Origin: Alistipes sp.
GTDB taxonomy: Bacteria; Bacillota; Clostridia; Oscillospirales; Ruminococcaceae
Length of the DNA stretch: 64,000 nt
Direction of reading: 5' to 3'
Assembly (NCBI GenBank): GCA_023667265.1
Contig: JAMPAJ010000001.1
Location: 969,602 to 1,033,601, forward strand
The position numbers and the translations under genes were made by a program. Every line of letters starts with the position of its first letter. Position 1 is the first letter of the stretch. Below are positions 1 to 64,000 of this stretch, one piece after another. The notes under the pieces were generated by a model. It was not told the origin of the DNA. It saw nothing but the letters and a program-made list of their open reading frames with translations, and ran no database searches.

Positions 1-1412
1 TTGAGGAGACAGAGCCTGTTATCGAGGATATAGTAGTTCCCGAAATACCCGAGCCTGTCCAGGAGACAGCACCTGTTATCGAGGATATAGTAGTTCCCGA
101 AATATCCGCGCCGGTTGAGGAAGCAGAGCCTGTTATCGAGGATATAGTAGTTCCCGAAATACCCGAGCCTGTCCAGGAGACAGCACCTGTTATCGAGGAT
201 ATAGTAGTTCCCGAAATACCCGAGCCTGTCCAGGAGACAGCACCTGTTATTGAGGATATAGTAGTTCCCGAAATACCCGAGCCGATCGAGGAAGCCAAGC
301 CCGTTGTCGAGAAGGCGGCAGTTCCGGTGGAGAATGACGACCTTATCCTTGAGGACATCGACGAGGACGACGAGGATATGGAGCTTATCGCCGAGAGCCT
401 TGAACCAAAAGCTCCTGTTATTGACGATATTTCCGCGGCTCTGTCGGCGCTGAGTATCCCTGCACAGAAGCCCGAGCCTGTTCAGCCAAGGTCTGTTCAG
501 CAGACAGCGCCTGTGCTGGATGACATTTCAGCGGCGCTCAACGCTCTGAATACACCTGCGCAGCCAGCAGTAACACCCGTTCAGCCTGTTGCAGCACCTG
601 TACAGCCCGTAGTAACACCTGTTCAGCCAGTGATCGCGCCTGTTCAGCCAGTGGCAGCTCCTGTACAGCCCATGGCAGCCCCGATGCAGGCAGCCGGAGC
701 TGTTGGTCAGGTCATCTCTGTTCCCCAGCTTACCGGATACAACGACAAGAATCAGCCGATATATACATATGTTCAGATGCAGATACAGGGCTATGACGCT
801 TCCGGTCAGCCTGTTCTCGTTCCGCTTCCGGGACAGACTATCCCTGCGCCGTTCATGCCCTCTTCTATGGATAAGAATACCCGACTCCGGGACGCTGTTG
901 CGGCTGCAAAGGAAGTTCCAACGTCTACAAGAGAAATGACGCCCGGACAGCGTATTGCTGCTGCAAATGCGGCAAGCGGCGCGCCTGTTACGGCAAATGT
1001 TTCCAAGATAGCCACAAATCCCCATTCAAGGTCAACGTCCCAGGCGTTTATCAGCGCGATCTCCGAATCTAAGGAATACGCAAATCAGAGCCTTACGGAG
1101 ACGCAGGGACTCAAGCAGAGAGCGCCTGTTCTCTCTTCTGTCGAGGACGTTCTCTCACAGCTTGGCGACAACTCGCTGAAGGAGAAAAAGGCTGCCGAGG
1201 CAAGAGCGCAGTCAAGCGTTCCCGACTTCCAGGAATTCAGGATGCCGGGCAGAACAGCGACCGCAAGAACAGCATCCGCCGCACCTGCTGCAAAGCCGGC
1301 AGCAGCTCCGAAACAGGAGGAAAGACCTCTCACTAAGGCAGAGCTGAAGGCAAGAAAGAAGCAGGAAAAGATCGACGCTAAGTTCCAGAAGGAAATGGCT
1401 AAGAGAAAGTAA
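1..1412 (+). CDS. Proline-rich repeat protein, 5'-truncated by the window
   Basis: The frame is open from base 3, so the gene starts before the window; the first Met at 327 is only internal. The visible part of about 470 residues opens with five 19-residue repeats (VIEDIVVPEIPEPVQETAP-like, acidic and proline-rich), then two copies of a DDISAALSALSIPAQ-like segment, then PVQPVAA/PVQPVVT hexapeptides, then PQLTGYNDKNQPIY and GYDASGQPVLVPLPGQ. The last 30 residues are strongly basic (KAELKARKKQEK). No enzyme domain or membrane segment is seen, so it is probably a low-complexity cytoplasmic or cell-envelope-associated protein. The GYD-x-x-G-x-P motif recurs in the zinc-ribbon protein at 24233-25843, which suggests a related family. 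The TPR-like gene follows 12 bases downstream, so the two are likely co-transcribed. Function unknown. Confidence 0.8.
   Translation, partial: EETEPVIEDIVVPEIPEPVQETAPVIEDIVVPEISAPVEEAEPVIEDIVVPEIPEPVQETAPVIEDIVVPEIPEPVQETAPVIEDIVVPEIPEPIEEAKPVVEKAAVPVENDDLILEDIDEDDEDMELIAESLEPKAPVIDDISAALSALSIPAQKPEPVQPRSVQQTAPVLDDISAALNALNTPAQPAVTPVQPVAAPVQPVVTPVQPVIAPVQPVAAPVQPMAAPMQAAGAVGQVISVPQLTGYNDKNQPIYTYVQMQIQGYDASGQPVLVPLPGQTIPAPFMPSSMDKNTRLRDAVAAAKEVPTSTREMTPGQRIAAANAASGAPVTANVSKIATNPHSRSTSQAFISAISESKEYANQSLTETQGLKQRAPVLSSVEDVLSQLGDNSLKEKKAAEARAQSSVPDFQEFRMPGRTATARTASAAPAAKPAAAPKQEERPLTKAELKARKKQEKIDAKFQKEMAKRK
18..302 (+). repeat. 57-bp tandem repeat inside a coding region (5 units visible)
   Basis: Units begin at 18, 75, 132, 189 and 246, an exact 57-bp period, i.e. 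19 codons. The core encoding VIEDIVVPEI is almost identical in DNA across all five units, while the linker alternates between PEPVQETAP and SAPVEEAEP. Near-identity at silent positions suggests recent expansion or gene conversion. The array may continue upstream of the window. Confidence 0.9.
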
Positions 1413-1424
1413 TACGAGGTTAAC

Positions 1425-2516
1425 ATGGATTATAAAGATATGGTAGCCGCCCTGAGAGAAAAAATGACCGACTCCCGTGAGGAGAACGAGAAAATGCTCA
1501 AGGCGGAGGGCGAAAAATACGCAAAGGAAGGCAATGTTGACGGACTTAAAGCCGTTGGCGAGCTGCTGATAGAAAATATGACCGAGGAAAGCCGTAATGA
1601 GCTGAATCGTCTTACCCACGTTGACGGTATGCGTCTGGACGAGGTGCACAACAAGATCTTAAAGCTCATGGACGAGAACAAGAATCTTGAGGCTGTACCT
1701 CTTGCGGAGCGGCTTTACAAGAAGATAACCGTGGAGTATGCGCCTACGGAGAAGTCGAAGTTTGTGTCGCTGAGGAATCCCTTTGAGGATAACCTCTGCC
1801 AGCTCCTTTTCAAGGATGACAGAATACTCAACCGCACGCCCTTTGATTTTTCCCAGTATATCACCACATATGCCTATCTGCTTGTGGAGACCGGAGCTAC
1901 AGTAAATGCCATTCCCGTTCTGGAAACGGCTATAGAGTACAATCCGGTGGACGTTGGTCCGAGGTTTGAACTGTGTGAGATATACAAGCTTATCCACAAC
2001 AAGAAAATGATACTCCAGACGACGCGTGAGACCTTGCAGATAGCTTCGTCGCCCATTGCCATTGCGCGGTGCTACGCTAATGTGGGCTACGCTCTGACGG
2101 ACAGCGGAGATTATGAGGATGCGGCGGCATTTTATGTGGCAAGCGTTATGTTCGCGCCGAATCCGGCAGTTCCGCTTGAAATGAAGCATCTTACAGATCT
2201 GAAGGGCACGCCTATAGTGAAGCCGTCCCGGGAGAAAATGATCGAGGTAATGAAGAAGTACGAGATGGAGTACGGTCCGAGCAAACCTGTTATCGAGGTC
2301 GCAACAGCTCTGGCGACGCACTACATCAAGATAAACGACATTCCCAATGCGCTGAATGCGCTGAAGATAACGTATAATCTGACGCTTGACCAGAACGTGA
2401 AGAAGCTTATTCTTTCCTACGAGCCCATGGCGACGATGATCCGTCCCGACCCGAAGAATGTTGACGCTGCTCAGATAAACAGGTCTAATATCACGCAGAC
2501 TAAGAATGAGGAATAA
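1425..2516 (+). CDS. TPR-like helical repeat protein
   Basis: This encodes 363 residues with no signal peptide. The N-terminal 60 residues are charged and predicted helical (MVAALREKMTDSREENEKML). The middle, about residues 140-260, has helix pairs typical of tetratricopeptide repeats, such as ETGATVNAIPVLETAIEYNP and YANVGYALTDSGDYEDAAAFY. A third helical block follows at about 290-330. TPR proteins usually serve as protein-protein scaffolds; no catalytic motif is visible. It lies 12 bases behind the repeat protein and ends before a repeat element and a terminator at 2779-2807, so the two genes probably form the end of one operon. The assignment rests on pattern only. Confidence 0.7.
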   Translation: MDYKDMVAALREKMTDSREENEKMLKAEGEKYAKEGNVDGLKAVGELLIENMTEESRNELNRLTHVDGMRLDEVHNKILKLMDENKNLEAVPLAERLYKKITVEYAPTEKSKFVSLRNPFEDNLCQLLFKDDRILNRTPFDFSQYITTYAYLLVETGATVNAIPVLETAIEYNPVDVGPRFELCEIYKLIHNKKMILQTTRETLQIASSPIAIARCYANVGYALTDSGDYEDAAAFYVASVMFAPNPAVPLEMKHLTDLKGTPIVKPSREKMIEVMKKYEMEYGPSKPVIEVATALATHYIKINDIPNALNALKITYNLTLDQNVKKLILSYEPMATMIRPDPKNVDAAQINRSNITQTKNEE

Positions 2517-2554
2517 TATCATAACCGAAAAAAATTCAAACCAGGAATTTATAA

Positions 2555-2735
2555 GGGGACGCTCTCTCTTGCAGAGCGTCCCCTCTTTCAAAACAGTCCC
2601 CCGGACTGTTTTGAAATTCACCCCTTGCAGAGCGCCTGAAGGCATCATCGACGTTCCGTCGATATGGAGCTCTGCTCCATACCTCGCCAAAGGCTCTGCC
2701 TCTGGACTTCGCAAAAGGGACAACCGTCCCTTTTG
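2555..2735 (+). repeat. Six-hairpin interspersed element, copy A
   Basis: Six successive hairpins: H1 2555-2583 (arms GGGGACGCTCT/AGAGCGTCCCC), H2 2586-2616 (14-bp stem, arm TTTCAAAACAGTCC), H3 2647-2663 (ATCGACG/CGTCGAT), H4 2664-2680 (ATGGAGC/GCTCCAT), H5 2687-2705 (imperfect), H6 2712-2735 (CAAAAGGGAC/GTCCCTTTTG). The same series recurs at 9442-9622, 9777-9957, 14909-15036, 53780-54014 and 56442-56621. It fills most of the 430-base gap between 2516 and 2947 and lies between the last stop codon and the operon terminator, so it is probably transcribed as 3' UTR. Small open frames across it are chance by-products. Confidence 0.9.
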
Positions 2736-2778
2736 AAACCCGGTGTTCGGCTTCGCGCAGACCATTTGAGCTTTTTAT

Positions 2779-2807
2779 CCTCCTCTTGAAAAAGAGGAGA
2801 TTTTTTT
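2779..2807 (+). terminator. Intrinsic terminator of the upstream gene pair
   Basis: The stem TCCTCTT/AAGAGGA with a short loop is followed by GA and seven T at 2801-2807, in the + direction. It closes the transcript of the repeat protein and TPR-like gene after element A. Confidence 0.7.
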
Positions 2808-2845
2808 CTGCCTTTTGCGATCAAATGAAATTTCCTCAAAATCAA

Positions 2846-2874
2846 TTGACATTTATCCAATGACGTGATATAAT
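2846..2874 (+). promoter_or_regulatory. Sigma-A promoter of the cell-wall operon
   Basis: TTGACA at 2846-2851, a 17-base spacer and TATAAT at 2869-2874, a perfect consensus. It lies about 70 bases before the hydrolase start. Confidence 0.85.
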
Positions 2875-2946
2875 AAATAATGTATACGCATAACTATAAG
2901 CGAGAAATCATATTATATTGAGAAAAAGTGAGAAAAGAGAGACAAT

Positions 2947-3717
2947 ATGATTAAAAACGTTAACGGAATGAAGATAAACTACGAGGAAAAAGGCGAGGGA
3001 GAGCTTATCGTCCTCCTGCATGGCTGGGGAAGCAATATAAAGCTTTTCGCCAACCTCATAGAGCTGCTGTCAAAAAAATATAAGGTAGTTGCTATGGATA
3101 TGCCCGGCTTCGGAGAGAGCGACGAGCCGCCGGCTGCCTGGTGCGTGGACGATTATGCCGATTTTGTGGTAAGCTTCCTGGAAAGCTACCGCACGGATAA
3201 GGTAATGCTTCTGGGTCACTCCTTCGGCGGACGCGTCATAATCAAGCTGAACAGCCATAAAAGTCTTCCTTTCGAGATAACAAAGGTAATTCTGGTGGAC
3301 AGCGCAGGCATTTTGCCGCCGAAGTCCAACAAAAAAAGCTTCCGCACACGCTGGTATAAATTCTGCAAGGGCATCCTTTCCACTGGACTCATGCAGAAGC
3401 TTGCGCCGGATGCTCTTGAAAAGCTCCGGGTGAAATACGGAAGCGCGGATTACGTCGCAGCATCTCCGCTTATGCGGCAGGTTCTGGTAAAGACGGTCAA
3501 TGAGGATCTCGAACCGCTGCTGCCGGAGATCAAGTGCCCGACGCTTCTTGTCTGGGGAGTCAACGACACCGCAACGCCGCTTTCCGACGGCGAGAAAATG
3601 GAAAGGCTCATTCCGGATTCAGGTCTTGTGAAGCTGGAAAACGCCGGTCACTACTCCTTCCTCGACCAGCAGTACACCTTTAACCGGGTCATGAGTTCTT
3701 TTATGAAGATAGATTAA
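2947..3717 (+). CDS. Alpha/beta-hydrolase fold protein
   Basis: 256 residues with a typical alpha/beta-hydrolase plan. The oxyanion-hole motif LLHGWGSN is near residue 23. The nucleophile elbow GHSFGG is near residue 98. The acidic residue lies in WGVNDTATP near residue 205 and the catalytic His in NAGHYSFLDQ near residue 235. No signal peptide, so it acts in the cytoplasm on an unknown ester, amide or C-C bond substrate. It is the first gene of an operon with a MurF-like ligase (10-base gap) and Ddl, which points to a role in cell-envelope metabolism, but that is inference from position. The ribosome site before ATG is weak (AGAGAG). Confidence 0.85.
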   Translation: MIKNVNGMKINYEEKGEGELIVLLHGWGSNIKLFANLIELLSKKYKVVAMDMPGFGESDEPPAAWCVDDYADFVVSFLESYRTDKVMLLGHSFGGRVIIKLNSHKSLPFEITKVILVDSAGILPPKSNKKSFRTRWYKFCKGILSTGLMQKLAPDALEKLRVKYGSADYVAASPLMRQVLVKTVNEDLEPLLPEIKCPTLLVWGVNDTATPLSDGEKMERLIPDSGLVKLENAGHYSFLDQQYTFNRVMSSFMKID

Positions 3718-3727
3718 CGGAGGAAAT

Positions 3728-5335
3728 ATGAATATAGCATTATTTTGCATTTATGCCGTAATTACGCTGCTTTCCGTGATTTTCCTGTCTCTCCGGGAAT
3801 TTCATATGCTCCAGCTAAACGGCTACAAAACACCGGAGCATTCGCGGTGGATGAAGAAAAACTCAAAGCGGTATATTTTTCCGCTGCTTTGTCTGGCGCT
3901 GCAATTCGCGTCGTTCTGGACTGATTTTTCAATACCTATGGTATGTACGTTCAGCCTTTTCAATCTCAGCATCGCCATAGCAAACAAGCCAGGCAAAAAG
4001 TTCAAGAAGCCCTTTGTTCCAACGGCGAGGGTGAAGAGAATGATGACGACGTTCTTCATACTTATTGCGGTTTTCTTCGCAGCGGCGGTCATGGTCGGCT
4101 GTCAGAGGTGCAAATGCGACGCCTGGAAGGATGAACTGTTCACCACTCCTGTTCCGTTCATTCTGGTCGGTACGGCTCTGTATCTCACGCCTATCCTCGT
4201 TCCACTGGCTAACCTGATAAATAAGCCCATCGAGACGGCTGTCCAGCATTGGTACATCAACGACGCCAAGAAAAAGCTTGCCGCCTGCCCCGACCTGCAT
4301 AAGGTGGGAATCACCGGAAGCTACGGCAAGACCTCTATGAAATTCTATCTCAGCGAGCTGCTCAGCTCGCAGTACGAGACGCTGAAAACTCCCGAAAGCT
4401 TCAACACTCCCATGGGCGTGACTATAACCGTCCGCCGCGATCTGAAGCCTACTCATCAGTATTTTATCTGCGAAATGGGAGCGCGCCGTGTCCACGAAAT
4501 AAAGGAGCTTTGCGGCATAGCCGATCCCCACGACGGAATTATCACCTCCGTAGGCCCTCAGCATCTGGAGACCTTCGGTTCGATAGAAAATGTCGTGAAC
4601 ACAAAATTCGAGCTTGCCGACCACATTTCGGCGCTGGGCAAGGTCTACGTCAACGGCGACAACGAGCTTATTCGGAAGAAGATAGCGGATTATCCCAAGG
4701 CTGTGACCTACGGTACTTCGGCGGACTGCGACTGGCGTGCGACCGATATTTCCGTTTCCGACAGGGGAACAGAGTTCACCGTTACCTCGCCGGAGGGCAA
4801 AAGCTGCCGCTACTCCACGAAGCTTCTTGGAGAGCACAGCGTGCTGAACCTTACCGGAGCTATCGCATACGCCTCCGGAACAGCGAATATTCCCATGGAA
4901 AAGCTTGTTCTTCCGGTCAAGAGAATTGCCGGAGTTCCCCATCGTTTGCAGCTTCTTGACAAGGGTAACGGCGTGACATTTATCGACGACGCATACAATT
5001 CAAATCCGAGCGGCTGCCGTGCGGCGCTGGCTGTTCTGGAGCTTTTCGACGCCTGCCGTATCCTCGTCACACCAGGTATGGTGGAGCTTGGCGCGAAGCA
5101 GGAGGAGCTGAACTACGAGTTCGGACAGGAGGCTGCGCAGTCCTGCGACTATATCGTGCTGGTGGGAAAAAATCAGACTAAGCCTATTTACGAGGGCATC
5201 AGGGATGCCGGCTTCGACATGAACGAGGTCTATGCGGCAGACAGCCTCAACGAGGCTCTGGAAAAGGTGAACGCCTACAGGACGGACAAAAAGAAGATCG
5301 TCCTGCTGGAAAACGACCTGCCTGATAATTATTGA
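3728..5335 (+). CDS. Membrane-anchored MurF-like Mur ligase
   Basis: 535 residues, about 80 longer than usual MurF (UDP-MurNAc-tripeptide:D-Ala-D-Ala ligase, ATP-dependent, last cytoplasmic step of muropeptide synthesis). The extra part is N-terminal: four hydrophobic stretches at about residues 3-22, 47-75, 105-125 and 138-160. The ATP-binding loop GITGSYGKTSM follows near residue 195, then the Mur central domain and the C-terminal domain (RIAGVPHRLQ, DDAYNSNPSG). The canonical uridine-binding N-terminal domain seems to be replaced by the membrane region. GGAGG sits 6 bases before ATG. Direct linkage to Ddl, which makes the D-Ala-D-Ala dipeptide substrate of MurF, supports a peptidoglycan role. 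The exact acceptor could differ from that of classical MurF. Confidence 0.8.
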   Translation: MNIALFCIYAVITLLSVIFLSLREFHMLQLNGYKTPEHSRWMKKNSKRYIFPLLCLALQFASFWTDFSIPMVCTFSLFNLSIAIANKPGKKFKKPFVPTARVKRMMTTFFILIAVFFAAAVMVGCQRCKCDAWKDELFTTPVPFILVGTALYLTPILVPLANLINKPIETAVQHWYINDAKKKLAACPDLHKVGITGSYGKTSMKFYLSELLSSQYETLKTPESFNTPMGVTITVRRDLKPTHQYFICEMGARRVHEIKELCGIADPHDGIITSVGPQHLETFGSIENVVNTKFELADHISALGKVYVNGDNELIRKKIADYPKAVTYGTSADCDWRATDISVSDRGTEFTVTSPEGKSCRYSTKLLGEHSVLNLTGAIAYASGTANIPMEKLVLPVKRIAGVPHRLQLLDKGNGVTFIDDAYNSNPSGCRAALAVLELFDACRILVTPGMVELGAKQEELNYEFGQEAAQSCDYIVLVGKNQTKPIYEGIRDAGFDMNEVYAADSLNEALEKVNAYRTDKKKIVLLENDLPDNY

Positions 5336-5351
5336 TAAAGGAGTAATTACT

Positions 5352-6539
5352 ATGAAGATAAATTTAGCAGTTCTTTTCGGCGGAAGAAGCGTCGAGCACG
5401 AGGTCTCTGTAATTTCCGCAGTCCAGGCTATGGCGAGCATGAACAAGGAAAAGTATAACATTATCCCGGTATATATGACGAAGAAGAGCGAGTTCTACAC
5501 CGGGGAGAGGCTGACTGACATCAACAGCTACAAGGATATCCCGGCGCTGCTGAAGGAGTGTACAGAGTGCGTTTTTGTACGCAGCGAGGGCAAGGTGCAG
5601 CTTATCCGCCAGAAGATGAAGAAGTTCGGCTCGAATGTCATTTCCGATATTGACATCGCATTCCCTATCGTTCACGGCACAAACGTAGAGGACGGCGCAT
5701 TGCAGGGCTATTTGCAGACTCTCGATCTTCCCTACGTAGGCTGCGACGTTCTTGCGTCGGCTGTGGGTATGGACAAATATGTCATGAAGATACTGCTTAA
5801 AGAGGCTGGCTTCCCGGTTCTGGACTGCTGCCGTTTCGCGTCGTTCGATATGGACAGGATAGAGGAGTGCGCCATTGAGGTCGAGCGCAAATTCGGCTAT
5901 CCCGTTATCGTAAAGCCTATAAATCTCGGTTCAAGCGTAGGTATTTCCAAGGCGAACGACCGTGACGGACTGATAAAGGCAATGGAAAATTCCTTCGAGT
6001 TCTCCGACAGAATATTGGTCGAGCCGGCTGTTGTTCAGCTTAAAGAGATAAACTGCTCCGTTGTAGGCGACAGCGAGTCTGCCGAGGCTTCCGTCTGCGA
6101 AGAGCCTGTACAGGCAAGCGACGAGGATATCCTCAGCTTTGAGCAGAAGTACGTAGGCGGCGGAAAATCCGGCGGAAGCAAGGGTATGGCGTCACTGAAA
6201 AGAAAGATACCTGCTGAAATTTCGACCGAGCAGGAGAGCACTATCCGCACTCTTGCCGTAGACGCATTCCGTTATCTCGGCTGCAACGGCGTGACACGTA
6301 TTGACTTCATGATCGACCTTGCAACTGAAAAAATCTACATCAACGAAATAAACACCATTCCCGGCTCTCTTGCCTTCTACCTCTGGGAGCCCAAGGGCGT
6401 TAAGTATCCAGAGCTGCTGGAGCGTATGATCCAGCTTGCCCTCAAGCGTCATCGCCAGGGCGAGAAGATCAATTACACCTTCGACAGCAATATCCTCTCT
6501 ATGGGCGGCAGCTTTGGCGCGAAGGGCAGCAAAAGATAA
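5352..6539 (+). CDS. ddl: D-alanine--D-alanine ligase
   Basis: 395 residues, ATP-grasp family. It joins two D-Ala to make the peptidoglycan dipeptide terminus. The N-terminal signature LFGGRSVEHEVSVISA starts at residue 6. The ATP-grasp lysine region is PVIVKPINLGSSVGISKA near 190-205, and the metal-binding residues lie in FMIDLATEKIYINEINTIPG near 320-340. An omega-loop tyrosine is present in EQKYVGGG, as in D-Ala-D-Ala rather than D-Ala-D-Lac ligases. A 30-residue acidic and glycine-rich insertion around residues 235-280 makes it longer than E. coli DdlB (about 306). AAGGAG precedes the ATG. It follows the MurF-like gene by 16 bases. Confidence 0.93.
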   Translation: MKINLAVLFGGRSVEHEVSVISAVQAMASMNKEKYNIIPVYMTKKSEFYTGERLTDINSYKDIPALLKECTECVFVRSEGKVQLIRQKMKKFGSNVISDIDIAFPIVHGTNVEDGALQGYLQTLDLPYVGCDVLASAVGMDKYVMKILLKEAGFPVLDCCRFASFDMDRIEECAIEVERKFGYPVIVKPINLGSSVGISKANDRDGLIKAMENSFEFSDRILVEPAVVQLKEINCSVVGDSESAEASVCEEPVQASDEDILSFEQKYVGGGKSGGSKGMASLKRKIPAEISTEQESTIRTLAVDAFRYLGCNGVTRIDFMIDLATEKIYINEINTIPGSLAFYLWEPKGVKYPELLERMIQLALKRHRQGEKINYTFDSNILSMGGSFGAKGSKR

Positions 6540-6551
6540 GGAGCGTGCGAA

Positions 6552-7121
6552 ATGACTGAAAAGGAAAAACAGCAGTCCGGCGAGCTGTACCTGGGCAGCG
6601 ACCCCGAGCTTACGGCTGACAGGATAAAGGCTAAAAAGCTGTGCGCGGAGTACAACGCTGCGCCCTACAACGATTTTCAGAAAAAGGAGAGGCTTCTGGA
6701 CAGGCTTCTTGCTCTGAGAGGCGAAAACACCTGGATAGAGGCGAACTTCTTCTGCGATTACGGCTACAACATCATCATCGGCGACAATTTCTACGCGAAC
6801 CATAACTGCGTGATACTGGACTGCGCCGAGGTCACATTCGGCGATAATGTTTTCATAGGTCCGAACTGCGGCTTTTATACGGCAGGTCATCCGATCAATG
6901 CGGAGCAGCGCAACAGCGGTCTGGAGTACGCGAGACCTATCAAGGTGGGCAGCGATGTCTGGATAGGCGGAAATGTCTGCGTCATGCCCGGAGCGACTAT
7001 CGGCGATAATGTCGTCATAGGCGGCGGAAGCGTGGTCGTGGGCGATATTCCCTCGGGAGTAGTGGCAGCAGGAAATCCCTGCCGGGTCATAAGAGAAATA
7101 AGCGAAAACGATAAAATGTGA
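6552..7121 (+). CDS. Hexapeptide-repeat sugar O-acetyltransferase (Maa/LacA type)
   Basis: 189 residues, the usual size for maltose/galactoside acetyltransferases. The N-terminal acyltransferase-associated domain (LYLGSDPELTADRIKAKKL) is followed by left-handed beta-helix repeats (IIGDNFYANHNCVILD, FGDNVFIGPNCGFYTAGHP). The catalytic His is in TAGHP near residue 115. It transfers acetyl from acetyl-CoA to a sugar hydroxyl; the acceptor is unknown. It is the last gene of the ddl operon, with a 12-base gap and AAGGAG ribosome site, so it may modify a wall or cytoplasmic sugar. Confidence 0.88.
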   Translation: MTEKEKQQSGELYLGSDPELTADRIKAKKLCAEYNAAPYNDFQKKERLLDRLLALRGENTWIEANFFCDYGYNIIIGDNFYANHNCVILDCAEVTFGDNVFIGPNCGFYTAGHPINAEQRNSGLEYARPIKVGSDVWIGGNVCVMPGATIGDNVVIGGGSVVVGDIPSGVVAAGNPCRVIREISENDKM

Positions 7122-7188
7122 AACTCAAGTTAAATAAGCATCAATGACGATGTGAAATAAAAATACTTAAAAAGGACGGTACAGAGAA

Positions 7189-8028
7189 ATGTTTGAGATT
7201 CTCGAAAAAAAGAGCCTTAATCCGACAGTTACTCTCATGAGCATCTACGCTCCCAGAGTAGCGAAAAAGGCTGAGCCCGGTCAGTTCATTATCCTGAGAA
7301 CAGACAGCGAGGGCGAGCGTATTCCCCTTACGATCGCAGATTATGACAGGGAAAAGGGTACGATTACTATAATTTTCCAGATAGTCGGTGCAACAACAGA
7401 AAAGCTGAATCACCTTAACGAGGGCGACTGTCTCCATGATTTCGTAGGCCCTCTTGGCAGGGCTACCGAGACCGAGGGACTGAAAAAGGTTGCGGTCGTA
7501 GGCGGCGGCGTGGGCTGCGCTATCGCTTTCCCCGTTGCAAAGAAGCTCCATGAGCTGGGCGTCGAGGTTCACTCTATAGTCGGCTTCAGAAATAAGGATC
7601 TGGTTATTTTAGAGGACGAGTTCAGGGCAAATTCCTCCAGGTTCGTGCTCATGTCCGACGACGGCACGGCTGGCGAAAAGGGTCTTGTTACCGATGCTCT
7701 GAAAAAGCTCATCGACAGCGGCGAGAAGTACGACAGAGTTATTACTATCGGACCTCTTATCATGATGAAGTTTGTGTGCAGGCTTACAAAGGAGTACGAG
7801 ATACCTACAGTTGCGTCCATGAATCCCATTATGATCGACGGTACGGGAATGTGCGGCGGCTGTCGTCTTACAGTTGGCGGAGAGACTAAGTTTGCCTGTG
7901 TTGACGGTCCGGAATTTGACGGTCATCTCATCGACTTCGACGAGGCTATGGCAAGAGGCGCAAGCTATAAGGCGTTCGAGCGGAAAGCCCATGAGGAAGC
8001 CTGCAATCTGTTCAAGGAGGTAAAGTGA
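7189..8028 (+). CDS. nfnA: NfnA-type flavin/[2Fe-2S] subunit of NADH-dependent ferredoxin:NADP+ oxidoreductase
   Basis: 279 residues of the ferredoxin-NADP-reductase / dihydroorotate dehydrogenase electron-transfer family. The FAD-binding barrel occupies residues 1-100 (PGQFIILR, ERIPLTIADYD). The NAD(H)-binding fold follows (VAVVGGGVGCAIAFPVA near 103). The C-terminal cluster loop GTGMCGGCRLTVGG with a later Cys in FACVDGPEFDGH binds [2Fe-2S]. The next gene encodes the large partner 1 base downstream. Members of this pair are annotated as sulfide dehydrogenase or GltA-associated subunits; characterised NfnAB complexes couple NADH, ferredoxin and NADP+ by flavin-based electron bifurcation. 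The exact activity here is inferred. Confidence 0.85.
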   Translation: MFEILEKKSLNPTVTLMSIYAPRVAKKAEPGQFIILRTDSEGERIPLTIADYDREKGTITIIFQIVGATTEKLNHLNEGDCLHDFVGPLGRATETEGLKKVAVVGGGVGCAIAFPVAKKLHELGVEVHSIVGFRNKDLVILEDEFRANSSRFVLMSDDGTAGEKGLVTDALKKLIDSGEKYDRVITIGPLIMMKFVCRLTKEYEIPTVASMNPIMIDGTGMCGGCRLTVGGETKFACVDGPEFDGHLIDFDEAMARGASYKAFERKAHEEACNLFKEVK

Positions 8029-8029
8029 A

Positions 8030-9415
8030 ATGGCTAATATGTCTTTAAAGAAAAATGAGATGCCTGTTCAGCAGCCTGACGTGAGAAACAAGAATTTCTC
8101 CGAGGTAGCTCTCGGCTATACGGAGGAGCAGGCGATAGACGAGGCTAAGAGATGCCTTAACTGCAAGAACAAGCCCTGCGTTACAGGCTGCCCGGTACAG
8201 ATAGATATTCCGGAATTTATTGCCGAGGTCGCACAGGGCAATTTTGAAGAAGCCTACAAGATAATCACGCGCTCCAGTTCGCTTCCGGCTGTATGCGGCA
8301 GAGTTTGTCCCCAGGAGACGCAGTGCGAGAGCAAGTGCGTCCGCGGTATCAAGGGCGAGCCTGTTGCTATCGGCAGACTTGAGAGATATGTTGCCGACAG
8401 ACACAACGCTCTTTCGAAAACTGCTGTTGAGAAGCCTGCTTCAAACGGACACAAGGCAGCCGTTATCGGTTCAGGTCCTTCGGGACTTGCCTGTGCCGGA
8501 GATCTGGCTAAAAAGGGCTATGACGTAACAGTTTTCGAGGCTCTTCACGTTGCAGGCGGCGTTCTCTCCTACGGTATCCCGGAGTTCAGACTTCCCAAGT
8601 CTATCGTACAGAAGGAAATCGAGGGACTTAAAGCTCTTGGCGTAAAGGTCGAGACCAACACTGTTGTAGGAAAGACTGTTTCAATTGACGAGCTGATGAA
8701 GGAAGAGAGCTTCGAGACGGTATTTATCGGCTCGGGCGCAGGACTTCCCAGATTTATGAGGATACCTGGCGAGAACCTGAACGGCGTTTACTCGGCAAAC
8801 GAGTTCCTGACAAGAATAAACCTTATGAAGGCGTACAAGCCTGATTCCTCAACTCCTATAAATCCCGGAGCTAAAGCTGTTATCGTCGGCGGCGGAAACG
8901 TTGCAATGGACGCGGCAAGATGCGCAAAGAGAATGGGCGCTGACGTTACGATCGTATACAGACGTACAGAAAAAGAGCTTCCTGCAAGAGCCGAAGAGGT
9001 CGAGCACGCTATGGAGGAAGGAATTGAGTTCAAGTTCCTGACAAATCCTGTTGAGATAAAGGCAGACGAAAACGGCTGGGCGAAGAGTGTTCTTTGCCAG
9101 CAGATGGAGCTTTCCGAGCCTGACGCAAGCGGACGTGCAAAGCCTGTTCCGATAGAGGGCGCGTTTATCGACATAGAGGCGGACTGCGTAATTATGTCTA
9201 TCGGTACATCTCCCAATCCTCTTATCAAGTCCACGACAGAGGGACTCGATACACAGAAGTGGGGCGGAATTATTGCCGACGAGGACGGACTGACCTCACG
9301 TGAGGGCGTATATGCCGGCGGCGATGCGGTAACAGGAGCAGCTACGGTTATCCTGGCTATGGGCGCAGGCAAAAAGGCAGCTGCGGCTATGGATGCGTAT
9401 ATGCAGAATAAATAA
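8030..9415 (+). CDS. nfnB: NfnB / glutamate synthase small-subunit-like NADPH oxidoreductase
   Basis: 461 residues. The N-terminal part has cysteine clusters for two [4Fe-4S] centres (CLNCKNKPCVTGC and CGRVCPQETQCESKC). An FAD-binding motif lies in VIGSGPSGLACAG near residue 145, and an NADP-binding motif in VIVGGGNVAMDAARCAKRMG near 285. A second flavin contact, GVYAGGDAVTGAATVILAMG, lies near the C terminus. Alone it would be called GltD-like, but no GltB large subunit is present and the tight link to NfnA favours the electron-bifurcating NfnAB complex, which supplies NADPH in anaerobes. The start ATG is 1 base after the nfnA stop, so translation is coupled. Confidence 0.87.
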   Translation: MANMSLKKNEMPVQQPDVRNKNFSEVALGYTEEQAIDEAKRCLNCKNKPCVTGCPVQIDIPEFIAEVAQGNFEEAYKIITRSSSLPAVCGRVCPQETQCESKCVRGIKGEPVAIGRLERYVADRHNALSKTAVEKPASNGHKAAVIGSGPSGLACAGDLAKKGYDVTVFEALHVAGGVLSYGIPEFRLPKSIVQKEIEGLKALGVKVETNTVVGKTVSIDELMKEESFETVFIGSGAGLPRFMRIPGENLNGVYSANEFLTRINLMKAYKPDSSTPINPGAKAVIVGGGNVAMDAARCAKRMGADVTIVYRRTEKELPARAEEVEHAMEEGIEFKFLTNPVEIKADENGWAKSVLCQQMELSEPDASGRAKPVPIEGAFIDIEADCVIMSIGTSPNPLIKSTTEGLDTQKWGGIIADEDGLTSREGVYAGGDAVTGAATVILAMGAGKKAAAAMDAYMQNK

Positions 9416-9441
9416 CCCCAGCAAGCGTAAGCATTGGGTTT

Positions 9442-9716
9442 CAAAAGGGACGGTTGTCCCTTTTGCGAAGTCCAGAGGCAGAGCCTTTGGCGAGGTATGG
9501 AGCAGAGCTCCATATTGACCGCAGGTCAATGATGCCTTTAGGCGCTCCGCAAAGGGTGAATTTTATAACAGTCCAGTGGACTGTTATAAAAGAGGGAACG
9601 CCCTGCAAGAGAGGGCGTTCCCTTGTGGGGCAGCCCCCACAGGCAGTTTCACGTAGCCGCGAGTACCTCGCTGATTTATTTTACTGACGTAGATATTCCG
9701 CGAGCGATATAATTTT
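9442..9716 (-). repeat. Six-hairpin element, copy B, with second module M7
   Basis: Read on the + strand: H6 9442-9465, H5 9472-9490, H4 9497-9513, H3 9514-9530 (ATTGACC/GGTCAAT), H2 9561-9591 (arm TTTTATAACAGTCC), H1 9594-9622 (arms GGGAACGCCCT/AGGGCGTTCCC). It continues with module M7 to about 9716: a GTGGGG/CCCCAC hairpin, GCGAGTACCTCGC and a CCGCGAGCGATATAAT end. Stem changes relative to copy A are paired on both arms. It lies between the nfnB stop and its terminator, i.e. in the 3' UTR. Confidence 0.88.
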
Positions 9717-9750
9717 CCTCCCCGGATGAAAGGGGAGGATTTTTTCTATT
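9717..9750 (+). terminator. Intrinsic terminator of the nfnAB operon
   Basis: Stem CCTCCCC/GGGGAGG (9717-9738) followed by ATTTTTT. Confidence 0.8.
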
Positions 9751-9776
9751 TTTTTGAATTTGCAGTGGAAATATTA

Positions 9777-9957
9777 GGGGACGCTCTCTCTTGCAGAGCG
9801 TCCCCTCTGTCAAAACAGTCCACCGGACTGTTTTGACATTCACCCCTTGCAGGGCGCCTAAAGGCTGCATCGACGTTCCGTCGATATGGGACTCTGTCCC
9901 ATGCCCTGCCAGAGGCTCTGCCTCTGGACTTCGCAAAAGGGACAACCGTCCCTTTTG
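9777..9957 (+). repeat. Six-hairpin element, copy C
   Basis: H1 9777-9805, H2 9808-9838 (outer pairs TGTC/GACA instead of TTTC/GAAA), H3 9869-9885, H4 9886-9902 (ATGGGAC/GTCCCAT), H5 9909-9927 (perfect CCAGAGGC/GCCTCTGG), H6 9934-9957. It is opposite in orientation to copy B, 60 bases away across the nfn terminator, and lies just upstream of the first cellulase promoter. Confidence 0.9.
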
Positions 9958-10029
9958 AAACCCAGTGTCCACGCTTGCGGTTTTTTTTATTATTGCAATA
10001 TGAATTTCCAGCACATTTTCAGTTTTTCC

Positions 10030-10058
10030 TTGACAAAAGATAAAAAATATGTTAGTAT
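10030..10058 (+). promoter_or_regulatory. Promoter of the first dockerin cellulase
   Basis: TTGACA at 10030-10035, a 17-base spacer and TAGTAT at 10053-10058; the transcript would begin about 40 bases before the ATG. Confidence 0.7.
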
Positions 10059-10104
10059 TATAGTAGAAAGGTGTACAAATGCACCGGATTGAGAGGGAAA
10101 TATT

Positions 10105-11952
10105 ATGAAGAAAATTTTTAAAGCTGCTGCCGCCTTTGCAGCAGTAGGCGCTGTTGCCTTTTCGGGCGCAGGTTTAGCCATTTCACCGCTGCTTAGCGAG
10201 CCGAGAGACTCAGCCGCCGCCGTTGACGACACTAACGACGACTGGCTTCACGCCGAGGGCAGCAGACTTTACGACATGAACGGCAACGAGGTGTGGCTCA
10301 CCGGAGCAAACTGGTTCGGCATGAACTGCTCGGAGAACGCTCCCCACGGTCTCTATGCTGCGGATGTTGACAAATTCCTGTCAAACGTTGCGGACAGAGG
10401 CATCAATGTTATCAGATTCCCCATTTCCACGGAGCTTATAGTTTCGTGGATGAACGGCGACCCGAACCCGGTAAGCTCAGTCCAGGCTTCATATCAGCCG
10501 CCTGTTGACCAGGTCGGCGAGGACGGCACGGTTACTCCTGCCGGAACATACGGCAATATAAACAAGGATTTAGCCGAGGCTGACGGAAAGACGCTGAAAA
10601 ACAGCGAGGATATTTTCGATGTTATCGTGGCAAAGTGCAAGCAGTACGGCATAAAGGCGTTTATCGACATCCACAGCCCCGATGCAAACAACTCCGGTCA
10701 CGATTATCCCCTGTGGTACGGCAAGGCTGGCGTAACCACGGAGGTATGGCAGGATTCTCTCGTTTGGCTTGCTGACAAGTACAAGAACGACGATACGATC
10801 CTGGGCTATGACCTGAAAAACGAGCCTCACGGCAAGCGCGAGTATTCCGGCACGACCTGCCCGGACAATATTGCGCGCTGGGACGACTCCGATGCCGAGA
10901 ATAACTGGGCAAGAGCCGCCACAAACTGTGCGAACGCTATCCTGGAGGTGAATCCTCACGCTCTGATCTTCATTGAGGGCGTTGAGCAGTATCCCAAGAC
11001 TGAAAAGGGCTATACCTATGATACTCCTGACATCTGGCAGGCTTCCGCAGACGTGTCGCCCTGGTACGGCGCATGGTGGGGCGGAAATCTCCGCGGCGTC
11101 CGCGATTATCCTATCGTTCCCGACAGCGGTACAAGCCAGATAGTTTACTCGCCTCACGACTACGGTCCGTCGGTTTATGCCCAGACATGGTTCGACAAGA
11201 ATTTCACAGAGCAGACGCTGCTTGACGACTACTGGTACGACACATGGGCTTATATCAACGAGGAGGAAATTGCTCCGCTGCTCATCGGCGAATGGGGCGG
11301 ACACATGGACGGCACAAAGAATCAGCAGTGGATGGAGCTTCTCCGCGACTATATGCTGAAGCACCACATCAACCACACATTCTGGTGCCTGAATCCTAAC
11401 TCCGGCGATACGGCAGGCTTGCTTGGCTACGATTTCTATCAGTGGGACGAGGACAAGTACGGAATGTTCGAGCAGGCTCTCTGGCAGACCCAGGAGACTG
11501 GAAAGTATATCGGACTCGACCACCAGAGACCGCTCGGCGTTAACGGCACGGGACTGTCATTGAACGAGTACTACTCCAGCTACTCCGAAACTGAGGGCAG
11601 CAATATTGACGGCGGAACAAAGGGCAGCGGAAGCGTTGTTACAACCTCTCCGGCAACACCAACACAGCCGGCGACGACTGTAGTCACAACAAAAGCTCCC
11701 GTAGCTACTACGGCAGCGCCCGACGGCTCTGTGCTTTACGGCGATGCAAACTGCGACGGAACTATTGATATTGCCGACGCTACTATGATTCTCCAGTATA
11801 TCGGAAACGGCGATAAATACAAGATTTCGGAGGCGGGCAAGAAGAATGCTGACTGTTGTGACCCCGGAAGCGGAATCACAGCTCTTGACGCGCTTGCGGT
11901 ACAGAAGCTTGATGCGAAGGTCATCAAGGAGCTGCCTGAACTGACGCAGTGA
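10105..11952 (+). CDS. Secreted GH5 endoglucanase with C-terminal dockerin
   Basis: 615 residues. A signal peptide covers about the first 30 (MKKIFKAAAAFAAVGAVAF). The GH5 domain spans about 45-470 with the acid/base Glu in YDLKNEPHG near 242 and the nucleophile Glu in LIGEWGG near 395; the NEPHG form resembles GH5 subfamily 1. A Ser/Thr/Pro linker covers about 490-545. A type I dockerin covers about 548-605, with calcium loop DANCDGTIDIADA and a second, less regular loop (DPGSGITALDALAVQKLDAK). It cleaves beta-1,4-glucan outside the cell, and the dockerin would bind a scaffoldin cohesin not encoded here. AGGGAAATATT precedes the ATG. Monocistronic, with its own promoter and terminator. Confidence 0.93.
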   Translation: MKKIFKAAAAFAAVGAVAFSGAGLAISPLLSEPRDSAAAVDDTNDDWLHAEGSRLYDMNGNEVWLTGANWFGMNCSENAPHGLYAADVDKFLSNVADRGINVIRFPISTELIVSWMNGDPNPVSSVQASYQPPVDQVGEDGTVTPAGTYGNINKDLAEADGKTLKNSEDIFDVIVAKCKQYGIKAFIDIHSPDANNSGHDYPLWYGKAGVTTEVWQDSLVWLADKYKNDDTILGYDLKNEPHGKREYSGTTCPDNIARWDDSDAENNWARAATNCANAILEVNPHALIFIEGVEQYPKTEKGYTYDTPDIWQASADVSPWYGAWWGGNLRGVRDYPIVPDSGTSQIVYSPHDYGPSVYAQTWFDKNFTEQTLLDDYWYDTWAYINEEEIAPLLIGEWGGHMDGTKNQQWMELLRDYMLKHHINHTFWCLNPNSGDTAGLLGYDFYQWDEDKYGMFEQALWQTQETGKYIGLDHQRPLGVNGTGLSLNEYYSSYSETEGSNIDGGTKGSGSVVTTSPATPTQPATTVVTTKAPVATTAAPDGSVLYGDANCDGTIDIADATMILQYIGNGDKYKISEAGKKNADCCDPGSGITALDALAVQKLDAKVIKELPELTQ

Positions 11953-11982
11953 ATAACAGAACTATTCTAATGAAAATAGAAA

Positions 11983-12016
11983 TGTCCCTGACTTTCTCGG
12001 TCAGGGACATTTTTGT
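11983..12016. terminator. Bidirectional terminator between cellulase and recR
   Basis: TGTCCCTGAC/GTCAGGGACA stem with a 7-base loop and a T tract at 12010-12014; A residues on the left side let it serve the converging recR transcript too. Confidence 0.8.
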
Positions 12017-12022
12017 GTTATG

Positions 12023-12625
12023 TTATAATAAGTTGCGATTTTCCAACGCCTTGAAAAGCGTTACCTCGTCGGCGTATTCAAGAGCTCCGCCTACCGGCAG
12101 TCCGAAGGCGAGCCGCGAAACGCTTATACCCAGAGGTTTCAGCAGATTAGCCACATACATAGCCGTAGCGTCGCCCTCAACAGTGGGATTTGTAGCCATA
12201 ATGACTTCTTTTACGCCGCCTGCGGAAATTCTGCTAAGAAGCTCGCGAACACGCAGCTTATCCGGAGTTATGCCGTCAATAGGCGAAAGGAGGCCGTGGA
12301 GCACATGATACAAGCCGTTGTACTCCCGCGTCCGCTCGAAAGCAGTCACATCCTTCGGAGCTTCCACAACGCATATAGTGCCTGCGTCGCGCTGACTGTC
12401 CTCGCATATGGGACAAATCTCGCGCTCCGTAAGATTCTGACATATCTTGCAGCAATGAACGTTTTTCTTTGCGTCGATAAGAGCCTGTGCGAAGTCGTTC
12501 ACATAGTCCTCGTCCATAGACATAACATAGTATGCAAGGCGATTAGCCGTTTTCATGCCGATGCCGGGCAGGGATGCGAACTTTTCCGCCAGAACCACAA
12601 GTGGAAGTGCGTTATGGTCAGCCAT
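12023..12625 (-). CDS. recR: Recombination protein RecR
   Basis: 200 residues, the standard size. An N-terminal helix-hairpin-helix (KFASLPGIGMKTANRLAYY) is followed by a four-cysteine zinc finger (CCKICQNLTEREICPIC) near residues 54-70 and a Toprim domain starting at ICVVEAPKDV. With RecF and RecO it loads RecA at gaps during recombinational repair. It overlaps the ybaB stop by 1 base, at the end of the conserved dnaX-ybaB-recR operon. Confidence 0.96.
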   Translation of the reverse strand: MADHNALPLVVLAEKFASLPGIGMKTANRLAYYVMSMDEDYVNDFAQALIDAKKNVHCCKICQNLTEREICPICEDSQRDAGTICVVEAPKDVTAFERTREYNGLYHVLHGLLSPIDGITPDKLRVRELLSRISAGGVKEVIMATNPTVEGDATAMYVANLLKPLGISVSRLAFGLPVGGALEYADEVTLFKALENRNLL

Positions 12626-12969
12626 TAAAAGAGACCGGGAAGAGAAACTCCGCCTGTGATCTTGCTCATCTCAGACTCAGTGGTTGTCTCGATGTTGTTT
12701 ACAGCCTCGTTGATAGCGCTGATGATGAGATCCTGGAGCATCTCGATATCCTCGGGGTCAACGATCTCGGGCTTGAGCGTCAGGGACTTGATAGTCTTTT
12801 TTCCGGTCAGTGTGACCTCAACTGCGCCGCCGCCGGCTGTTGCAGAGAAGTCGCGAGCCTCGATATCCTCCTGGAGAACAGTGATCTCGTCCTGCATCTT
12901 CTGTGCCTGGCGGATCATCTGGTTCATATTCTGTGCGCCGCCGCCTGTCTTTGGTATTCTTGCTTTCAT
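12625..12969 (-). CDS. ybaB: YbaB/EbfC family nucleoid-associated protein
   Basis: 114 residues. Family signature: a glycine- and methionine-rich N terminus (NMNQMIRQAQKMQDEI), the core VTLTGKKTIKSLTLKPEIVD, and a C-terminal LISAINEAVNNI helix. It binds DNA as a dimer. Position between dnaX and recR is conserved across bacteria. AAAGGAG precedes the ATG. Confidence 0.95.
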   Translation of the reverse strand: MKARIPKTGGGAQNMNQMIRQAQKMQDEITVLQEDIEARDFSATAGGGAVEVTLTGKKTIKSLTLKPEIVDPEDIEMLQDLIISAINEAVNNIETTTESEMSKITGGVSLPGLF

Positions 12970-12993
12970 TTCAAATTTCTCCTTTATATTATG

Positions 12994-14643
12994 TTATCCG
13001 TTATTTGGATCTGTATTATCAACAGCCGTTTCGATACTGCTGTTAATTGCTTTTTGCACAAGCTGCTCAGCCATAGAGCGCGTTTCCTCCACAGTAGCGG
13101 TGCAGCGTGCCGTAATTCTGTATTTTTTTCCCAGAACCGTGAAGATAGCCTTGCTAAGGGAAACCGCGTTGTCCTTATTGTTCTTGAAGAGCGAAATAAA
13201 GAAACGGTTCGGGGTAAAAATGAACATGACATTTGACTTATATCGTGCGTAAGAGCCTTCAAGGCTTCCGGCAACGGATGGGCAGGACTGGCGGAAGACC
13301 TCGAGAATTTCCTCCCATCTGTCGCAGGGCGTAAGCTCTTCCTCCCGGATACTGCGTATATCGACGCGTTCGGCAGGTTCAGGCTCATTCTCCGGGGCAG
13401 GCCCGGTAGCTGTGAGGACCTCGCGCTTTTCCGGAGTCGGCGCTGGCTGACTGTTAAGCTGGGCGTAGGCAAGCCTGTTTTCCAGCATCTGGATCTTCTC
13501 CAGAAGCCGTGCAGTATCTGCACTCTGATTTTGTGTGCCAGCCGAAGAAACCGCTGGTGCGCTTGCGCTGCAAAGGCTGATAAGAGCCATTTCAAACTCC
13601 ACGCGCTTATTCATGACGCGGCTCATTTTCTCCCGGCAGCTCTGGAAGCCTGACAGCCATTTCATTACATCAGTCAGGTCAGCGCCCTGGGCGATATTTT
13701 TCAGCCGGGTCATATCCTCCGGAACAGCGGCAATTATCGTTTCCGCATTCTGGGGAGTGGCTTTAAGCAGCATGATATTGCGGAGCTGCAAAATAAGCTC
13801 CTCGCAAAGTCTCGTCAGATCCTTTGACATATCATAGAGCTGTGCCGTGACGGCAAGAGCCTTCGGAGCGTCCTGAGCCGCGACAGCCTCCAGAATGTCA
13901 TAGAGGAAATCCTTTCCTGCGATCCCTGCAACCTGTGATACAACGGAACTGTCGATTTTTTCCGAGCACACGGAGCACTGATCGAAGAGTGAGACTGCGT
14001 CGCGCATACCGCCGTCGGCGATCTTAGCAATGAGGTCGGCAGCGTCCTGAGTCAGGTCAAGCTGTTCCTGTCCGGCGATGTAAAGAAGTCTGGAAGCGAT
14101 ATCCTGCTGCCGTATCCTGCGGAAATCGTATCGCTGACACCGGGAGGCGACAGTTGCCGGGACTTTATGGATCTCCGTTGTGGCGAGGATGAACTTGACG
14201 TACTCCGGCGGTTCTTCCATGATCTTCAGCAGTGCATTGAACGCCGAAGCCGAGAGCATATGCACCTCGTCGATGATATATATTTTGAATTTACACCGTT
14301 CCGGCGAGTAGACCGCGCCGTCCCGAAGCTCACGGATGTCGTCAACGCCGTTGTTAGAGGCGGCGTCTATTTCGATAATATCTGTAAGCGAGCCGTCCTC
14401 GGCTTCCCGGCAGATATCGCATTTCAGGCAAGGCGTACCGTCGGTCATATTGGGGCAGTTTACCGCTTTAGCGAGTATTCTTGCGCAGGTAGTTTTACCT
14501 GTACCGCGAGAGCCGGTGAAGAGGTAGGCGTGAGCGGTTTTGTCGTTTTTAAGCTGATTTTTCAGTGTATCGGTGATGTGCTGCTGTGAAATGACGTCGT
14601 CGAAGGTGAGAGGTCTCCATTTGCGATAGAGAGCCTTATACAT
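12994..14643 (-). CDS. dnaX: DNA polymerase III subunits gamma and tau
   Basis: 549 residues from the ATG at 14643 (MYKALYRKWRP, the conserved beginning), preceded by AAAGGCGG. A longer in-frame start at 14706 would lie inside the SRP RNA and is rejected. Walker A is GSRGTGKTTCAR near residue 41, the zinc module is CPNMTDGTPCLKCDIC near 60-80, Walker B is IIDEVHMLS, and sensor/arginine residues are in TVASRCQRYDFRR. Domain III and a variable tau-like C-terminal region end at about 549. It is the clamp-loader ATPase of the replisome. No slippery heptamer for programmed frameshifting was noticed, so probably only the long form is made. Confidence 0.95.
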   Translation of the reverse strand: MYKALYRKWRPLTFDDVISQQHITDTLKNQLKNDKTAHAYLFTGSRGTGKTTCARILAKAVNCPNMTDGTPCLKCDICREAEDGSLTDIIEIDAASNNGVDDIRELRDGAVYSPERCKFKIYIIDEVHMLSASAFNALLKIMEEPPEYVKFILATTEIHKVPATVASRCQRYDFRRIRQQDIASRLLYIAGQEQLDLTQDAADLIAKIADGGMRDAVSLFDQCSVCSEKIDSSVVSQVAGIAGKDFLYDILEAVAAQDAPKALAVTAQLYDMSKDLTRLCEELILQLRNIMLLKATPQNAETIIAAVPEDMTRLKNIAQGADLTDVMKWLSGFQSCREKMSRVMNKRVEFEMALISLCSASAPAVSSAGTQNQSADTARLLEKIQMLENRLAYAQLNSQPAPTPEKREVLTATGPAPENEPEPAERVDIRSIREEELTPCDRWEEILEVFRQSCPSVAGSLEGSYARYKSNVMFIFTPNRFFISLFKNNKDNAVSLSKAIFTVLGKKYRITARCTATVEETRSMAEQLVQKAINSSIETAVDNTDPNNG

Positions 14644-14671
14644 ATGACACACCGCCTTTCTCACGAAAAAT

Positions 14672-14793
14672 CCGGAACATAGATGTGCAGGCTGGCTGCG
14701 GCACACGAGACGATCCGCTTAATGCTGCTCGGTCTCCCGCCTGACATGGTTCACGGTGTCTTGTTGCACAGGGCCCGCACATCTATATTCCGG
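14672..14793 (-). ncRNA. ffs: Signal recognition particle RNA (small bacterial type)
   Basis: The ends CCGGAATATAGATGTGC and GCACATCTATGTTCCGG pair to close a long rod of about 122 nt. The apical domain, read on the minus strand, has GTGAACCATGTCAGG, a CGGGAGACCG hairpin with a GNRA-type GAGA loop, and GAGCAGCATTAAGC, matching the conserved SRP domain IV asymmetric and symmetric loops that bind Ffh. It lies directly upstream of dnaX, a common arrangement in Firmicutes. No extended Alu domain is seen, so this is the short form. Boundaries are accurate to a few bases. Confidence 0.9.
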
Positions 14794-14826
14794 AATTTAA
14801 AATTTGAGCACACTGCTCTAACTTGT

Positions 14827-14855
14827 ATTATAGCACATTCCGAGGCGTTTGTCAA
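14827..14855 (-). promoter_or_regulatory. Promoter of the SRP RNA
   Basis: On the minus strand TTGACA (14855-14850), 17 bases, TATAAT (14832-14827), a perfect consensus that fits a strongly expressed RNA. Confidence 0.88.
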
Positions 14856-14908
14856 GGATTTTTTTCACATAACAACAAACATCACCGGCAAGTGTAAGCA
14901 TTGGGATT

Positions 14909-15214
14909 CCAAAGGGACGGTTGTCCCTTTGGCAGAGTCCAGAGGCAGAGCCTCTGGCAGGGTATGGGACAGAGTCCCATATCGACGGAACGTCGATGTT
15001 TACTTTATGCGCTCTGCAAGAGAGAGCCGCCCCTTAGACTTTTCCAGCAAATTCAAAAAGGCAGAAAAATCTCCTCTGTTATTTGGGAAGGAAAATTATA
15101 TCGCTCGCGGAATATTTACTTCTGCAAAATAAATTAGCGAGATACTCGCGGCTGCGTGAAACTGCCCGTGGGGGCTGCCCCACAAGGGAACGCCCTGCAA
15201 GAGAGGGCGTTCCC
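14909..15214. repeat. Composite copy D of the hairpin element
   Basis: H6 14909-14932 (CCAAAGGGAC arms), H5 14939-14957, H4 14964-14980, H3 14981-14997 (ATCGACG arms). H2 is absent and H1 is degraded near 15010-15036. After about 60 bases the M7 module appears in the opposite orientation (GCTCGCGG near 15103, GCGAGATACTCGC, GTGGGGGCTGCCCCAC), followed by an intact H1 at 15186-15214. It looks like two truncated elements joined in inverted orientation. It fills the gap between the SRP RNA promoter and the end of the leucine-rich-repeat operon. Confidence 0.85.
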
Positions 15215-15266
15215 TGAAATCTCCACAGCAGATTCACAAAATCAGAAATAATTTTCCGTTATCAAC

Positions 15267-16610
15267 TCAATCCTCAATAATTTTCTGATAATTTTCCTCT
15301 TCCTCTTTTTCCCGGGCAAGCTTATCCGCCTTTTTGGCACTGGCGGGCGCACCCTTTTTAGCGCGCATCATGAGCACTGCCGCGAAAACGGCTATAACCG
15401 CAAGCAGTCCTATGCCAACTATGGCGAATACAAGACCTTTCAGGCTCTTATCCACAGTCGTATGCTCGAATTTGTTCGCCTTGGCGTACTTTTCCCCGGC
15501 TGTACCGGAGTAAACGCTCATATCAAAATCCTCTGCGGCTGAGTATGTGCCGTCGGAATTTAAGGTGAATCCGAAAGCGTTGTCGCCTATGACTGCCACG
15601 GATTTCGGGATACTGACGTTTTTCAGAGCGGAACAGGAAGCGAAAGCGCCCATTCCGATATTTTTCACGCCCTCGGGAATTATAAGCCTGTTCAGGTTAA
15701 TACAGTTGTAGAATGCGCCCTCGCCAATGTCCGAAACAGTCGTAGGAAGCTGGAGGCTTTCCAGCGAATAACATTCCTTGAATGCGATGTCCGCGATAGT
15801 TACCAGACCCTCGGAGAGATCAACGCTCTTCAGACCTGTACAATAGCCGAAAGCGTCGTCGCCGATATAGGTCACGGAGCTGGGGATAAACAGGTGTTCT
15901 ATGCCTGCGCAGACGGAAAATGCGCCTGCTTCAATGGTCTGAACGCCCTCGGGGATGTAGACGTCGCCGGTGAGAGCGGTTGAGGCACAGTAAATGCTTT
16001 TATTGCCGTTTCCCAGGAGCATACCCTCCTCGAAGCTGTAGTTGTCGGATTTCGAGGCGTCGATGTTTTCAAGCAGGCTGCATTCCGCAAACGCCATAGG
16101 CTGAATGGAATCCAGATCCCTGGACAGCGTCACGTCGGTGAGGGAGGAGCAGTTGTAGAAAGCGTAGGAGCAGATCATCACCACGCTGTCGGGGATTTCA
16201 ACGGATCTCAGATTCGTGCAGCCCATAAACAAGCCGTTGGACAGCGTTTCAAGCCGGCTTGGGAGCGTTACCTCTGTGAGTGAAGTGCAGCCTGCAAACG
16301 CGCTGCTTCCTATAGAGGTTATGGTGTCGGGGATAGCCAGCTTTGAAATGCTCGTACAGCCGGCAAGAGCCCGGTCGCCGATAGCCGTTACCGGATAGCC
16401 GTTTCGCAGCTCCGGGATCGACTCGACGATAGCGGTCGAATCGCAGCTTACGATCGTGTACTTTCCGTCGTTGAGCTCGTAGGTGAAGGTTCCGTCTGTC
16501 AGCTCCTCGTCGGGGTTCATAAGACCCTCAACGGCATAGGCGGAGAAAGCGGAGGTCAGCAGCATTGCCGCGGAGGTTAATATAGCCGGGATCATCGCTT
16601 TAATCTTCAT
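15267..16610 (-). CDS. BspA-like leucine-rich-repeat surface protein
   Basis: 447 residues. A signal peptide is at 1-27 (ILTSAAMLLTSAFSAYA). About ten LRR_5 / BspA-type repeats span about 55-370, such as VTAIGDRALAGCTSISKLAIP and SIGSSAFAGCTSLTEVTLP. A single C-terminal membrane helix lies at about 392-415 (GLVFAIVGIGLLAVIAVFAA) with a basic cytoplasmic tail. It is probably exported and anchored by the helix, exposing the repeats. BspA-like repeats are linked to adhesion in other bacteria; the ligand here is unknown. Its start overlaps the end of the upstream sister gene by 11 bases, so the two are co-translated. Confidence 0.88.
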   Translation of the reverse strand: MKIKAMIPAILTSAAMLLTSAFSAYAVEGLMNPDEELTDGTFTYELNDGKYTIVSCDSTAIVESIPELRNGYPVTAIGDRALAGCTSISKLAIPDTITSIGSSAFAGCTSLTEVTLPSRLETLSNGLFMGCTNLRSVEIPDSVVMICSYAFYNCSSLTDVTLSRDLDSIQPMAFAECSLLENIDASKSDNYSFEEGMLLGNGNKSIYCASTALTGDVYIPEGVQTIEAGAFSVCAGIEHLFIPSSVTYIGDDAFGYCTGLKSVDLSEGLVTIADIAFKECYSLESLQLPTTVSDIGEGAFYNCINLNRLIIPEGVKNIGMGAFASCSALKNVSIPKSVAVIGDNAFGFTLNSDGTYSAAEDFDMSVYSGTAGEKYAKANKFEHTTVDKSLKGLVFAIVGIGLLAVIAVFAAVLMMRAKKGAPASAKKADKLAREKEEEENYQKIIED

Positions 16611-18708
16611 TTTCAGTTTCCTCCTGTCCCTCAGTTTCGTCGTTCTGCTTGTCGGTTTCGTTAGTTATTTTTTTTACAGGCTTCTTTGCGTCCCTTGCAG
16701 CCTTTGCTTTCCGGAACCTCCTGAAGCCGAATATGCCAAGAACAGCCGCTAAAGCAGCTGCCAATATGCCGATAATTACGGCGACAAAGCTTTTTGTGAC
16801 AACAACGCTGCCGATCTGGACAGTTCCGGTAACAGTCTGGATTCCGCAGTCCGAAGCGTAGGTGTAGGCGAGAGTGCCCTCGTCGGTGTAGAGCTGGAAG
16901 TCCTCCATAACAGAATAGGGCATAACGACGGTTTCGCCAGCCATGGCATAGGATGCCGCGTTTTCTTCAATATCGGCAGCCAGCTCCTCGTCATAGAAGT
17001 AGCCGAAGGCATATGCGCCTATAGATTCCACCTTGTCATAGATGCGGAGGCTCTTCATTTCCGTGCAGCCCAGGAACGCGTTAACGCCAAGCTCTTTCAG
17101 ATCCTTCGACAGCTTTACTTCTTTCAGCGACGGGCAGCCCTCGAAAGCGTAGTGACCGATTATCTCTACAGAGGACAGGTCGACGGTCTCCAGATACGGA
17201 TTGTAGCAGAAGCCGGAAACAGCGATCTTCCTGACTGTGTCGGGAGCTGTGAACTCCTGACCCGGTTTTGCGCCGGGATAGGCAATGAGCAGGGTCTTGT
17301 CCTTGTTGTAGAGTACGCCGTCCTGGGAGCTGTAATTGCCGTCGCCCTCGGTTACAGTGATCTCCTGGAGACTCGTGCAGAACACGAAAGGCTCTTCGCC
17401 CTCGATAGTCTCCAGCGAGCCTGGAAGCTCCAGAGCCTGCAATGTGGAGGCAAAGGCTTCCTCGCCGATAGTTTTAACGGAGTCGGGGATAACTACCTTG
17501 CCTAAGCTGGAATTTGCAAAGGCATACTTATAAATAGACGTTACGGGATATCCTTCGATCTCCGAGGGAACTGTTACGAGATAGGTCGTGGCGGAGCAGT
17601 AGAGAATAGTCGCCTCGCCGTCGTCTGTAACAAAGTACTCGAAATCGCCGTAGGTCTGGGGATTCAGCTTTTCGTACTCCTCGGCAGCCGCTTCTGATTC
17701 AAATGAGAGAAAGTCGAAATCGTTGGCGTAATCGTACTCTTCATCGGTGTCGGTGCAGTAGGTCTGGGCGGCGGAGTTGGATGCGCCCACAATAAGGAAT
17801 CCGGGGATCGCGACCTCGTCCGCGTCATAGCCGAATGCGCTGTAGCCGATACTCTGGACGCTTGCCGGGATGCGGACCTTTATCATGGAATTTCCCAGAA
17901 ACGCCGCCTGTCCAACGTTTACAAGACCGTCGGGGAGGTCTATTTCCAGAAGCCTTTCGCAGTTCATAAACGCGCCCATTTCGATAGAATACAGGTCGTC
18001 GGAGAAAATAACGCTGCTGAGGCTTGTGCAGTTGGCAAATGCCATGATGCCGACAGTTGATACAGCCGTGCCGCTCATGTCGATAGATCTCAGATTCTCG
18101 TTATAGCTGAGGCTGTGGCGCAGGAGAGTGTCCGCAGTCGAGGGCAGCTTTACTTCCTCCAGCTCCGTGTTATACATAGCGGCGATGCCCAGAGTGAGAA
18201 CGCCCTCGGGAACTGTGTAGCTTTTGCCTGATTTTTTCTGGGGATAGCAGATAAGCCGGGTCATATCCTTGGAGAAGAGCACGCCGTCAACTGCCGCAAA
18301 GCCCTGAGATTCACCGTCTATAGCTATTTCTTCGAGATCTTCGCAGTACATGAACGGGTTGCTCTCGTCAATTTCCGTAAGCGTACCGGGCAGAACTATT
18401 CTCTTGCAGCCGGGCATGGAATCGAAAGCCTGACCAGAAAGAGCCGTAACAGCCGCGCCTCCAAGCTCTGCTGGGATAACTATTTCCTCCTCATCGACCG
18501 AGCAGCCGTCGATAACGGCATTGCCGTCCTCGTCCAGGTGGTAAGTAAAATCGCCCTCAGTAAGCTCCTCGACCTCCGGGGCTTCTGTGGTATCGGTAAG
18601 GACGATGTCATCGTCGGTATCGGCGAATGCAGTCATACAGCCAATTGAAGCTGATGCGCTGATAAGCAGGCAAAGTGCAAGCGCTGCTGTTTTCTTTAAA
18701 TATTTCAT
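16600..18708 (-). CDS. Large BspA-like leucine-rich-repeat surface protein
   Basis: 702 residues with a signal peptide (ALALCLLISASASIGCMTAFA). Two similar halves each begin with a GDFxYxxxxDGxAxIxxC header (near residues 54 and 360) followed by LRR_5 repeats (IGEEAFASTLQALELP, IGHYAFEGCPSLKEVKL). A C-terminal membrane helix is at about 637-660 (FVAVIIGILAAALAAVLGIF), then a basic and acidic tail. The same header begins the repeats of the downstream 447-residue protein, so all three repeat domains share ancestry. It is probably a surface-exposed adhesion or substrate-contact protein. First gene of a two-gene operon. Confidence 0.88.
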   Translation of the reverse strand: MKYLKKTAALALCLLISASASIGCMTAFADTDDDIVLTDTTEAPEVEELTEGDFTYHLDEDGNAVIDGCSVDEEEIVIPAELGGAAVTALSGQAFDSMPGCKRIVLPGTLTEIDESNPFMYCEDLEEIAIDGESQGFAAVDGVLFSKDMTRLICYPQKKSGKSYTVPEGVLTLGIAAMYNTELEEVKLPSTADTLLRHSLSYNENLRSIDMSGTAVSTVGIMAFANCTSLSSVIFSDDLYSIEMGAFMNCERLLEIDLPDGLVNVGQAAFLGNSMIKVRIPASVQSIGYSAFGYDADEVAIPGFLIVGASNSAAQTYCTDTDEEYDYANDFDFLSFESEAAAEEYEKLNPQTYGDFEYFVTDDGEATILYCSATTYLVTVPSEIEGYPVTSIYKYAFANSSLGKVVIPDSVKTIGEEAFASTLQALELPGSLETIEGEEPFVFCTSLQEITVTEGDGNYSSQDGVLYNKDKTLLIAYPGAKPGQEFTAPDTVRKIAVSGFCYNPYLETVDLSSVEIIGHYAFEGCPSLKEVKLSKDLKELGVNAFLGCTEMKSLRIYDKVESIGAYAFGYFYDEELAADIEENAASYAMAGETVVMPYSVMEDFQLYTDEGTLAYTYASDCGIQTVTGTVQIGSVVVTKSFVAVIIGILAAALAAVLGIFGFRRFRKAKAARDAKKPVKKITNETDKQNDETEGQEETENED

Positions 18709-18763
18709 GGTTTCTTCCTCTCAAATTATTTATATCTCAATTATAGCATAGCTCTGTCGGATT

Positions 18764-19033
18764 TCACACAGATTTCGGCAAATTTTCATCATTGCCATGA
18801 TATTCCTCGTCAAAAGGCGGCCGCACAAAGGGAACGAGCTCTTCGCTGCACGCGCCGTATCGGACATAATTTTCACGGGCTTCATTAAGGCACATTTTGT
18901 TTGCGCCTCCGGCATAATCCGGGGCGTTTTCCTGGACTCTGTCGCGCTCCCAGAAGCATATCGGGCATACTTCGTATTCGTCGTCGGAATCCAATTCAAA
19001 AGAACCACAGCATGGACATTGAAATTTCTCCAT
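18764..19033 (-). CDS. CPCC-family cysteine-rich protein
   Basis: 89 residues. It begins FQCPCCGSFELDSDDEYEVCPIC, with two CxxC pairs suggestive of a zinc-binding knuckle, then a conserved WERD and LNEARENYVRYGACSEE segment. These fit the Cys_rich_CPCC family of small bacterial proteins with unknown function, often found singly. AAAGG precedes the ATG. It lies between the LRR operon and the ABC exporter on the same strand, with a possible TATAAT just upstream. Confidence 0.85.
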   Translation of the reverse strand: MEKFQCPCCGSFELDSDDEYEVCPICFWERDRVQENAPDYAGGANKMCLNEARENYVRYGACSEELVPFVRPPFDEEYHGNDENLPKSV

Positions 19034-19108
19034 TATATTAACCTTTCTATATTATAAATTTCGTTCGCGGTCGTGTGATTTGCCAAATGATAGAAATTTT
19101 TCACTATT

Positions 19109-19249
19109 CCTATCGCTCGCGGAATAAACACGGTCAGCATAAAAAATCAGCGAGGCACTCGCGGTCACGTGAATTGCCAGCGGGGGCTCCCCGCCGTGAA
19201 TCGCCAGCGGGGGCTCCCCGCCGTGAATTGCCAGCGGGGGCTCCCCGCC
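19109..19249 (-). repeat. M7 module with a 27-bp unit repeated three times
   Basis: GCTCGCGGAATA near 19109 and GCGAGGCACTCGC near 19150 are followed by three 27-bp units starting at 19169, 19196 and 19223, each holding a GCGGGGGCTCCCCGC hairpin after GTGAAYTGCCA. Elsewhere (9623-9716, 15100-15182, 27488-27566, 56622-56680) the module has only one such hairpin. It lies 3' of the ABC exporter operon. Confidence 0.85.
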
Positions 19250-19261
19250 AAAGGTGCACCG

Positions 19262-20026
19262 CTAACTTTTCTTTTTGGCTTTGGATTGCTCTTTGGTTTT
19301 TAAGAACTCCTCATACTTATCGCAGATCTCAGCCGTTTCGCCGAAATCTATCTGCTTGCCCTTTTCTATCCACAGGACCTTTGTCGCCATGCGCCGTATC
19401 TGGGCGAGGGAGTGGGAGACCAGCAGAGTTGTCGTGCCGGACTTGATTATCTCAAGCATTTTTGCTTCGCTCTTCTTCCGGAATGCGCCGTCGCCTACTG
19501 ACAAGACCTCGTCCAGAATAAGAATTTCCGGCTTGACCAGACAGGCAATGGAGAAAGCGAGCCTTGACTTCATGCCGGAGGAGAGGTGGGAAAACTTTCT
19601 GTCCTGGAAGTCCTCAAGCTCCGCAAATTCTATGATCTTGCCGTAGGTCTCGTTCATGAAAGCCCTTGTGTAGCCCAGCATCGCGCCCCGGAGAAAGGTG
19701 TTCTCCCGTACGGTGAGGTCGTTGTCGAAGCCTGTACCCAGCTCCAGAAGAGAGGCTATGCTTCCCCGGACAGCCATAGTTCCGTGAGTCGGGCGCATAA
19801 TGCCGGAGATGACCTTGCAGAGGGTGGATTTTCCTGCGCCGTTAGTGCCGATGATGCCAAGAAGCTCGCCCTCCTGGATCGAAAAGGTGATATTATTCAG
19901 CGCCTGGAACTCTTTCGGAGCGTAAGTGCCCTTGATCTTGCCGATGATGATGTCTTTCAGTCCCATATTAGTGAAATCGCCGACTATATATGAAACTGAT
20001 ACGCCGTTTAATTCGATTTTCTTCAT
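19262..20026 (-). CDS. Polysaccharide ABC exporter, ATP-binding subunit (Wzt/TagH type)
   Basis: 254 residues. Walker A is GIIGTNGAGKSTLCKV near 57-72, the signature is LSSGMKSRLAFS near 148, and Walker B is ILILDEVLSVGD near 172. The insertion LLELGTGFDNDLTVRENTFL is typical of the O-antigen and teichoic acid export subfamily. The C-terminal carbohydrate-binding domain found in some Wzt proteins is absent. It powers export of an undecaprenyl-linked glycan with the permease encoded 12 bases upstream. The glycan may come from the cluster at 36801-43842, which lacks its own exporter; that link is inference. Confidence 0.92.
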   Translation of the reverse strand: MKKIELNGVSVSYIVGDFTNMGLKDIIIGKIKGTYAPKEFQALNNITFSIQEGELLGIIGTNGAGKSTLCKVISGIMRPTHGTMAVRGSIASLLELGTGFDNDLTVRENTFLRGAMLGYTRAFMNETYGKIIEFAELEDFQDRKFSHLSSGMKSRLAFSIACLVKPEILILDEVLSVGDGAFRKKSEAKMLEIIKSGTTTLLVSHSLAQIRRMATKVLWIEKGKQIDFGETAEICDKYEEFLKTKEQSKAKKKS

Positions 20027-20038
20027 AGTCTGTCCGCC

Positions 20039-20806
20039 TTAAATATAGTACATGAATTTGTAATTATTTTTCTTATAGATAAGCATACCGATGCCCAGCG
20101 CTGCAAATGCGTAGCCGATGCAGAGGATATGGGTCGCAATTCCCGGGATATAGCCGTCTATGACGATGTGGCGGAAGTAGGTGATATAGACATAGACCGG
20201 GTTAAGATAAAAGACCTTCTGGATAGTCTCCGGGTAGGAGCTGACGGTATAGAATATAGCCGACAGGTACATGAGAAGCTGGGTGAAGATTTCGTAGAGG
20301 TACTGGATATCCTTGAAGATAACGAAGAGGGCGGAGAGGATGAACCCTACGCCGATGTTGAATATCATAAGGCACAGCGCCGGAATGACCAGCATGAAGA
20401 ACCGCGGATGGAATGGAATGCCGTCGATCGCCACGAAAATGAAGTATATCACCAGAGTAAGCCCGAAATTTATGAACGAGGAGACCTCCTTCGACAGCAG
20501 GAACAGGTATTTCGGGACGTTTATTTTCTTTATGATATTGGCGTTGGAGATGAGGGAGTGCATACCGCCGTTGGTGGATTCCTTGTAGAAGCTGAAAATC
20601 AGGTTTCCGGAGAAAAGGTAAATGATGTAGTGCTCGGTGTTTCTGCCGAAAAACTGGGTGAAAACCACAGCCATAACTATGAGCTGGAGCAGGGGAGAGA
20701 GCAGACTCCAGAACATACCCAGGACAGTCCGCTTATATTTTTTCTTGAAGTCGCGCTTTACCAGCTCCGAGAAGAGAAACTCGTATTTTTTTATCAGTTG
20801 GAACAT
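20039..20806 (-). CDS. Polysaccharide ABC exporter, permease subunit (Wzm/TagG type)
   Basis: 255 residues with the ABC-2 fold: the amphipathic start LVKRDFKKKYKRTVLGMFWS and six hydrophobic helices (LLQLIVMAVVFTQFF, FINFGLTLVIYFIFVAI and others). It forms the membrane channel for glycan export with the ATPase downstream. AGGAG is 8 bases before the ATG. Its promoter carries the CGCGTGGG upstream block. Confidence 0.92.
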   Translation of the reverse strand: MFQLIKKYEFLFSELVKRDFKKKYKRTVLGMFWSLLSPLLQLIVMAVVFTQFFGRNTEHYIIYLFSGNLIFSFYKESTNGGMHSLISNANIIKKINVPKYLFLLSKEVSSFINFGLTLVIYFIFVAIDGIPFHPRFFMLVIPALCLMIFNIGVGFILSALFVIFKDIQYLYEIFTQLLMYLSAIFYTVSSYPETIQKVFYLNPVYVYITYFRHIVIDGYIPGIATHILCIGYAFAALGIGMLIYKKNNYKFMYYI

Positions 20807-20840
20807 AAATACTCCTAATCAGATTTTTATATCAATCTTT

Positions 20841-20883
20841 ATTATAGCATATATATTGCAAAATTGCAACCCACGCGGAAAAA
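20841..20883 (-). promoter_or_regulatory. Promoter of the ABC exporter with CGCGTGGG block
   Basis: Minus strand: TTTTTCCGCGTGGG abuts the -35 box TTGCAA (20869-20864), then 17 bases, then TATAAT (20846-20841). The same block is found at 22035-22077, 27381-27423 and 60862-60903. Confidence 0.85.
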
Positions 20884-20900
20884 TTTCCAGCAATAACAAG

Positions 20901-20928
20901 AAAAGGGACTATCTACAGTCCCTTTTTT
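20901..20928 (-). terminator. Terminator of the VanY-type gene
   Basis: AAAGGGAC/GTCCCTTT stem with an 8-base loop between A-rich and T-rich flanks, 20 bases beyond the stop at 20950; symmetric enough to work in both directions. Confidence 0.75.
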
Positions 20929-20949
20929 ACATTCACACGGCTTGTCCGC

Positions 20950-21957
20950 TTATTTATACACCGTCACAATAAATCCGTCAACATTATTTCCTGAAATATC
21001 GTACTCATAACCCGAGGGCACAGGAACGTTTGTGGTCTCCGCGCCGTCGTCGGAGGGATAGAAATAAACCTCGTAAGCCGCGCCCTGGTCGTCGGTTATC
21101 TCCAGATGCTCGCTGTCATAGGAATGATCGGTGCGGAGAAGGTCGATGTATTCTTCAAGGCAGAGATCGTTCTTTGTCATATATGTGGCGTGAGGAATAC
21201 CGACATAGCGGAAATGCCAGGGCTCTTCCCGGTACTCCGTAATGCTCTCCTTTTCCTCGGTATAACGGACGATAAAGCCGTATTTATAGCTGTTCTGATT
21301 TATCCAGGCAAAGTCTCCGGTGCCCTGATAGTCATAGCTGACTGTTTCGCTGAAGTCAAAAGCAAGACCTGTTTCGTGCTCGCTGAAGCCGGGCTTCGCA
21401 GCTATAGGAGCTTCGCCGTCGTTTTCGGTCGCAGCCATAAACTGCTCGTAAAGCTGCTCCTGGAAATCCGTAGTGCGGTACGAGCCGTAAATAATAAGGG
21501 TGTTGTTGTAGTAGATATCATAGAAGTCCTGTATCATCTCCGCCATAGGTTCATAGACGCTGCTGAGAATGGAGTATGTGTAGTCCACAGCCGTGAAGAT
21601 ATCGGAACGTCCGGTATCGTCGTTGCGCGTCATTATGCTCACCAGATCCTCTTCGCCGGAGGTGTAGTACTGGTAGTCGTTGTTGACCAGGATAAGGTCG
21701 CCGTAGAATTTATTTTTAGTGGGCACTGGTGAGGAGACGAAAATTATTTTGTCCGGATCAACGGCGTCGGAAGGGTCGGGGATAGTGATGTCCTCAACAA
21801 GTGTCTGTTTAACTTCAAGCTTCGGGACCTTCTGTGCGTTGTCATAGCAGCTTTTACCCAGATATGCGGCTGTACCGATAAAAACGGCGCATACCACAAG
21901 CTCGACCATGGTTTTGGTTCTGCGTATGCTTTTGTCCTGATTTATATTTTTCGGCAT
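20950..21957 (-). CDS. VanY-type D-alanyl-D-alanine carboxypeptidase (M15B)
   Basis: 335 residues from the ATG at 21957; a TTG 15 bases upstream would overlap the GGAG ribosome site and is less likely. One membrane anchor is at about 19-38 (VELVVCAVFIGTAAYLG). The peptidase domain holds SYRTTDFQEQLYEQ near 160, the zinc motif SEHETGLAFDF near 192-202 and EEPWHFRYVG near 245, matching the M15B His-Asp-Glu-His set. It trims the terminal D-Ala of cell-wall peptides outside the membrane. Its promoter carries the CGCGTGGG block. No vanRS or vanHAX genes are nearby, so a housekeeping wall role is more likely than glycopeptide resistance. Confidence 0.88.
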   Translation of the reverse strand: MPKNINQDKSIRRTKTMVELVVCAVFIGTAAYLGKSCYDNAQKVPKLEVKQTLVEDITIPDPSDAVDPDKIIFVSSPVPTKNKFYGDLILVNNDYQYYTSGEEDLVSIMTRNDDTGRSDIFTAVDYTYSILSSVYEPMAEMIQDFYDIYYNNTLIIYGSYRTTDFQEQLYEQFMAATENDGEAPIAAKPGFSEHETGLAFDFSETVSYDYQGTGDFAWINQNSYKYGFIVRYTEEKESITEYREEPWHFRYVGIPHATYMTKNDLCLEEYIDLLRTDHSYDSEHLEITDDQGAAYEVYFYPSDDGAETTNVPVPSGYEYDISGNNVDGFIVTVYK

Positions 21958-22034
21958 TTTTGTCAGCTCCAATTTAAATTATATTTTCTACAAGGTTTTC
22001 AATGCGCTTTATTTATATCTCTGCGCATATCTTT

Positions 22035-22077
22035 ATTATAACATAAAAACTGCGAAATTGCAACCCACGCGGAAAAA
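22035..22077 (-). promoter_or_regulatory. Promoter of the VanY-type gene with CGCGTGGG block
   Basis: Minus strand: TTTTTTCCGCGTGGG, then TTGCAA (22063-22058), 17 bases, TATAAT (22040-22035). Confidence 0.85.
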
Positions 22078-22123
22078 ATTCACGGAAATCTATTTTAAAA
22101 TGTATTCGGTTGAATCCTTTATA

Positions 22124-22153
22124 TGTAGGGACACGGCACGCCGTGTCCCTACA
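22124..22153. repeat. Perfect 30-bp palindrome
   Basis: TGTAGGGACACGGC and its exact complement are separated by 2 bases. The same end sequence opens and closes the looser inverted repeat at 56711-56786. It lies between the vanY promoter and the rpsT terminator. Confidence 0.85.
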
Positions 22154-22155
22154 AT

Positions 22156-22191
22156 AAAACTCCCAAGGCTCGCAAGATGCCTCGGGAGTAT
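22156..22191 (-). terminator. Terminator of rpsT
   Basis: On the minus strand ACTCCCGAGGC pairs with GCCTTGGGAGT around a 9-base loop, followed by TTTATT. Confidence 0.75.
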
Positions 22192-22209
22192 TTTCAGCTA
22201 TATTGGCGC

Positions 22210-22470
22210 TTATTCAGCAGCATTAAGCTTCTTAGCAAGCTGAGCCTTCTTTCTTGCAGCCTTGTTCTTATGCATAAGACCCTTAGCGCAAGCCTGGTCA
22301 ACTCTCTTTATAGCAGCTCTTACTACCTCAACCTTATCAGCAGCACCTGTAGTGCAAGCAGCGTCAGCCTTCTTCAGACAAGTCTTGAGATTGGACTTTC
22401 TTGCCTTATTAGCAGCAGCCTTTGTAGCATTAACCTTAACTCTCTTCTTTGCGGATTTAATGTTTGGCAT
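22210..22470 (-). CDS. rpsT: 30S ribosomal protein S20
   Basis: 86 residues, rich in Lys, Ala and Arg. It begins MPNIKSAKKRVKVN and contains NKARKSNLKTCLKKAD, the family signature. It binds 16S rRNA early in 30S assembly. AGGAGGTGTAAC precedes the ATG. Divergent from gpr, a frequent pairing in spore-forming Firmicutes. The 110-nt leader begins with a GGCAGTTG/CAACTGCC hairpin (22549-22571), a possible site for autoregulation. Confidence 0.96.
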   Translation of the reverse strand: MPNIKSAKKRVKVNATKAAANKARKSNLKTCLKKADAACTTGAADKVEVVRAAIKRVDQACAKGLMHKNKAARKKAQLAKKLNAAE

Positions 22471-22587
22471 TTTGTTACACCTCCTGATTTTATATTCCGC
22501 GTATTATTCGCAGAATTTTTCATATGATAAACACGTGTTATACGTGCCGGCAGTTGCAACGCACAACTGCCCACTGAGACAATAATA

Positions 22588-22616
22588 ATTATACCATTTT
22601 TCACTAAAAAAAACAA
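22588..22616 (-). promoter_or_regulatory. Promoter of rpsT
   Basis: TTGTTT (22616-22611), 17 bases, TATAAT (22593-22588) on the minus strand. Confidence 0.8.
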
Positions 22617-22624
22617 GTGGCAAA

Positions 22625-23506
22625 ATGCACAAACAGAAAGGAGATTTTGGACTAATTACTATGAATTTCAGAACAGACCTCGCCCTTGAGGCGGTTGACA
22701 CGAGCAGTCTGCCGGAGGGTGTGCGCATGGAGAAGAGGGGCAGCGCATTTGAGATAACCGAGATCATCATAAGCAACGACAACCACCGTGAGACTCTGGG
22801 AAAGGGTAAAGGGCGGTACATTACCCTTGAATGCGGCGAGATAAGTCAGTTTTCGGAGAATTATGAGAAAATGGCAGCGGAGCTTTCGCAGGAGCTGAGC
22901 AGACTCGTTCCCGAGGGCGACGTTCTCGTCGTAGGGCTTGGAAACCGTGATATTACGCCTGATGCCGTGGGAGTGCTTACAGCTGAAAAAGTTCTGGCGA
23001 CAAGACATCTCCGGAGCGAGCTTCGGGAGGAGGACAGCTTTCTCACGTCTCTTCGCCCGGTAAGCTGTCTTGCAGGCGGTGTTATGGGGCAGACCGGAAT
23101 CGAGACGGCGGAGCTGATCTCCGCGATATGCCGTGAGATAAAGCCAAAAGCCGTAATTGCCGCAGATGCCCTTGCCTGCTCTGATATAAGCCGTCTCGGC
23201 AGGACTATCCAGATAAGCGACAGCGGTATCTCTCCTGGCAGCGGAGTTTCTAACGCACGCCGTGAGCTGTCGGAAAACACACTCGGCGTTCCTGTTATAG
23301 CGATCGGCGTGCCGACTGTTGTGGATATGCACACTATAGTCCGCAGCCTTACCGGTAATGAAATTGACGACGAAATGCCCAATATGATGGTGACGCCAAG
23401 GGACATCGACCGACTCACGGAGCGCGGCGCGCAGCTTATAGCCTATGGCATTGATCTTGCATTGCAGCCAGGATTGAGCTTTGATGAGGTGAAAGGGCTG
23501 TTTTAG
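22625..23506 (+). CDS. gpr: Germination protease GPR
   Basis: 293 residues from the ATG at 22625; the ATG at 22661 (MNFRTDLALEA) is an alternative, but AAAGGAG lies 17 bases before it. GPR is the A25-family aspartic protease that degrades small acid-soluble spore proteins during germination. Signatures seen: FRTDLALEA at the site of self-processing, YITLECG, LVVGLGNRDITPDAVGVL, LAGGVMGQTGIE and VIAADALACSDISRLGRTIQ, SGISPGSGVSN. Length is close to clostridial GPR. Its presence indicates that the genome encodes at least part of a spore programme. Confidence 0.93.
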   Translation: MHKQKGDFGLITMNFRTDLALEAVDTSSLPEGVRMEKRGSAFEITEIIISNDNHRETLGKGKGRYITLECGEISQFSENYEKMAAELSQELSRLVPEGDVLVVGLGNRDITPDAVGVLTAEKVLATRHLRSELREEDSFLTSLRPVSCLAGGVMGQTGIETAELISAICREIKPKAVIAADALACSDISRLGRTIQISDSGISPGSGVSNARRELSENTLGVPVIAIGVPTVVDMHTIVRSLTGNEIDDEMPNMMVTPRDIDRLTERGAQLIAYGIDLALQPGLSFDEVKGLF

Positions 23507-23542
23507 GCGAATAGTCTCCGCCGGCGATGCTCTTCGGGCATT

Positions 23543-23570
23543 AAAAAAAGGACTTTTAAAGTCCTTTTTT
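23543..23570. terminator. Bidirectional terminator between gpr and mscL
   Basis: AAAAAAAGGACTT pairs with AAGTCCTTTTTT around a short loop; it serves both converging genes. Confidence 0.82.
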
Positions 23571-23595
23571 CGTTAAGTAGTTTAGAATAAAGTTC

Positions 23596-24000
23596 TTACT
23601 TATCTTCATCAGCCTGAGCCTGTGCTTTAAGCAGATCTCTGATCTCCGTCAGCAGAGCCTCTTCCTTAGAAGGCTCGGGAGGTGCAGCGGGGGTCTCCTT
23701 CTTGAACTTATCCGTGATAGTCCTTACAGCCTTGACCATAATGAATACTACAGCCGCCATGATGACAAAGTTGAGCACGTCGTTAATAAACGCACCGTAT
23801 CTCAGCTCAGCCTTCCAGAGCTTAAGAGAAAGTCCGTTAAAGCCGCCGTAGTTGAAGAAGCCGAGAATAGGAGAAACGATATTGTCCAGAAGCGATGTTA
23901 CAAGACCTGAGAAGGCTCCGCCAATGATAACACCGATCGCAAGGTCAATAATGTTTCCTCTGAGGATAAATGCCTTGAACTCTTCAAGAATTTTCTTCAT
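23596..24000 (-). CDS. mscL: Large-conductance mechanosensitive channel MscL
   Basis: 134 residues from the ATG at 24000, 8 bases behind AAGGAG; an upstream in-frame extension runs into a mobile-element-like hairpin and is rejected. Family features: FKAFILRGNIIDLAIGVIIGGAF (first membrane helix and pore), a periplasmic-side loop of normal size, the second helix FVIMAAVVFIMVKAV, and a charged C-terminal helix bundle (EEALLTEIRDLLKAQ). It opens under membrane tension and protects from osmotic downshock. Confidence 0.95.
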   Translation of the reverse strand: MKKILEEFKAFILRGNIIDLAIGVIIGGAFSGLVTSLLDNIVSPILGFFNYGGFNGLSLKLWKAELRYGAFINDVLNFVIMAAVVFIMVKAVRTITDKFKKETPAAPPEPSKEEALLTEIRDLLKAQAQADEDK

Positions 24001-24027
24001 GATTTTTTCATCTCCTTGATTTTTTAT

Positions 24028-24199
24028 GGCAACACCGCACGAAGATTGTGCGGCAGATGCGCAGTCAGATTTTTCGTCAAATTGTACAGAAATGACGCAG
24101 GCAGGCTGTCGCCTGTCAAGGAATTTCTGTGCAAGATGACGGAAAATATGCAAGCAGATGTCGTACAAAGTCGTCAGACGCGCTTTGTGCGGTGTTGCC
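24028..24199. mobile_element. MITE-like long-hairpin element, 172 bp
   Basis: Terminal inverted repeats GGCAACACCGCAC / GTGCGGTGTTGCC. The interior halves also pair imperfectly (for example TCGTCAAATTGTACAGAAAT against its right-hand partner), so the whole element folds into one long hairpin. Both ends are flanked by TTAT (24024-24027 and 24200-24203), a candidate 4-bp target duplication in AT-rich DNA. It encodes nothing. A fragment like its end (TTTGTGCGGTGTT) lies near 26007. Assignment as a non-autonomous transposable element is inference. Confidence 0.65.
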
Positions 24200-24232
24200 T
24201 TATATATAACAATTGCAGTGCAATTTGTTAAC

Positions 24233-25843
24233 TTATTCTATTTCCGGCAGAGACGGTATCTCAGCCGCGTTCTCCCGGACTGTCTTTTTCGCCTGCATAT
24301 ACTCCGGCAGTTCAATTTTATCCAGCTCGCTTTCGTAGGGGTTCACCTTTTTGGGCAGAGCCTCCACAGCGTGATCGGCTTGTGCCATAAGAGCTTCCTT
24401 GTGCTCCGGAATATACTCTTCAAGAGCGTCGGCATTGACCTCCCCCGAAGCCTGCATCGACACACGCGACCGGACGTTCATCGCCGAGGCAAGCTTGCTT
24501 GCGTCCACCTCATGGGTCATTCCCATTTCGCCCTTGTGCTTTTTTCCCGAACCGACAGTCAGGTCTGCGGAGGGCGCGCCTCCGGTCTGTCTCATATACA
24601 TCTTATTTATAACATCGGGCGTATTGGCTGCCAGCTTCGAGCCGTCAACGACAGGCGTAGATCCCATAGACCCCATTTCCTGCTGCTTCTGTTTAAGACG
24701 CTGTTTCCGCCTGTTGTCAATGTCAGCGAAGGGATCGGAGGAGGTGTCGGGTTCAGCTGTCTGCGCCTTGCCGAAAAAGTCGTCGATCTCCGGGGCTGGT
24801 TCATGCTTTTTACCCTTGTCGCCGTCGAAGAACGCCCAGAAATCATCGCCGCCCTTTTTCTTCTCCTGCTTTTCGGGAACAGCGTCGGGCATACCCGGTA
24901 TACCGCCCATTTGCGGCACAGGCTGCGTCTGCGGCATCCCTGGCATACCGTTCATCTGGGGCATACCAATAGGCTGGGGCTGAATCGGCTGCTGAGGCTG
25001 AAGCATAGGCTGCTGCATTACAGGCTGGGGCTGACCATAGACAGGCTGACCGTTCTGGTCATAGCCGATTATCTGGGGCTGAGCGAACATCATCTGCTGG
25101 GGCTGACCATAGACAGGCTGACCGTTCTGGTCATAGCCGATTATCTGGGGCTGAGCGAACATCATCTGCTGGGGCTGTCCATATATAGGCATGCCGTTCT
25201 GGTCATAGCCGATTATCTGGGGCTGGGCGAACATCATCTGCGGCTGACCGTAGATAGGCATACCGCTCTGGTCATAGCCGATTATCTGCGGCTGTGCATA
25301 CATTGCCTGCTGATTCATATACATACCCTGCATACCGCCCATTTGCGGCATATGTCCCATTCCCTGCATACCGTTCATCTGCTGCATACTCTGCATGTTT
25401 CCGGGCTGTGGCATACCCATAGGCTGAGGCATACCCGGCATACTGCCCATTTGCGGCATACCCATATGCTGCTGAAGAGGCACACCGTTAGGGTGAACAG
25501 GCTGCTGCGGCTGGGACGCAGGCTTCGGCGGAATCGGATTCAGGGCTGGGATAGCCGGATCGTCGTACATACTGAAATCAAATTCCTCTTCGGAGCGGTT
25601 AAGTTCGTCGGCAGTATAGAGGCTGTCGGAAGCCGGAGTAGGAGGGGCTGTATCACGAATAACGAAAGTTCCGGTGTCCATAGTGAAGCCACCTGAATTT
25701 TCGGGGTATTCCTCCTCCGAATGGTAGTTGCCCATATCCACCTGCTCATAGTTTACTTCCTGAGGATTTACGAGGCTTCCGCCGCATTTGACGCAAAACT
25801 TGAATCCCTTTTCATTTTCTGTTCCGCAAACGCTGCAAATCAT
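24233..25843 (-). CDS. Zinc-ribbon protein with Gln/Met/Pro-rich repeats
   Basis: 536 residues from the ATG at 25843 (MICSVCGTENEKGFKFCVKC), 9 bases behind GGAAGGAG; a TTG at 25852 would touch the ribosome site. The N-terminal double CxxC zinc ribbon is followed by an acidic region, then a Met/Pro/Gln/Gly-rich stretch (about 110-330) with four 23-24-residue repeats (QPQIIGYDQNGQPVYGQPQ), then a charged C-terminal third. No membrane helix is found. The repeat motif matches GYDASGQPV in the protein ending at 1412. Own promoter. Function unknown; a scaffold or condensate-forming protein is only a guess. Confidence 0.8.
   Translation of the reverse strand: MICSVCGTENEKGFKFCVKCGGSLVNPQEVNYEQVDMGNYHSEEEYPENSGGFTMDTGTFVIRDTAPPTPASDSLYTADELNRSEEEFDFSMYDDPAIPALNPIPPKPASQPQQPVHPNGVPLQQHMGMPQMGSMPGMPQPMGMPQPGNMQSMQQMNGMQGMGHMPQMGGMQGMYMNQQAMYAQPQIIGYDQSGMPIYGQPQMMFAQPQIIGYDQNGMPIYGQPQQMMFAQPQIIGYDQNGQPVYGQPQQMMFAQPQIIGYDQNGQPVYGQPQPVMQQPMLQPQQPIQPQPIGMPQMNGMPGMPQTQPVPQMGGIPGMPDAVPEKQEKKKGGDDFWAFFDGDKGKKHEPAPEIDDFFGKAQTAEPDTSSDPFADIDNRRKQRLKQKQQEMGSMGSTPVVDGSKLAANTPDVINKMYMRQTGGAPSADLTVGSGKKHKGEMGMTHEVDASKLASAMNVRSRVSMQASGEVNADALEEYIPEHKEALMAQADHAVEALPKKVNPYESELDKIELPEYMQAKKTVRENAAEIPSLPEIE
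25020..25300 (-). repeat. 72-bp tandem repeat in the zinc-ribbon gene
   Basis: The identical core GTTCTGGTCATAGCCGAT recurs at 25052, 25124 and 25196, with a variant at 25265: spacings of 72, 72 and 69 bases. In protein these are four units of IIGYDQNGxPxYGQPQ. Confidence 0.88.
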
Positions 25844-25880
25844 GAAGAACAACTCCTTCCGACAAAAATCATCTACTATT

Positions 25881-25909
25881 ATTATATCATTTCATTCTTA
25901 TTTTTGCAA
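25881..25909 (-). promoter_or_regulatory. Promoter of the zinc-ribbon repeat protein
   Basis: TTGCAA (25909-25904), 17 bases, TATAAT (25886-25881) on the minus strand. The CGCGTGGG block is absent. Confidence 0.8.
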
Positions 25910-25975
25910 TAGCTTTTTAAAAAATTGTGCATATTTTCTTTTTATGCCGTACTGTTTTGTGCATTGTAACAAACA

Positions 25976-26006
25976 ACGCCCTGTATTCCTACAGGACGCT
26001 GTGATT
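25976..26006 (-). terminator. Probable terminator of the zinc-ribbon membrane protein
   Basis: CCTGTAGGAATACAGG hairpin on the minus strand followed by GCGTTGTTTGTT, 18 bases after the stop at 26024. Confidence 0.55.
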
Positions 26007-26023
26007 CTTTGTGCGGTGTTTTA

Positions 26024-27331
26024 TTAGTTTTCAGACGCAAGTGCGGCTTCAACAGCCTTGCTGCGCTTTTCCTTATTTTTTATACTGCTCTTTATCTTGC
26101 CGAAAACAAATCCCAGCAGCCAGAGGCTGAAACCGATTATCATAGCCCATACGCCGACGGGGAGTGCCGCCGCCGCCAGCAGATAGATAACAGCCTCGTT
26201 TGAAGCGACGTGAAGGACTGCCGTGCCGCCGCCTATGGCAAGACCGACGATAAACGAAGCAATGCCGCTCCACTTGAATATATTTCCGTAGAAGCCCAGG
26301 AGGAATCTTGCCTTTCTGTCCACGATAACGGCTATCCATATCATCAGGACAATCAGCAGAGCCGCTAAAATTCCGATCGTCAGATATGAAATACCGTATC
26401 TGATGGTATCGACAGACGCTCCGATCTCCTTTTCGATCTCGCTTATATCGAAGTGATCCAGAGTATTGTTGTCCTCAATGGCGCTCTCAATGACCTTATA
26501 GTCAATGGCGTTTGCGAAGGTTTTGTTGTAGCTCTCCGCATTGTCCTTGATGAAATCAGTAATATCGCCTGCGTCGAGAGTGGGAGCTTTTCCCTTGCCG
26601 TTGAATATATAGTCCACGTATTCGCCGGCAGTCTCGCCTACAAAATCAAGTATATCCGATTCGCCGAGGAATCTGTGAAAGTCGGATTCATCGTAGACAT
26701 AGCGGGTAGCCGTGCCGAAGTACAGCTCGCCGAAAAGATTATCCGCAACGATCCTGTCGTCCAGATTCGAGGAAACGAAGGTCCAGGTATCCAGATCCTT
26801 TATATTTTTCTCGATCTTGTCTCCGGTCACGCCCAGCTTTACGCTTGAAATAAGCGTGACGCACAGGAGTATTATGACGGAGAAGAAGGTTATGACCGAA
26901 GCCCCGGTTATACGCAGACCGCCGACCTTGACAGGCTTGTCCTCCTCCGGAATCTGGGAAGCGAACTCATCCGCAGGCGGAATAAATTCCGGAACAGTCT
27001 GGCTGAGCTCCGGTCCATCGGGTGCGTCAAGCTGTGGGAACGACTGTCCGGCTTCATCCTGTACAGGCTTTTCCGGCTGAACCGTCAGCTCTTCCGGCTG
27101 TACCTTTTCCTCCGGTTCGTTGGGATTTTCCACGGCAGCCTCCGCAGCCTCGGCTGTCTGCTCCTGTTCGGTGGTTTCCGGCTCGTTCTGCTGTACCGGC
27201 TGTGCAGCATCAGTCTTTACAGCTTCCTCAATTTTGTTTTCCTCTGGTTTGGCATTGTTGAGACGAGTGCCGCATTCGTTGCAGAAATTCATTTCCTCGG
27301 TGCAGTCAGCTCCGCAATTCGGACATTTCAT
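26024..27331 (-). CDS. Zinc-ribbon membrane protein
   Basis: 435 residues from the ATG at 27331, just behind GGAGG; a longer frame from 27442 would start upstream of the promoter. The N-terminal zinc ribbon CPNCGADCTEEMNFCNECG is followed by a Glu/Pro/Gln-rich linker to about 140, one membrane helix (ASVITFFSVIILLCVTLISS), an extracytoplasmic domain of about 160 residues, and three further helices (LTIGILAALLIVLMIWIAVI and others). The zinc-ribbon plus membrane design resembles widespread Firmicute proteins of unknown role. The ends differ from the neighbouring zinc-ribbon gene, but the ribbons are alike. Promoter with the CGCGTGGG block. Confidence 0.82.
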   Translation of the reverse strand: MKCPNCGADCTEEMNFCNECGTRLNNAKPEENKIEEAVKTDAAQPVQQNEPETTEQEQTAEAAEAAVENPNEPEEKVQPEELTVQPEKPVQDEAGQSFPQLDAPDGPELSQTVPEFIPPADEFASQIPEEDKPVKVGGLRITGASVITFFSVIILLCVTLISSVKLGVTGDKIEKNIKDLDTWTFVSSNLDDRIVADNLFGELYFGTATRYVYDESDFHRFLGESDILDFVGETAGEYVDYIFNGKGKAPTLDAGDITDFIKDNAESYNKTFANAIDYKVIESAIEDNNTLDHFDISEIEKEIGASVDTIRYGISYLTIGILAALLIVLMIWIAVIVDRKARFLLGFYGNIFKWSGIASFIVGLAIGGGTAVLHVASNEAVIYLLAAAALPVGVWAMIIGFSLWLLGFVFGKIKSSIKNKEKRSKAVEAALASEN

Positions 27332-27380
27332 AATATAACCTCCACTAAAAATATTCAAATTTGAAAATACGCCTTGCCTA

Positions 27381-27446
27381 ATTATAACATATAATCTGCA
27401 AAATTGCAACATACGCGTAAAAATTTTTTCAATGCAACCCACGCGG
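27381..27446 (-). promoter_or_regulatory. Promoter with degenerate plus intact CGCGTGGG block
   Basis: TTGCAA (27409-27404), 17 bases, TATAAT (27386-27381). Directly upstream is a changed block (TTTTTACGCGTATG), and 24 bases further an intact TTTTTCCGCGTGGG ending TGCA (27433-27451 region), so the motif is tandemly present. Confidence 0.8.
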
Positions 27447-27487
27447 AAAAATTTTCGATTGGGATTTTAATTTCACTGATTGATATG

Positions 27488-27566
27488 GCTCGCGGCAAAA
27501 ACTACCCTAACTAACAAATCAGCGAGGTACTCGCGGTCACGTGAATCGCCAGCGGGGGCTCCCCGC
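27488..27566 (-). repeat. Single M7 module
   Basis: GCTCGCGG, then GCGAGGTACTCGC, CACGTGAATCGCCA and the GCGGGGGCTCCCCGC hairpin, as at 19109-19195. It lies just beyond the secF terminator. Confidence 0.82.
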
Positions 27567-27599
27567 AAAAAAGCTGCCGGATTTTTTCGGCAGCTTTTT
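27567..27599 (-). terminator. Terminator of secDF
   Basis: AAAAGCTGCCG/CGGCAGCTTTT stem with a 7-base loop and T-rich 3' side on the minus strand. Confidence 0.82.
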
Positions 27600-27623
27600 G
27601 TATCGTCATTTTTGATTTATCCC

Positions 27624-28598
27624 TTATGCTTTAGCCTTTTTGGAGCTCTTGGACTTCCACCATGACCATGTTACAGGCGCAACGAAAAGTGAAGAGTACG
27701 TACCTGAAATAAGACCGAAGATAAGCGGAACTGAGAAGCTCAGCAGCGATGTGTAGCCGCTTATGAGAACGACCACTGAAACTACGACCATTGTGCCGAT
27801 AGTTGTGATAGATGTTCTCAGCGAACGCCTCAGGGACTGCGTGCAGCCGAGGTTGATAAGCTCGTTCAGCGAAGCCTTCGGATAGAGCGTTCTGTTCTCA
27901 CGGATCCTGTCATAGATTACGATAGTGTTGTTGATCGAATAGCCTAAAATCGTAAGAATTACCGCAACTATATTCGCATTGAATTCGAAGCCGAAGAGGA
28001 TCGAAGCTGCAAGAGCCGCAACGAGGTCGTGGCAGAGTGCGAAGATAGAGCAGATACCTGCCGACCAGCCGCCGATCTTTCTGAAACGGACAGCAATGTA
28101 GATGATGATGAGAACTGCCGCAAGCACCATTGCAACCAGACATTTCAGCAGAAATTCACGTCCCGAAGAAGGGCTCACGTCCTTGGAATCGTAAAGCTCG
28201 AGGCTGTTGTCAGGAAAAGCTGTATTCAGCGCCTCGGTAAGCTCGAACTGCTTATCGGCATTGAAGCCCTCGTCCGTCGTAAAGGAAATAGTCAGCTGAT
28301 GGGCGTCGGAATCAAGACTTTCACCAGTTCTTACGGTTACGGGAGTAGACACGATGCTCTCCGTCTCCGATTTGATCTTTTCAGCATCAACGTCGCCCTG
28401 GTAGGTGTAATTCAGCATCGTACCGCCGTCGAACTCGATAGCAAGGTTGACTCCGCGGATAAGGATTCCCGCTATAAGCGCAACTACGACGCATATGGCG
28501 ATTACAAGGATAGTCCGCTTCTGTCCGCAGAAATTACGCGCATTCTCGGTAACGGAGGGCAGCTTTTGCTGGGTGTTTTTCTTTTTTATCATACTCAT
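27624..28598 (-). CDS. secF: Protein translocase subunit SecF
   Basis: 324 residues, six membrane helices. Signature segments: IEFDGGTMLNYTYQGD, the SecD/SecF family motif GYSINNTIVIYDRIRENR near residue 225, and SLRRSLRTSITT. With SecD it uses the proton motive force to help complete preprotein export. It overlaps secD by 4 bases, so translation is coupled. Confidence 0.95.
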   Translation of the reverse strand: MSMIKKKNTQQKLPSVTENARNFCGQKRTILVIAICVVVALIAGILIRGVNLAIEFDGGTMLNYTYQGDVDAEKIKSETESIVSTPVTVRTGESLDSDAHQLTISFTTDEGFNADKQFELTEALNTAFPDNSLELYDSKDVSPSSGREFLLKCLVAMVLAAVLIIIYIAVRFRKIGGWSAGICSIFALCHDLVAALAASILFGFEFNANIVAVILTILGYSINNTIVIYDRIRENRTLYPKASLNELINLGCTQSLRRSLRTSITTIGTMVVVSVVVLISGYTSLLSFSVPLIFGLISGTYSSLFVAPVTWSWWKSKSSKKAKA

Positions 28599-30004
28599 TT
28601 TTCAACACCTCCATAAAGCTTTCTGTTACGGAACGCCTTGAACTTGGAAAGTGACGTAACCATGAGTCTTGCTGCAAACACGCCGAAAACGAAGTTACAG
28701 ATAACGCCCACAAGAAGTGTGAAGCCGAAGGAGTAAACAACGCCCTCAGTTGTTGCGCCGAACATGAAGAATACGGTTTTGTTCAGGATCTTCGAGAAGA
28801 AGCTGGACGGAACGCCGAATGCTCCCATGAGGATTATAGCGATGATAACGTTTGTGATATTACCGTCGAGGATAGCGGAGAATGCTCTCTTGTAAGCCAC
28901 CTTGATAGCGGAATCGAGAGTTTTTCCGGAGCGGATCTCTTCCTTGATACGCTCGCCGGTGATGATGTTGGCGTCAACGCCCATACCAACGGAGAGAATA
29001 ATACCTGCGATACCGGGTATAGTCAGGGTAGAGCCGGGCATGAAGCCGAACCAGCCTGTAACAGCTGCAAGAGTACCTGCTATCTGTCCCACGATCGCGA
29101 TGACTGCAACGAAGCCGGGCAGTCTGTAGAGAACTACCATATAAACGGCGATAAGTGCGAATGCGATATATGCCGCAAGGAGGATAGCGTCCAGAGAACC
29201 CTCGCCCATAGTTGCGGAAACGGTCTGGAAGCTTGTCGTCTCCATTTTAAAGGGCAACGCGCCGGAGTTTATCTGGTCGGCAAGCTTCTTTGAAGACTCG
29301 TTGTCGAAGCTGCCGTTGATCTCGGCGCTGTTTCCGGTAATAGCGCTGCTTACGGTAGGAGCGGAGATCATGGTGTTGTCCATCCAGATCGAAATAGGCG
29401 TACCTGTGTTTGCAAGCTCTGATGTAGCAGCCGTAAATGCTGCCTCTCCTGAGGACTTGAGTTTAAGCGTAACGACCCACTCGTAATCGCCGCTTTCATT
29501 TGGGCGGTTTACGTAGTTGGCGGATTCGATATCGCCGCCGTTGAGTACTATCTCTCCGGTGGGGTAGATATTTCCATCTTCGTCGGTCTCGGTATCCGTA
29601 CCCTTACGGAAGGTCAGCTGAGCCATTTCGCCCAGTTCTTTTACGGCAGCCTGGGCGTCAAAATCGCTTTCGCCTGCCTGCCATGGGAAACGTACAATAA
29701 TTCTGTCGCTTTTATAGTCGCTGTAGAGCTCGTTATCGTTGATACCGAGCGTGCCGAGACGAGCCTTGATGATCTCGGTTGCAGCGTCAAGCTGCGTATC
29801 GGTAGCATCGTAACCGTCAGCAGGGGCAAATGTGACGTCAACGCCGCCCTGGATGTCGATACCCAGACGGATGTCGTCAATGCCCTTTACCACCGTAGTT
29901 TTATTGTCGCCGTAGAAGTAATCGAATCCGGTGACAGTTGAAACGGTGAACAGCAGAATAAAAGCAGCGACAATGAAGAAAGTTAGTTTTCCTGTCTTTT
30001 TCAC
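28595..30004 (-). CDS. secD: Protein translocase subunit SecD
   Basis: 469 residues. The N-terminal helix and DIRLGIDIQGGVDVTF are the SecD hallmark; the P1 ectodomain contains NGSFDNESSKKLADQINSG; membrane helices include the motif GMGVDANIITGERIKEE. It acts with SecF in the late stage of protein export. AGGAGG precedes the ATG. A decayed second copy of the ADQINSGALPF region lies upstream at 30206-30299. The separate secD and secF genes differ from the fused SecDF of Bacillus. Confidence 0.95.
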   Translation of the reverse strand: MKKTGKLTFFIVAAFILLFTVSTVTGFDYFYGDNKTTVVKGIDDIRLGIDIQGGVDVTFAPADGYDATDTQLDAATEIIKARLGTLGINDNELYSDYKSDRIIVRFPWQAGESDFDAQAAVKELGEMAQLTFRKGTDTETDEDGNIYPTGEIVLNGGDIESANYVNRPNESGDYEWVVTLKLKSSGEAAFTAATSELANTGTPISIWMDNTMISAPTVSSAITGNSAEINGSFDNESSKKLADQINSGALPFKMETTSFQTVSATMGEGSLDAILLAAYIAFALIAVYMVVLYRLPGFVAVIAIVGQIAGTLAAVTGWFGFMPGSTLTIPGIAGIILSVGMGVDANIITGERIKEEIRSGKTLDSAIKVAYKRAFSAILDGNITNVIIAIILMGAFGVPSSFFSKILNKTVFFMFGATTEGVVYSFGFTLLVGVICNFVFGVFAARLMVTSLSKFKAFRNRKLYGGVEK

Positions 30005-30103
30005 AGTCTTTGCCTCCTGATATTCCGGCGCGGGGATCCAGGCAGTTCTGTGCGATGCTGCCTTTCCCGAAGCCTTTATTTTTGTTATACAACAATTATT
30101 AAT

Positions 30104-30132
30104 ATTTTACTATATTCTGCCAGAAAAGTCAA
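30104..30132 (-). promoter_or_regulatory. Promoter of secDF
   Basis: TTGACT (30132-30127), 17 bases, TAAAAT (30109-30104) on the minus strand. Confidence 0.75.
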
Positions 30133-30205
30133 GCTTATGGGGCACAAATATTAATAATTTGAAAATATGCACAATTTGACAGCGCCATTTTTAGTATATG
30201 TTACC

Positions 30206-30299
30206 AGACCTCCAGCTTAAATGGAAGCGCGCCGGAGTTTATCTGGTCAGCCAGCTTCTTTGCCGACTCGCTGTCAAAGCTGCCTGTTATTTCCACTTG
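30206..30299 (-). pseudogene. Remnant of a diverged secD
   Basis: Minus strand frame: ITGSFDSESAKKLADQINSG then ALPFKLEVW and a stop, against NGSFDNESSKKLADQINSG then ALPFKMETTSFQ in the intact SecD. Most codons differ at the third position, so this is not a fresh copy but an old paralogue fragment of about 30 codons. It begins right behind the atpC stop, has no start codon, and is followed by the secD promoter. Together with that promoter it accounts for the 304-base gap. Confidence 0.8.
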
Positions 30300-30308
30300 A
30301 GAGCCTCG

Positions 30309-30719
30309 TTACTTGAATTTCTTCTGCGACACTTTAAGTCGGTTCATAGCGCGGTTAAGGGCAGCCTGGGTCATGTAGTATTCCTGGATGCTCTGTTTTT
30401 GTTTGAGCATTTCCTCGGCACGCTGCTTTTGCTCCTCTGCGCGTTTTATGTCGATCTCCTCCGGCAGCTCGCAGTAGTCCGCAAGGATGACCGCCTTGTC
30501 CGGCATGACCTGGATAAAGCCCTCGGAGATCGCCGCATAATGCCATTCGCCCTCTATCATATATTTAAGCTCGCCCACCGGAAGGCAGGTTACAAGAGGC
30601 TCGTGACCGGGCAGTATTCCCAGCAGACCGTCCAGAGCCGTTATGACAAGGTGCTCCACATCGCCCTTGAAAAAGACTCTGTCCGTGGCGATTATTTCCA
30701 GGTAAAATGTTTTAGCCAT
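30309..30719 (-). CDS. atpC: ATP synthase F1 epsilon subunit
   Basis: 136 residues. The N-terminal beta-sandwich (FYLEIIATDRVFFKGDVEHL, GLLGILPGHEPLVTCL) and a C-terminal helical hairpin (DIKRAEEQKQRAEEM) that can inhibit rotation are both present. Central stalk subunit. The ATG follows the atpD stop by 1 base. Last gene of the operon. Confidence 0.95.
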   Translation of the reverse strand: MAKTFYLEIIATDRVFFKGDVEHLVITALDGLLGILPGHEPLVTCLPVGELKYMIEGEWHYAAISEGFIQVMPDKAVILADYCELPEEIDIKRAEEQKQRAEEMLKQKQSIQEYYMTQAALNRAMNRLKVSQKKFK

Positions 30720-30720
30720 T

Positions 30721-32124
<1,404 letters not shown>

Positions 32125-32135
32125 TCATCCTCGAA

Positions 32136-33044
32136 TCAGAATCTGCTGCTTGCCGCTGCACCGCCGCAGACCTCGGTTATTTCCTGAGTTATAGCCGCCT
32201 GTCTTGCCCGGTTATATAGCAGCGAAAGCTCCTTTATCATATCCTTTGCACTGTTTGTGGCGGAGTCCATAGCCGTCATTCTCGACTGCTGTTCGCAGCA
32301 GAACGCCTCCACCATCGCGCCGTAAATAATACCCTTTGCATAGTTTGGGATGAGATAATCCATAACCTTTTCCGGCGACGGTACGAAAGAAGCCTTTGGC
32401 AGCTTTTTCTCCGTGCCGTCCTTGGCTTTGCCGAAATGCCGGCGTTCAAAGGGCAGCAGCCGCAGAGTGCGGGGTTCCTGTGCGCTTGAGGAGACCATAT
32501 CCGTATACACAAGATGCACCTCGTCAAGGTCGCCGCTGCTGAATTTGTCAATAACTATCTGGGCTATTTCCGCAGCCCGGTAAAGGGTGGGATTCTGGGT
32601 GGTATAGAGAAATTCTCCGTCCACAAACGCCTGCTTTCCCGATATCATCCGCCGCTGGTAGTACATTCTTCCCACCTGACCCATGACATACAGATAGCAG
32701 TTGTCCGGATCGCTGCCTTCAAGGAGCGTATCGGTGTATTTCAGAACATTGTGGTTATAGCTGCCGCAGAGCCCCTTGTCTCCGGTAATGACGATATACC
32801 CCTTTTTTCGCTTGTTTTCGGGAATATCCGAGCGTCTGTCGAAGTATGTCTGCCGCGTATGGGGCGTATGCTCCAGAACGCTTTCGATAGTTTCCTGTAA
32901 GGTGTAGAAGTAGGGCTCGGTGGAATCGAGCGCCTTGCGCGCCTTTTTCAGCTTAGAGGAGGATATGAGATACATGGCGTTGGTGATCTTCAGGATCTGC
33001 TGTATACTGTCTATCCTCTCTTTTATCTCACGTATATTGGGCAT
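32136..33044 (-). CDS. atpG: ATP synthase F1 gamma subunit
   Basis: 302 residues. N-terminal MPNIREIKERIDSIQQILKI and C-terminal LYNRARQAAITQEITEVCGG helices form the rotor coiled coil; the central domain has YIVITGDKGLCGSYNHNVL. It couples the c-ring to the catalytic sites. 11 bases behind the delta-alpha gene. Confidence 0.96.
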   Translation of the reverse strand: MPNIREIKERIDSIQQILKITNAMYLISSSKLKKARKALDSTEPYFYTLQETIESVLEHTPHTRQTYFDRRSDIPENKRKKGYIVITGDKGLCGSYNHNVLKYTDTLLEGSDPDNCYLYVMGQVGRMYYQRRMISGKQAFVDGEFLYTTQNPTLYRAAEIAQIVIDKFSSGDLDEVHLVYTDMVSSSAQEPRTLRLLPFERRHFGKAKDGTEKKLPKASFVPSPEKVMDYLIPNYAKGIIYGAMVEAFCCEQQSRMTAMDSATNSAKDMIKELSLLYNRARQAAITQEITEVCGGAAASSRF

Positions 33045-33055
33045 ATTCTCACCCC

Positions 33056-35080
33056 TTATTCCTCAAATGCAGTGACGATGCGCTCTATACGTCCGCCAAG
33101 CTCCTCTGTGAGCACGCGCTTCTCCTCGATCTCCTGGATAATATCCTGACCGTAGCTGTTGATATAGGTCATCAGCTCCTCGGTATACTCGCGCATCTCC
33201 TTCGGCTTTATATGCTTGAAAAGACCATGCTGTGCGGCATAGAGGAGAATTACCTGCTCGTAGTGCCGTCTGGGTCTGTACAGGGGCTGCTTCAGAAGCT
33301 CCGTCAGCATACGTCCGTGCTCCAGCAGCTCTGTTGTCGCCTGGTCAAGCTCGGAGCTGAACTGGGTGAAAATTTCCATTTCCTTGAACTGCGCCAGGTC
33401 GATACGCAGATTTCCGGCAGCTTTCTTCATCGCCTTCGTCTGAGCCGCGCCGCCTACACGTGAAACGGAAAGACCGTAGTTTACCGCAGGACGCTGTCCC
33501 GAGTTGAAAAGCTCGCTTTCAAGGAATATCTGTCCGTCGGTTATAGAAATGACGTTAGTCGGGATATACGCCGAAATATCGCCTGCAAGAGTCTCAATGA
33601 CAGGCAGCGCAGTCAGCGAACCGCCGCCGTGCTCGTCGTCGAGACGGCTTGAACGCTCCAGAAGTCTGGAGTGGAGATAGAAAACATCTCCGGGGTAAGC
33701 CTCGCGTCCCGGGGGACGGTGGAGCAGCAGGGACATGGCGCGGTATGCAACGGCGTGCTTTGACAGATCGTCATAGACGATAAGAACGTCCTTGCCCTTC
33801 GACATAAAATACTCCGCGATAGCCGTACCGGAGTAGGGCGAAATGTACTGGAACGGCGCAGGATCGCTTGCCGATGCGCATACCACAACGGAATAGTCCA
33901 TTGCGCCGTACTTTTTCAGGGTGTTGACGACCTGCGCAACGGTAGAGGATTTCTGACCGATAGCGACATAGACGCAGATAACGTCCTGATCCTTCTGATT
34001 TATAATAGTATCAACGGCGATAGAGGTCTTACCCGTCTGTCTGTCGCCGATTATAAGCTCACGCTGACCGCGTCCGATAGGGAACATGGAGTCGATTGCA
34101 AGGATTCCGGTCTGTAACGGCACGGAAACAGGCTTACGCTCGATAACGCCGGGAGCTTCGCGCTCGATAGGGAAGTAGTCCTCGGCGCGTATCTGTCCGA
34201 GACCGTCGATAGGCGCACCGAGAGCGTCAACGACTCTGCCGAGCAGCTCGTCGCTTACGCCGATTCCGGCACGTTTTCCGGTCCTGATAACGGAAGAGCC
34301 TTCCGTAAGACCATGGTCATCGCCGAGAAGAACGACTCCCACGGAGTTTTCCTCCAGATTCTGGACGATACCGCGGATACCCGTCTCAAACTCCACAAGC
34401 TCGCCGTACATAACGCCGCTCATGCCACGGACTGCTGCGATACCGTCGCCAAGGCGTACAACGAAGCCCGTCTCTGAAGCGCCGGAACGGATCTCGAAAT
34501 CCTTGACCTCAGTTTTGAGGACGGAGATGATATCGCCGCTGCTTATGTTCTTGCCCTTTGCTTCCGTCAGACCGGCGGCGCGGCTCTGGAGCGTCTCGCG
34601 CATGGAGCGGAGGCTTGAACGGTAGCTGCGGTCGTATTCCACGTCCCCGGCGTTGAGGATAAATCCGCCGATGATATCCGGGTCTTGTCTGTACTCGATA
34701 TCGACCTCGTCCTTGACGAATTTTTCCATGATAAATTTCCGCAGCTCAGCCTGCTGATTTTCTGTCAGCGGCGTCACATAGCGGACTACAGCCTTGATGC
34801 CGCCCTGCTTTTCCAGCAGAACGTCAAGATATGCGTCGAAAACCTCGTCAATTCCGCCGATCAGTCCTGCTTTTGCGGCGTTTATCATAGTACGCTCCAG
34901 GCTTTTCGGGAAGATGCGCTTTATGACATTGCGCTTCTCCTCGGCAGTTATGAGAGGATTTGACATTGTCTCCTTTACATCCGGGCAGGCGGAAAAAACA
35001 CCCTTTGCGGTCTCGATGTCCTCACGGGTTATATTCAGCCGCACCAGCTCGCTTACAAGCTCCTTCTGAAGGTCGTTCAT
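33056..35080 (-). CDS. atpHA: Fused ATP synthase delta-alpha subunit
   Basis: One uninterrupted frame of 674 residues. Residues 1-175 match subunit delta (OSCP fold; [39 protein letters not shown]). Residues about 180-674 match a full alpha subunit ([37 protein letters not shown]-loop [31 protein letters not shown]). Normal genomes have separate genes of about 180 and 505 residues. Around the junction (residues 160-190) no ATG, GTG or TTG with a ribosome site occurs; the only nearby Met (160, at 34603) is preceded by CCTCCGCTCC, not a Shine-Dalgarno sequence. The ATG overlaps the atpF stop (ATGA). A sequencing indel is unlikely because no stop or start signal is visible in the other frames at the junction. 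Confidence 0.9.
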
Positions 35081-35568
35081 TTCTGTTCAGCCTCCTCTTT
35101 TGAAAGAAACTCGTCAACGATCGAGCGGTTCTTTTCGTTGTCCAGATTTGCGCCCACGATCTTTGAAGCAGCCTCGATAGCAAGGTCGGCTATCTCGAAG
35201 TGAGCCTGCTGTATAACGCGCTTTCTCTCGTTTTCGATAGAGGTGTTTGCGGAGCTTATTATCTGTTCTGCCTCTGTGTGGGACTGGTCGATTATAGCGG
35301 CTCTTTCAGCCTCGGCGTCCTCATGAGCCTTGCGGATTATGCTGTTCGCCTCTTCCTTCGCGTCGGAGACAGAGGCGGCGTACTGCTGTTTCAGCTCCTC
35401 TGCTTCCTTTCTGGCAGCTTCCGCGTCGTCGTAGTCCTTCTGGACAGCCTGCCTGCGGTCGTCGAGCATTTTATTAATAGGTTTAAAAAGGAAAATTCTC
35501 AAGGCGATGAACAGGATAAGTACGTTCAGTACCGCCCAGAAAATACTCCAGAAATTAAAATCAAGCAT
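35077..35568 (-). CDS. atpF: ATP synthase F0 b subunit
   Basis: 163 residues. One N-terminal membrane helix ([20 protein letters not shown]) is followed by a long charged helix ([17 protein letters not shown] and beyond) that dimerises into the peripheral stalk. A single b gene, so a homodimer is expected. It normally binds delta, which here is fused to alpha. Confidence 0.94.
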
Positions 35569-35604
35569 CAGCTTTTCCTCCGGAATTGAAAATTATGTTG
35601 AAAA

Positions 35605-35832
35605 TTATTTTCCGCCCAGAGAGAGGATAATGAGGAGAGCGATAACGAAGCCGTAGATAGCCGTAGCCTCCGCCAGAGCAGAGCCGATAAGCAGCGTGCT
35701 TCTGATGTCTCCCTTAGCCTCGGGCTGACGTGCGATAGCCTCTGTAGCCTTAGCTGTTGCAATACCGATACCGATTCCTGCGCCTGCACCTGTAAGAACT
35801 GCGATAGCAGCGCCGATTGCGATTAATCCCAT
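35605..35832 (-). CDS. atpE: ATP synthase F0 c subunit
   Basis: 75 residues, two membrane helices joined by the polar loop ARQPEAKGD. The ion-binding Glu is in [12 protein letters not shown]. The Gln and Ser ligands that accompany Glu in sodium-driven c-rings are replaced (Ile in [10 protein letters not shown] and Ala after Glu), so proton coupling is expected. The glycine-rich GAGAGIGIG helix packs the ring. Confidence 0.95.
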
Positions 35833-35898
35833 AATAATTACCTCCGTAATAGATTTAAATTTTTCTTATGAATTTGTGTTTTATGCAAAATTTTGCCT

Positions 35899-36585
35899 TT
35901 AATCCTCCATAGCCTCGGACATAAACAGCGAGGTGAGGAAAACGAAAACGTATGCCTGGATGCAGCCGTCGAAAATATCGAAATACAAGCTGAAAACCAC
36001 CGGCAGTCCCACAGGCACGCAGAGATGGATAAGCTCCATGACTACGAATGCGCCCAGAACGTTGCCGAAAAGTCGCATACAAAGGGACAGCGGACGGGTT
36101 ATAAGCTCCAGGATATTGATCGGCAGCATGATCGCCATAGGCTCGGCAAAGTGCTTGAAATAGCCTTTTCCGCCGCGTTCGATTATTGTCGTTACCTGTA
36201 TCAGGATAATCGCTATTCCTGCAAGAGCCGCCGTGACGTTGATATCCTTAGTCGGCGGAACGAAGCCGAAAATACCGATTATATTTGAAAATCCGATATA
36301 AATTATCAGGGTTTCAAGCACAGGCAGGTATTTCTTGCCCTTCGGACCAAGTATTCCCAGGAAAAAGCCGTTCAGCTTCTCGATACATATTTCGATAAGG
36401 CACTGCTTGCCATCCGGTATCTTTTTCAGTCCGTGGGTAAAGATAATAGACAGTATTATCAGAACGCCGATTATTATCCAGGTTACGACACAGGAATCGG
36501 GGACGGGTATACCGCCGAAAATCGGGATAGTAAAAGCCGTTTTCGATTCCAGCTCTTCCATAAGCTTTTCGGAAAGATCGCCCAT
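35899..36585 (-). CDS. atpB: ATP synthase F0 a subunit
   Basis: 228 residues from the ATG at 36585 (MGDLSEKLMEELESK) behind AGAAGGTG; an in-frame ATG at 36684 lies in the regulatory leader and is not favoured. Five to six membrane helices; the essential Arg is in LSLCMRLFGNVLGA. It forms the ion half-channels next to the c-ring. First structural gene of the atp operon; no atpI is present upstream. Confidence 0.93.
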   Translation of the reverse strand: MGDLSEKLMEELESKTAFTIPIFGGIPVPDSCVVTWIIIGVLIILSIIFTHGLKKIPDGKQCLIEICIEKLNGFFLGILGPKGKKYLPVLETLIIYIGFSNIIGIFGFVPPTKDINVTAALAGIAIILIQVTTIIERGGKGYFKHFAEPMAIMLPINILELITRPLSLCMRLFGNVLGAFVVMELIHLCVPVGLPVVFSLYFDIFDGCIQAYVFVFLTSLFMSEAMED

Positions 36586-36601
36586 ATCACACCTTCTTTC
36601 T

Positions 36602-36695
36602 TTCAGCAGATATGCCGTTACAGACATATCAAAGTAAAAAAACGGAGAATGCAGGTCTGCTGAATCTCCGTCAAGTGTACGCATATTTCAGCAGA
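36602..36695 (-). promoter_or_regulatory. Candidate attenuator leader of the atp operon
   Basis: On the minus strand: TCTGCTGAA (36695-36687), then an intrinsic terminator (ACGGAGA 36671-36665 / TCTCCGT 36648-36642, then seven T to 36635) whose loop holds TTCAGCAGA (36664-36656), then TCTGCTGAA again (36610-36602) just before the atpB ribosome site. The middle segment can pair perfectly over 9 bases with either outer copy. Such a layout could switch between termination, read-through and initiation control. Structure is inferred by eye. Confidence 0.6.
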
Positions 36696-36717
36696 ATCTC
36701 ATCATTCCACTTTTAAT

Positions 36718-36746
36718 ATAATACAACAAATAAATTGAAAAGTCAA
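36718..36746 (-). promoter_or_regulatory. Promoter of the atp operon
   Basis: TTGACT (36746-36741), 17 bases, TATTAT (36723-36718) on the minus strand; the leader to atpB would be about 125 nt. Confidence 0.75.
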
Positions 36747-36800
36747 GTGCCGACGCGGTTTTTTCGGAATATTTCACAAAAAAATCACTTTAATTACTTT

Positions 36801-37142
36801 TTACTCGCTGCTTTCATCGCCGGCAGCTGCGATCGCTCTGTCAAGCCGCTCTATTGCGCCGGAATTGAGCTTCTCGGAAAGCCGTACTCTGTCGAGCTCC
36901 TTTTTAAAAGCAGCAAGCTCCGTGGCGATGCCCCGCATTATTTCCTTATGCCTGAGCTGCTCGTCCTCCAGGGCGCATATCCGCTTTATCAGGTCGTTTA
37001 TATTTGCCGCAAGAGCCTCGTTTGCCTCGTTCTGTCGTTCGCCGAATTCCGTCAGCTTCTCTCCGGCTCTGAACGCGCCGATCTTCTCGTGTCCGGAAAA
37101 CGTGCGCATTTTCTCGTTTGTCAGTTTATCCACAAAAATCAC
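36801..37142 (-). CDS. Small coiled-coil protein of the polysaccharide cluster
   Basis: 113 residues with no signal peptide or membrane helix. The sequence is highly charged with heptad-like spacing over about residues 30-105 (EANEALAANINDLIKRICAL, ELAAFKKELDRVRLSEKL), suggesting a coiled coil. Its ATG overlaps the stop of the epimerase gene (ATGA), so it belongs to the polysaccharide operon. No family recognised; a chain-length or assembly partner is conceivable but not shown. Confidence 0.7.
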   Translation of the reverse strand: MIFVDKLTNEKMRTFSGHEKIGAFRAGEKLTEFGERQNEANEALAANINDLIKRICALEDEQLRHKEIMRGIATELAAFKKELDRVRLSEKLNSGAIERLDRAIAAAGDESSE

Positions 37143-38083
37143 TTCCTTATTTCCCCGGCAAGACTGTTCCGCCAGTAATCAAGAGTGTCCCTTATAGTTT
37201 TTTCAAGGCTTATTTCCGCCTTCCAGCCCGTGTCCCGGAAAATTTTTGAGACCTCCGGCTCAATAAGCGGAATATCTGCGGCGCGAAGTCTGCCTTTGTC
37301 GGTTTTTATCGATATGCCGCAGTCCGCCATGCCGATGATACGTTCCAGCAGCTCGCCTATGCTCACGGCTTTTCCGCGCCCGACGTTGTACACCTCGCCG
37401 GATCTTCCCTTTTCGCCAAGCAGCCGATATGCGCGGACAACGTCCCGGACATCAGTAAAATCACGCTTCGCATCGAGATTTCCCACGGCGATCACAGGCT
37501 CTTTCAGTCCAAGCTCTATTTCCGCCGCCTGACGGCAGAAATCGGAAATAACGAACGCCGTGCTTTGCTTCGGACCGGTGTGGTTGAAGGAACGTGCCAT
37601 GACGATGTTCATGGAATAGGCGCGGCTGTAGACCTGTCCCAGCATTTCCTGACACGCCTTTGTTGCGGCGTAGACATTTCCGGGACGCAGCGGCTCGTTC
37701 TCAGTAAGAGGGCAGGCATCCTGCCGTATATAGCCGTATTCCTCGCCTGAGCCGATAAGGACTGTGCGGATCTTCGTCTCCCGGAGAGCCTCCAGCAGAT
37801 TGATGCTGCCGATAACGTTGACCTCTGCGGTAAGCTGAGGCTTTTTCCAGGAAAGAGCCACTGAGCTTTGTGCCGCAAGGTGAAAGACCACATCGGGAGC
37901 GGTCTTTTTCAGCACATCCGAAATATCCGCCATGCTGCCTATGTCAAGAGTGAGCGTTTCGCAGGCTCCGGAAATATTCTCCCCGGGCAGACAGGTCGCG
38001 GAGACATCATAGCCGTGAGCGGTCAGCTCGTCAATGAGGTAACCTCCGACAAATCCGCCGCCGCCGATAATAAGCGCCCTCAC
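37139..38083 (-). CDS. rmd: NAD(P)-dependent epimerase/reductase, probable GDP-6-deoxy-D-lyxo-4-hexulose reductase (Rmd)
   Basis: 314 residues, extended short-chain dehydrogenase fold. Dinucleotide-binding loop IIGGGGFVGGYL, active-site YAATK (Tyr-x-x-x-Lys near 135), and DVVFHLAAQSSVALSWKKP. The motifs MARSFNHTGPKQ and NLDAKRDFTDVRDVVRAY are typical of the GDP-mannose dehydratase/Rmd group. With Gmd encoded three genes upstream it would reduce GDP-4-keto-6-deoxymannose to GDP-D-rhamnose. GDP-fucose synthase is less likely; a talose-forming reductase cannot be excluded. Overlaps the upstream glycosyltransferase by 4 bases. Confidence 0.8.
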   Translation of the reverse strand: MRALIIGGGGFVGGYLIDELTAHGYDVSATCLPGENISGACETLTLDIGSMADISDVLKKTAPDVVFHLAAQSSVALSWKKPQLTAEVNVIGSINLLEALRETKIRTVLIGSGEEYGYIRQDACPLTENEPLRPGNVYAATKACQEMLGQVYSRAYSMNIVMARSFNHTGPKQSTAFVISDFCRQAAEIELGLKEPVIAVGNLDAKRDFTDVRDVVRAYRLLGEKGRSGEVYNVGRGKAVSIGELLERIIGMADCGISIKTDKGRLRAADIPLIEPEVSKIFRDTGWKAEISLEKTIRDTLDYWRNSLAGEIRK

Positions 38084-39210
38084 GTTCCGGTCACCTCCGA
38101 GAAAATATCGTAAAGCTGACGTATAACATTCTTTTCGTCAAATTTCTCACGAACTCTCGCTGCTGCGTTTTTGCCGAGCTTTCTGCGGAGAGCCTCGTCG
38201 GAGGCGAGACGGTCTATCGCCCCGGCAAGGGATTTTTCGTCGGAGGGCGGAACAGTCAGTCCGGTCTCTCCGTCTATGCTGACCCAGGGAACTCCCGAGG
38301 GCAGCAGTGTGTTGATGACAGGCTTGCCGTAGACCATTGCTTCAAGCTGGACAATGCCGAACGCCTCGCTCTGGACCACGGACGGCAGCACGAAAATATC
38401 GCAGTCCGCATACGCCTGCCGCAGCTCGATATCCGGGAGAAATCCCAGAAAATGAACCCTTTCCGCAAGTCCGGCGCTTTCCGCAAAGGCTTTTAGCTGC
38501 GTTTCAAGCTCGCCTGTTCCGGCAATGAAAAGCTCGCAGTTTCTCGTCTGCACAAAGGCTTTCAGCAGCACATCCACGCCCTTGTAGTAGACAAGTCTGC
38601 CTGTAAAGAAGACCTTCACGGAGCTTTTATCGGTCAGCTTTTCCGTAAGTATGGGCTTACGGCTCACGGACAGATACTCCTCCGGGTGTATACCGTAGGG
38701 CAGAATGCGGCATTTTTCCCGATATTCCGGGAGAAAGGCAGAGCCGTCGATGTGACCCTCCGTTGCCGCCAGGATAACGTCCGCACGGTCGAGCATATAT
38801 TTCAGGAACGGCTTGTACAGCAGCATGAGCTTTTTCTGCTTCACGATGTCGCTGTGCCAGGAGACCGCGACCTTACCCTTGAAGCCGGACAGCAGAAGCG
38901 CCGCGTCAGCCAGGGGGAATGGCACGTTTATATGAACGATATCCGCATTTTTCGCCATTTTCCGGAACAGCCGGATGAAGCTCAGTGACAGGGGACAGGA
39001 GAAATATGTTCCAAGATTTCCGGCACGGGTCAGCTTTACGCCGTTTATTTTCTCCCGGAAGGTTTTTCCGCGTCCGTCACGGCAGACCAGCGTCCGCACC
39101 TGTACTCCGAACTGCCCCAGCTCCTCGGAATACTGCTTCACAAGGCTTTCGATGCCACCGACGTGGGGCAGGTACGCCTTGTTTACCTCTAAAACCTTTA
39201 ACTTTTTCAT
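38080..39210 (-). CDS. Glycosyltransferase family 4
   Basis: 376 residues, GT-B fold. N-terminal acceptor half (YLPHVGGIESLVKQYSEEL), middle KVFFTGRLVYYKGVDVLL, and the GT4 Glu-x7-Glu motif EAFGIVQLE near 290. A retaining enzyme that uses a nucleotide sugar, likely GDP-activated given its neighbours. Cytoplasmic face of the membrane. Its ATG overlaps the TAA of the next glycosyltransferase. Confidence 0.9.
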   Translation of the reverse strand: MKKLKVLEVNKAYLPHVGGIESLVKQYSEELGQFGVQVRTLVCRDGRGKTFREKINGVKLTRAGNLGTYFSCPLSLSFIRLFRKMAKNADIVHINVPFPLADAALLLSGFKGKVAVSWHSDIVKQKKLMLLYKPFLKYMLDRADVILAATEGHIDGSAFLPEYREKCRILPYGIHPEEYLSVSRKPILTEKLTDKSSVKVFFTGRLVYYKGVDVLLKAFVQTRNCELFIAGTGELETQLKAFAESAGLAERVHFLGFLPDIELRQAYADCDIFVLPSVVQSEAFGIVQLEAMVYGKPVINTLLPSGVPWVSIDGETGLTVPPSDEKSLAGAIDRLASDEALRRKLGKNAAARVREKFDEKNVIRQLYDIFSEVTGT

Positions 39211-40355
39211 TACAAAAGCTCCTTGTAGACGCTGTAAAGCTGCTCAGCCGACTTGTCCCAGGTCATTTCCTTTGCACGTTCAAGACCGCGTACACGCAGG
39301 CTCTCTCTCAGATTTTCGTCGGAATACAGCCGATAAAGTCCCTTTGCTATGCTCTTTGAGGAGTAGGGCTGGCAGATCACTGCACAGTCTCCTGTCACCT
39401 CCGGAAGAGACGCCGCGTCGGTCGTAAGCACCGGAACTCCGCTTGCCATCGCCTCCAGAGGCGGCATACCGAAGCCCTCGTACAGCGACGGAAAAACAAA
39501 GGCGAGAGCTCCGCACATCAGCGGATTCATGTCCTCTGCCGGAACATATTTGGTGAATATGACCTTTTCTTCAAGTCCAAGCTCCCGGACGCGGGCGTAA
39601 ATTTGGTCGCAGAGCCAGCCCTTCGCTCCGGCAAGCACCAGCTTCGGAGGGTCGTTTACGTTCCGGGTTAGTATACAGTAACCGTTTATGAGCCTTTCGA
39701 GGTTTTTCCTCGGCTCGATAGTTCCCACATACAGAAAATAATCGCCCTCGATTCCAAGGGATGCCTTTACCTCGGGTATTCGCTCCGGCTCGTCGCAGGG
39801 ATGGAATTTTTCAAGGTCGACGCCGCAGGGAACAACACGCAGCTTCTCCTCGAAGTCCGGGTAATACCTGATAATTTCCGACCGCGAAAACTCTGAATCC
39901 GTCACAATAATGTCTGCACGCTTCATAGAGGTTTTAAGTCCGGCTGCAAGCATAAGCCTGGTTCTGCCCCGGACGGTTTCAGGGTATGCCTTGCATACCA
40001 TATCGTGGACGGTCACAACGGTCCTTCCGTGGACTCCCGGCGGTACGATATAGTTGAAGAAATGCGTGATGTCCGCATCCTTGCCGAAAAATCCGCTGTA
40101 GGGCACGGGCGCGAAGCTCGTTACAGCGCGGTAGAGCCTGCCGTAGAAATCGGCTGTGCGTATCTTTATTTTATCGCCTGCAAATTCGGAAAGCCGTTCC
40201 GTACAGGCTTTTCTGTCGCTGCCTCCGAAGCAGGTGTAGGTGTATTCATTTTCCGGGTAAAGCCGCGCCATTGCAGTTGTCTGTCCGACCTCGCACCAGC
40301 CTATTCCGGTCAGTTTATCTCCCTGTATCGGGAGCGCGTCAAAAGCTATATTCAT
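39210..40355 (-). CDS. Glycosyltransferase family 4 (mannosyl/rhamnosyltransferase-like)
   Basis: 381 residues. NIAFDALPIQGDKLTGIGWC opens the protein, YLYVGTIEPRKNLERLI lies near 238, and the Glu-x7-Glu motif EGFGMPPLE near 310. The beginning and the EPRKNL segment resemble WbdB/WbpY-like enzymes that transfer mannose or D-rhamnose in O-antigen synthesis, which agrees with the GDP-rhamnose genes around it; specificity is inference. The stop overlaps the following start. Confidence 0.88.
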   Translation of the reverse strand: MNIAFDALPIQGDKLTGIGWCEVGQTTAMARLYPENEYTYTCFGGSDRKACTERLSEFAGDKIKIRTADFYGRLYRAVTSFAPVPYSGFFGKDADITHFFNYIVPPGVHGRTVVTVHDMVCKAYPETVRGRTRLMLAAGLKTSMKRADIIVTDSEFSRSEIIRYYPDFEEKLRVVPCGVDLEKFHPCDEPERIPEVKASLGIEGDYFLYVGTIEPRKNLERLINGYCILTRNVNDPPKLVLAGAKGWLCDQIYARVRELGLEEKVIFTKYVPAEDMNPLMCGALAFVFPSLYEGFGMPPLEAMASGVPVLTTDAASLPEVTGDCAVICQPYSSKSIAKGLYRLYSDENLRESLRVRGLERAKEMTWDKSAEQLYSVYKELL

Positions 40356-40359
40356 TTCG

Positions 40360-41379
40360 TCACCTGTCAGAGCCCGTAATCAGCCGGCGGTCGTTTTCCA
40401 CCATTCGTTCAACAAGCTGCTCAAAGCTGATCTCGCGTTTCCAGCCAAGAGTCTTTTCAGCCTTTGACGGATCGCCAAGGAGCAGCTCGACCTCCGCCGG
40501 ACGGAAGAAGCTCTTGTTAATTTTTACGACTGTTTTTCCGTTTGCCTTGTTTACGCCTATCTCATCTGTTCCGCTGCCTATCCACTGAATGTCGATTCCG
40601 GCACACCTGAACGCTGTCTCCGCAAATTCGCGGACAGTCCTGGTCTCGTTGGTGGCTATTACGTAGTCGTCAGGCTCATCCTGCTGGAGCATCAGCCACA
40701 TGGCGCGGACATAGTCCCGTGAATGACCCCAGTCCCGTTTTGCATCGAGATTTCCAAGCTCCACGCAGTCCTGCATACCGAGACTTATTCTCACTGCCGC
40801 GTCGGTTATCTTTCGTGTGACAAATTCAAGTCCCCGACGTTCGCTTTCGTGATTGAAGAGAATACCGGAGCAGGCGAACATATTGTAGCTCTCCCGGTAA
40901 TTTTTCGTTATCCAGTGACCGTACAGCTTTGCCACGCCGTAGGGGCTTCTGGGATAAAAGGGCGTTGTTTCACACTGCGGGATCTCCTGCACAAGACCGA
41001 ACATTTCCGAGGTGGAAGCCTGATAGAACCGCGCATCCGGCTTTACAAGACGTATCGCCTCCAGCATATTCGTAACGCCTACCGCGTTTATGTCGGCTGT
41101 TGCAACAGGCGTATTCCAGCTTGCGGACACAAAGGACTGCGCCGCAAGATTGTACACCTCGTCAGCCTGGGAGATGCGCATTGCCGAGATAAGCGACACA
41201 GGGTCGGTCATATCGGCATAAATAAGATGAAGCTTATCCTTGAGATGCGCGATATTGCCGTAGTCCACGTTTGCCTTTCTGCGCCATATACCGTAGACCT
41301 CGTATCCCTTTTCAAGGAGCAGCTCTGCAAGATAGGAGCCGTCCTGTCCGGTAATTCCAGTAATAAGTGCGTTTTTCAT
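40360..41379 (-). CDS. gmd: GDP-mannose 4,6-dehydratase
   Basis: 339 residues from the ATG at 41379 (MKNALITGITGQDGSYLAE), 7 bases after GAGG; the ATG 6 bases earlier touches the ribosome site. Signatures: GITGQDGSYLAELLLEKGYE, NLAAQSFVSASWNTP, active-site YGVAKLYGHWITKNYRE and FNHESERRGLEFVTRKI. It converts GDP-mannose to GDP-4-keto-6-deoxymannose, the precursor of GDP-rhamnose, GDP-fucose or GDP-talose. Between manC and a glycosyltransferase, which supports the pathway order. Confidence 0.95.
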   Translation of the reverse strand: MKNALITGITGQDGSYLAELLLEKGYEVYGIWRRKANVDYGNIAHLKDKLHLIYADMTDPVSLISAMRISQADEVYNLAAQSFVSASWNTPVATADINAVGVTNMLEAIRLVKPDARFYQASTSEMFGLVQEIPQCETTPFYPRSPYGVAKLYGHWITKNYRESYNMFACSGILFNHESERRGLEFVTRKITDAAVRISLGMQDCVELGNLDAKRDWGHSRDYVRAMWLMLQQDEPDDYVIATNETRTVREFAETAFRCAGIDIQWIGSGTDEIGVNKANGKTVVKINKSFFRPAEVELLLGDPSKAEKTLGWKREISFEQLVERMVENDRRLITGSDR

Positions 41380-41392
41380 TGTCATACCTCTT

Positions 41393-42457
41393 TCATATCA
41401 GCTCGTCTCTGCCCTGTTCACGGAGCTGAGCTATTATCTGCTTGACGTCCTGAGTGCTGCCTTTTCCGCAGACCAGCAGAGTATCGTCGGTGTCAACTAT
41501 AATTATATCTTCCACTCCGACAGCCGCGATAAGCCGTTTCCCTCCGCATATGGTGCTGCGGCGGACGTTTTCGGTCATAACGTCTCCGGAGATACAGTTC
41601 CGGTTCATGTCGGTGTCGTTTATCCGCTCCACGGACAGCCAGCTTCCAACGTCGTCCCAGCCGAAGCTTCCGGGGATAGTACAGATGTTCTCCGACCTCT
41701 CCATGATGCCGAAATCCACGGATTCCGCAGAAAACGCGGTGAACTCGCGCTCCAGGACTTCCCCGAAATCAGAGCTTCCGAACGCCGCTCCGATACGCTG
41801 TGCGCCCTCGTATATTTCCGGCATAAGCCGCTTGAGACTGGAATTTATCGTGGCAAGCCGCCAGATGAACATACCGCTGTTCCAGAGATAGTTTCCGGAG
41901 GCGAGATATTTTTTCGCAGTGGCAAGATCAGGCTTCTCCTTGAATGCCTCGACCTCGAATACGTCTCCCTTTTCGCTGCCGCAGCAGATATATCCATAGC
42001 CTGTCTCCGGGTAGGAGGGCGTGATGCCGATAGTTATGAGATCGTCGCTGCTTTCGGCTGCTTTCACTGCTTTTTTCAGAGTGTTGAGGAAAATTCCGCG
42101 GCATCTTATAAGGTGGTCGGAGGGCAGGACGAGCATGACCGCATCGTCGTATTTTCTGCCTATTACTGCCGCGGCAAGTGCGATACACGGAGCTGTATTC
42201 CTGGGAGCGGGCTCGGCGAGGATGTTTTCCTCCGGGATCTCCGGAAGCTGCTCCCTGCAAAAGTCCATGTAGGCGGCGTTGGTGACGATATATATGTCTC
42301 CGGCGTCCACCAGAGGGGATATTCTTTCCACGGTTTTCTGTATCATGGTCTTTCCGTCGGAGGTCAGGGATAAAAACTGCTTCGGACGGCTGTTCCGGCT
42401 TTTAGGCCAGAAACGTTCTCCTCGTCCGCCTGCCATGATAACTGCGGTTATCTTCAT
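41393..42457 (-). CDS. manC: Mannose-1-phosphate guanylyltransferase
   Basis: 354 residues, the single-domain form without a phosphomannose isomerase domain. Nucleotide-binding start VIMAGGRGERFWPKSRNSRP followed by KQFLSL, and downstream VLPSDHLI, FKEKPD, WNSGMFIWR and FGWDDVGSW. It makes GDP-mannose from mannose-1-phosphate and GTP. It overlaps the priming transferase gene by 4 bases. Supplies the substrate of Gmd. Confidence 0.95.
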   Translation of the reverse strand: MKITAVIMAGGRGERFWPKSRNSRPKQFLSLTSDGKTMIQKTVERISPLVDAGDIYIVTNAAYMDFCREQLPEIPEENILAEPAPRNTAPCIALAAAVIGRKYDDAVMLVLPSDHLIRCRGIFLNTLKKAVKAAESSDDLITIGITPSYPETGYGYICCGSEKGDVFEVEAFKEKPDLATAKKYLASGNYLWNSGMFIWRLATINSSLKRLMPEIYEGAQRIGAAFGSSDFGEVLEREFTAFSAESVDFGIMERSENICTIPGSFGWDDVGSWLSVERINDTDMNRNCISGDVMTENVRRSTICGGKRLIAAVGVEDIIIVDTDDTLLVCGKGSTQDVKQIIAQLREQGRDELI

Positions 42458-43842
42458 TTTTCACTTTCCTCTCTTTCGGATGCGTTTTCGCCGGATTCCG
42501 ACAGTATGCCCTCGTCAGCCTCCGCGTTTGTTTTCGGCGGAAAGAGCATAGTTTTCACGGTCATAAGGATTATCTGCAGATCCATACGGAAGCTGTATTT
42601 TTCAATATACATAAGATCCATTTTCAGCTTGTCGTAGGGCAGCGTGTCGTATACTCCGGTGACCTGGGCATAGCCGGTGAGACCCGCCTTTACTTTCAGG
42701 CGGAACTCGAACTCCGGCATTTCCTTTTTATAAAGCTCCGTAAGCTCCGGACGCTCCGGTCTTGGACCGACTACGGACATATCGCCTTTCAGTATGTTGA
42801 AAAGCTGAGGAAGCTCGTCCATGCGGACTTTTCGCAGGAATCTTCCTACAGGAGTGATCCTCGGGTCGTCCTCTGTGGCGAGCTGAGCGCCGCCCTTGGC
42901 TTCTGCGTCAACGACCATGCTCCGGAATTTGTAGATGTCGAATTCCCTGCCGTTTTCCGTGAGCCGCTTCTGCTTATAGAGCACAGGGCCGCCGTCGTGT
43001 ATTTTTATCGCGACAGCCGCAGCCGCCATAAACGGCGAAACGAGAATAAGCGTGACAAGAGAAAAAATGATGTCGAATCCGCGTTTTAAGATCCGCTGCT
43101 CGAAGTCCAGACCGTAGTTCCGGCTCAGGAGCAGGGGAGTGTCGAAGAGCCGGATATCGTCTGCGCCTCTTACGATAATATCGGAAATTTTCGGCGCAAT
43201 ATACGTCCGGACGGAGTTCCGGTAGCAGAATTTGAGGAAATCATTCCGCTGATCTGCCGGGATATCGCATATAATAACGCCCTCGTACTTCATGATGAGC
43301 TCTTTTATCCTGTCTGCGTCCTCGTTTATGCTGATCGATTCGCAGATCATATACTTGTCCACCCGCCGGCTCATTTTCAGCACCAGATTTGCCGCCTGGT
43401 GGCTGCCGTAGAGGATGATAAGCCGCCTCGGGGGATAGATGAGGAAGTAGGCTCTGTCGGTCACGAGAGTCCACAGGGCAATAAAGCCGAAATCTGCAAA
43501 GGTCAGCACAAGCATGGGCGAGACGTTCATAAAATCTCTGCCGATGAGGCTGATGAGAAAATACGCCACAAAGTCCACGCAGGCGATGGAAAGCAGCCGG
43601 GAATAGAGCATATCCGTTTTTTTGAGATAGCCAACCTTAAAGCCGCCGTACGCCTTGAAAAAAATCCACACAAGCAGGCAGTATATGCCGATGAGCACCC
43701 AGTTTCCGCGTCTGTAGTAAGGCAGGACGATAGTCTCGCTGTAGTAGGCATACCAGACAAAGGCGAAAGCTCCGGTGAGCATCGCCAGAAGAACAAAGGC
43801 AAGAGAAAGGGAGATAAGCCTTTTAAATTTATCACGTCTCAT
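42454..43842 (-). CDS. Polyprenyl-phosphate hexose-1-phosphate transferase (WbaP/CpsE type)
   Basis: 462 residues. N-terminal region with four membrane helices (about 10-130), a cytoplasmic Rossmann-like domain (LIILYGSHQAANLVLKM), a further helix (GFDIIFSLVTLILVSPFMAA) and the catalytic sugar-transferase domain (YKQKRLTENGREFDIYKFRS, RMDELPQLFNILKGDMSVVG, PRPERPEL). It transfers sugar-1-phosphate to undecaprenyl phosphate and so starts repeat-unit synthesis. First gene of the polysaccharide operon with its own consensus promoter. Confidence 0.92.
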   Translation of the reverse strand: MRRDKFKRLISLSLAFVLLAMLTGAFAFVWYAYYSETIVLPYYRRGNWVLIGIYCLLVWIFFKAYGGFKVGYLKKTDMLYSRLLSIACVDFVAYFLISLIGRDFMNVSPMLVLTFADFGFIALWTLVTDRAYFLIYPPRRLIILYGSHQAANLVLKMSRRVDKYMICESISINEDADRIKELIMKYEGVIICDIPADQRNDFLKFCYRNSVRTYIAPKISDIIVRGADDIRLFDTPLLLSRNYGLDFEQRILKRGFDIIFSLVTLILVSPFMAAAAVAIKIHDGGPVLYKQKRLTENGREFDIYKFRSMVVDAEAKGGAQLATEDDPRITPVGRFLRKVRMDELPQLFNILKGDMSVVGPRPERPELTELYKKEMPEFEFRLKVKAGLTGYAQVTGVYDTLPYDKLKMDLMYIEKYSFRMDLQIILMTVKTMLFPPKTNAEADEGILSESGENASEREESEK

Positions 43843-43888
43843 ATATTAAACTCCATAAGGTTCGGAATGGTTATAAACGACTATTTAT

Positions 43889-43917
43889 ATTATAGCAAAA
43901 TAAGCCAATGATGTCAA
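43889..43917 (-). promoter_or_regulatory. Promoter of the polysaccharide operon
   Basis: TTGACA (43917-43912), 17 bases, TATAAT (43894-43889), perfect consensus on the minus strand. Confidence 0.88.
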
Positions 43918-43925
43918 CGCTGAAA

Positions 43926-43954
43926 TCAAAAATCCTCCGCCGGAAGGGGAGGAT
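43926..43954 (-). terminator. Terminator of the yabPQ-divIC-yabR operon
   Basis: ATCCTCC/GGAGGAT stem with a 9-base loop, followed by TTTTTGATTT on the minus strand. Confidence 0.78.
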
Positions 43955-43960
43955 CAATGA

Positions 43961-44395
43961 CTATTTTCTTCTTGTGCCGTTTTTGCGGTCAGTGCTTCTT
44001 TTGAGGTCGCCGATGCGCTCTTCGCTTGACTGTTTGAAGTGGGACATCATATCCTCGAAGGTCATTTCCGACTGGGGAACGGTCTTTTTTGGCTCCCAGA
44101 CATTCGGCTTCGGTTTACGGTCGTGCTTTTTAAACGGCTTCTTTTCGGCAGGCGCAGGCTCGTCTGACGCTTTCTTTATGGAAAGGCTCACCTTTCCGGC
44201 GTCGTTGACGCCGATGACCTTGACCTTGACCTCCTGACCCTCTGTAAGGTGCTCGCGAATGTCGCTGACAAAGGTGTTTGCAATCTCCGAAATATGTACC
44301 ATTCCGGAGCCTCCGCCCTCAATGTCCACGAATGCGCCGTACTGTGCGATTCCTTTTACCTTGCCGGTGTAAATTTTTCCGATCTCAAGCTGCAT
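43961..44395 (-). CDS. yabR: S1 RNA-binding domain protein, YabR-like
   Basis: 144 residues. An S1 domain fills 1-75 (GKIYTGKVKGIAQYGAFVDI, GMVHISEIANTFV, VKVKVIGVNDAGKVSLSIK), followed by a Lys/Pro-rich low-complexity tail. Binds RNA. Its place behind divIC and the yabPQ genes matches the yabP-yabQ-divIC-yabR order of Bacillus, which supports the name. Role in the cell poorly defined. Confidence 0.88.
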   Translation of the reverse strand: MQLEIGKIYTGKVKGIAQYGAFVDIEGGGSGMVHISEIANTFVSDIREHLTEGQEVKVKVIGVNDAGKVSLSIKKASDEPAPAEKKPFKKHDRKPKPNVWEPKKTVPQSEMTFEDMMSHFKQSSEERIGDLKRSTDRKNGTRRK

Positions 44396-44481
44396 ACAGA
44401 TAAAAACTCCTTAAATTTATAATTAACGGGGATATCCCCATTTTTTTCGTCCGGGCATCTACGGAACAGCTATGGCTGCCG

Positions 44482-44865
44482 CTAATCTCTCGACGTGTCG
44501 TAGAAACGTCTTTCGTCAGGGTAGGCATAGCCTTGCTCCTCCAGGGCGATGCGTTCGATATAAGCCGACAGGTCGTCGCCCTCAAGGGTGCGTTCGAGCT
44601 CCTCATTTTCAATTTTGCAGGCGTCGATCTGAGCCTGGATAGCCGCTATTTCACGTTCCTTTTCCCGACGATCGCTTTCCGTTGCGAAGATAAGAACCGC
44701 ACAGCCGATAACAGCTGCAAATGAAACGAGCCTGAGGAGAACGCCGTTGAACAGCGCCTTTTTCGTCCGTTTCTTTTTTAATTTCTTTTTGCTGTCTGTC
44801 TTTTTCTTTTTATCTGACAAAATATTCACGTTCCTTTTAGCGGATGGTTTATGAGGAATGAACAT
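44482..44865 (-). CDS. divIC: Septum formation initiator DivIC/FtsB-like
   Basis: About 127 residues from the ATG at 44865; a TTG at 44820 behind AAAGGAA is an alternative start, and a GTG at 44883 lies at the predicted transcription start. A Lys-rich cytoplasmic N terminus, one membrane helix (LLRLVSFAAVIGCAVLIFA), then an extracytoplasmic coiled coil (REREIAAIQAQIDACKIENE) and the family end IALEEQGYAYPDERRFYD. Bitopic division protein that acts with FtsL and DivIB at the septum. Position in the yab cluster agrees. Confidence 0.88.
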   Translation of the reverse strand: MFIPHKPSAKRNVNILSDKKKKTDSKKKLKKKRTKKALFNGVLLRLVSFAAVIGCAVLIFATESDRREKEREIAAIQAQIDACKIENEELERTLEGDDLSAYIERIALEEQGYAYPDERRFYDTSRD

Positions 44866-44888
44866 CCGCACATTCTGATCCACTATTT

Positions 44889-44918
44889 ATTATACTACAT
44901 TTTCGGCACATTTTGCAA
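44889..44918 (-). promoter_or_regulatory. Promoter of divIC-yabR
   Basis: TTGCAA (44918-44913), 18 bases, TATAAT (44894-44889) on the minus strand. A vegetative promoter here separates division expression from the sporulation genes upstream. Confidence 0.75.
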
Positions 44919-44985
44919 TAGGATTTTTAATATTTTTCTTCTCTTTCGGAAATTTTGTGATATTTAACAAAAATCATTGATAATT

Positions 44986-45405
44986 TTAGTCTAATTCCAT
45001 TTCCGGGGACTCTGGTCTATGCTTTATTTTCCGGAAAAGAGCGCGGAATGGCTTTGCAGCAAGCCTGAAGAACCCGCGGAAAATGCCGAGTATACGGTTT
45101 ATCGTCCTCATTACCACGCGTCCCAGTGTGAAATAATACAGGACGAATCCGAGGAGATTTCCGAGTATGAAATATCCCCGGATATAGCCGAGAGCCTCTG
45201 CCGAGCCGAATGCGGAAACGAAAATGCCGTAGCATACCAGCAGCGCAATATCCTCCAGCGCGACAAAAAAGCGGTTGTGGGGCAGCAGGAGTCTGAATGT
45301 ACGGAGGCAGTCGTAAATCACGCCGATCACAGCTCCGGCGGCACAGGAGCTGGAAAAAAGCAGCAGCTCCTCACCGACAGAAAAGTAGGTCTCCGGAACA
45401 TTCAT
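44986..45405 (-). CDS. yabQ: Spore cortex biosynthesis protein YabQ
   Basis: 139 residues from the ATG at 45405, which overlaps the yabP stop (ATGA). Several membrane helices (FSSSCAAGAVIGVIYDCLRT, LEDIALLVCYGIFVSAFG, YFILGNLLGFVLYYFTLG) and the conserved YDCLRTFR motif after the first helix. In Bacillus YabQ localises to the forespore membranes and is needed for cortex formation. Supports a spore-forming background. Confidence 0.88.
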   Translation of the reverse strand: MNVPETYFSVGEELLLFSSSCAAGAVIGVIYDCLRTFRLLLPHNRFFVALEDIALLVCYGIFVSAFGSAEALGYIRGYFILGNLLGFVLYYFTLGRVVMRTINRILGIFRGFFRLAAKPFRALFRKIKHRPESPEMELD

Positions 45406-45689
45406 CGGAAGAGCCTGCCAATGGCGGAAACCGGCTTTTTTCTGTCTCCGTCGCCGTAGATGAGGGCGCATATTTCACCTGTTACCGCCATATCCCCGGT
45501 TTCCACGGACATTGCGTCGATATGAAGATCTTTTCCCTTTATTGTCAGCTCGCCCCGCTGAGTGTAAAGGCTTATCACCTTTTCGTCAAAGCTGTCAACG
45601 TCGGTTATTCCCGAAATACTGAGCTTTCTGCGGTTTTCCATGATGATATTGCTGTCCTTCAGAATAATAGGCTCGTTTTTTTCTTTCAT
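45402..45689 (-). CDS. yabP: Sporulation protein YabP
   Basis: 95 residues from the ATG at 45689, 7 bases behind AGGAG; longer frames upstream lack a ribosome site. Core motif ENRRKLSISGITDVDSFDEK then LYTQRGELTIKGKDLHID, typical of the YabP/YqfC family. YabP works with YabQ in spore coat and cortex formation. No clear sigma-A promoter is seen upstream; a CATAAAAT sequence about 35 bases before the start could be part of a sporulation sigma site (low certainty). Confidence 0.9.
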   Translation of the reverse strand: MKEKNEPIILKDSNIIMENRRKLSISGITDVDSFDEKVISLYTQRGELTIKGKDLHIDAMSVETGDMAVTGEICALIYGDGDRKKPVSAIGRLFR

Positions 45690-45808
45690 ATGCTTGCTCC
45701 TACTTTCATTTTTTCTAATTTTATGCGTGTTTAGTAAAGGATAGAACAATTGTTGAAAGTGCACAAAAAAATATCGGAAAAATTTCTCGGTTTTTCTGCC
45801 GAAAACTA

Positions 45809-45837
45809 TTGCAATAGATTGGAAAATGTGCTATAAT
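45809..45837 (+). promoter_or_regulatory. Promoter of secG-rnr
   Basis: TTGCAA 45809-45814, 17 bases, TATAAT 45832-45837. Confidence 0.85.
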
Positions 45838-45901
45838 ATAAAGGAATCTGAAATAAACGGCGGTTGCCGTGTCATATGTTGCGTTTTACGGAGGTTTTAT
45901 T

Positions 45902-46162
45902 ATGAGTATTCTTGAGATCATCGGAGGAGCTATACTCCTTCTCACCTGCTTTTTTATCATCATTCTTTGTCTTTCACAGGAGTCAAAGGATCAGAACGGA
46001 ATGACTTCGGCTCTTACAGGCGCAAGCTCCGATTCCTTCTACGGAAAGAACGAGGGCAGAAGCCGTGAGGCTATTCTGGCAAGACTTACAAGAACAGCCG
46101 GAATAATCCTCTTCATTGTAACCCTTGCGGTCAACATCGTTCCGATTTTCACGAAAAAGTAA
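45902..46162 (+). CDS. secG: Preprotein translocase subunit SecG
   Basis: 86 residues from the ATG at 45902 behind GGAGG; a frame start at 45869 lacks a ribosome site. Two membrane helices (ILEIIGGAILLLTCFFIIIL and AGIILFIVTLAVNIVPIF) with the conserved LCLSQESKDQ and FYGKNEGRSREAIL between them. It supports SecYEG-driven export. Linked to rnr, the usual Firmicute arrangement. Confidence 0.93.
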   Translation: MSILEIIGGAILLLTCFFIIILCLSQESKDQNGMTSALTGASSDSFYGKNEGRSREAILARLTRTAGIILFIVTLAVNIVPIFTKK

Positions 46163-46225
46163 TTTTCAAGCCCCGTGACAGACAGTTGCGGGGCTGTTTA
46201 ATTTTAAAAAGGAGAATAAATATAA

Positions 46226-48373
46226 TTGGATAAATCAAAAAAGAAAAACGGCGCGGAAGTAAGCGTTGAAAGCTATAAAAATAAGATCGTTACATTTCTG
46301 AGGGCTCACAATAAGCGGCTTATGCAGCTTTCCGAGCTCCAGTCAAAGTGCAGGACGAAAAAGTCCGGAGAGGAGAATTTCGCCGTTGCGTTCGGCGAGC
46401 TCCGGGACGAGGGCATTGTTACCGTCCGCAAGGGTATGAAGGTCGGTCTTTGCTCCGCCCTTGGCTTGAAAAGGGCGGAAATAACACGTCTCAGCCGCAC
46501 CTTCGGCTTTGCGGTAACGGAGGACGGCACGGAGTATTTCGTTCCGGGAAAATGTATGCTCGGGGCGATGCCGGGAGACAAGGTGCTTATTTCCGACATT
46601 CCCTCACGCTCCGGAGAACCGGAGGGCGAGGTCGCAGATATCCTCAGCTTCGGAAGCACTGAGCTGACGGGCAGGATAGAGTTTGCCGACGGCGGACTTT
46701 TCCTCGTTCCGGATATAGCCTGTCGGAACCATATGATAATCGTGAAAAACGAAAGCGTTGCCTATACCGAGGGCGACAAGGTCCTTGCGGAAATAGTCTA
46801 CCGCGGCAGACGCCATGCAGAGCATAAGGTGCGTATCATCTCGGTTTTCGGCAGCAGCGAGCTTGCGGCGGCGTGTGCGGAGTCGGTTCTGGTTTCCCAT
46901 GGCATTGAGACAGAGTTTTCGCCGGAAGCCATGAAGGAGGCACGCAAGATCGCCGAGGGCGGCGTACAGGAGTACAGCTTCAACAACCGCGAGGATCTGC
47001 GCCATATGGATATCTTTACCATTGACGGCGCGGACACTAAGGACATAGACGACGCGATCTCCGTTGAGCGGACGGAAAAGGGCTATCGCCTCGGAGTTCA
47101 TATCGCCGACGTTTCCCACTACGTCAAGGGCAACAGCGCCCTGGACAAGGAGGCGATGCGCAGAGGCACAAGCGTTTACTACGCCGACAGAGTCATCCCT
47201 ATGCTGCCAAAGGAGCTTTCAAACGGCATATGCTCCCTCAATCCAGAGGAGGACAGGCTTGCTCTTTCGGCTATTATGGAGCTGGACGGCGAGGGCGAAA
47301 TGACGGACTTCCGTTTTGCAAAAACAGTCATCCGTTCACGGGTAAAAGGCGTGTATTCAGAGATAAACGCGATGCTCGACGGTACTGCCGGAGAGGAGCT
47401 GATCGCGAAATACGGCTGTGTTTCCCATGCTATCCCGGTCATGGAGGAGCTTGCGGATATCCTAATTGAGCGGAAGAAACGCCGTCATGCTCCGGAGCTT
47501 GAAACTACCGAGAGCAAGCTTATCATCGACAGCGACGGCGTGTGCCGGGATGTTGTTCCCAGAGAGAGGGGCAAGTCCGAGAGAATTATCGAGGAGTTTA
47601 TGCTGTGCGCAAACGAGGCTGCGGCTAAGCTTGCAAGGGAGCGGAAAATTCCCTTTGTTTACCGTGTTCATGAAACTCCGCCGGAGGAGAAAACGGAAAA
47701 TCTCTGCCGGCTGCTGACTCAGCTTAACGTGGAATATCCGCATTTTACCGAGTTCAAGCCTGCTCATGCCGCGGCTGTTCTGGACAGCGTCCGGGGCACG
47801 GAGAAGTTCGGGGCGGTGAACATGATGGTTCTCCGCTCTATGGCTAAGGCGAAATATTCCGAAGAGCCGCTGGGTCATTTCGGGCTTGTTCTGGCGGATT
47901 ATGCGCATTTTACATCGCCTATACGCCGCTATCCTGATCTTGCTATCCACCGCATCATAACCGACGTTCTTGCCGGATATAACGAGACATGGCTGGAGAA
48001 ACGCTACGGCGGATTTGTCGTAAAGTCGGCGGAGACCTCGTCTGCGGCGGAGGTGCGTGCGGTCACAGTCGAGCGTGAATGTGAGGACATCTACAAGGCG
48101 GAATACATGAAGCAGCACATCGGCGAAAGCTTTACGGCGAGGATCTCCGGAGTTACGGAGTTCGGCTTCTACGCGGAGCTGCCTAATTCCGTGGAGGGTC
48201 TGGTTCACATCCGTACTCTGCCGGAGGGCGAATACGACTACACCGAGCCTGTCGCCCTTACGGAGAAATTCAGCGGCGTGTCATACCGTCTCGGCGATAC
48301 GGTACAGGTGCTCTGTGCCGCCGTAAACGTAAGCGAAGGAAAGATAGATTTTGTTCTCGACGACGAGGAATAG
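46226..48373 (+). CDS. rnr: Ribonuclease R
   Basis: 715 residues from a TTG start, 11 bases after AAGGAG. N-terminal helix-turn-helix-like and cold-shock domains (RLSRTFGFAVTEDGTEYFVP), the RNB catalytic domain with DTKDIDDAISVERTEKG near 275-290, and a C-terminal S1 domain (TARISGVTEFGFYAELPNS). A processive 3'-5' exoribonuclease that degrades structured RNA. smpB, often next in line, is not present within this window. Confidence 0.95.
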   Translation: MDKSKKKNGAEVSVESYKNKIVTFLRAHNKRLMQLSELQSKCRTKKSGEENFAVAFGELRDEGIVTVRKGMKVGLCSALGLKRAEITRLSRTFGFAVTEDGTEYFVPGKCMLGAMPGDKVLISDIPSRSGEPEGEVADILSFGSTELTGRIEFADGGLFLVPDIACRNHMIIVKNESVAYTEGDKVLAEIVYRGRRHAEHKVRIISVFGSSELAAACAESVLVSHGIETEFSPEAMKEARKIAEGGVQEYSFNNREDLRHMDIFTIDGADTKDIDDAISVERTEKGYRLGVHIADVSHYVKGNSALDKEAMRRGTSVYYADRVIPMLPKELSNGICSLNPEEDRLALSAIMELDGEGEMTDFRFAKTVIRSRVKGVYSEINAMLDGTAGEELIAKYGCVSHAIPVMEELADILIERKKRRHAPELETTESKLIIDSDGVCRDVVPRERGKSERIIEEFMLCANEAAAKLARERKIPFVYRVHETPPEEKTENLCRLLTQLNVEYPHFTEFKPAHAAAVLDSVRGTEKFGAVNMMVLRSMAKAKYSEEPLGHFGLVLADYAHFTSPIRRYPDLAIHRIITDVLAGYNETWLEKRYGGFVVKSAETSSAAEVRAVTVERECEDIYKAEYMKQHIGESFTARISGVTEFGFYAELPNSVEGLVHIRTLPEGEYDYTEPVALTEKFSGVSYRLGDTVQVLCAAVNVSEGKIDFVLDDEE

Positions 48374-48381
48374 GAGGAGCT

Positions 48382-49137
48382 ATGAGGAGAAAATTGACTG
48401 CGGCAGTTCTTGGGCTGATGCTTGCTTCATTTGCAGGCTGCGGAGAGAAAAAGCAGGAGTCATCCGTATCGGAAGCCGATAACACGCCGGTCAGCGAAAG
48501 CGCGGCGGACAGCAGGGAAGAGCTTTCAGAAAGCGATCTCTCGGCTGCGGAGGATACGGAAGCCGATACCACGGATGCTCCGGAAAGAAGCACTGTCTCC
48601 CCGACGGAAGCCGTCACGGAGGATACGAACATCTCAGAGGCTTCTCCGTCAGCAGGGGAGCTTTCCGACAGCGAGATATTTGAAATTGCAGAAAGCCTTT
48701 ACGCCTCCGCCTGCGAGACGGAGTGGAGCTTTACGGTAGGCGCGCCCTTTGCCATTGACACCGGAATTTATGTGGAAAACGGCATCGGCTGGCAGTTTTT
48801 CCTTGTAACTGATGAGGGCGTAAACTCTATGGCTGACGTTTACCGTGAGTATCACCGGGTGTTCGCGGAGGAGTACGCCGATCATCTGGACGAGCTTTTC
48901 ATTGAGGAGAACGGCAGGGTGTACTGCCTTAACGGTGCACGGGGCTCGGACATTTTCTATTCCCGTTCGGAGCTGACTGCGATTCGTGAGAAGTCGGCGG
49001 ACAGGGTCGTTATGACTGTTACAGACCACTACGACGGAACGGACATGGGCGGCGAACCCTATGACCTCGACCGGGATTTTGTCATGGTGAACTCCGGCGA
49101 TGGCTGGAGAGCGGCGGAGTTTACGCTTCCGTATTAA
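48382..49137 (+). CDS. Lipoprotein of unknown function
   Basis: 251 residues. Type II signal peptide with lipobox ASFAGC (Cys near residue 20), then a Ser/Thr/Glu-rich spacer to about 95, then a compact domain of about 155 residues with alternating strands (GIGWQFFLVTDEGVNSMADV, FIEENGRVYCLNGARGSD, VVMTVTDHYDG). The domain pattern recalls IseA-like DL-endopeptidase inhibitors, but this is only a resemblance by eye. AGGAGG precedes the ATG; 8 bases behind rnr, so probably co-transcribed. Confidence 0.8.
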   Translation: MRRKLTAAVLGLMLASFAGCGEKKQESSVSEADNTPVSESAADSREELSESDLSAAEDTEADTTDAPERSTVSPTEAVTEDTNISEASPSAGELSDSEIFEIAESLYASACETEWSFTVGAPFAIDTGIYVENGIGWQFFLVTDEGVNSMADVYREYHRVFAEEYADHLDELFIEENGRVYCLNGARGSDIFYSRSELTAIREKSADRVVMTVTDHYDGTDMGGEPYDLDRDFVMVNSGDGWRAAEFTLPY

Positions 49138-49146
49138 TAATAATTT

Positions 49147-49187
49147 AAGCCCCGAAGCATTTTACAAATAGCTGCTTCGGGGCTTAT
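49147..49187. terminator. Bidirectional terminator
   Basis: AAGCCCCGAAGCA/TGCTTCGGGGCTT stem with a 13-base loop between two convergent genes. Confidence 0.82.
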
Positions 49188-49195
49188 TATTGATT

Positions 49196-50998
49196 TTATT
49201 GCGGCAGTCTGGAGAAATACTGCTCCGTATACTGCTTGAACTCCCGGCGGAATGTTTCGTCGTTCTTTTTCATGTCGTCCAGATATGCGTGGATGTTGGT
49301 CTTTTCGTCGGTCTCGATGATACAGCCGGCGATGTTGGAGCAGTGGTCGGAAATGCGCTCCAGATTTGTAAGTATATCCTGGAAAATATAGCCCAGCTCG
49401 ACGGTACATTCGTCGTTCTGGAGACGGCGGATATGCCGGTTCTTCAGCTCGGTGCTCAGGTTGTCAACGACCTCCTCGAGGGGCTCTACCCGGTGCGCCT
49501 CCGTAAGATCGTCCTCGGTGTAGGCGTCGAATGCCGTGGCGATATTCTCGCGTATAGCGTCGGAAATAACCATTATCTCGTTGACGCACTCGTTTGAGAA
49601 TGTGATGCCCTTTCCCTGCATCTCCTGTACGGACTCGATAAGATTTACCGCATGGTCGGAGATACGCTCAAAATTGCCTACGCAGTGCATCATTTTTGAG
49701 GTCGTTCGGCTGTCCTTTCCTGTGACGCTGTTCTTGGAGAGCCGTACAAGATAGCTGTTTATCTTGTCCTCGTACTTGTCGATGAGATCCTCCGCCTCGA
49801 TAACGTCCCTGACCTTTTCCTCGTCGTAGCCGTTTATCAGCAGCTCCAGCGCGTCGTCTATCGCCTTTTTCGTTTTCTCAGCCATGTCCACCGTTACTCC
49901 GCGGCAGGCTTCGACAGCCACGCTGGGAGTTGCAAGAAATCTGGAATCGAGGGCGGCGAAAACGTCTTTTTTCTCTGTCTCGCCCTGCTTGTCCCGGACG
50001 ATAAGGTGAGAGAATTTCACTATCTGCTTTGTAAAGGGCATGAGAATAACAAGTATCAGCACGTTGAAAGCAGTATGCGCAATTGCGATCGCAAGGCTGC
50101 CTGTGGGCTGATCCATGAAATTACCGAAGCCGCCTATATTAAAGTGACTCAGCAGCAGCGCAGCCGGGAGCACGATCAACGAGCCGATAGTCTTGATCGA
50201 GATATTGATTATCGCAACGCGCTTTGCGTCCTTGCTTACGCCGATGCAGGAGAGAAGCGCAGTTACGCAGGTTCCGATGTTGCAGCCCAGTATAATGGGG
50301 AACGCCATGCTCATTGTCAGCGCTCCGCCGTGGGAGAAGGTCATAAGTACGCCGATAGCTCCGGCAGAGCTCTGGATTATGCCGGTGAACGCCGTTCCCA
50401 CGAGCAAGCCCAGAAACGGATTGTTGAACGCCGTAAGCAGCTCCTGGAATCTCGGGTCGTTTTCCAGCGGCTCGACAGCTCCGCCCATAAGGCTCATTCC
50501 GGTCATGAGAACTGCGAATCCCACGAGAATACGTCCGAGATCCTTTCTCTTCGCCTTTTTGCAGCCCATTATCATGATGATTCCGATAAGGGCGAGGATA
50601 GGCGAAAAGGATTCCGGTTTCAGCATACGCATGAGGAAGCTTGCGAAGCCGTCGCCGCTGCTTTCGCCGATGTCGTTGAGGCAGAGCAGCCATACGGTAA
50701 AGGTCGTACCGATGTTCGAGCCGAATATGACCGCGACGGTATCAATAAGCACCATAAGCCCGGAATTTACAAATCCGACGATCATAACTGTCATAGCCGA
50801 TGAGGACTGTATGGCGACGGTTATTACCAGACCAAGGATAACAGCCATAAATCGGTTCGACGTCATTTTTTTCAGCGCGATCTCCATTTTTCCTCCGGCA
50901 AGCTTTTCAAGCCCCGTTGACATTACGTTCATACCGTAGAGGAAGAATGCGAGACCGCCCAGCATGGTAAAAATGTTGAATATGGAAAATTTGTCCAT
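49196..50998 (-). CDS. Na/Pi cotransporter family protein with PhoU-like domain
   Basis: 600 residues from the ATG at 50998 behind AAGGAG. The membrane part (to about 340) has the duplicated NptA/NPT2 motifs GSNIGTTFTVWLL and GCNIGTCVTALL and paired glutamine-serine segments (AIQSSSAMTV, GIIQSSAGAIGV). The C-terminal part (about 370-590) holds PhoU-like helices (CVGNFERISDHAVNLIESV, LTNLERISDHCSNI). It is predicted to import phosphate with sodium, with the PhoU-like part as regulator. Monocistronic with a good promoter. Confidence 0.92.
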   Translation of the reverse strand: MDKFSIFNIFTMLGGLAFFLYGMNVMSTGLEKLAGGKMEIALKKMTSNRFMAVILGLVITVAIQSSSAMTVMIVGFVNSGLMVLIDTVAVIFGSNIGTTFTVWLLCLNDIGESSGDGFASFLMRMLKPESFSPILALIGIIMIMGCKKAKRKDLGRILVGFAVLMTGMSLMGGAVEPLENDPRFQELLTAFNNPFLGLLVGTAFTGIIQSSAGAIGVLMTFSHGGALTMSMAFPIILGCNIGTCVTALLSCIGVSKDAKRVAIINISIKTIGSLIVLPAALLLSHFNIGGFGNFMDQPTGSLAIAIAHTAFNVLILVILMPFTKQIVKFSHLIVRDKQGETEKKDVFAALDSRFLATPSVAVEACRGVTVDMAEKTKKAIDDALELLINGYDEEKVRDVIEAEDLIDKYEDKINSYLVRLSKNSVTGKDSRTTSKMMHCVGNFERISDHAVNLIESVQEMQGKGITFSNECVNEIMVISDAIRENIATAFDAYTEDDLTEAHRVEPLEEVVDNLSTELKNRHIRRLQNDECTVELGYIFQDILTNLERISDHCSNIAGCIIETDEKTNIHAYLDDMKKNDETFRREFKQYTEQYFSRLPQ

Positions 50999-51030
50999 GA
51001 TAGATCTCCTTATAATATACTCCACTAACT

Positions 51031-51058
51031 ATTATAAAGAAAAATGCGGAAAAAGCAA
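51031..51058 (-). promoter_or_regulatory. Promoter of the Na/Pi cotransporter
   Basis: TTGCTT (51058-51053), 16 bases, TATAAT (51036-51031) on the minus strand. Confidence 0.7.
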
Positions 51059-51097
51059 GTCCTTTTCCGCATATTTTACATGAATTTTACATTAGAA

Positions 51098-51135
51098 GAA
51101 ATTCTGCCGCAGTTTTCCATGCGGCAGAATTTTGT
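51098..51135 (-). terminator. Terminator of the second cellulase
   Basis: AAATTCTGCCGCA/TGCGGCAGAATTT long stem followed by CTTCT on the minus strand, a few bases after the stop at 51141. Confidence 0.75.
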
Positions 51136-51140
51136 TATTA

Positions 51141-53540
51141 TCAATTAACAAGATCGTCTGATGAGAGAGGAAGATGATCTGCACTGATGAGCTTAGCGTC
51201 GAGCATCTGGATCGCCAGTGAATCCATTGCTGTTATACCGCCGCCGTTGTCAACGAGGTCGGCATTTCTTGCGCCTGTTTCGGAAAGCTTGTATTTGTCG
51301 CCGTTTCCGATGTTCTGGAGAATGAGAGTTGCGTCTGCGATGTCAACGATTCCGTCGTCGTTAGCGTCGCCCCAGAGGATATCCTCGCCGGGGTCAACAT
51401 AGCCGGCGTCAACGCCCTTGACAGTGAATACTACCTTTACGCTTTCAAGGATCTCGGTTTTGCCGGGAAGATCCTCGATGTGTGTGCCCCAGTCGTCGTG
51501 GAGATAGATTCTGGACATACCGGGCTTTGTTGCGCTCTCATAGTATCTTGTGTTTACTGCATTTTCGGAGGCAGCATAGTCTGTAAGCTGCTTGCCGTCG
51601 ATCCATACCTCATCGAGAGTGATCTCAAGGTCGGGAAGAGAGTCTGTTGTGAAGTTTTCAACTGTGCCGTCAGCCTCGATCATAACAGCAAGGAACTGAA
51701 CCGTATCAGTACCGCCGAGCTCGGGGTCAACTACCCACTCTACCTCGTACTGTCCGTCGCCTGTGATAGCTGCTGTCTTGGAGAGGTCGTTTACCTGGTC
51801 AAGACCCCAGCACTCTCCTGCGCCGATACCGCCAGCGAGATAAGCGTTGCCCTTTGCGCCCTCAACAACAGGAGCAGGCGTTGTAGTAGTGGGCTTTGTT
51901 GTAACAGGAGCAGCAGCCGTAGTTACGACAGTGGAAGGAGCTGTTGTTACGACAGGATCGGGATCGGAAGCGATTCCGGGAATGTAGGCTGTTGAGATAG
52001 TGGGATACTGGTCAGCCTTGAGATTTGTCCACGCGCCGTCCTCTGTAGCGTAGCCTGCGAAGTAGAATTGTACCTGAACAGTCTCAACGTTGATGCCCTC
52101 GGGAAGCTGGATGAAGCCGCGGTTTGTGATAGTGCCGTCCTCAAGGTCGCTTACCTGGTTGAGCTCGAAGTTGCCGTTCTCGTCAACAACGAACTGGAAT
52201 ACCGCACCATTGCTGGTCCAGCCGCCCTTGCCGTTGTTTGCAGCGAGATCCCAGTAGCTTACGCCGCCTGTGCCGCTCATTCTTGTGTACTCTGTTGTAA
52301 CGTCGAACTTGATCTTCTGTGCAGAGCCTGACTCGATGATATATGAGCCTGCAACAACGTTTCCGTCGTCGTCCTTTGTAGCGCTTACGCCTGTCTTAGC
52401 CCAGCCGATAGAAGGAGTTGAGGAGCTTGCTCCGGCGATCTCCTTATAGATAGCGCCCATTTCGGAATCATGCCATGCAAGCTTTGATCTGCTGAAATAC
52501 TTATGTCCGCCGGAGTCGCTGTCGTCCCAGAGGTATGTAGCGATACCGTCGTATGACTTGCCGAGAGTTGCAACAGTCTTGTTGAACTCGTGGATAGAAG
52601 TCTTGTCCTTGCCCTCGTCTGTGAGAACGCCGTACTCGCCGACGATTACCGGGATGCCCTTGTCAACGAAGGTGGTTTTCAGTTTCTCGAAGTTGTTTAC
52701 CATTTCGTTCTTTTCGGAATCTGTTCCCCATGTCTTTGAGTAGCCCCAGCTTTCGCCCTGCTTTGCAACGCAGAAGGTAGCAGGTGTGTAGTAGTGGATA
52801 TCAACGGCGACCATATCGTCTGCGGGAACCTTGTACTGCGAATTGCAGGTCTTTTCAAGGTCGGCGTTAGAGCCGGAGCAGACAAGAAGTCTGTCGCTGT
52901 TGTTTCCGCCTGCGGCACGTACAGTATCAACGAAGGACTGGTTGAAGCTGTTGAGAGTGCTGTAGTCGTAGGTAACCTCGTTCAGGCTCTCGAAAACAAG
53001 GTGATTGTCGTAGCCTGCGAAGTATGTGGCGATCTCGCTCCACATTGCCTTGAACTGCGGAAGAGCAGCCGAGCCCTTATTGAGGAAGCCTGAACCGCCG
53101 GATTCCCAGTCCCAGTGCATATTGATAATTGCATACATATCGTTGTTGTAGCAGTAGTCGATTACTTCCTTGATGCGTGCCAGATATTTGTCGTTGATGT
53201 CGAAGGTTGAAGAATCAACGTTATCGCCCCATGAAACAGGGATACGAACGCTGTTGAAGCCCTGAGCCTTTACGGCGTCGATGATGTCCTGAGTTGTGTG
53301 GACGTTGCCCCAGGCTGTCTCGTTGTCAACGTAGCCCTGGCTCTTGTCAGCGTAGCTGCTTGTTCCCCAGGAATCGAAGGTGTTGCCCAGGTTCCAGCCC
53401 AGACCCATATCGTTGACGATGTCGATAGCTGACATATCAGCCGCAGAGACAGTGCCTAAGCTGCCAATGCCTGCAGTGCACATTGAAGCCGCCATCGCTG
53501 CGGATGAAGCAGCCGCAAGCGCTTTCTTGAAAATCTTCAT
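51141..53540 (-). CDS. Secreted multidomain GH5 cellulase with dockerin
   Basis: 799 residues from the ATG at 53540 behind AAAGGAG. Signal peptide about 1-33 (ending TVSAA). GH5 domain about 36-375: GLGWNLGNTFDSW, acid/base Glu in FESLNEV near 185, nucleophile Glu in VIVGEYGV near 300. A beta-rich carbohydrate-binding-like module spans about 385-525. A Thr/Pro linker is at about 530-560. A second module of unknown family lies at about 562-715 (NAYLAGGIGAGECWGLDQ). Type I dockerin is at about 720-785 (DANDDGIVDIADATLIL and MDSLAIQMLDAK). The acid/base motif NEV instead of the common NEP is notable. Probable beta-1,4-glucanase of a cellulosome. Confidence 0.92.
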   Translation of the reverse strand: MKIFKKALAAASSAAMAASMCTAGIGSLGTVSAADMSAIDIVNDMGLGWNLGNTFDSWGTSSYADKSQGYVDNETAWGNVHTTQDIIDAVKAQGFNSVRIPVSWGDNVDSSTFDINDKYLARIKEVIDYCYNNDMYAIINMHWDWESGGSGFLNKGSAALPQFKAMWSEIATYFAGYDNHLVFESLNEVTYDYSTLNSFNQSFVDTVRAAGGNNSDRLLVCSGSNADLEKTCNSQYKVPADDMVAVDIHYYTPATFCVAKQGESWGYSKTWGTDSEKNEMVNNFEKLKTTFVDKGIPVIVGEYGVLTDEGKDKTSIHEFNKTVATLGKSYDGIATYLWDDSDSGGHKYFSRSKLAWHDSEMGAIYKEIAGASSSTPSIGWAKTGVSATKDDDGNVVAGSYIIESGSAQKIKFDVTTEYTRMSGTGGVSYWDLAANNGKGGWTSNGAVFQFVVDENGNFELNQVSDLEDGTITNRGFIQLPEGINVETVQVQFYFAGYATEDGAWTNLKADQYPTISTAYIPGIASDPDPVVTTAPSTVVTTAAAPVTTKPTTTTPAPVVEGAKGNAYLAGGIGAGECWGLDQVNDLSKTAAITGDGQYEVEWVVDPELGGTDTVQFLAVMIEADGTVENFTTDSLPDLEITLDEVWIDGKQLTDYAASENAVNTRYYESATKPGMSRIYLHDDWGTHIEDLPGKTEILESVKVVFTVKGVDAGYVDPGEDILWGDANDDGIVDIADATLILQNIGNGDKYKLSETGARNADLVDNGGGITAMDSLAIQMLDAKLISADHLPLSSDDLVN

Positions 53541-53623
53541 GTTTATCAAACTCCTTTTAAATTTAGAGCCGTTATGAAACAGTCGCCGTCGGTGCCTATT
53601 CCAACGACCCTATTATTACCTTT

Positions 53624-53652
53624 AGTCTATCATAAATTCCGAAAAAAGTCAA
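53624..53652 (-). promoter_or_regulatory. Promoter of the second cellulase
   Basis: TTGACT (53652-53647), 17 bases, TAGACT (53629-53624) on the minus strand. Confidence 0.65.
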
Positions 53653-53779
53653 CAGTAAACAAAGAATTTCAAATTTTAGCAGATCAGTTTGTTCAGATAT
53701 ACAAATTTCTCCTGGTTTTTTTGTGCAAAAAGCAGAGGTGGGCGAATCTTCTGCTTTTTGATACAGACAACATATTTTA

Positions 53780-54014
53780 AGGGAACGCCCTCTCTTGCAG
53801 GGCGCACTACGTGCCTGCCCTTTTGTCGCTTCGCGACATTTCCCCACACTGTGGGGAATCACCTCTTTCAAAACAGTCCACCGGACTGTTTTGAAATTCA
53901 CCCTTTGCGGAGCGCCTAAAGGCATCATCGACGTTCCGTCGATATGGGACTCTGTCCCATACCCTGCCAAAGGCGCTGCCTCTGGACTCTGCAAAAGGGA
54001 CATTGTCCCTTTTG
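53780..54014 (+). repeat. Six-hairpin element, copy E, with inserted hairpins
   Basis: A modified H1 at 53780-53803 is followed by three extra small hairpins (GGGCGCACTACGTGCC, TGTCGCTTCGCGACA, TTCCCCACACTGTGGGGAA). Then come H2 53866-53896, H3 53927-53943, H4 53944-53960, H5 53967-53985 (imperfect) and H6 53992-54014 with a shorter loop (ATT). It lies beyond the terminator of the third cellulase and upstream of the second cellulase promoter. Confidence 0.88.
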
Positions 54015-54030
54015 AAACCCGATGTTTACC

Positions 54031-54064
54031 GAAAAAACAAGGCAGGAAGATTTCTCCTCCTGCC
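54031..54064 (-). terminator. Terminator of the third cellulase
   Basis: GGCAGGA/TCCTGCC stem with a loop of about 10 bases followed by TTGTTTTTTC on the minus strand. Confidence 0.75.
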
Positions 54065-54088
54065 CTGAATTTCTATTATATTTTGCCG

Positions 54089-56215
54089 TTATGCCGATTC
54101 AACAGGCAGCTGCTCTATCGTGAGGAGCTTTGCGTCAACCTTCTGGATAACCAGAGAGTCGGAAGCTGTAAGTCCTGCCGGAGCACATACGTCAGCATTT
54201 TTCATGCCCTGCTCTGAAATCGTGTACTTGTCGCTGTTTCCGATATACTGGAGAATCAGCGTAGCGTCTGCAATATCAACGACTCCGTCGCAGTTAGCGT
54301 CGCCGTAAGCGATCTCGCCGGGCTCTGTAACGTCCTGAGCTCCGAAATAGTAGTCTGTCATTTCGCCGTTTTCGTCATCGCACCACCAGATCTGGAATTC
54401 GCCGCTTGTAACGCTTGCAGGAACGGAGCTGATGTCGACCTTGACTTCAAGAGTGCCGTTGGCGGGAATAACGCCCTCCCACTCGATAGCCATCCAGTCA
54501 GCGCCGTCAGCATAGCCTACGCAGCCGTTGGTAACAGAACCGGCAGCTCCGGTTATAACAAATGTAGCTTCATCCGCGCCGTCACGCTTGGTGAAGTCGA
54601 TGCTGTACTTCTTCGTTTTGTCTTCCGGAGGCAGCTCGATGTCGCCGGAAGCCTCGCCGAGAACAGCGATAGCCGTAACAGTCGTCTGCGAATTTGTACG
54701 TGTGCAGACTGCATTGATAGTGTCGAGCTTATCCTCGCCCCAGGCAGCCTTTATCTGCTCTGCGGAGTAGTAGGCAATACCCTTTTCGTTGTCGATGTCA
54801 TAGGGCTTTACTTCAGTCCAGTTTTTCCAATCAGGATCCATGAAAGCGATAACAGGAGCGTCACCGGTGAACTTAACGGCAATTTCGCCGCCCTCGATGT
54901 TCTTCCATTTTATCATGGCATTAGGAGAGCAGTTTCCGCCAGACACAGAAGCGTCAATTGCAAATTCGCCGGAAAGAACGGTGTTCTCGTCAGTGATTTC
55001 ATCGTGAGTGATAGTAGGCGACTTTCTCTCGCTTCCCCATCCGATAGAATCGTCTGCGAGGACCTCTACCATTTTGTCAACGACCTGAGATGAGCCGTCA
55101 TACCATGTAAGCTCTTTTCTGTTGAAGTAGCCGTGAGCCTCGCCGGGATCGCTGGGATTCTGATATGCGTTGTTATCCCAGAGTACACAGGGGATGCCGT
55201 AAGCCTTTGTTGTTGAGATATAAGCCTCAGCCCACTCGATACGAGCGTCGGTATTGCCGAAGTTTGCCGCGCTGAATTCGCCCAGAACTACGGGGATATC
55301 CTTGTCGCCGAAGGTCTTTCTGATGCCGTCCAGGATAGAATCAAGCTCTGCCCTGTATGCAGTTGTGAATGTCTCGTGAGCGCTGCTGGGCTTTGAGCTG
55401 TCCATAGTAAAGGCGTAGGGCGAGTAGGCGTGAACTGAAACAGCCACATAATCGTCATCGGGAACAACGATCTTGGACATCATAGACGTATCGCTGGATG
55501 CGCAGTAGCCGGGCATCATAACGAGACGGTTGACGTTGTTTCCGCCGGCTTCACGGATAACGCTGAGAATGTCGGCGTTAAGGTTATTGATAACGTCGCA
55601 CTCTGCCTGAGTCGGGCCCCACCACTCATGGTCAGTTCCGATGGCACGAGGCTCGTTCATTGTCTCGAAAACCAGGTGCTGGTCGTAGTCCTTGAACGTC
55701 TCGGAGACCTGCGCCCATACGCTTGTAACGAAGGGCTTTATTCTTTCGTAGTCAGAGCCGAGAGTTGCGCTGTTCTGCCAGCCCTCCTCGTGGTGCATAT
55801 TGAGGATGACGTACATATCGTTGTTATAGCAGTAGTCTACGATTTCTTTAACTCTGGCAAGCCATGCTTCGTCGATCTTGTAATTGTTTTCCATATCAAC
55901 GTGCTGATACCACGTTACAGGTACGCGGACAGTGCTGAAGCCCTTGGCTTTTACAGCGTCCATCATTTCCTGAGTTGTAAGGGGATTTCCCCAGCTTGTT
56001 TCGGCGTTCAGACCCATAGTCTGGACTTTGCCGTTGTAGGAATCGAGGGTGTTTCCCAGATTCCAGCCCAGCTGCATTGCCTCTGTGATCTCGAATGCAG
56101 TCAGGTCGCCGGCAGCGTCTGAATTGAAGCTTACAGGTGCAAACTGCAAACCCGAAGCCAGGCAGACAGCCGCGGCAGCTCCACAGAAGAAGCGAGTGAT
56201 TTTTCTTTTTATCAT
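54089..56215 (-). CDS. Secreted GH5 endoglucanase (subfamily 4-like) with dockerin
   Basis: 708 residues. Signal peptide about 1-35. GH5 domain about 38-390: MQLGWNLGNTLDSY, VTWYQH, acid/base Glu in FETMNEPRAIG near 188, nucleophile Glu in VVLGEFSAANFG near 310; the GWNLGNTLD and FETMNEPR forms fit GH5 subfamily 4. A carbohydrate-binding-like module is at about 395-520, a second beta module at about 530-625 (TFVITGAAGSVTNGCVGY), and a type I dockerin at about 635-700 (DANCDGVVDIADATLILQ, TASDSLVIQKVDAK). Probable cellulosomal endoglucanase. GGGAGG lies just before the ATG. Same strand as the second cellulase, but each has its own promoter. Confidence 0.93.
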   Translation of the reverse strand: MIKRKITRFFCGAAAAVCLASGLQFAPVSFNSDAAGDLTAFEITEAMQLGWNLGNTLDSYNGKVQTMGLNAETSWGNPLTTQEMMDAVKAKGFSTVRVPVTWYQHVDMENNYKIDEAWLARVKEIVDYCYNNDMYVILNMHHEEGWQNSATLGSDYERIKPFVTSVWAQVSETFKDYDQHLVFETMNEPRAIGTDHEWWGPTQAECDVINNLNADILSVIREAGGNNVNRLVMMPGYCASSDTSMMSKIVVPDDDYVAVSVHAYSPYAFTMDSSKPSSAHETFTTAYRAELDSILDGIRKTFGDKDIPVVLGEFSAANFGNTDARIEWAEAYISTTKAYGIPCVLWDNNAYQNPSDPGEAHGYFNRKELTWYDGSSQVVDKMVEVLADDSIGWGSERKSPTITHDEITDENTVLSGEFAIDASVSGGNCSPNAMIKWKNIEGGEIAVKFTGDAPVIAFMDPDWKNWTEVKPYDIDNEKGIAYYSAEQIKAAWGEDKLDTINAVCTRTNSQTTVTAIAVLGEASGDIELPPEDKTKKYSIDFTKRDGADEATFVITGAAGSVTNGCVGYADGADWMAIEWEGVIPANGTLEVKVDISSVPASVTSGEFQIWWCDDENGEMTDYYFGAQDVTEPGEIAYGDANCDGVVDIADATLILQYIGNSDKYTISEQGMKNADVCAPAGLTASDSLVIQKVDAKLLTIEQLPVESA

Positions 56216-56271
56216 TATGGTTCCCTCCCATTTTTACGAAGACCCAGTGCAGCAAATCCTCGATTACTTTA

Positions 56272-56300
56272 ATTTTAGCATATTGTTGTAATAACGTCAA
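56272..56300 (-). promoter_or_regulatory. Promoter of the third cellulase
   Basis: TTGACG (56300-56295), 17 bases, TAAAAT (56277-56272) on the minus strand. Confidence 0.72.
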
Positions 56301-56441
56301 GAGATTTTGTTAAAATTGCCGGATTTTCGGCGTAGAAAAAAACGCTTAAATTTTAGGCGTTTTTAACAAAAAATATGGTGATTTAATTAATTTAAGCGAG
56401 CTGCAATAAAACTTCGAGTGAAACGCCAAAACATCGGGATT

Positions 56442-56680
56442 CAAAAGGGTCAATGACCCTTTTGCGAAGTCCAGAGGCAGCGCCTCTGGCAGGGTACGGG
56501 ACAGAGTCCCGTATCGACCGTAGGTCGATGATGCCTTCAGGCGCTCCGCAAAGGGTGAATTTTGTAACAGTCCAGTGGACTGTTACAAAAGAGGGAACGC
56601 CCTGCAAGAGAGGGCGTTCCCTTGTGGGGCAGCCCCACGGGCAGTTTCACGTAGCCGCGAGTACCTCGCTAATAAACTAT
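56442..56680 (-). repeat. Six-hairpin element, copy F, with M7
   Basis: On the + strand: H6 56442-56464 (CAAAAGGGTC/GACCC... compensated pair), H5 56471-56489, H4 56495-56513 (ACGGGAC/GTCCCGT), H3 56513-56529 (ATCGACC/GGTCGAT), H2 56560-56590 (arm TTTTGTAACAGTCC), H1 56593-56621, then M7 (GTGGGGCAGCCCCAC, GCGAGTACCTCGC) to about 56680. The element plus neighbouring palindromes fill the 670-base gap between the third cellulase and the next gene. Confidence 0.88.
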
Positions 56681-56710
56681 CAGATGAAATTTTCTCCGCG
56701 AGCTGAAAAT

Positions 56711-56786
56711 TGTAGGGACACGGCGCGCCATGTTCGTCCTGGAATTCGCAAAATTTCGCATGGACATGGCACAATCTGTCCCTACA
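56711..56786. repeat. 76-bp inverted repeat with TGTAGGGACACGGC ends
   Basis: Ends TGTAGGGACA and TGTCCCTACA pair; inner parts (CCATGTTCGTCC / GGACATGG region) pair in part. The left end equals that of the perfect palindrome at 22124-22153. Confidence 0.7.
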
Positions 56787-56837
56787 TATAGAAGATTTAG
56801 CCAAATATATCTTGAAAATTAATTTGCGTGGACTCTG

Positions 56838-56860
56838 CCAAAGGAGCATTGCCCCTTTGG
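56838..56860 (-). repeat. Solitary H6-like hairpin
   Basis: CCAAAGG...CCTTTGG stem with one mismatch, followed by AATCCCGATGTTTA as at the H6 side of copies E and F. A truncated remnant of the six-hairpin element, 29 bases from the next stop codon. Confidence 0.7.
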
Positions 56861-56888
56861 AATCCCGATGTTTAGTGTTTCATGAACG

Positions 56889-57251
56889 TTATTTCTTAAA
56901 TCCTGTTTTAGTCTCCCAGTCGTCGCCGATGTACTCCTGGCAAATCATTCTCAGTAGCTCATTGTCTGCGGCAAGCTCATTTAATGCTGCGTCTATTTCT
57001 CCGGCGTGGAACACACAGTCCACTACCAACGCCGCGTATTCGTCGCGCCACCTTTTTATATGCTCCGGGTCGAAGTGCTCTTTTTCCGCTATCTCCTCGG
57101 GAGTTTTCTCTCCTCGCAGCATCTGCTTCGCAAACTCCTGCTGCTTGCTCTTGTCCGGGTCGTCACGGAAACGCTTTGCCGGAAGTATCCACAAGATCAG
57201 AGGTATGAGAATAATGCCTATCCATATCAAAGATTCCTTGTCAAGCTGCAT
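56889..57251 (-). CDS. Small membrane-anchored protein of unknown function
   Basis: 120 residues. One N-terminal membrane helix (LIWIGIILIPLILWIL), then a charged cytoplasmic or external part with a helix-turn-helix-like stretch (TPEEIAEKEHFDPEHIKRW) and an acidic end. No family recognised. It follows metH by 31 bases on the same strand and has AGGTTG before the ATG, so it may be the last gene of the pheA-metH operon. Confidence 0.7.
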   Translation of the reverse strand: MQLDKESLIWIGIILIPLILWILPAKRFRDDPDKSKQQEFAKQMLRGEKTPEEIAEKEHFDPEHIKRWRDEYAALVVDCVFHAGEIDAALNELAADNELLRMICQEYIGDDWETKTGFKK

Positions 57252-57282
57252 GATTTCAACCTCCGATCGGCATTTCAGTCTC

Positions 57283-59682
57283 TTACACTACAATGCCTGC
57301 AATATCAACAGTTTGTTTTGCGTCCTTAGCGTAATAATCGGCGTTTATCTGGCGCGCATAGCTGTCCGTGAGCACAGCGCCTCCAACGACTGTTTTGCAG
57401 CCGGGATATTCGCTGTTAAGCTGCTTTATGGTCTCCTCCATTGCGCCGAGAGTCGTGGTCATAAGCGCGGACAGTCCCACAAGCTTTACGCTGTGCTCCT
57501 TTGCCGCAGCCACCACCGTTTCCGGCGGAACATCCTTGCCCAGGTCGATGACCGTGTAGCCGTAGCTTTCCAGCAGCACCTTTACTATATTCTTGCCGAT
57601 ATCATGAATGTCGCCCTTGACCGTCGCCAGCACGACCTTTCCCTTTGATACCGAGGCTTTTCCGCTTTCCGCCAGCTTCTGACGGATGATCTCGAAGCAG
57701 CTCTGAGCCGCGCCTGCCGTCAGGATAAGCTGGGGCAGGAAGATCGTGCCCTTTTCAAATTTAGCTCCGGCATTGTCCAGCGCAGGTATGAGCGAGCCGT
57801 TGATTATCTTCATAGGGTCTGTGGTTTTCAGCAGCTCCTCCGCAGCCCGGACAGCGTCGGCTTTCAGACCGTTTTCCACGGAATATACAAGGTCGGGCGT
57901 ATCGTTATGCGCCGTAGCAGGCTTCTGTGCAGGCTGATTTTCCGGCTGGGCATATGCGGCGATGAATTCCGCCGAGTTTTTGTCGATGCAGCTCAGCAGC
58001 TTATAGCTCCGCACAGCCGCTGTCATAGAGTCGATATTGGGGTTGATTATGGGAAGATCAAGCCCTTTTTGCAGAGCCATAGTCAGGAACGTGCGGTTTA
58101 TCGCCTCGCGGTTCGGCAGACCGAACGAGATGTTTGAAACTCCTAAAACTGTTTTCAGTCCAAGCTCTTTTTTCACCCGTTCGAGAGCGTCAAGAGTTAC
58201 GGACGCAGCTTCCTGTTCCGCGGAGGCTGTAAGCGTCAGGCAGTCGATAAAAACGTCCTCCTTCGGAATACCGTAGGATATCGCCCTGTCCAGTATCTTT
58301 TTCGCGATCGCAAATCGTCCCTCCACGGTTTTGGGAATTCCGCCCTTGTCCAGGGTAAGTCCCACGACAGCCGCTCCGTACTTTTTTACAAGGGGCAGAA
58401 TAGCGTTAAGGGACTCGTCCTCGCCGTTGACGGAGTTTACGATGGGCTTGCCGTTATAGACCCGGAGACCTGCCTCAAGTACCTCCGGGATCGTGGAATC
58501 CAGCTGTAACGGCGTGTCGCATATGCCCTGCAATGCCTTGACGACAGTCACCATCATTTCCTTTTCGTCGATGTCCGGCAGACCTACGTTAACGTCCAGG
58601 ATATCTGCGCCGGCGTGTATCTGCTCCACAGCCTGTCCGAGGATATAGTCAACGTCGTGGTCGATGAGAGCCTGCTTGAAACGCTTTTTTCCGGTAGGGT
58701 TTATTCGTTCGCCGATAATTCTCGGCTGGTTTATTTCCACGCAGTTCACGCCGGAGCATACCACGCTCCTGGGCTTTACCTCGCAGGGCGAGTACTCCTC
58801 GCCGGAAAGAGCTTCTGCTACAGCGGCAATATGCGCCGGAGTCGTGCCGCAGCAGCCCCCGAGTATCTTTACTCCGAGCCTGGCGAGCTTTACCGCGCTT
58901 GCGGCGAAATCCTCCGGCGTTACGTTGAATTGATTCGTTACAGGGTCGGGAAGTCCGGCGTTCGGCTTGGCGATGACGGGAAGATGAGTCAGCGAGCATA
59001 TCTTCTCCAGCACAGGCATCAGCTCCTCCGGACCGAGAGAGCAGTTTACGCCTATAGCGTCAGCGCCCAGTCCCTCAGCCGCGGCAACGGCACATTCCGG
59101 CGAAACTCCGGTGAATGTACGCATATTTTCCTCATAGGTCATAGTGACCAGCACAGGCTTGTCGGAATTTTCCTTTGCCGCCAGAAGCGCAGCCCGGACT
59201 TCATAGAGGTCGGTCATAGTCTCGATAACGATGACGTCGGCTTCCCTTCCGGCAATGACTATCTCGCGGAAAATATCGTATGCCTCCTCGAATTTCAGCG
59301 TGCCCGAGGGCTCGAGAAGCTGACCGACAGGCCCTATGTCAAGGGCGGTAAGAGCCATTCCGGAGACGGCTTTTCTGGCGTTGGCAACGCCTGCGCCTAC
59401 TATCTCGTCGACAGTATGACCGCTTCCGGCGAGCTTGAGCCGGTTTGCTCCGAAGGTGTTGGCGTAGACGATATCAGAGCCGCTTTCGGCGTAGCTGCGG
59501 TGTATCTTCATGACAGGCTCCGGGTCGGTCACGTTAAGCAGCTCCGGAACGTGTTCGGTCTCAACTCCTGCCGCCTGGAGCATAGTGCCCATTCCGCCGT
59601 CAAGGAGAATAAAGCCGCTCGTGTCCAGCAGATCGCAGAAATCGGGCTTTTTGTTCAAGCCGGATAAAAAATTGAATAACAT
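57283..59682 (-). CDS. metH: Cobalamin-dependent methionine synthase, short form
   Basis: 799 residues from the ATG at 59682, 8 bases after GAGG. Homocysteine-binding domain about 1-300 with zinc cysteines in GVNCSLGPEE and LGGCCGTTPAHI; methyltetrahydrofolate (pterin) domain about 320-590 (IGERINPTGKKRFKQAL); B12 cap and Rossmann domain about 610-799 with the cobalt-ligating His in KGDIHDIGKNIV. The C-terminal AdoMet reactivation domain of E. coli MetH (about 1227 residues) is missing, so reactivation needs another protein. It makes methionine from homocysteine. 10 bases downstream of pheA. Confidence 0.93.
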   Translation of the reverse strand: MLFNFLSGLNKKPDFCDLLDTSGFILLDGGMGTMLQAAGVETEHVPELLNVTDPEPVMKIHRSYAESGSDIVYANTFGANRLKLAGSGHTVDEIVGAGVANARKAVSGMALTALDIGPVGQLLEPSGTLKFEEAYDIFREIVIAGREADVIVIETMTDLYEVRAALLAAKENSDKPVLVTMTYEENMRTFTGVSPECAVAAAEGLGADAIGVNCSLGPEELMPVLEKICSLTHLPVIAKPNAGLPDPVTNQFNVTPEDFAASAVKLARLGVKILGGCCGTTPAHIAAVAEALSGEEYSPCEVKPRSVVCSGVNCVEINQPRIIGERINPTGKKRFKQALIDHDVDYILGQAVEQIHAGADILDVNVGLPDIDEKEMMVTVVKALQGICDTPLQLDSTIPEVLEAGLRVYNGKPIVNSVNGEDESLNAILPLVKKYGAAVVGLTLDKGGIPKTVEGRFAIAKKILDRAISYGIPKEDVFIDCLTLTASAEQEAASVTLDALERVKKELGLKTVLGVSNISFGLPNREAINRTFLTMALQKGLDLPIINPNIDSMTAAVRSYKLLSCIDKNSAEFIAAYAQPENQPAQKPATAHNDTPDLVYSVENGLKADAVRAAEELLKTTDPMKIINGSLIPALDNAGAKFEKGTIFLPQLILTAGAAQSCFEIIRQKLAESGKASVSKGKVVLATVKGDIHDIGKNIVKVLLESYGYTVIDLGKDVPPETVVAAAKEHSVKLVGLSALMTTTLGAMEETIKQLNSEYPGCKTVVGGAVLTDSYARQINADYYAKDAKQTVDIAGIVV

Positions 59683-59692
59683 ACAGCTCACC

Positions 59693-60808
59693 TCATTCGT
59701 TCTTATACGTGCCGATAAAGCGGAAGTATTCCAGGTTTTCAGCGAGATCGTTCATCAGCGCCTTTACGCCGCTGTCGCCGATCTTTCCGTCGAAGTCGAG
59801 GTAGAACATAACGTTGAAGCTTCCGTCCTTCAGCGGTCGGCTCTCGATCTTGATGAGATTCATGCCGTTGACGTAGAATTTTGTCAGCAGGCGGTAAAGA
59901 CTGCCCTCGGTGTCCGGTATTTTCAGCATAACAGAAATGGAGTCAGCCTCCGGGTCGATCTGCATATTGCGGGAAATGCAGATGAAACGGGTTCTGTTTA
60001 CGGAGCAGTCGGCTATGTTTTCCGCAAGGATATTCAGCCCGAGCCGCTTGGCGCAGTCCACGGAGCAGATAGCGGCGATATTTTCGCTGCTTCCGGCGAC
60101 CATAGCGGCAGCGGTGGCGGTATTTCCGTATTCGGCTGTTTTAAGCCCGTGAGCCGTCAGAAAGTCGCAGCACTGTGAGATAGCCTGCGGATGAGAATAA
60201 ACAGCTGCTATATCCTCGAGCCTTTCCGCATTTTTCGAGGCGATGCAGTGGCTTATCTCCACGCAGACCTCCTTGACCGTATAAACGCTGTATTTCGCCA
60301 TAAGGTCGTAGGTGCTGTTCACCGAGCCGGCAGTCGAGTTATGTACCGGAAGAACGCCGTAATCCAGCTCGCCGGACTGGACGGCGGCGAAAACGTCCTC
60401 GAAGGTCTTATAGAAGATCAGCTGCTTATCGCCGAAAATAAGACGTGCGGCAGTTTCGGAATTAGCTCCGGAGGTACCCTGGCAGCCTATTTTCCTTGCA
60501 TTTTCAAAATCCGGAACGGCGTAGGTCAGCTGCTCCCTGCCTGAAAGTATTTTTTTATTCTGAAGAATTTTGCTGATGTCCATGATCGAAGTGAAGAGCG
60601 CGGCTGTGCCCGCCTCCAGCTCCTTGTCTCCGGTGAGGGCTTTTATTCTGTCGATGACCTCTTTTTCACGTCCGCCCTGAAAAACCGGAAGATCGTGTTC
60701 CTTTTTATAGTCGGCAACGCCTTTGCACAGCTCCATCCGCTTCATGAAAAGTCCGAGTATCTGTTCATCTATTACGTCAATGCCGCTGCGCAGTTCTTTT
60801 AAGTCCAT
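59693..60808 (-). CDS. pheA: Bifunctional chorismate mutase / prephenate dehydratase
   Basis: 371 residues from the ATG at 60808 behind AGGAG. Chorismate mutase type II helix bundle 1-85 (LRSGIDVIDEQILGLFMKRM), prephenate dehydratase about 105-285 (GCQGTSGANSETAARLIF, NRTRFICIS with the catalytic Thr), and a C-terminal ACT domain with the phenylalanine-sensing ESRP motif near 330. Produces phenylpyruvate, the last precursor of Phe. Its promoter carries the CGCGTGGG block; no T-box leader is seen. Co-transcription with metH is unusual. Confidence 0.95.
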   Translation of the reverse strand: MDLKELRSGIDVIDEQILGLFMKRMELCKGVADYKKEHDLPVFQGGREKEVIDRIKALTGDKELEAGTAALFTSIMDISKILQNKKILSGREQLTYAVPDFENARKIGCQGTSGANSETAARLIFGDKQLIFYKTFEDVFAAVQSGELDYGVLPVHNSTAGSVNSTYDLMAKYSVYTVKEVCVEISHCIASKNAERLEDIAAVYSHPQAISQCCDFLTAHGLKTAEYGNTATAAAMVAGSSENIAAICSVDCAKRLGLNILAENIADCSVNRTRFICISRNMQIDPEADSISVMLKIPDTEGSLYRLLTKFYVNGMNLIKIESRPLKDGSFNVMFYLDFDGKIGDSGVKALMNDLAENLEYFRFIGTYKNE

Positions 60809-60861
60809 ATTTTTTCTCCTAAAGTTAATATCCCATAATGGGGCAGATGATATCTGATTCA

Positions 60862-60905
60862 ATTATAGCATATAAACAGGAAAAATGCAACCCACGCGGA
60901 AATTA
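60862..60905 (-). promoter_or_regulatory. Promoter of pheA-metH with CGCGTGGG block
   Basis: Minus strand: TTTCCGCGTGGG, then TTGCAT (60890-60885), 17 bases, TATAAT (60867-60862). The rest of the 333-base gap up to ruvC holds only the ruvC promoter and a GGGGGAGGCTCTCC stretch that resembles a decayed M7 hairpin. Confidence 0.83.
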
Positions 60906-61024
60906 ATTTCGATTTAAATTTATTATAACGCGAACTTGCCGGGGGAGGCTCTCCGTTTGTTATTTTATATAAAAATATAAAATTATTTCAAATGTCTTTA
61001 TATAATATTTATATGAATAAAATG

Positions 61025-61054
61025 TTGCAAATAAAGGTGGATTTGTGTTATAAT
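61025..61054 (+). promoter_or_regulatory. Promoter of the ruv operon
   Basis: TTGCAA 61025-61030, 18 bases, TATAAT 61049-61054. Confidence 0.75.
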
Positions 61055-61141
61055 AATAATGTATAAAAGCGAATTGAGAAATATCCGGCGCGGCGGCTGA
61101 AAGGTCGTGCGCCCGGAAATTGACGTATACAGGGAAAAGCA

Positions 61142-61627
61142 TTGAAAAATATACGAATACTGGGTATCGACCCGGGATATGCTATTGTAGGCTTCGGAGT
61201 TGTGGACTACGACGGACTGAAATTCACTCCGCTTGAGTACGGCGCGATCCTTACGGAGGCTCACACTCCTTTTCCGGAACGGCTGAAAAGCATCCATACC
61301 GATATGGAATTTATCTTTGAAAAATTCAGCCCGGACTGCATGGCGATAGAAAAACTTTTTTTTACGACAAATCAGAAAACGGCTATCGACGTGGCGCAGG
61401 CAAGGGGCATCTCCGTGCTTTCGGCGGCGAAGAGAAACGTTCCGGTTTTCGAGTACACGCCGTTACAGGTTAAATCCGCCGTTGTAGGCTACGGAAAGGC
61501 TGAAAAGACTCAGGTCATGGAAATGACCCGGCAGCTTCTCGGTCTTGCCCAGATACCGAAGCCCGACGACGCGGCTGACGCGCTTGCTATCGCTATATGC
61601 CACGGACATACTACACGTTGGGGATAA
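61142..61627 (+). CDS. ruvC: Holliday junction resolvase RuvC
   Basis: 161 residues from a TTG start behind an AGGGAAAAG site. Catalytic acidic residues are in ILGIDPGYAIVGFGVV (Asp near 8), MAIEKLFF (Glu near 68) and KPDDAADALAIAICH (Asp residues near 140). Cuts Holliday junctions. No ATG allows a full-length protein, which supports TTG. First gene of the ruv operon. Confidence 0.95.
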   Translation: MKNIRILGIDPGYAIVGFGVVDYDGLKFTPLEYGAILTEAHTPFPERLKSIHTDMEFIFEKFSPDCMAIEKLFFTTNQKTAIDVAQARGISVLSAAKRNVPVFEYTPLQVKSAVVGYGKAEKTQVMEMTRQLLGLAQIPKPDDAADALAIAICHGHTTRWG

Positions 61628-61643
61628 TATTGGAGGAATTGAT

Positions 61644-62258
61644 ATGATCTACAGCTTGCGCGGAAAGCTGATACATAAGGAAATAGGGCTTGCCGTCGTG
61701 GAGTGCGGAGGCGTAGGCTACGGCTGCAAGACATCCTACAGCACGATCTCGCGGCTTGGCGAAACTGGCAGCGAGGTAACGCTCTACACCCATCTTGCCG
61801 TCCGGGACGACGGTATCGAGCTTTTCGGCTTCGGCGATATGCAGGAGCTTAACTGCTTCAGACAGCTTATCTCCGTTTCCGGAGTAGGGCCGAAGGCGGC
61901 GATCTCTATTCTCTCGGATATGACTCCGGAGCAGTTTGCGCTTATCGTCGCGTCAGGCGACAGCAAAATGATAACCCGAACAAAGGGCATCGGCACGAAA
62001 ACGGCACAAAGGATCGTTCTGGAGCTTAAAGACAAGATCTCCTCGGAGTCCTTCGGCGGAGGAAGCATGACCGCAGGCAAGGCGTCAGGCTCGGCGGTTT
62101 CCTCGGGAGACGGTTCTTCTGTGGGCGAGGCTATGGAGGCTCTTATGGTTCTCGGCTATTCCCAGGGCGAGATCGCACCCGTTCTTCGCCAGGTCGATGT
62201 GTCCCTTAGCACCCAGGACATCATCAAGGAAGTCCTGCGCATTATGACGTCAAAATAA
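61644..62258 (+). CDS. ruvA: Holliday junction branch migration protein RuvA
   Basis: 204 residues from the ATG at 61644 behind GGAGG. N-terminal OB fold (MIYSLRGKLIHKEIGLAVVE), two helix-hairpin-helix motifs (SVSGVGPKAAISILS, KGIGTKTAQRIVLELKD) and a C-terminal domain that binds RuvB (ALMVLGYSQGEIAPVLRQV). Forms the junction-holding tetramer. 16 bases behind ruvC. Confidence 0.95.
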   Translation: MIYSLRGKLIHKEIGLAVVECGGVGYGCKTSYSTISRLGETGSEVTLYTHLAVRDDGIELFGFGDMQELNCFRQLISVSGVGPKAAISILSDMTPEQFALIVASGDSKMITRTKGIGTKTAQRIVLELKDKISSESFGGGSMTAGKASGSAVSSGDGSSVGEAMEALMVLGYSQGEIAPVLRQVDVSLSTQDIIKEVLRIMTSK

Positions 62259-62360
62259 CTGAACCTTATGCCGTGTTTACGGCTCAAGTATAAATTCATT
62301 GCCTGGCCCAACGACAGATCCGGGTATATTCCATAACCATACAGAAAGGAAGATTTGTTT

Positions 62361-63095
62361 ATGATGAATCTTGATGAACTGCTGAAGGCGGCGATAACCG
62401 ACCCGTCAAAACGTTCCCTCTTTTTGCAGACTCTTATAAAAAGCGACGTTTACGTTATCTGCAAAAATCCCGTCAAGCACGAGAGAGGAAGAGAGGAGGG
62501 CGGAATACAGCTTGAGCTTATCACTATCCGCAACCCTCATGGAGATGTTTTTATCCCATTTTTCACAAGCCGCAGAGCTATGGAGCAGTTTGCGAAGCGT
62601 TACGTTGAGCACTACAAGATAAACTGCCTGCGCCTTTTCGACCTTATCCAGACTGCCTCCGCCGTTCTGAACCCCAATTCCTACGGCAAGGAGTTTTCCT
62701 CTCAGGAGATAAAGAGCATTCTGATGATAGCGCGGAATCTGAAAATAAAGGCTATTTCCTACAACGAAGCCGAGACTATCAATTACCGCCCCTGCGAAAG
62801 GTCTGTGGGTCATATCACAAAGGCAGCTTCAAAATTCCTTTCAAAGCAGGAAAACGTTGACAGGGCGTTTATTATGGAGATGATACGGGGCTGTGAAAAA
62901 CCCCAGCTTCTCATGGTCATCGACATGATAGGAAATACAAGAAAGCTCTTTGTCCCTCTCTCAAAATTCCTTGCAAAGTCCACAAAGGCAGGAGATCATC
63001 TTTGCTTCATTACATATGAGCAGGAAATGGGCAGAAAGGCTGCCGATACTGTCGATCCGTTCTATGTGCGCAAGAAGAGACATTTCGAGAAATAA
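62361..63095 (+). CDS. SseB-family protein
   Basis: 244 residues from the ATG at 62361, 8 bases after AAGGAAG. N-terminal part (LDELLKAAITDPSKRSLFLQ, FIPFFTSRRAMEQFAKRY) fits the SseB N-terminal domain; the C-terminal part (DRAFIMEMIRGCEKPQLLMV, GDHLCFITYEQEMG) fits the SseB C-terminal domain. The role of SseB proteins is unclear (named from serine sensitivity in E. coli). Inserted between ruvA and ruvB, which are usually adjacent. The 96-base gap after ruvA shows no clear terminator or promoter. Confidence 0.8.
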   Translation: MMNLDELLKAAITDPSKRSLFLQTLIKSDVYVICKNPVKHERGREEGGIQLELITIRNPHGDVFIPFFTSRRAMEQFAKRYVEHYKINCLRLFDLIQTASAVLNPNSYGKEFSSQEIKSILMIARNLKIKAISYNEAETINYRPCERSVGHITKAASKFLSKQENVDRAFIMEMIRGCEKPQLLMVIDMIGNTRKLFVPLSKFLAKSTKAGDHLCFITYEQEMGRKAADTVDPFYVRKKRHFEK

Positions 63096-63128
63096 CCCAC
63101 TACTATTTAAGAAGGAGCAATTCTAAAT

Positions 63129-64000
63129 ATGATTCAGACTGAGGATATGGAGTTCGCTCCGAGAGTCATATCACCGGAAAATACCGTTGAGGACGGGGAC
63201 ATTGAAATAAGCCTCCGTCCTCAGTCCCTGCACGAGTATATCGGTCAGGACAAGGTCAAGGAGAAGATCGCCATTTATATCAAGGCGGCAAAGGGCAGAG
63301 GAGAGCCTCTGGATCATGTTTTGCTGTACGGCCCTCCCGGACTTGGAAAAACCACCCTCTCAAGCATTATCGCCCATGAGCTGGGCGTGAATCTTCGCGT
63401 TACCACAGGGCCTGCTATCGAGAAGCCCGGCGATCTTGTCTCGCTGCTTACGGGACTTTCCGACAACGATGTGCTTTTCATCGACGAGATCCACCGCCTT
63501 CCCAGACCGGTTGAGGAGCTGCTCTATCCGGCTCTGGAGGACAGGGTCATCGACATCATCATCGGCAAAGGTCCCTCCGCACGGTCTATACGTATGGACT
63601 TGAAGCCCTTTACCCTTATCGGCGCAACCACAAGAGCCGGACAGCTTTCCGCTCCTCTCCGTGACCGGTTCGGCGTTGTCGAAAGGCTGGAGCTGTACAG
63701 CAAGGATCAGCTAACGGACATTATCCGGCGCAGCGCCATGATACTCGGTATCCCCTGCGAGGGCGACGGCGCAGAGGAAATTGCCGGAAGAGCGAGAGGT
63801 ACGCCGAGAATCGCAAATCGCCTGCTTAAAAGAGTCCGGGATTTCGCCGACGTTATCGGCAACGGACAGATAACCCGGGAGATCGCCTCTATCGCTCTGA
63901 GCAGGCTCGAGATCGACAGTCTCGGTCTTGACAGCCTCGACAGGCGTATGCTTGCCATGATAATAAAGGGCTACGGCGGCGGCCCGGTTGGTCTTGAAAC
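63129..64000 (+). CDS. ruvB: Holliday junction helicase RuvB, 3'-truncated by the window
   Basis: The first 290 residues are present, with no stop before the window ends. ATG at 63129 behind AAGGAG. RuvB signatures: [19 protein letters not shown], Walker [18 protein letters not shown], Walker [21 protein letters not shown], sensor [19 protein letters not shown], and arginine finger region [20 protein letters not shown]+ motor that drives branch migration with RuvA. About 50 C-terminal residues of winged helix are outside the window. Confidence 0.96.

Follow-up and report, generated by a model that had tools for sequence, protein, structure and literature searches.

A high-copy intergenic repeat of Ruminococcus that pairs on one strand into a row of hairpins with linkers mirroring the stem arms

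The stretch of 64,000 nucleotides analysed here (the window) holds six copies of a chromosomal repeat family that is present in dozens of copies per genome, lies between genes and pairs, on one identifiable strand, into a row of hairpins whose linkers vary together with the stem arms. The repeat appears to have neither an annotation nor an earlier description: none was found in the open-licence literature, in which only the work on PIT/TMECO elements came close. We give about an even chance to the reading that it combines class I intrastrand-triplex hairpins in a mosaic of the REP/BIME type, which would work as folded single-stranded DNA (ssDNA).

A first-pass annotation of the window had described six copies sharing the same order of six hairpins. 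All six copies are found at the places given there, and the arm variants quoted for H2, H3, H4 and H6 were correct on re-reading. The shared order needs amendment in two respects, as only four copies (a, b, c and f) contain all six hairpins, and the order agrees only after reverse-complementing, copies b, d and f (at about 9436, 14898 and 56430) being oriented oppositely to a, c and e (at about 2550, 9772 and 53859). The sequence GAAGTCCAGAGGCAG, with up to two mismatches allowed, occurs six times in the window versus a mean of 0.20 in shuffles, and the conserved unit takes in the linkers too, from GGGWTT before H6 through the end of H1. Copies b and c make up an inverted pair in which the two H1 ends face each other. 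Among the matches listed, H3 was missing from 22 of 27 copies in relatives. The features, in window coordinates and with the strand that folds, are as follows.

2554..2741, minus strand: copy a, complete
2554-2584, minus strand: copy a, hairpin H1
2586-2616, minus strand: copy a, hairpin H2
2617-2635, minus strand: copy a, linker Y
2647-2663, minus strand: copy a, hairpin H3
2664-2680, minus strand: copy a, hairpin H4
2687-2705, minus strand: copy a, hairpin H5
2712-2735, minus strand: copy a, hairpin H6
2736-2741, minus strand: copy a, putative third strand GGGTTT
9436..9623, plus strand: copy b, complete; left arm of the inverted pair
9436..9441, plus strand: copy b, putative third strand GGGTTT for H6 (arm AAAGGG)
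9442..9465, plus strand: copy b, hairpin H6
9465..9471, plus strand: copy b, linker GCGAAGT, putative third strand for H5
9472..9490, plus strand: copy b, hairpin H5
9491..9495, plus strand: copy b, linker X (CGAGG), mirror of the H4 arm GGAGC
9497..9513, plus strand: copy b, hairpin H4
9514..9530, plus strand: copy b, hairpin H3 (optional)
9542..9560, plus strand: copy b, linker Y, mirror-coupled to the H1 arm across H2
9561..9591, plus strand: copy b, hairpin H2, outer stem variable
9593..9623, plus strand: copy b, hairpin H1
9624..9775, no strand assigned: middle module between inverted arms b and c, with hairpins of its own
9776..9963, minus strand: copy c, complete; right arm of the inverted pair
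14903..15023, plus strand: copy d, partial, with H6, H5, H4, H3 and a fused Y/H1 remnant; H2 lost
53780-53804: copy e, 5' part of H1
53866..54020, minus strand: copy e, H2 to H6 and GGGTTT complete; H1 3' arm replaced
56436..56622, plus strand: copy f, complete

Several other elements of the window may be recorded here. The middle module contains a promoter-like match (CTGACG-18-TATAAT, 9684-9713) followed directly by a terminator-like hairpin and a T run (9716-9739; window 9684-9746 together), as if the two yielded a very short transcript. A bacterial small SRP RNA (14682-14780, minus strand, 59.6 bits) adjoins the partial copy d. A further interspersed repeat of ~53 nt, GCAACCCACGCGG or close variants, lies at 20835, 22029, 27375 and 60856, and tandem repeats with periods of 57, 21 and 69-72 occur within called coding sequence at 4-325, 552-698 and 25024-25308.

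The repeat is widespread. In its own Ruminococcus genome, blastn with copy a, for which 40 of 82 candidates were scored, returned at least 57 matches, and E was 3e-30 or lower for at least 44 of these. For a covariance model, 44 copies were then aligned, namely 43 of the blastn matches at E 3e-30 or better and window copy d, the interrupted copy C11:851434 being left out. The search with such a model that the first-pass annotation had proposed gave at least 79 matches at E 1e-3 or better in this genome, at least 57 of them above 113 bits, and these counts are lower bounds because 150 of 961 candidates were scored. Extended to the relatives, it found matches in at least 92 of 125 genomes of the genus and in 52 of the 68 good assemblies, with 20 candidates scored per genome under stricter filters, so that some genomes may have been missed. 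Within the family, 58 of the 248 genomes sampled and 32 of the 115 genera had the repeat; Y-H2-H1 is retained in the copies listed from other genera, many of which have other hairpins ahead of it. Blastn against phage and plasmid records gave no phage and no plasmid match to the repeat, and a search with the core pattern matched one viral contig. For a protein encoded nearby, the named relatives with the best scores are from Ruminococcus, including R. flavefaciens.

The stems had been proposed to be paired through compensatory changes, and this holds in the 44 own-genome copies, in which 99.8% of 2417 cells are paired. Changes on both sides were seen at 18 pairs, amounting to 196 cells. The covariation score was 0.222 versus 0.087 in shuffles, none of which reached it, and at most 0.061 for slid structures; these shuffle and slide controls do not fully remove the relatedness of the 44 copies. 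Further pair types were no more frequent than in shuffles of the same copies (183/500). The repeat is real, its stems are paired and the fold is kept.

The strand that folds is the reverse of the one on which the repeat was first read, and runs from H6 to H1. On this strand the 44 own copies have 40 G.U cells at 10 pair positions, no A.C and five other mismatches, whereas on the first-read strand the tolerated transition mismatches are A.C. The predicted energy was lower on the H6-to-H1 strand in all 44 copies (mean -98.6 versus -91.8 kcal/mol), and RNAalifold on the first-read strand gave a weaker and partly different fold. Counted on alignment A5, from which 2 of 102 rows (partial matches) were left out, 100 copies from 27 other genomes had 5157 Watson-Crick, 38 G.U, 7 A.C and 26 other cells. 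A hairpin-by-hairpin recount of the parsed copies in relatives (H1, H2, H4, H5 and H6) gave 13 G.U versus 3 A.C types. When the own genome and the relatives were taken together there were 23 G.U and 3 A.C mismatch types (P=9e-5), or 18 and 3 when types common to both sets were counted once (P=0.0015).

The linkers co-vary with the 5' stem arms in mirror order, each linker being the mirror image of the arm and not its complement. Two variable columns of linker X track H4 in all 44 own copies, GGAGC occurring with CGAGG and GGGAC with CAGGG. Among 139 cleanly parsed copies from the own genome and relatives (one row was set aside, and four rows misread as TCCCA/AGAGC were left out), arm GGGAC was accompanied by linker CAGGG in 82 of 82 cases and arm GGAGC by CGAGG in 16 of 16; the linkers of arm GGGGC were TGGGG (24), CAGGG (8), TAGGG (6) and CGGGG (1), and two rarer forms made up the remainder. 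Linker Y mirrors the H1 arm although the variable hairpin H2 separates them. In 138 copies the fourth purine of Y and H1 was GG in 74, AA in 63 and AG in one, y3-z1 was CC in 83, TT in 48 and otherwise in 7, and y2-z2 was CC in 117, TT in 20 and TC in one. Y shared 0.98-1.00 bit with three columns of H1 and 0.76 with the fourth, versus 0.24-0.43 bit with the intervening H2 columns and about 0 with H4, H5 and H6. Over all registers, mirror identity was the best of four relations (z 16.0 for H1, 13.2 to 13.4 for H4 and 5.4 for H5, the X-H4 scan including the four misread rows); on distinct haplotypes these values dropped to 7.7, 3.3-3.5 and 1.6, respectively, which counts against the proposed reading. 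Watson-Crick pairing of linkers with stem arms, tried in all registers, explained less than mirror identity and was rejected. Both states of the fourth purine were present in 4 of the 27 genomes counted; they agreed between Y and H1 in 14 of 14 copies in the sister genome G079 and in 40 of 41 in G000, and in both G010 and G027 the two copies agreed at all three positions. With regard to the family sample, in which 45 of 79 loci could be oriented, the Y-H1 purine tetrad mirrored exactly in 32 of 40 parsed copies from other genera, and seven of the eight failures had linker A over arm G.

The linker rule resembles that of a purine-motif (reverse-Hoogsteen) third strand, with leaks: G stands over G-C, and A or T over A-T. 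GGGWTT precedes H6, whose arm is mostly AAAGGG, which would put T, T and A/T over A-T and G over G-C; the H6 arm AAAGGC is preceded by CGGATT, and the exceptions at H6 include GGGATT before AAAGGA in three copies. In other genera CGGAT, CGGTT and CGGAA are found ahead of arm AAGGC, and CAGGTG or TAGGTG ahead of GAGGGC. At H5 the linker has T instead of A over A-T six times at position 0 and seven times at position 1. For 283 distinct linker/arm pairs with purine-rich arms, agreement with the code was 0.647 versus 0.484 in shuffles (z 12.2, offset 2), compared with z 7.4 for mirror identity, 8.1 for the plain complement, -10.8 for a swapped code and 1.7 for other arms. The plain complement (T over A, C over G) owes its score to T over A, and the linker shuffle mixes hairpin classes, so that it tests class-level fit as well as covariation. 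At the same offset, arm A cells were matched by A in 185, T in 267, G in 172 and C in 20 cases (A or T in 452 of 644), and arm G cells by G in 456, A in 174, T in 95 and C in 35 (G in 456 of 760). Of the six positions in the H5 class, examined singly with Fisher's test, only k=3 was significant (P=3e-7); P ranged from 0.06 to 1 at the other five. The leak took the form of linker A over arm G in 55 of 128 cases at H5 position 3 and in 14 of 40 GGGG-type arms at X position 3. The small number of triads per hairpin (4-6) and the very short connecting loops also count against triads.

The order of linker, 5' arm and 3' arm fits a class I intrastrand triplex, defined as third strand, purine arm and pyrimidine arm in the excerpts of Holder et al. 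(2015, PMC4666352) on which we draw here and below, and the code fit is significant but leaky. Purine-motif triplexes are stated in the same excerpts to be unable to form in RNA, and hence ssDNA is favoured. We reason that T over A-T cannot represent the pyrimidine motif on the other strand; the excerpts argue similarly about strand coupling (PMC4666352). The G.U bias and T over A-T therefore pick the same strand, and T over A-T favours DNA. The first-pass annotation had allowed for ssDNA in place of RNA, and this option now fits better, given the linker code and the near-random orientation to transcription described below. A protein reading linker and stem together could mimic the triplex code, so that RNA keeps some probability.

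With regard to genomic placement, none of the 44 own copies overlapped a gene called by our codon-score gene caller by more than 60 bases, and 18 of them were convergent, 23 tandem and 3 divergent in placement. In other genomes, none of 42 loci showed such an overlap, and the 40 that could be classified were tandem (28), convergent (11) or divergent (1). Convergent sites were enriched (25/75) both over the gene pairs of the window, the one stretch that served as background (4/54, P=5e-4), and over window gaps of 50 bases or more (3/28, P=0.025), inverted pairs having been collapsed by hand for the site counts. Divergent sites (3/75) showed no clear depletion relative to the window gene pairs (P=0.45) or gaps (P=0.085). 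The upstream gene was co-directional in 31 of the 44 own copies. At tandem sites (15 own sites outside pairs, tallied by hand, and 28 others), 25 copies ran with the genes and 18 against them (P=0.36). The neighbouring gene therefore does not transcribe the folding strand of many copies, and the direction of the repeat relative to transcription is close to random. In one genome, G009, only 1 of 40 copies above 83 bits (62 matches) fell within the first 0.9 Mb, the terminus side as judged by base skew, a depletion with P=3e-4 for an interval picked after the data were viewed. The folding strand was the leading-strand template in 22 to 28 of these 40 copies, depending on where the origin is placed in a broad minimum. 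For IS200-type elements the opposite strand would be expected, which counts against the proposed reading.

Copies also turn over. All nine close inverted pairs in the 44-copy set have their H1 ends facing; among weaker matches, outside this count, C11:485596/485750 form a same-orientation pair. Copies b and f have orthologous copies in G079 (L235 and L159, respectively), with surroundings about 87% identical in the case of b, and the orthologues differ by whole coordinated alleles. At a further site, L010, the hairpins are rearranged in G079. No empty site with a target-site duplication was seen at the two G079 sites examined, which held other copies or rearranged hairpins instead. The site of copy a falls between two unjoined G079 contigs: the first ends in a left copy with no counterpart in the window and the second starts within a right copy, which makes a pair likely there. 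Several G079 contigs end inside or beside a copy. In named relatives (L044-L056), divergence was too great for the orthologous intergenic sites to be read. The allele differences and the rearrangement at L010 indicate that exchange between copies and rearrangement in place both occur. Neither process, taken by itself, would predict the strand bias or the third-strand code.

At locus L038 (2434-2725) a copy is interrupted inside H5 by ~107 bases of another module (insert at about 2587-2694), which resembles window modules at 19140 and 27512, and other modules may be mobile too. This second repeat module (window 19140-19248, 27512-27566 and 15127-15181) has hairpin units like GCCAGCGGGGGCTCCCCGC beside AGCGAGG..ACTCGCGG. 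The gene between the copies at C11:850371 and C11:851433 (L038) looks, on a candidate reading of its sequence, like a host membrane protein and not a transposase.

On the basis of these results we propose the following model. The repeat would be a high-copy, intergenic and non-coding mosaic whose H6-to-H1 strand, when single-stranded, folds into a row of hairpins. H6, H5, H4 and H1 would each receive a purine-rich third strand from the preceding linker, that of H1 being linker Y, which would reach across hairpin H2, and these third strands could lie antiparallel in the major groove as in a class I intrastrand triplex. The most likely mode of action is that the folded strand serves as the recognition form of a REP/BIME-like non-autonomous element, with a putative ssDNA-acting enzyme of the host or of the element copying or keeping the repeat. 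Selection on the folded form, together with exchange between copies, would keep stems and third strands matched. From the sequences we infer that triads may form, that the DNA may be exposed during replication or repair and that the repeat probably has a function. More tentatively, and at somewhat less than even chances, the element may be selected on its base triads throughout the family, with ssDNA triplexes as the working form in cells, read by ssDNA-processing machinery.

Three other explanations should be weighed against this model. The repeat might act as RNA, either as a structured 3' untranslated element or as a small RNA derived from the neighbouring gene, whose linkers are contacted by a protein without any triads. 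The G.U tolerance, the frequent co-directional upstream gene and the enrichment at convergent sites all point in this direction, but the near-random orientation at tandem sites does not, and the linker code is of the purine motif reported as impossible in RNA (PMC4666352, excerpts). In addition, although covariation-supported helices are a feature shared with the structured RNAs of Rfam, the repeat matches none of them: the first-pass annotation had recognised no named family, and in agreement with this an Rfam 15 search of the window found none at gathering score over the repeat, while a permissive search of the b/c pair gave weak matches only (E 0.06 or above). We consider an RNA role unlikely.

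It could also be supposed that the repeats are passive, template switching (quasipalindrome correction) perfecting the stems and gene conversion homogenising the copies around a functionless fold. The whole-allele differences between orthologues in G079 and the scrambled hairpins at L010 do show exchange and rearrangement; however, correction of arms is, by our own reasoning, strand-symmetric and so predicts no bias between G.U and A.C, nor is a third-strand coupling that skips H2 predicted. This makes passive maintenance rather improbable, and the original suggestion that the fold is maintained in a repeat that is not passive has gained support, on a far larger sample, from pairing, strand bias and linker coupling. 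Finally, a classical REP element mobilised by an RAYT/IS200-type Y1 transposase would share the intergenic position, the strand-specific hairpins, the mosaic modules and the inverted pairs with facing H1 ends. The enzyme search that had been suggested was unsuccessful in this respect: PF01797 (Y1/RAYT) had no match in the own genome (assembly 96.3% complete), and across the genus, where it occurs in 41 of 125 genomes, its association with the repeat was not significant (34 of 92 genomes with the repeat versus 7 of 33 without, P=0.13), which weakens the case for a Y1 transposase as partner. We know of no enzyme that mobilises the repeat, and a classical REP origin seems very unlikely to us.

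If the proposed ssDNA triplex model is true, the repeat would be evidence, drawn from evolution, that triple-stranded DNA occurs in a living lineage of gut bacteria. Natural third-strand covariation would be an independent line of evidence on whether intrastrand DNA triplexes matter in cells. With dozens of copies in each genome, the row of short and variable units would also offer ready-made compensatory variants for testing.

Among known systems, the REP/BIME elements with TnpA-REP (RAYT) are similar in being high-copy intergenic palindromes with mosaic inverted pairs in alternating orientation, and elements of this kind carry a GTAG or CGTC tag at the hairpin foot. The repeat described here differs from them in its length of about 188 nt, its five or six hairpins and the absence of a Y1 match in its own genome. 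Excerpts of published accounts describe strand-specific ssDNA recognition and extragenic palindromes for REP/BIME (PMC8266576, PMC2817692). The closest parallel is with the PIT/BoxC/TMECO elements as they appear in the excerpts of Holder et al. (2015, PMC4666352), which are likewise chromosomal and intergenic, show no strand bias to genes, include some inverted pairs and have no phage or plasmid association. Both have a purine-motif third strand on one DNA strand, inferred from sequence in the present case, and in both origin-side clustering was seen in one genome, G009 here and E. coli K-12 there; according to the excerpts (PMC4666352), the K-12 clustering was not seen in other strains. The text of that paper gave no hit for Ruminococcus, Faecalibacterium, Clostridi- or 'covari-', and names Enterococcus faecalis for A/T-rich motifs; the excerpts report that E. 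coli TMECO folds in vitro, with no stable triplex in vivo (PMC4666352). The TMECO consensus given there (class II, C-rich block first) was not matched by the repeat, from which it differs in order and sequence. According to the excerpts (PMC4666352), TMECO consists of a single 37-nt motif of class II (pyrimidine, purine, third strand), the consensus of which is fixed. The repeat of Ruminococcus would instead consist of several class I units (third strand first) that are chained with other hairpins and in which linker and arm co-vary.
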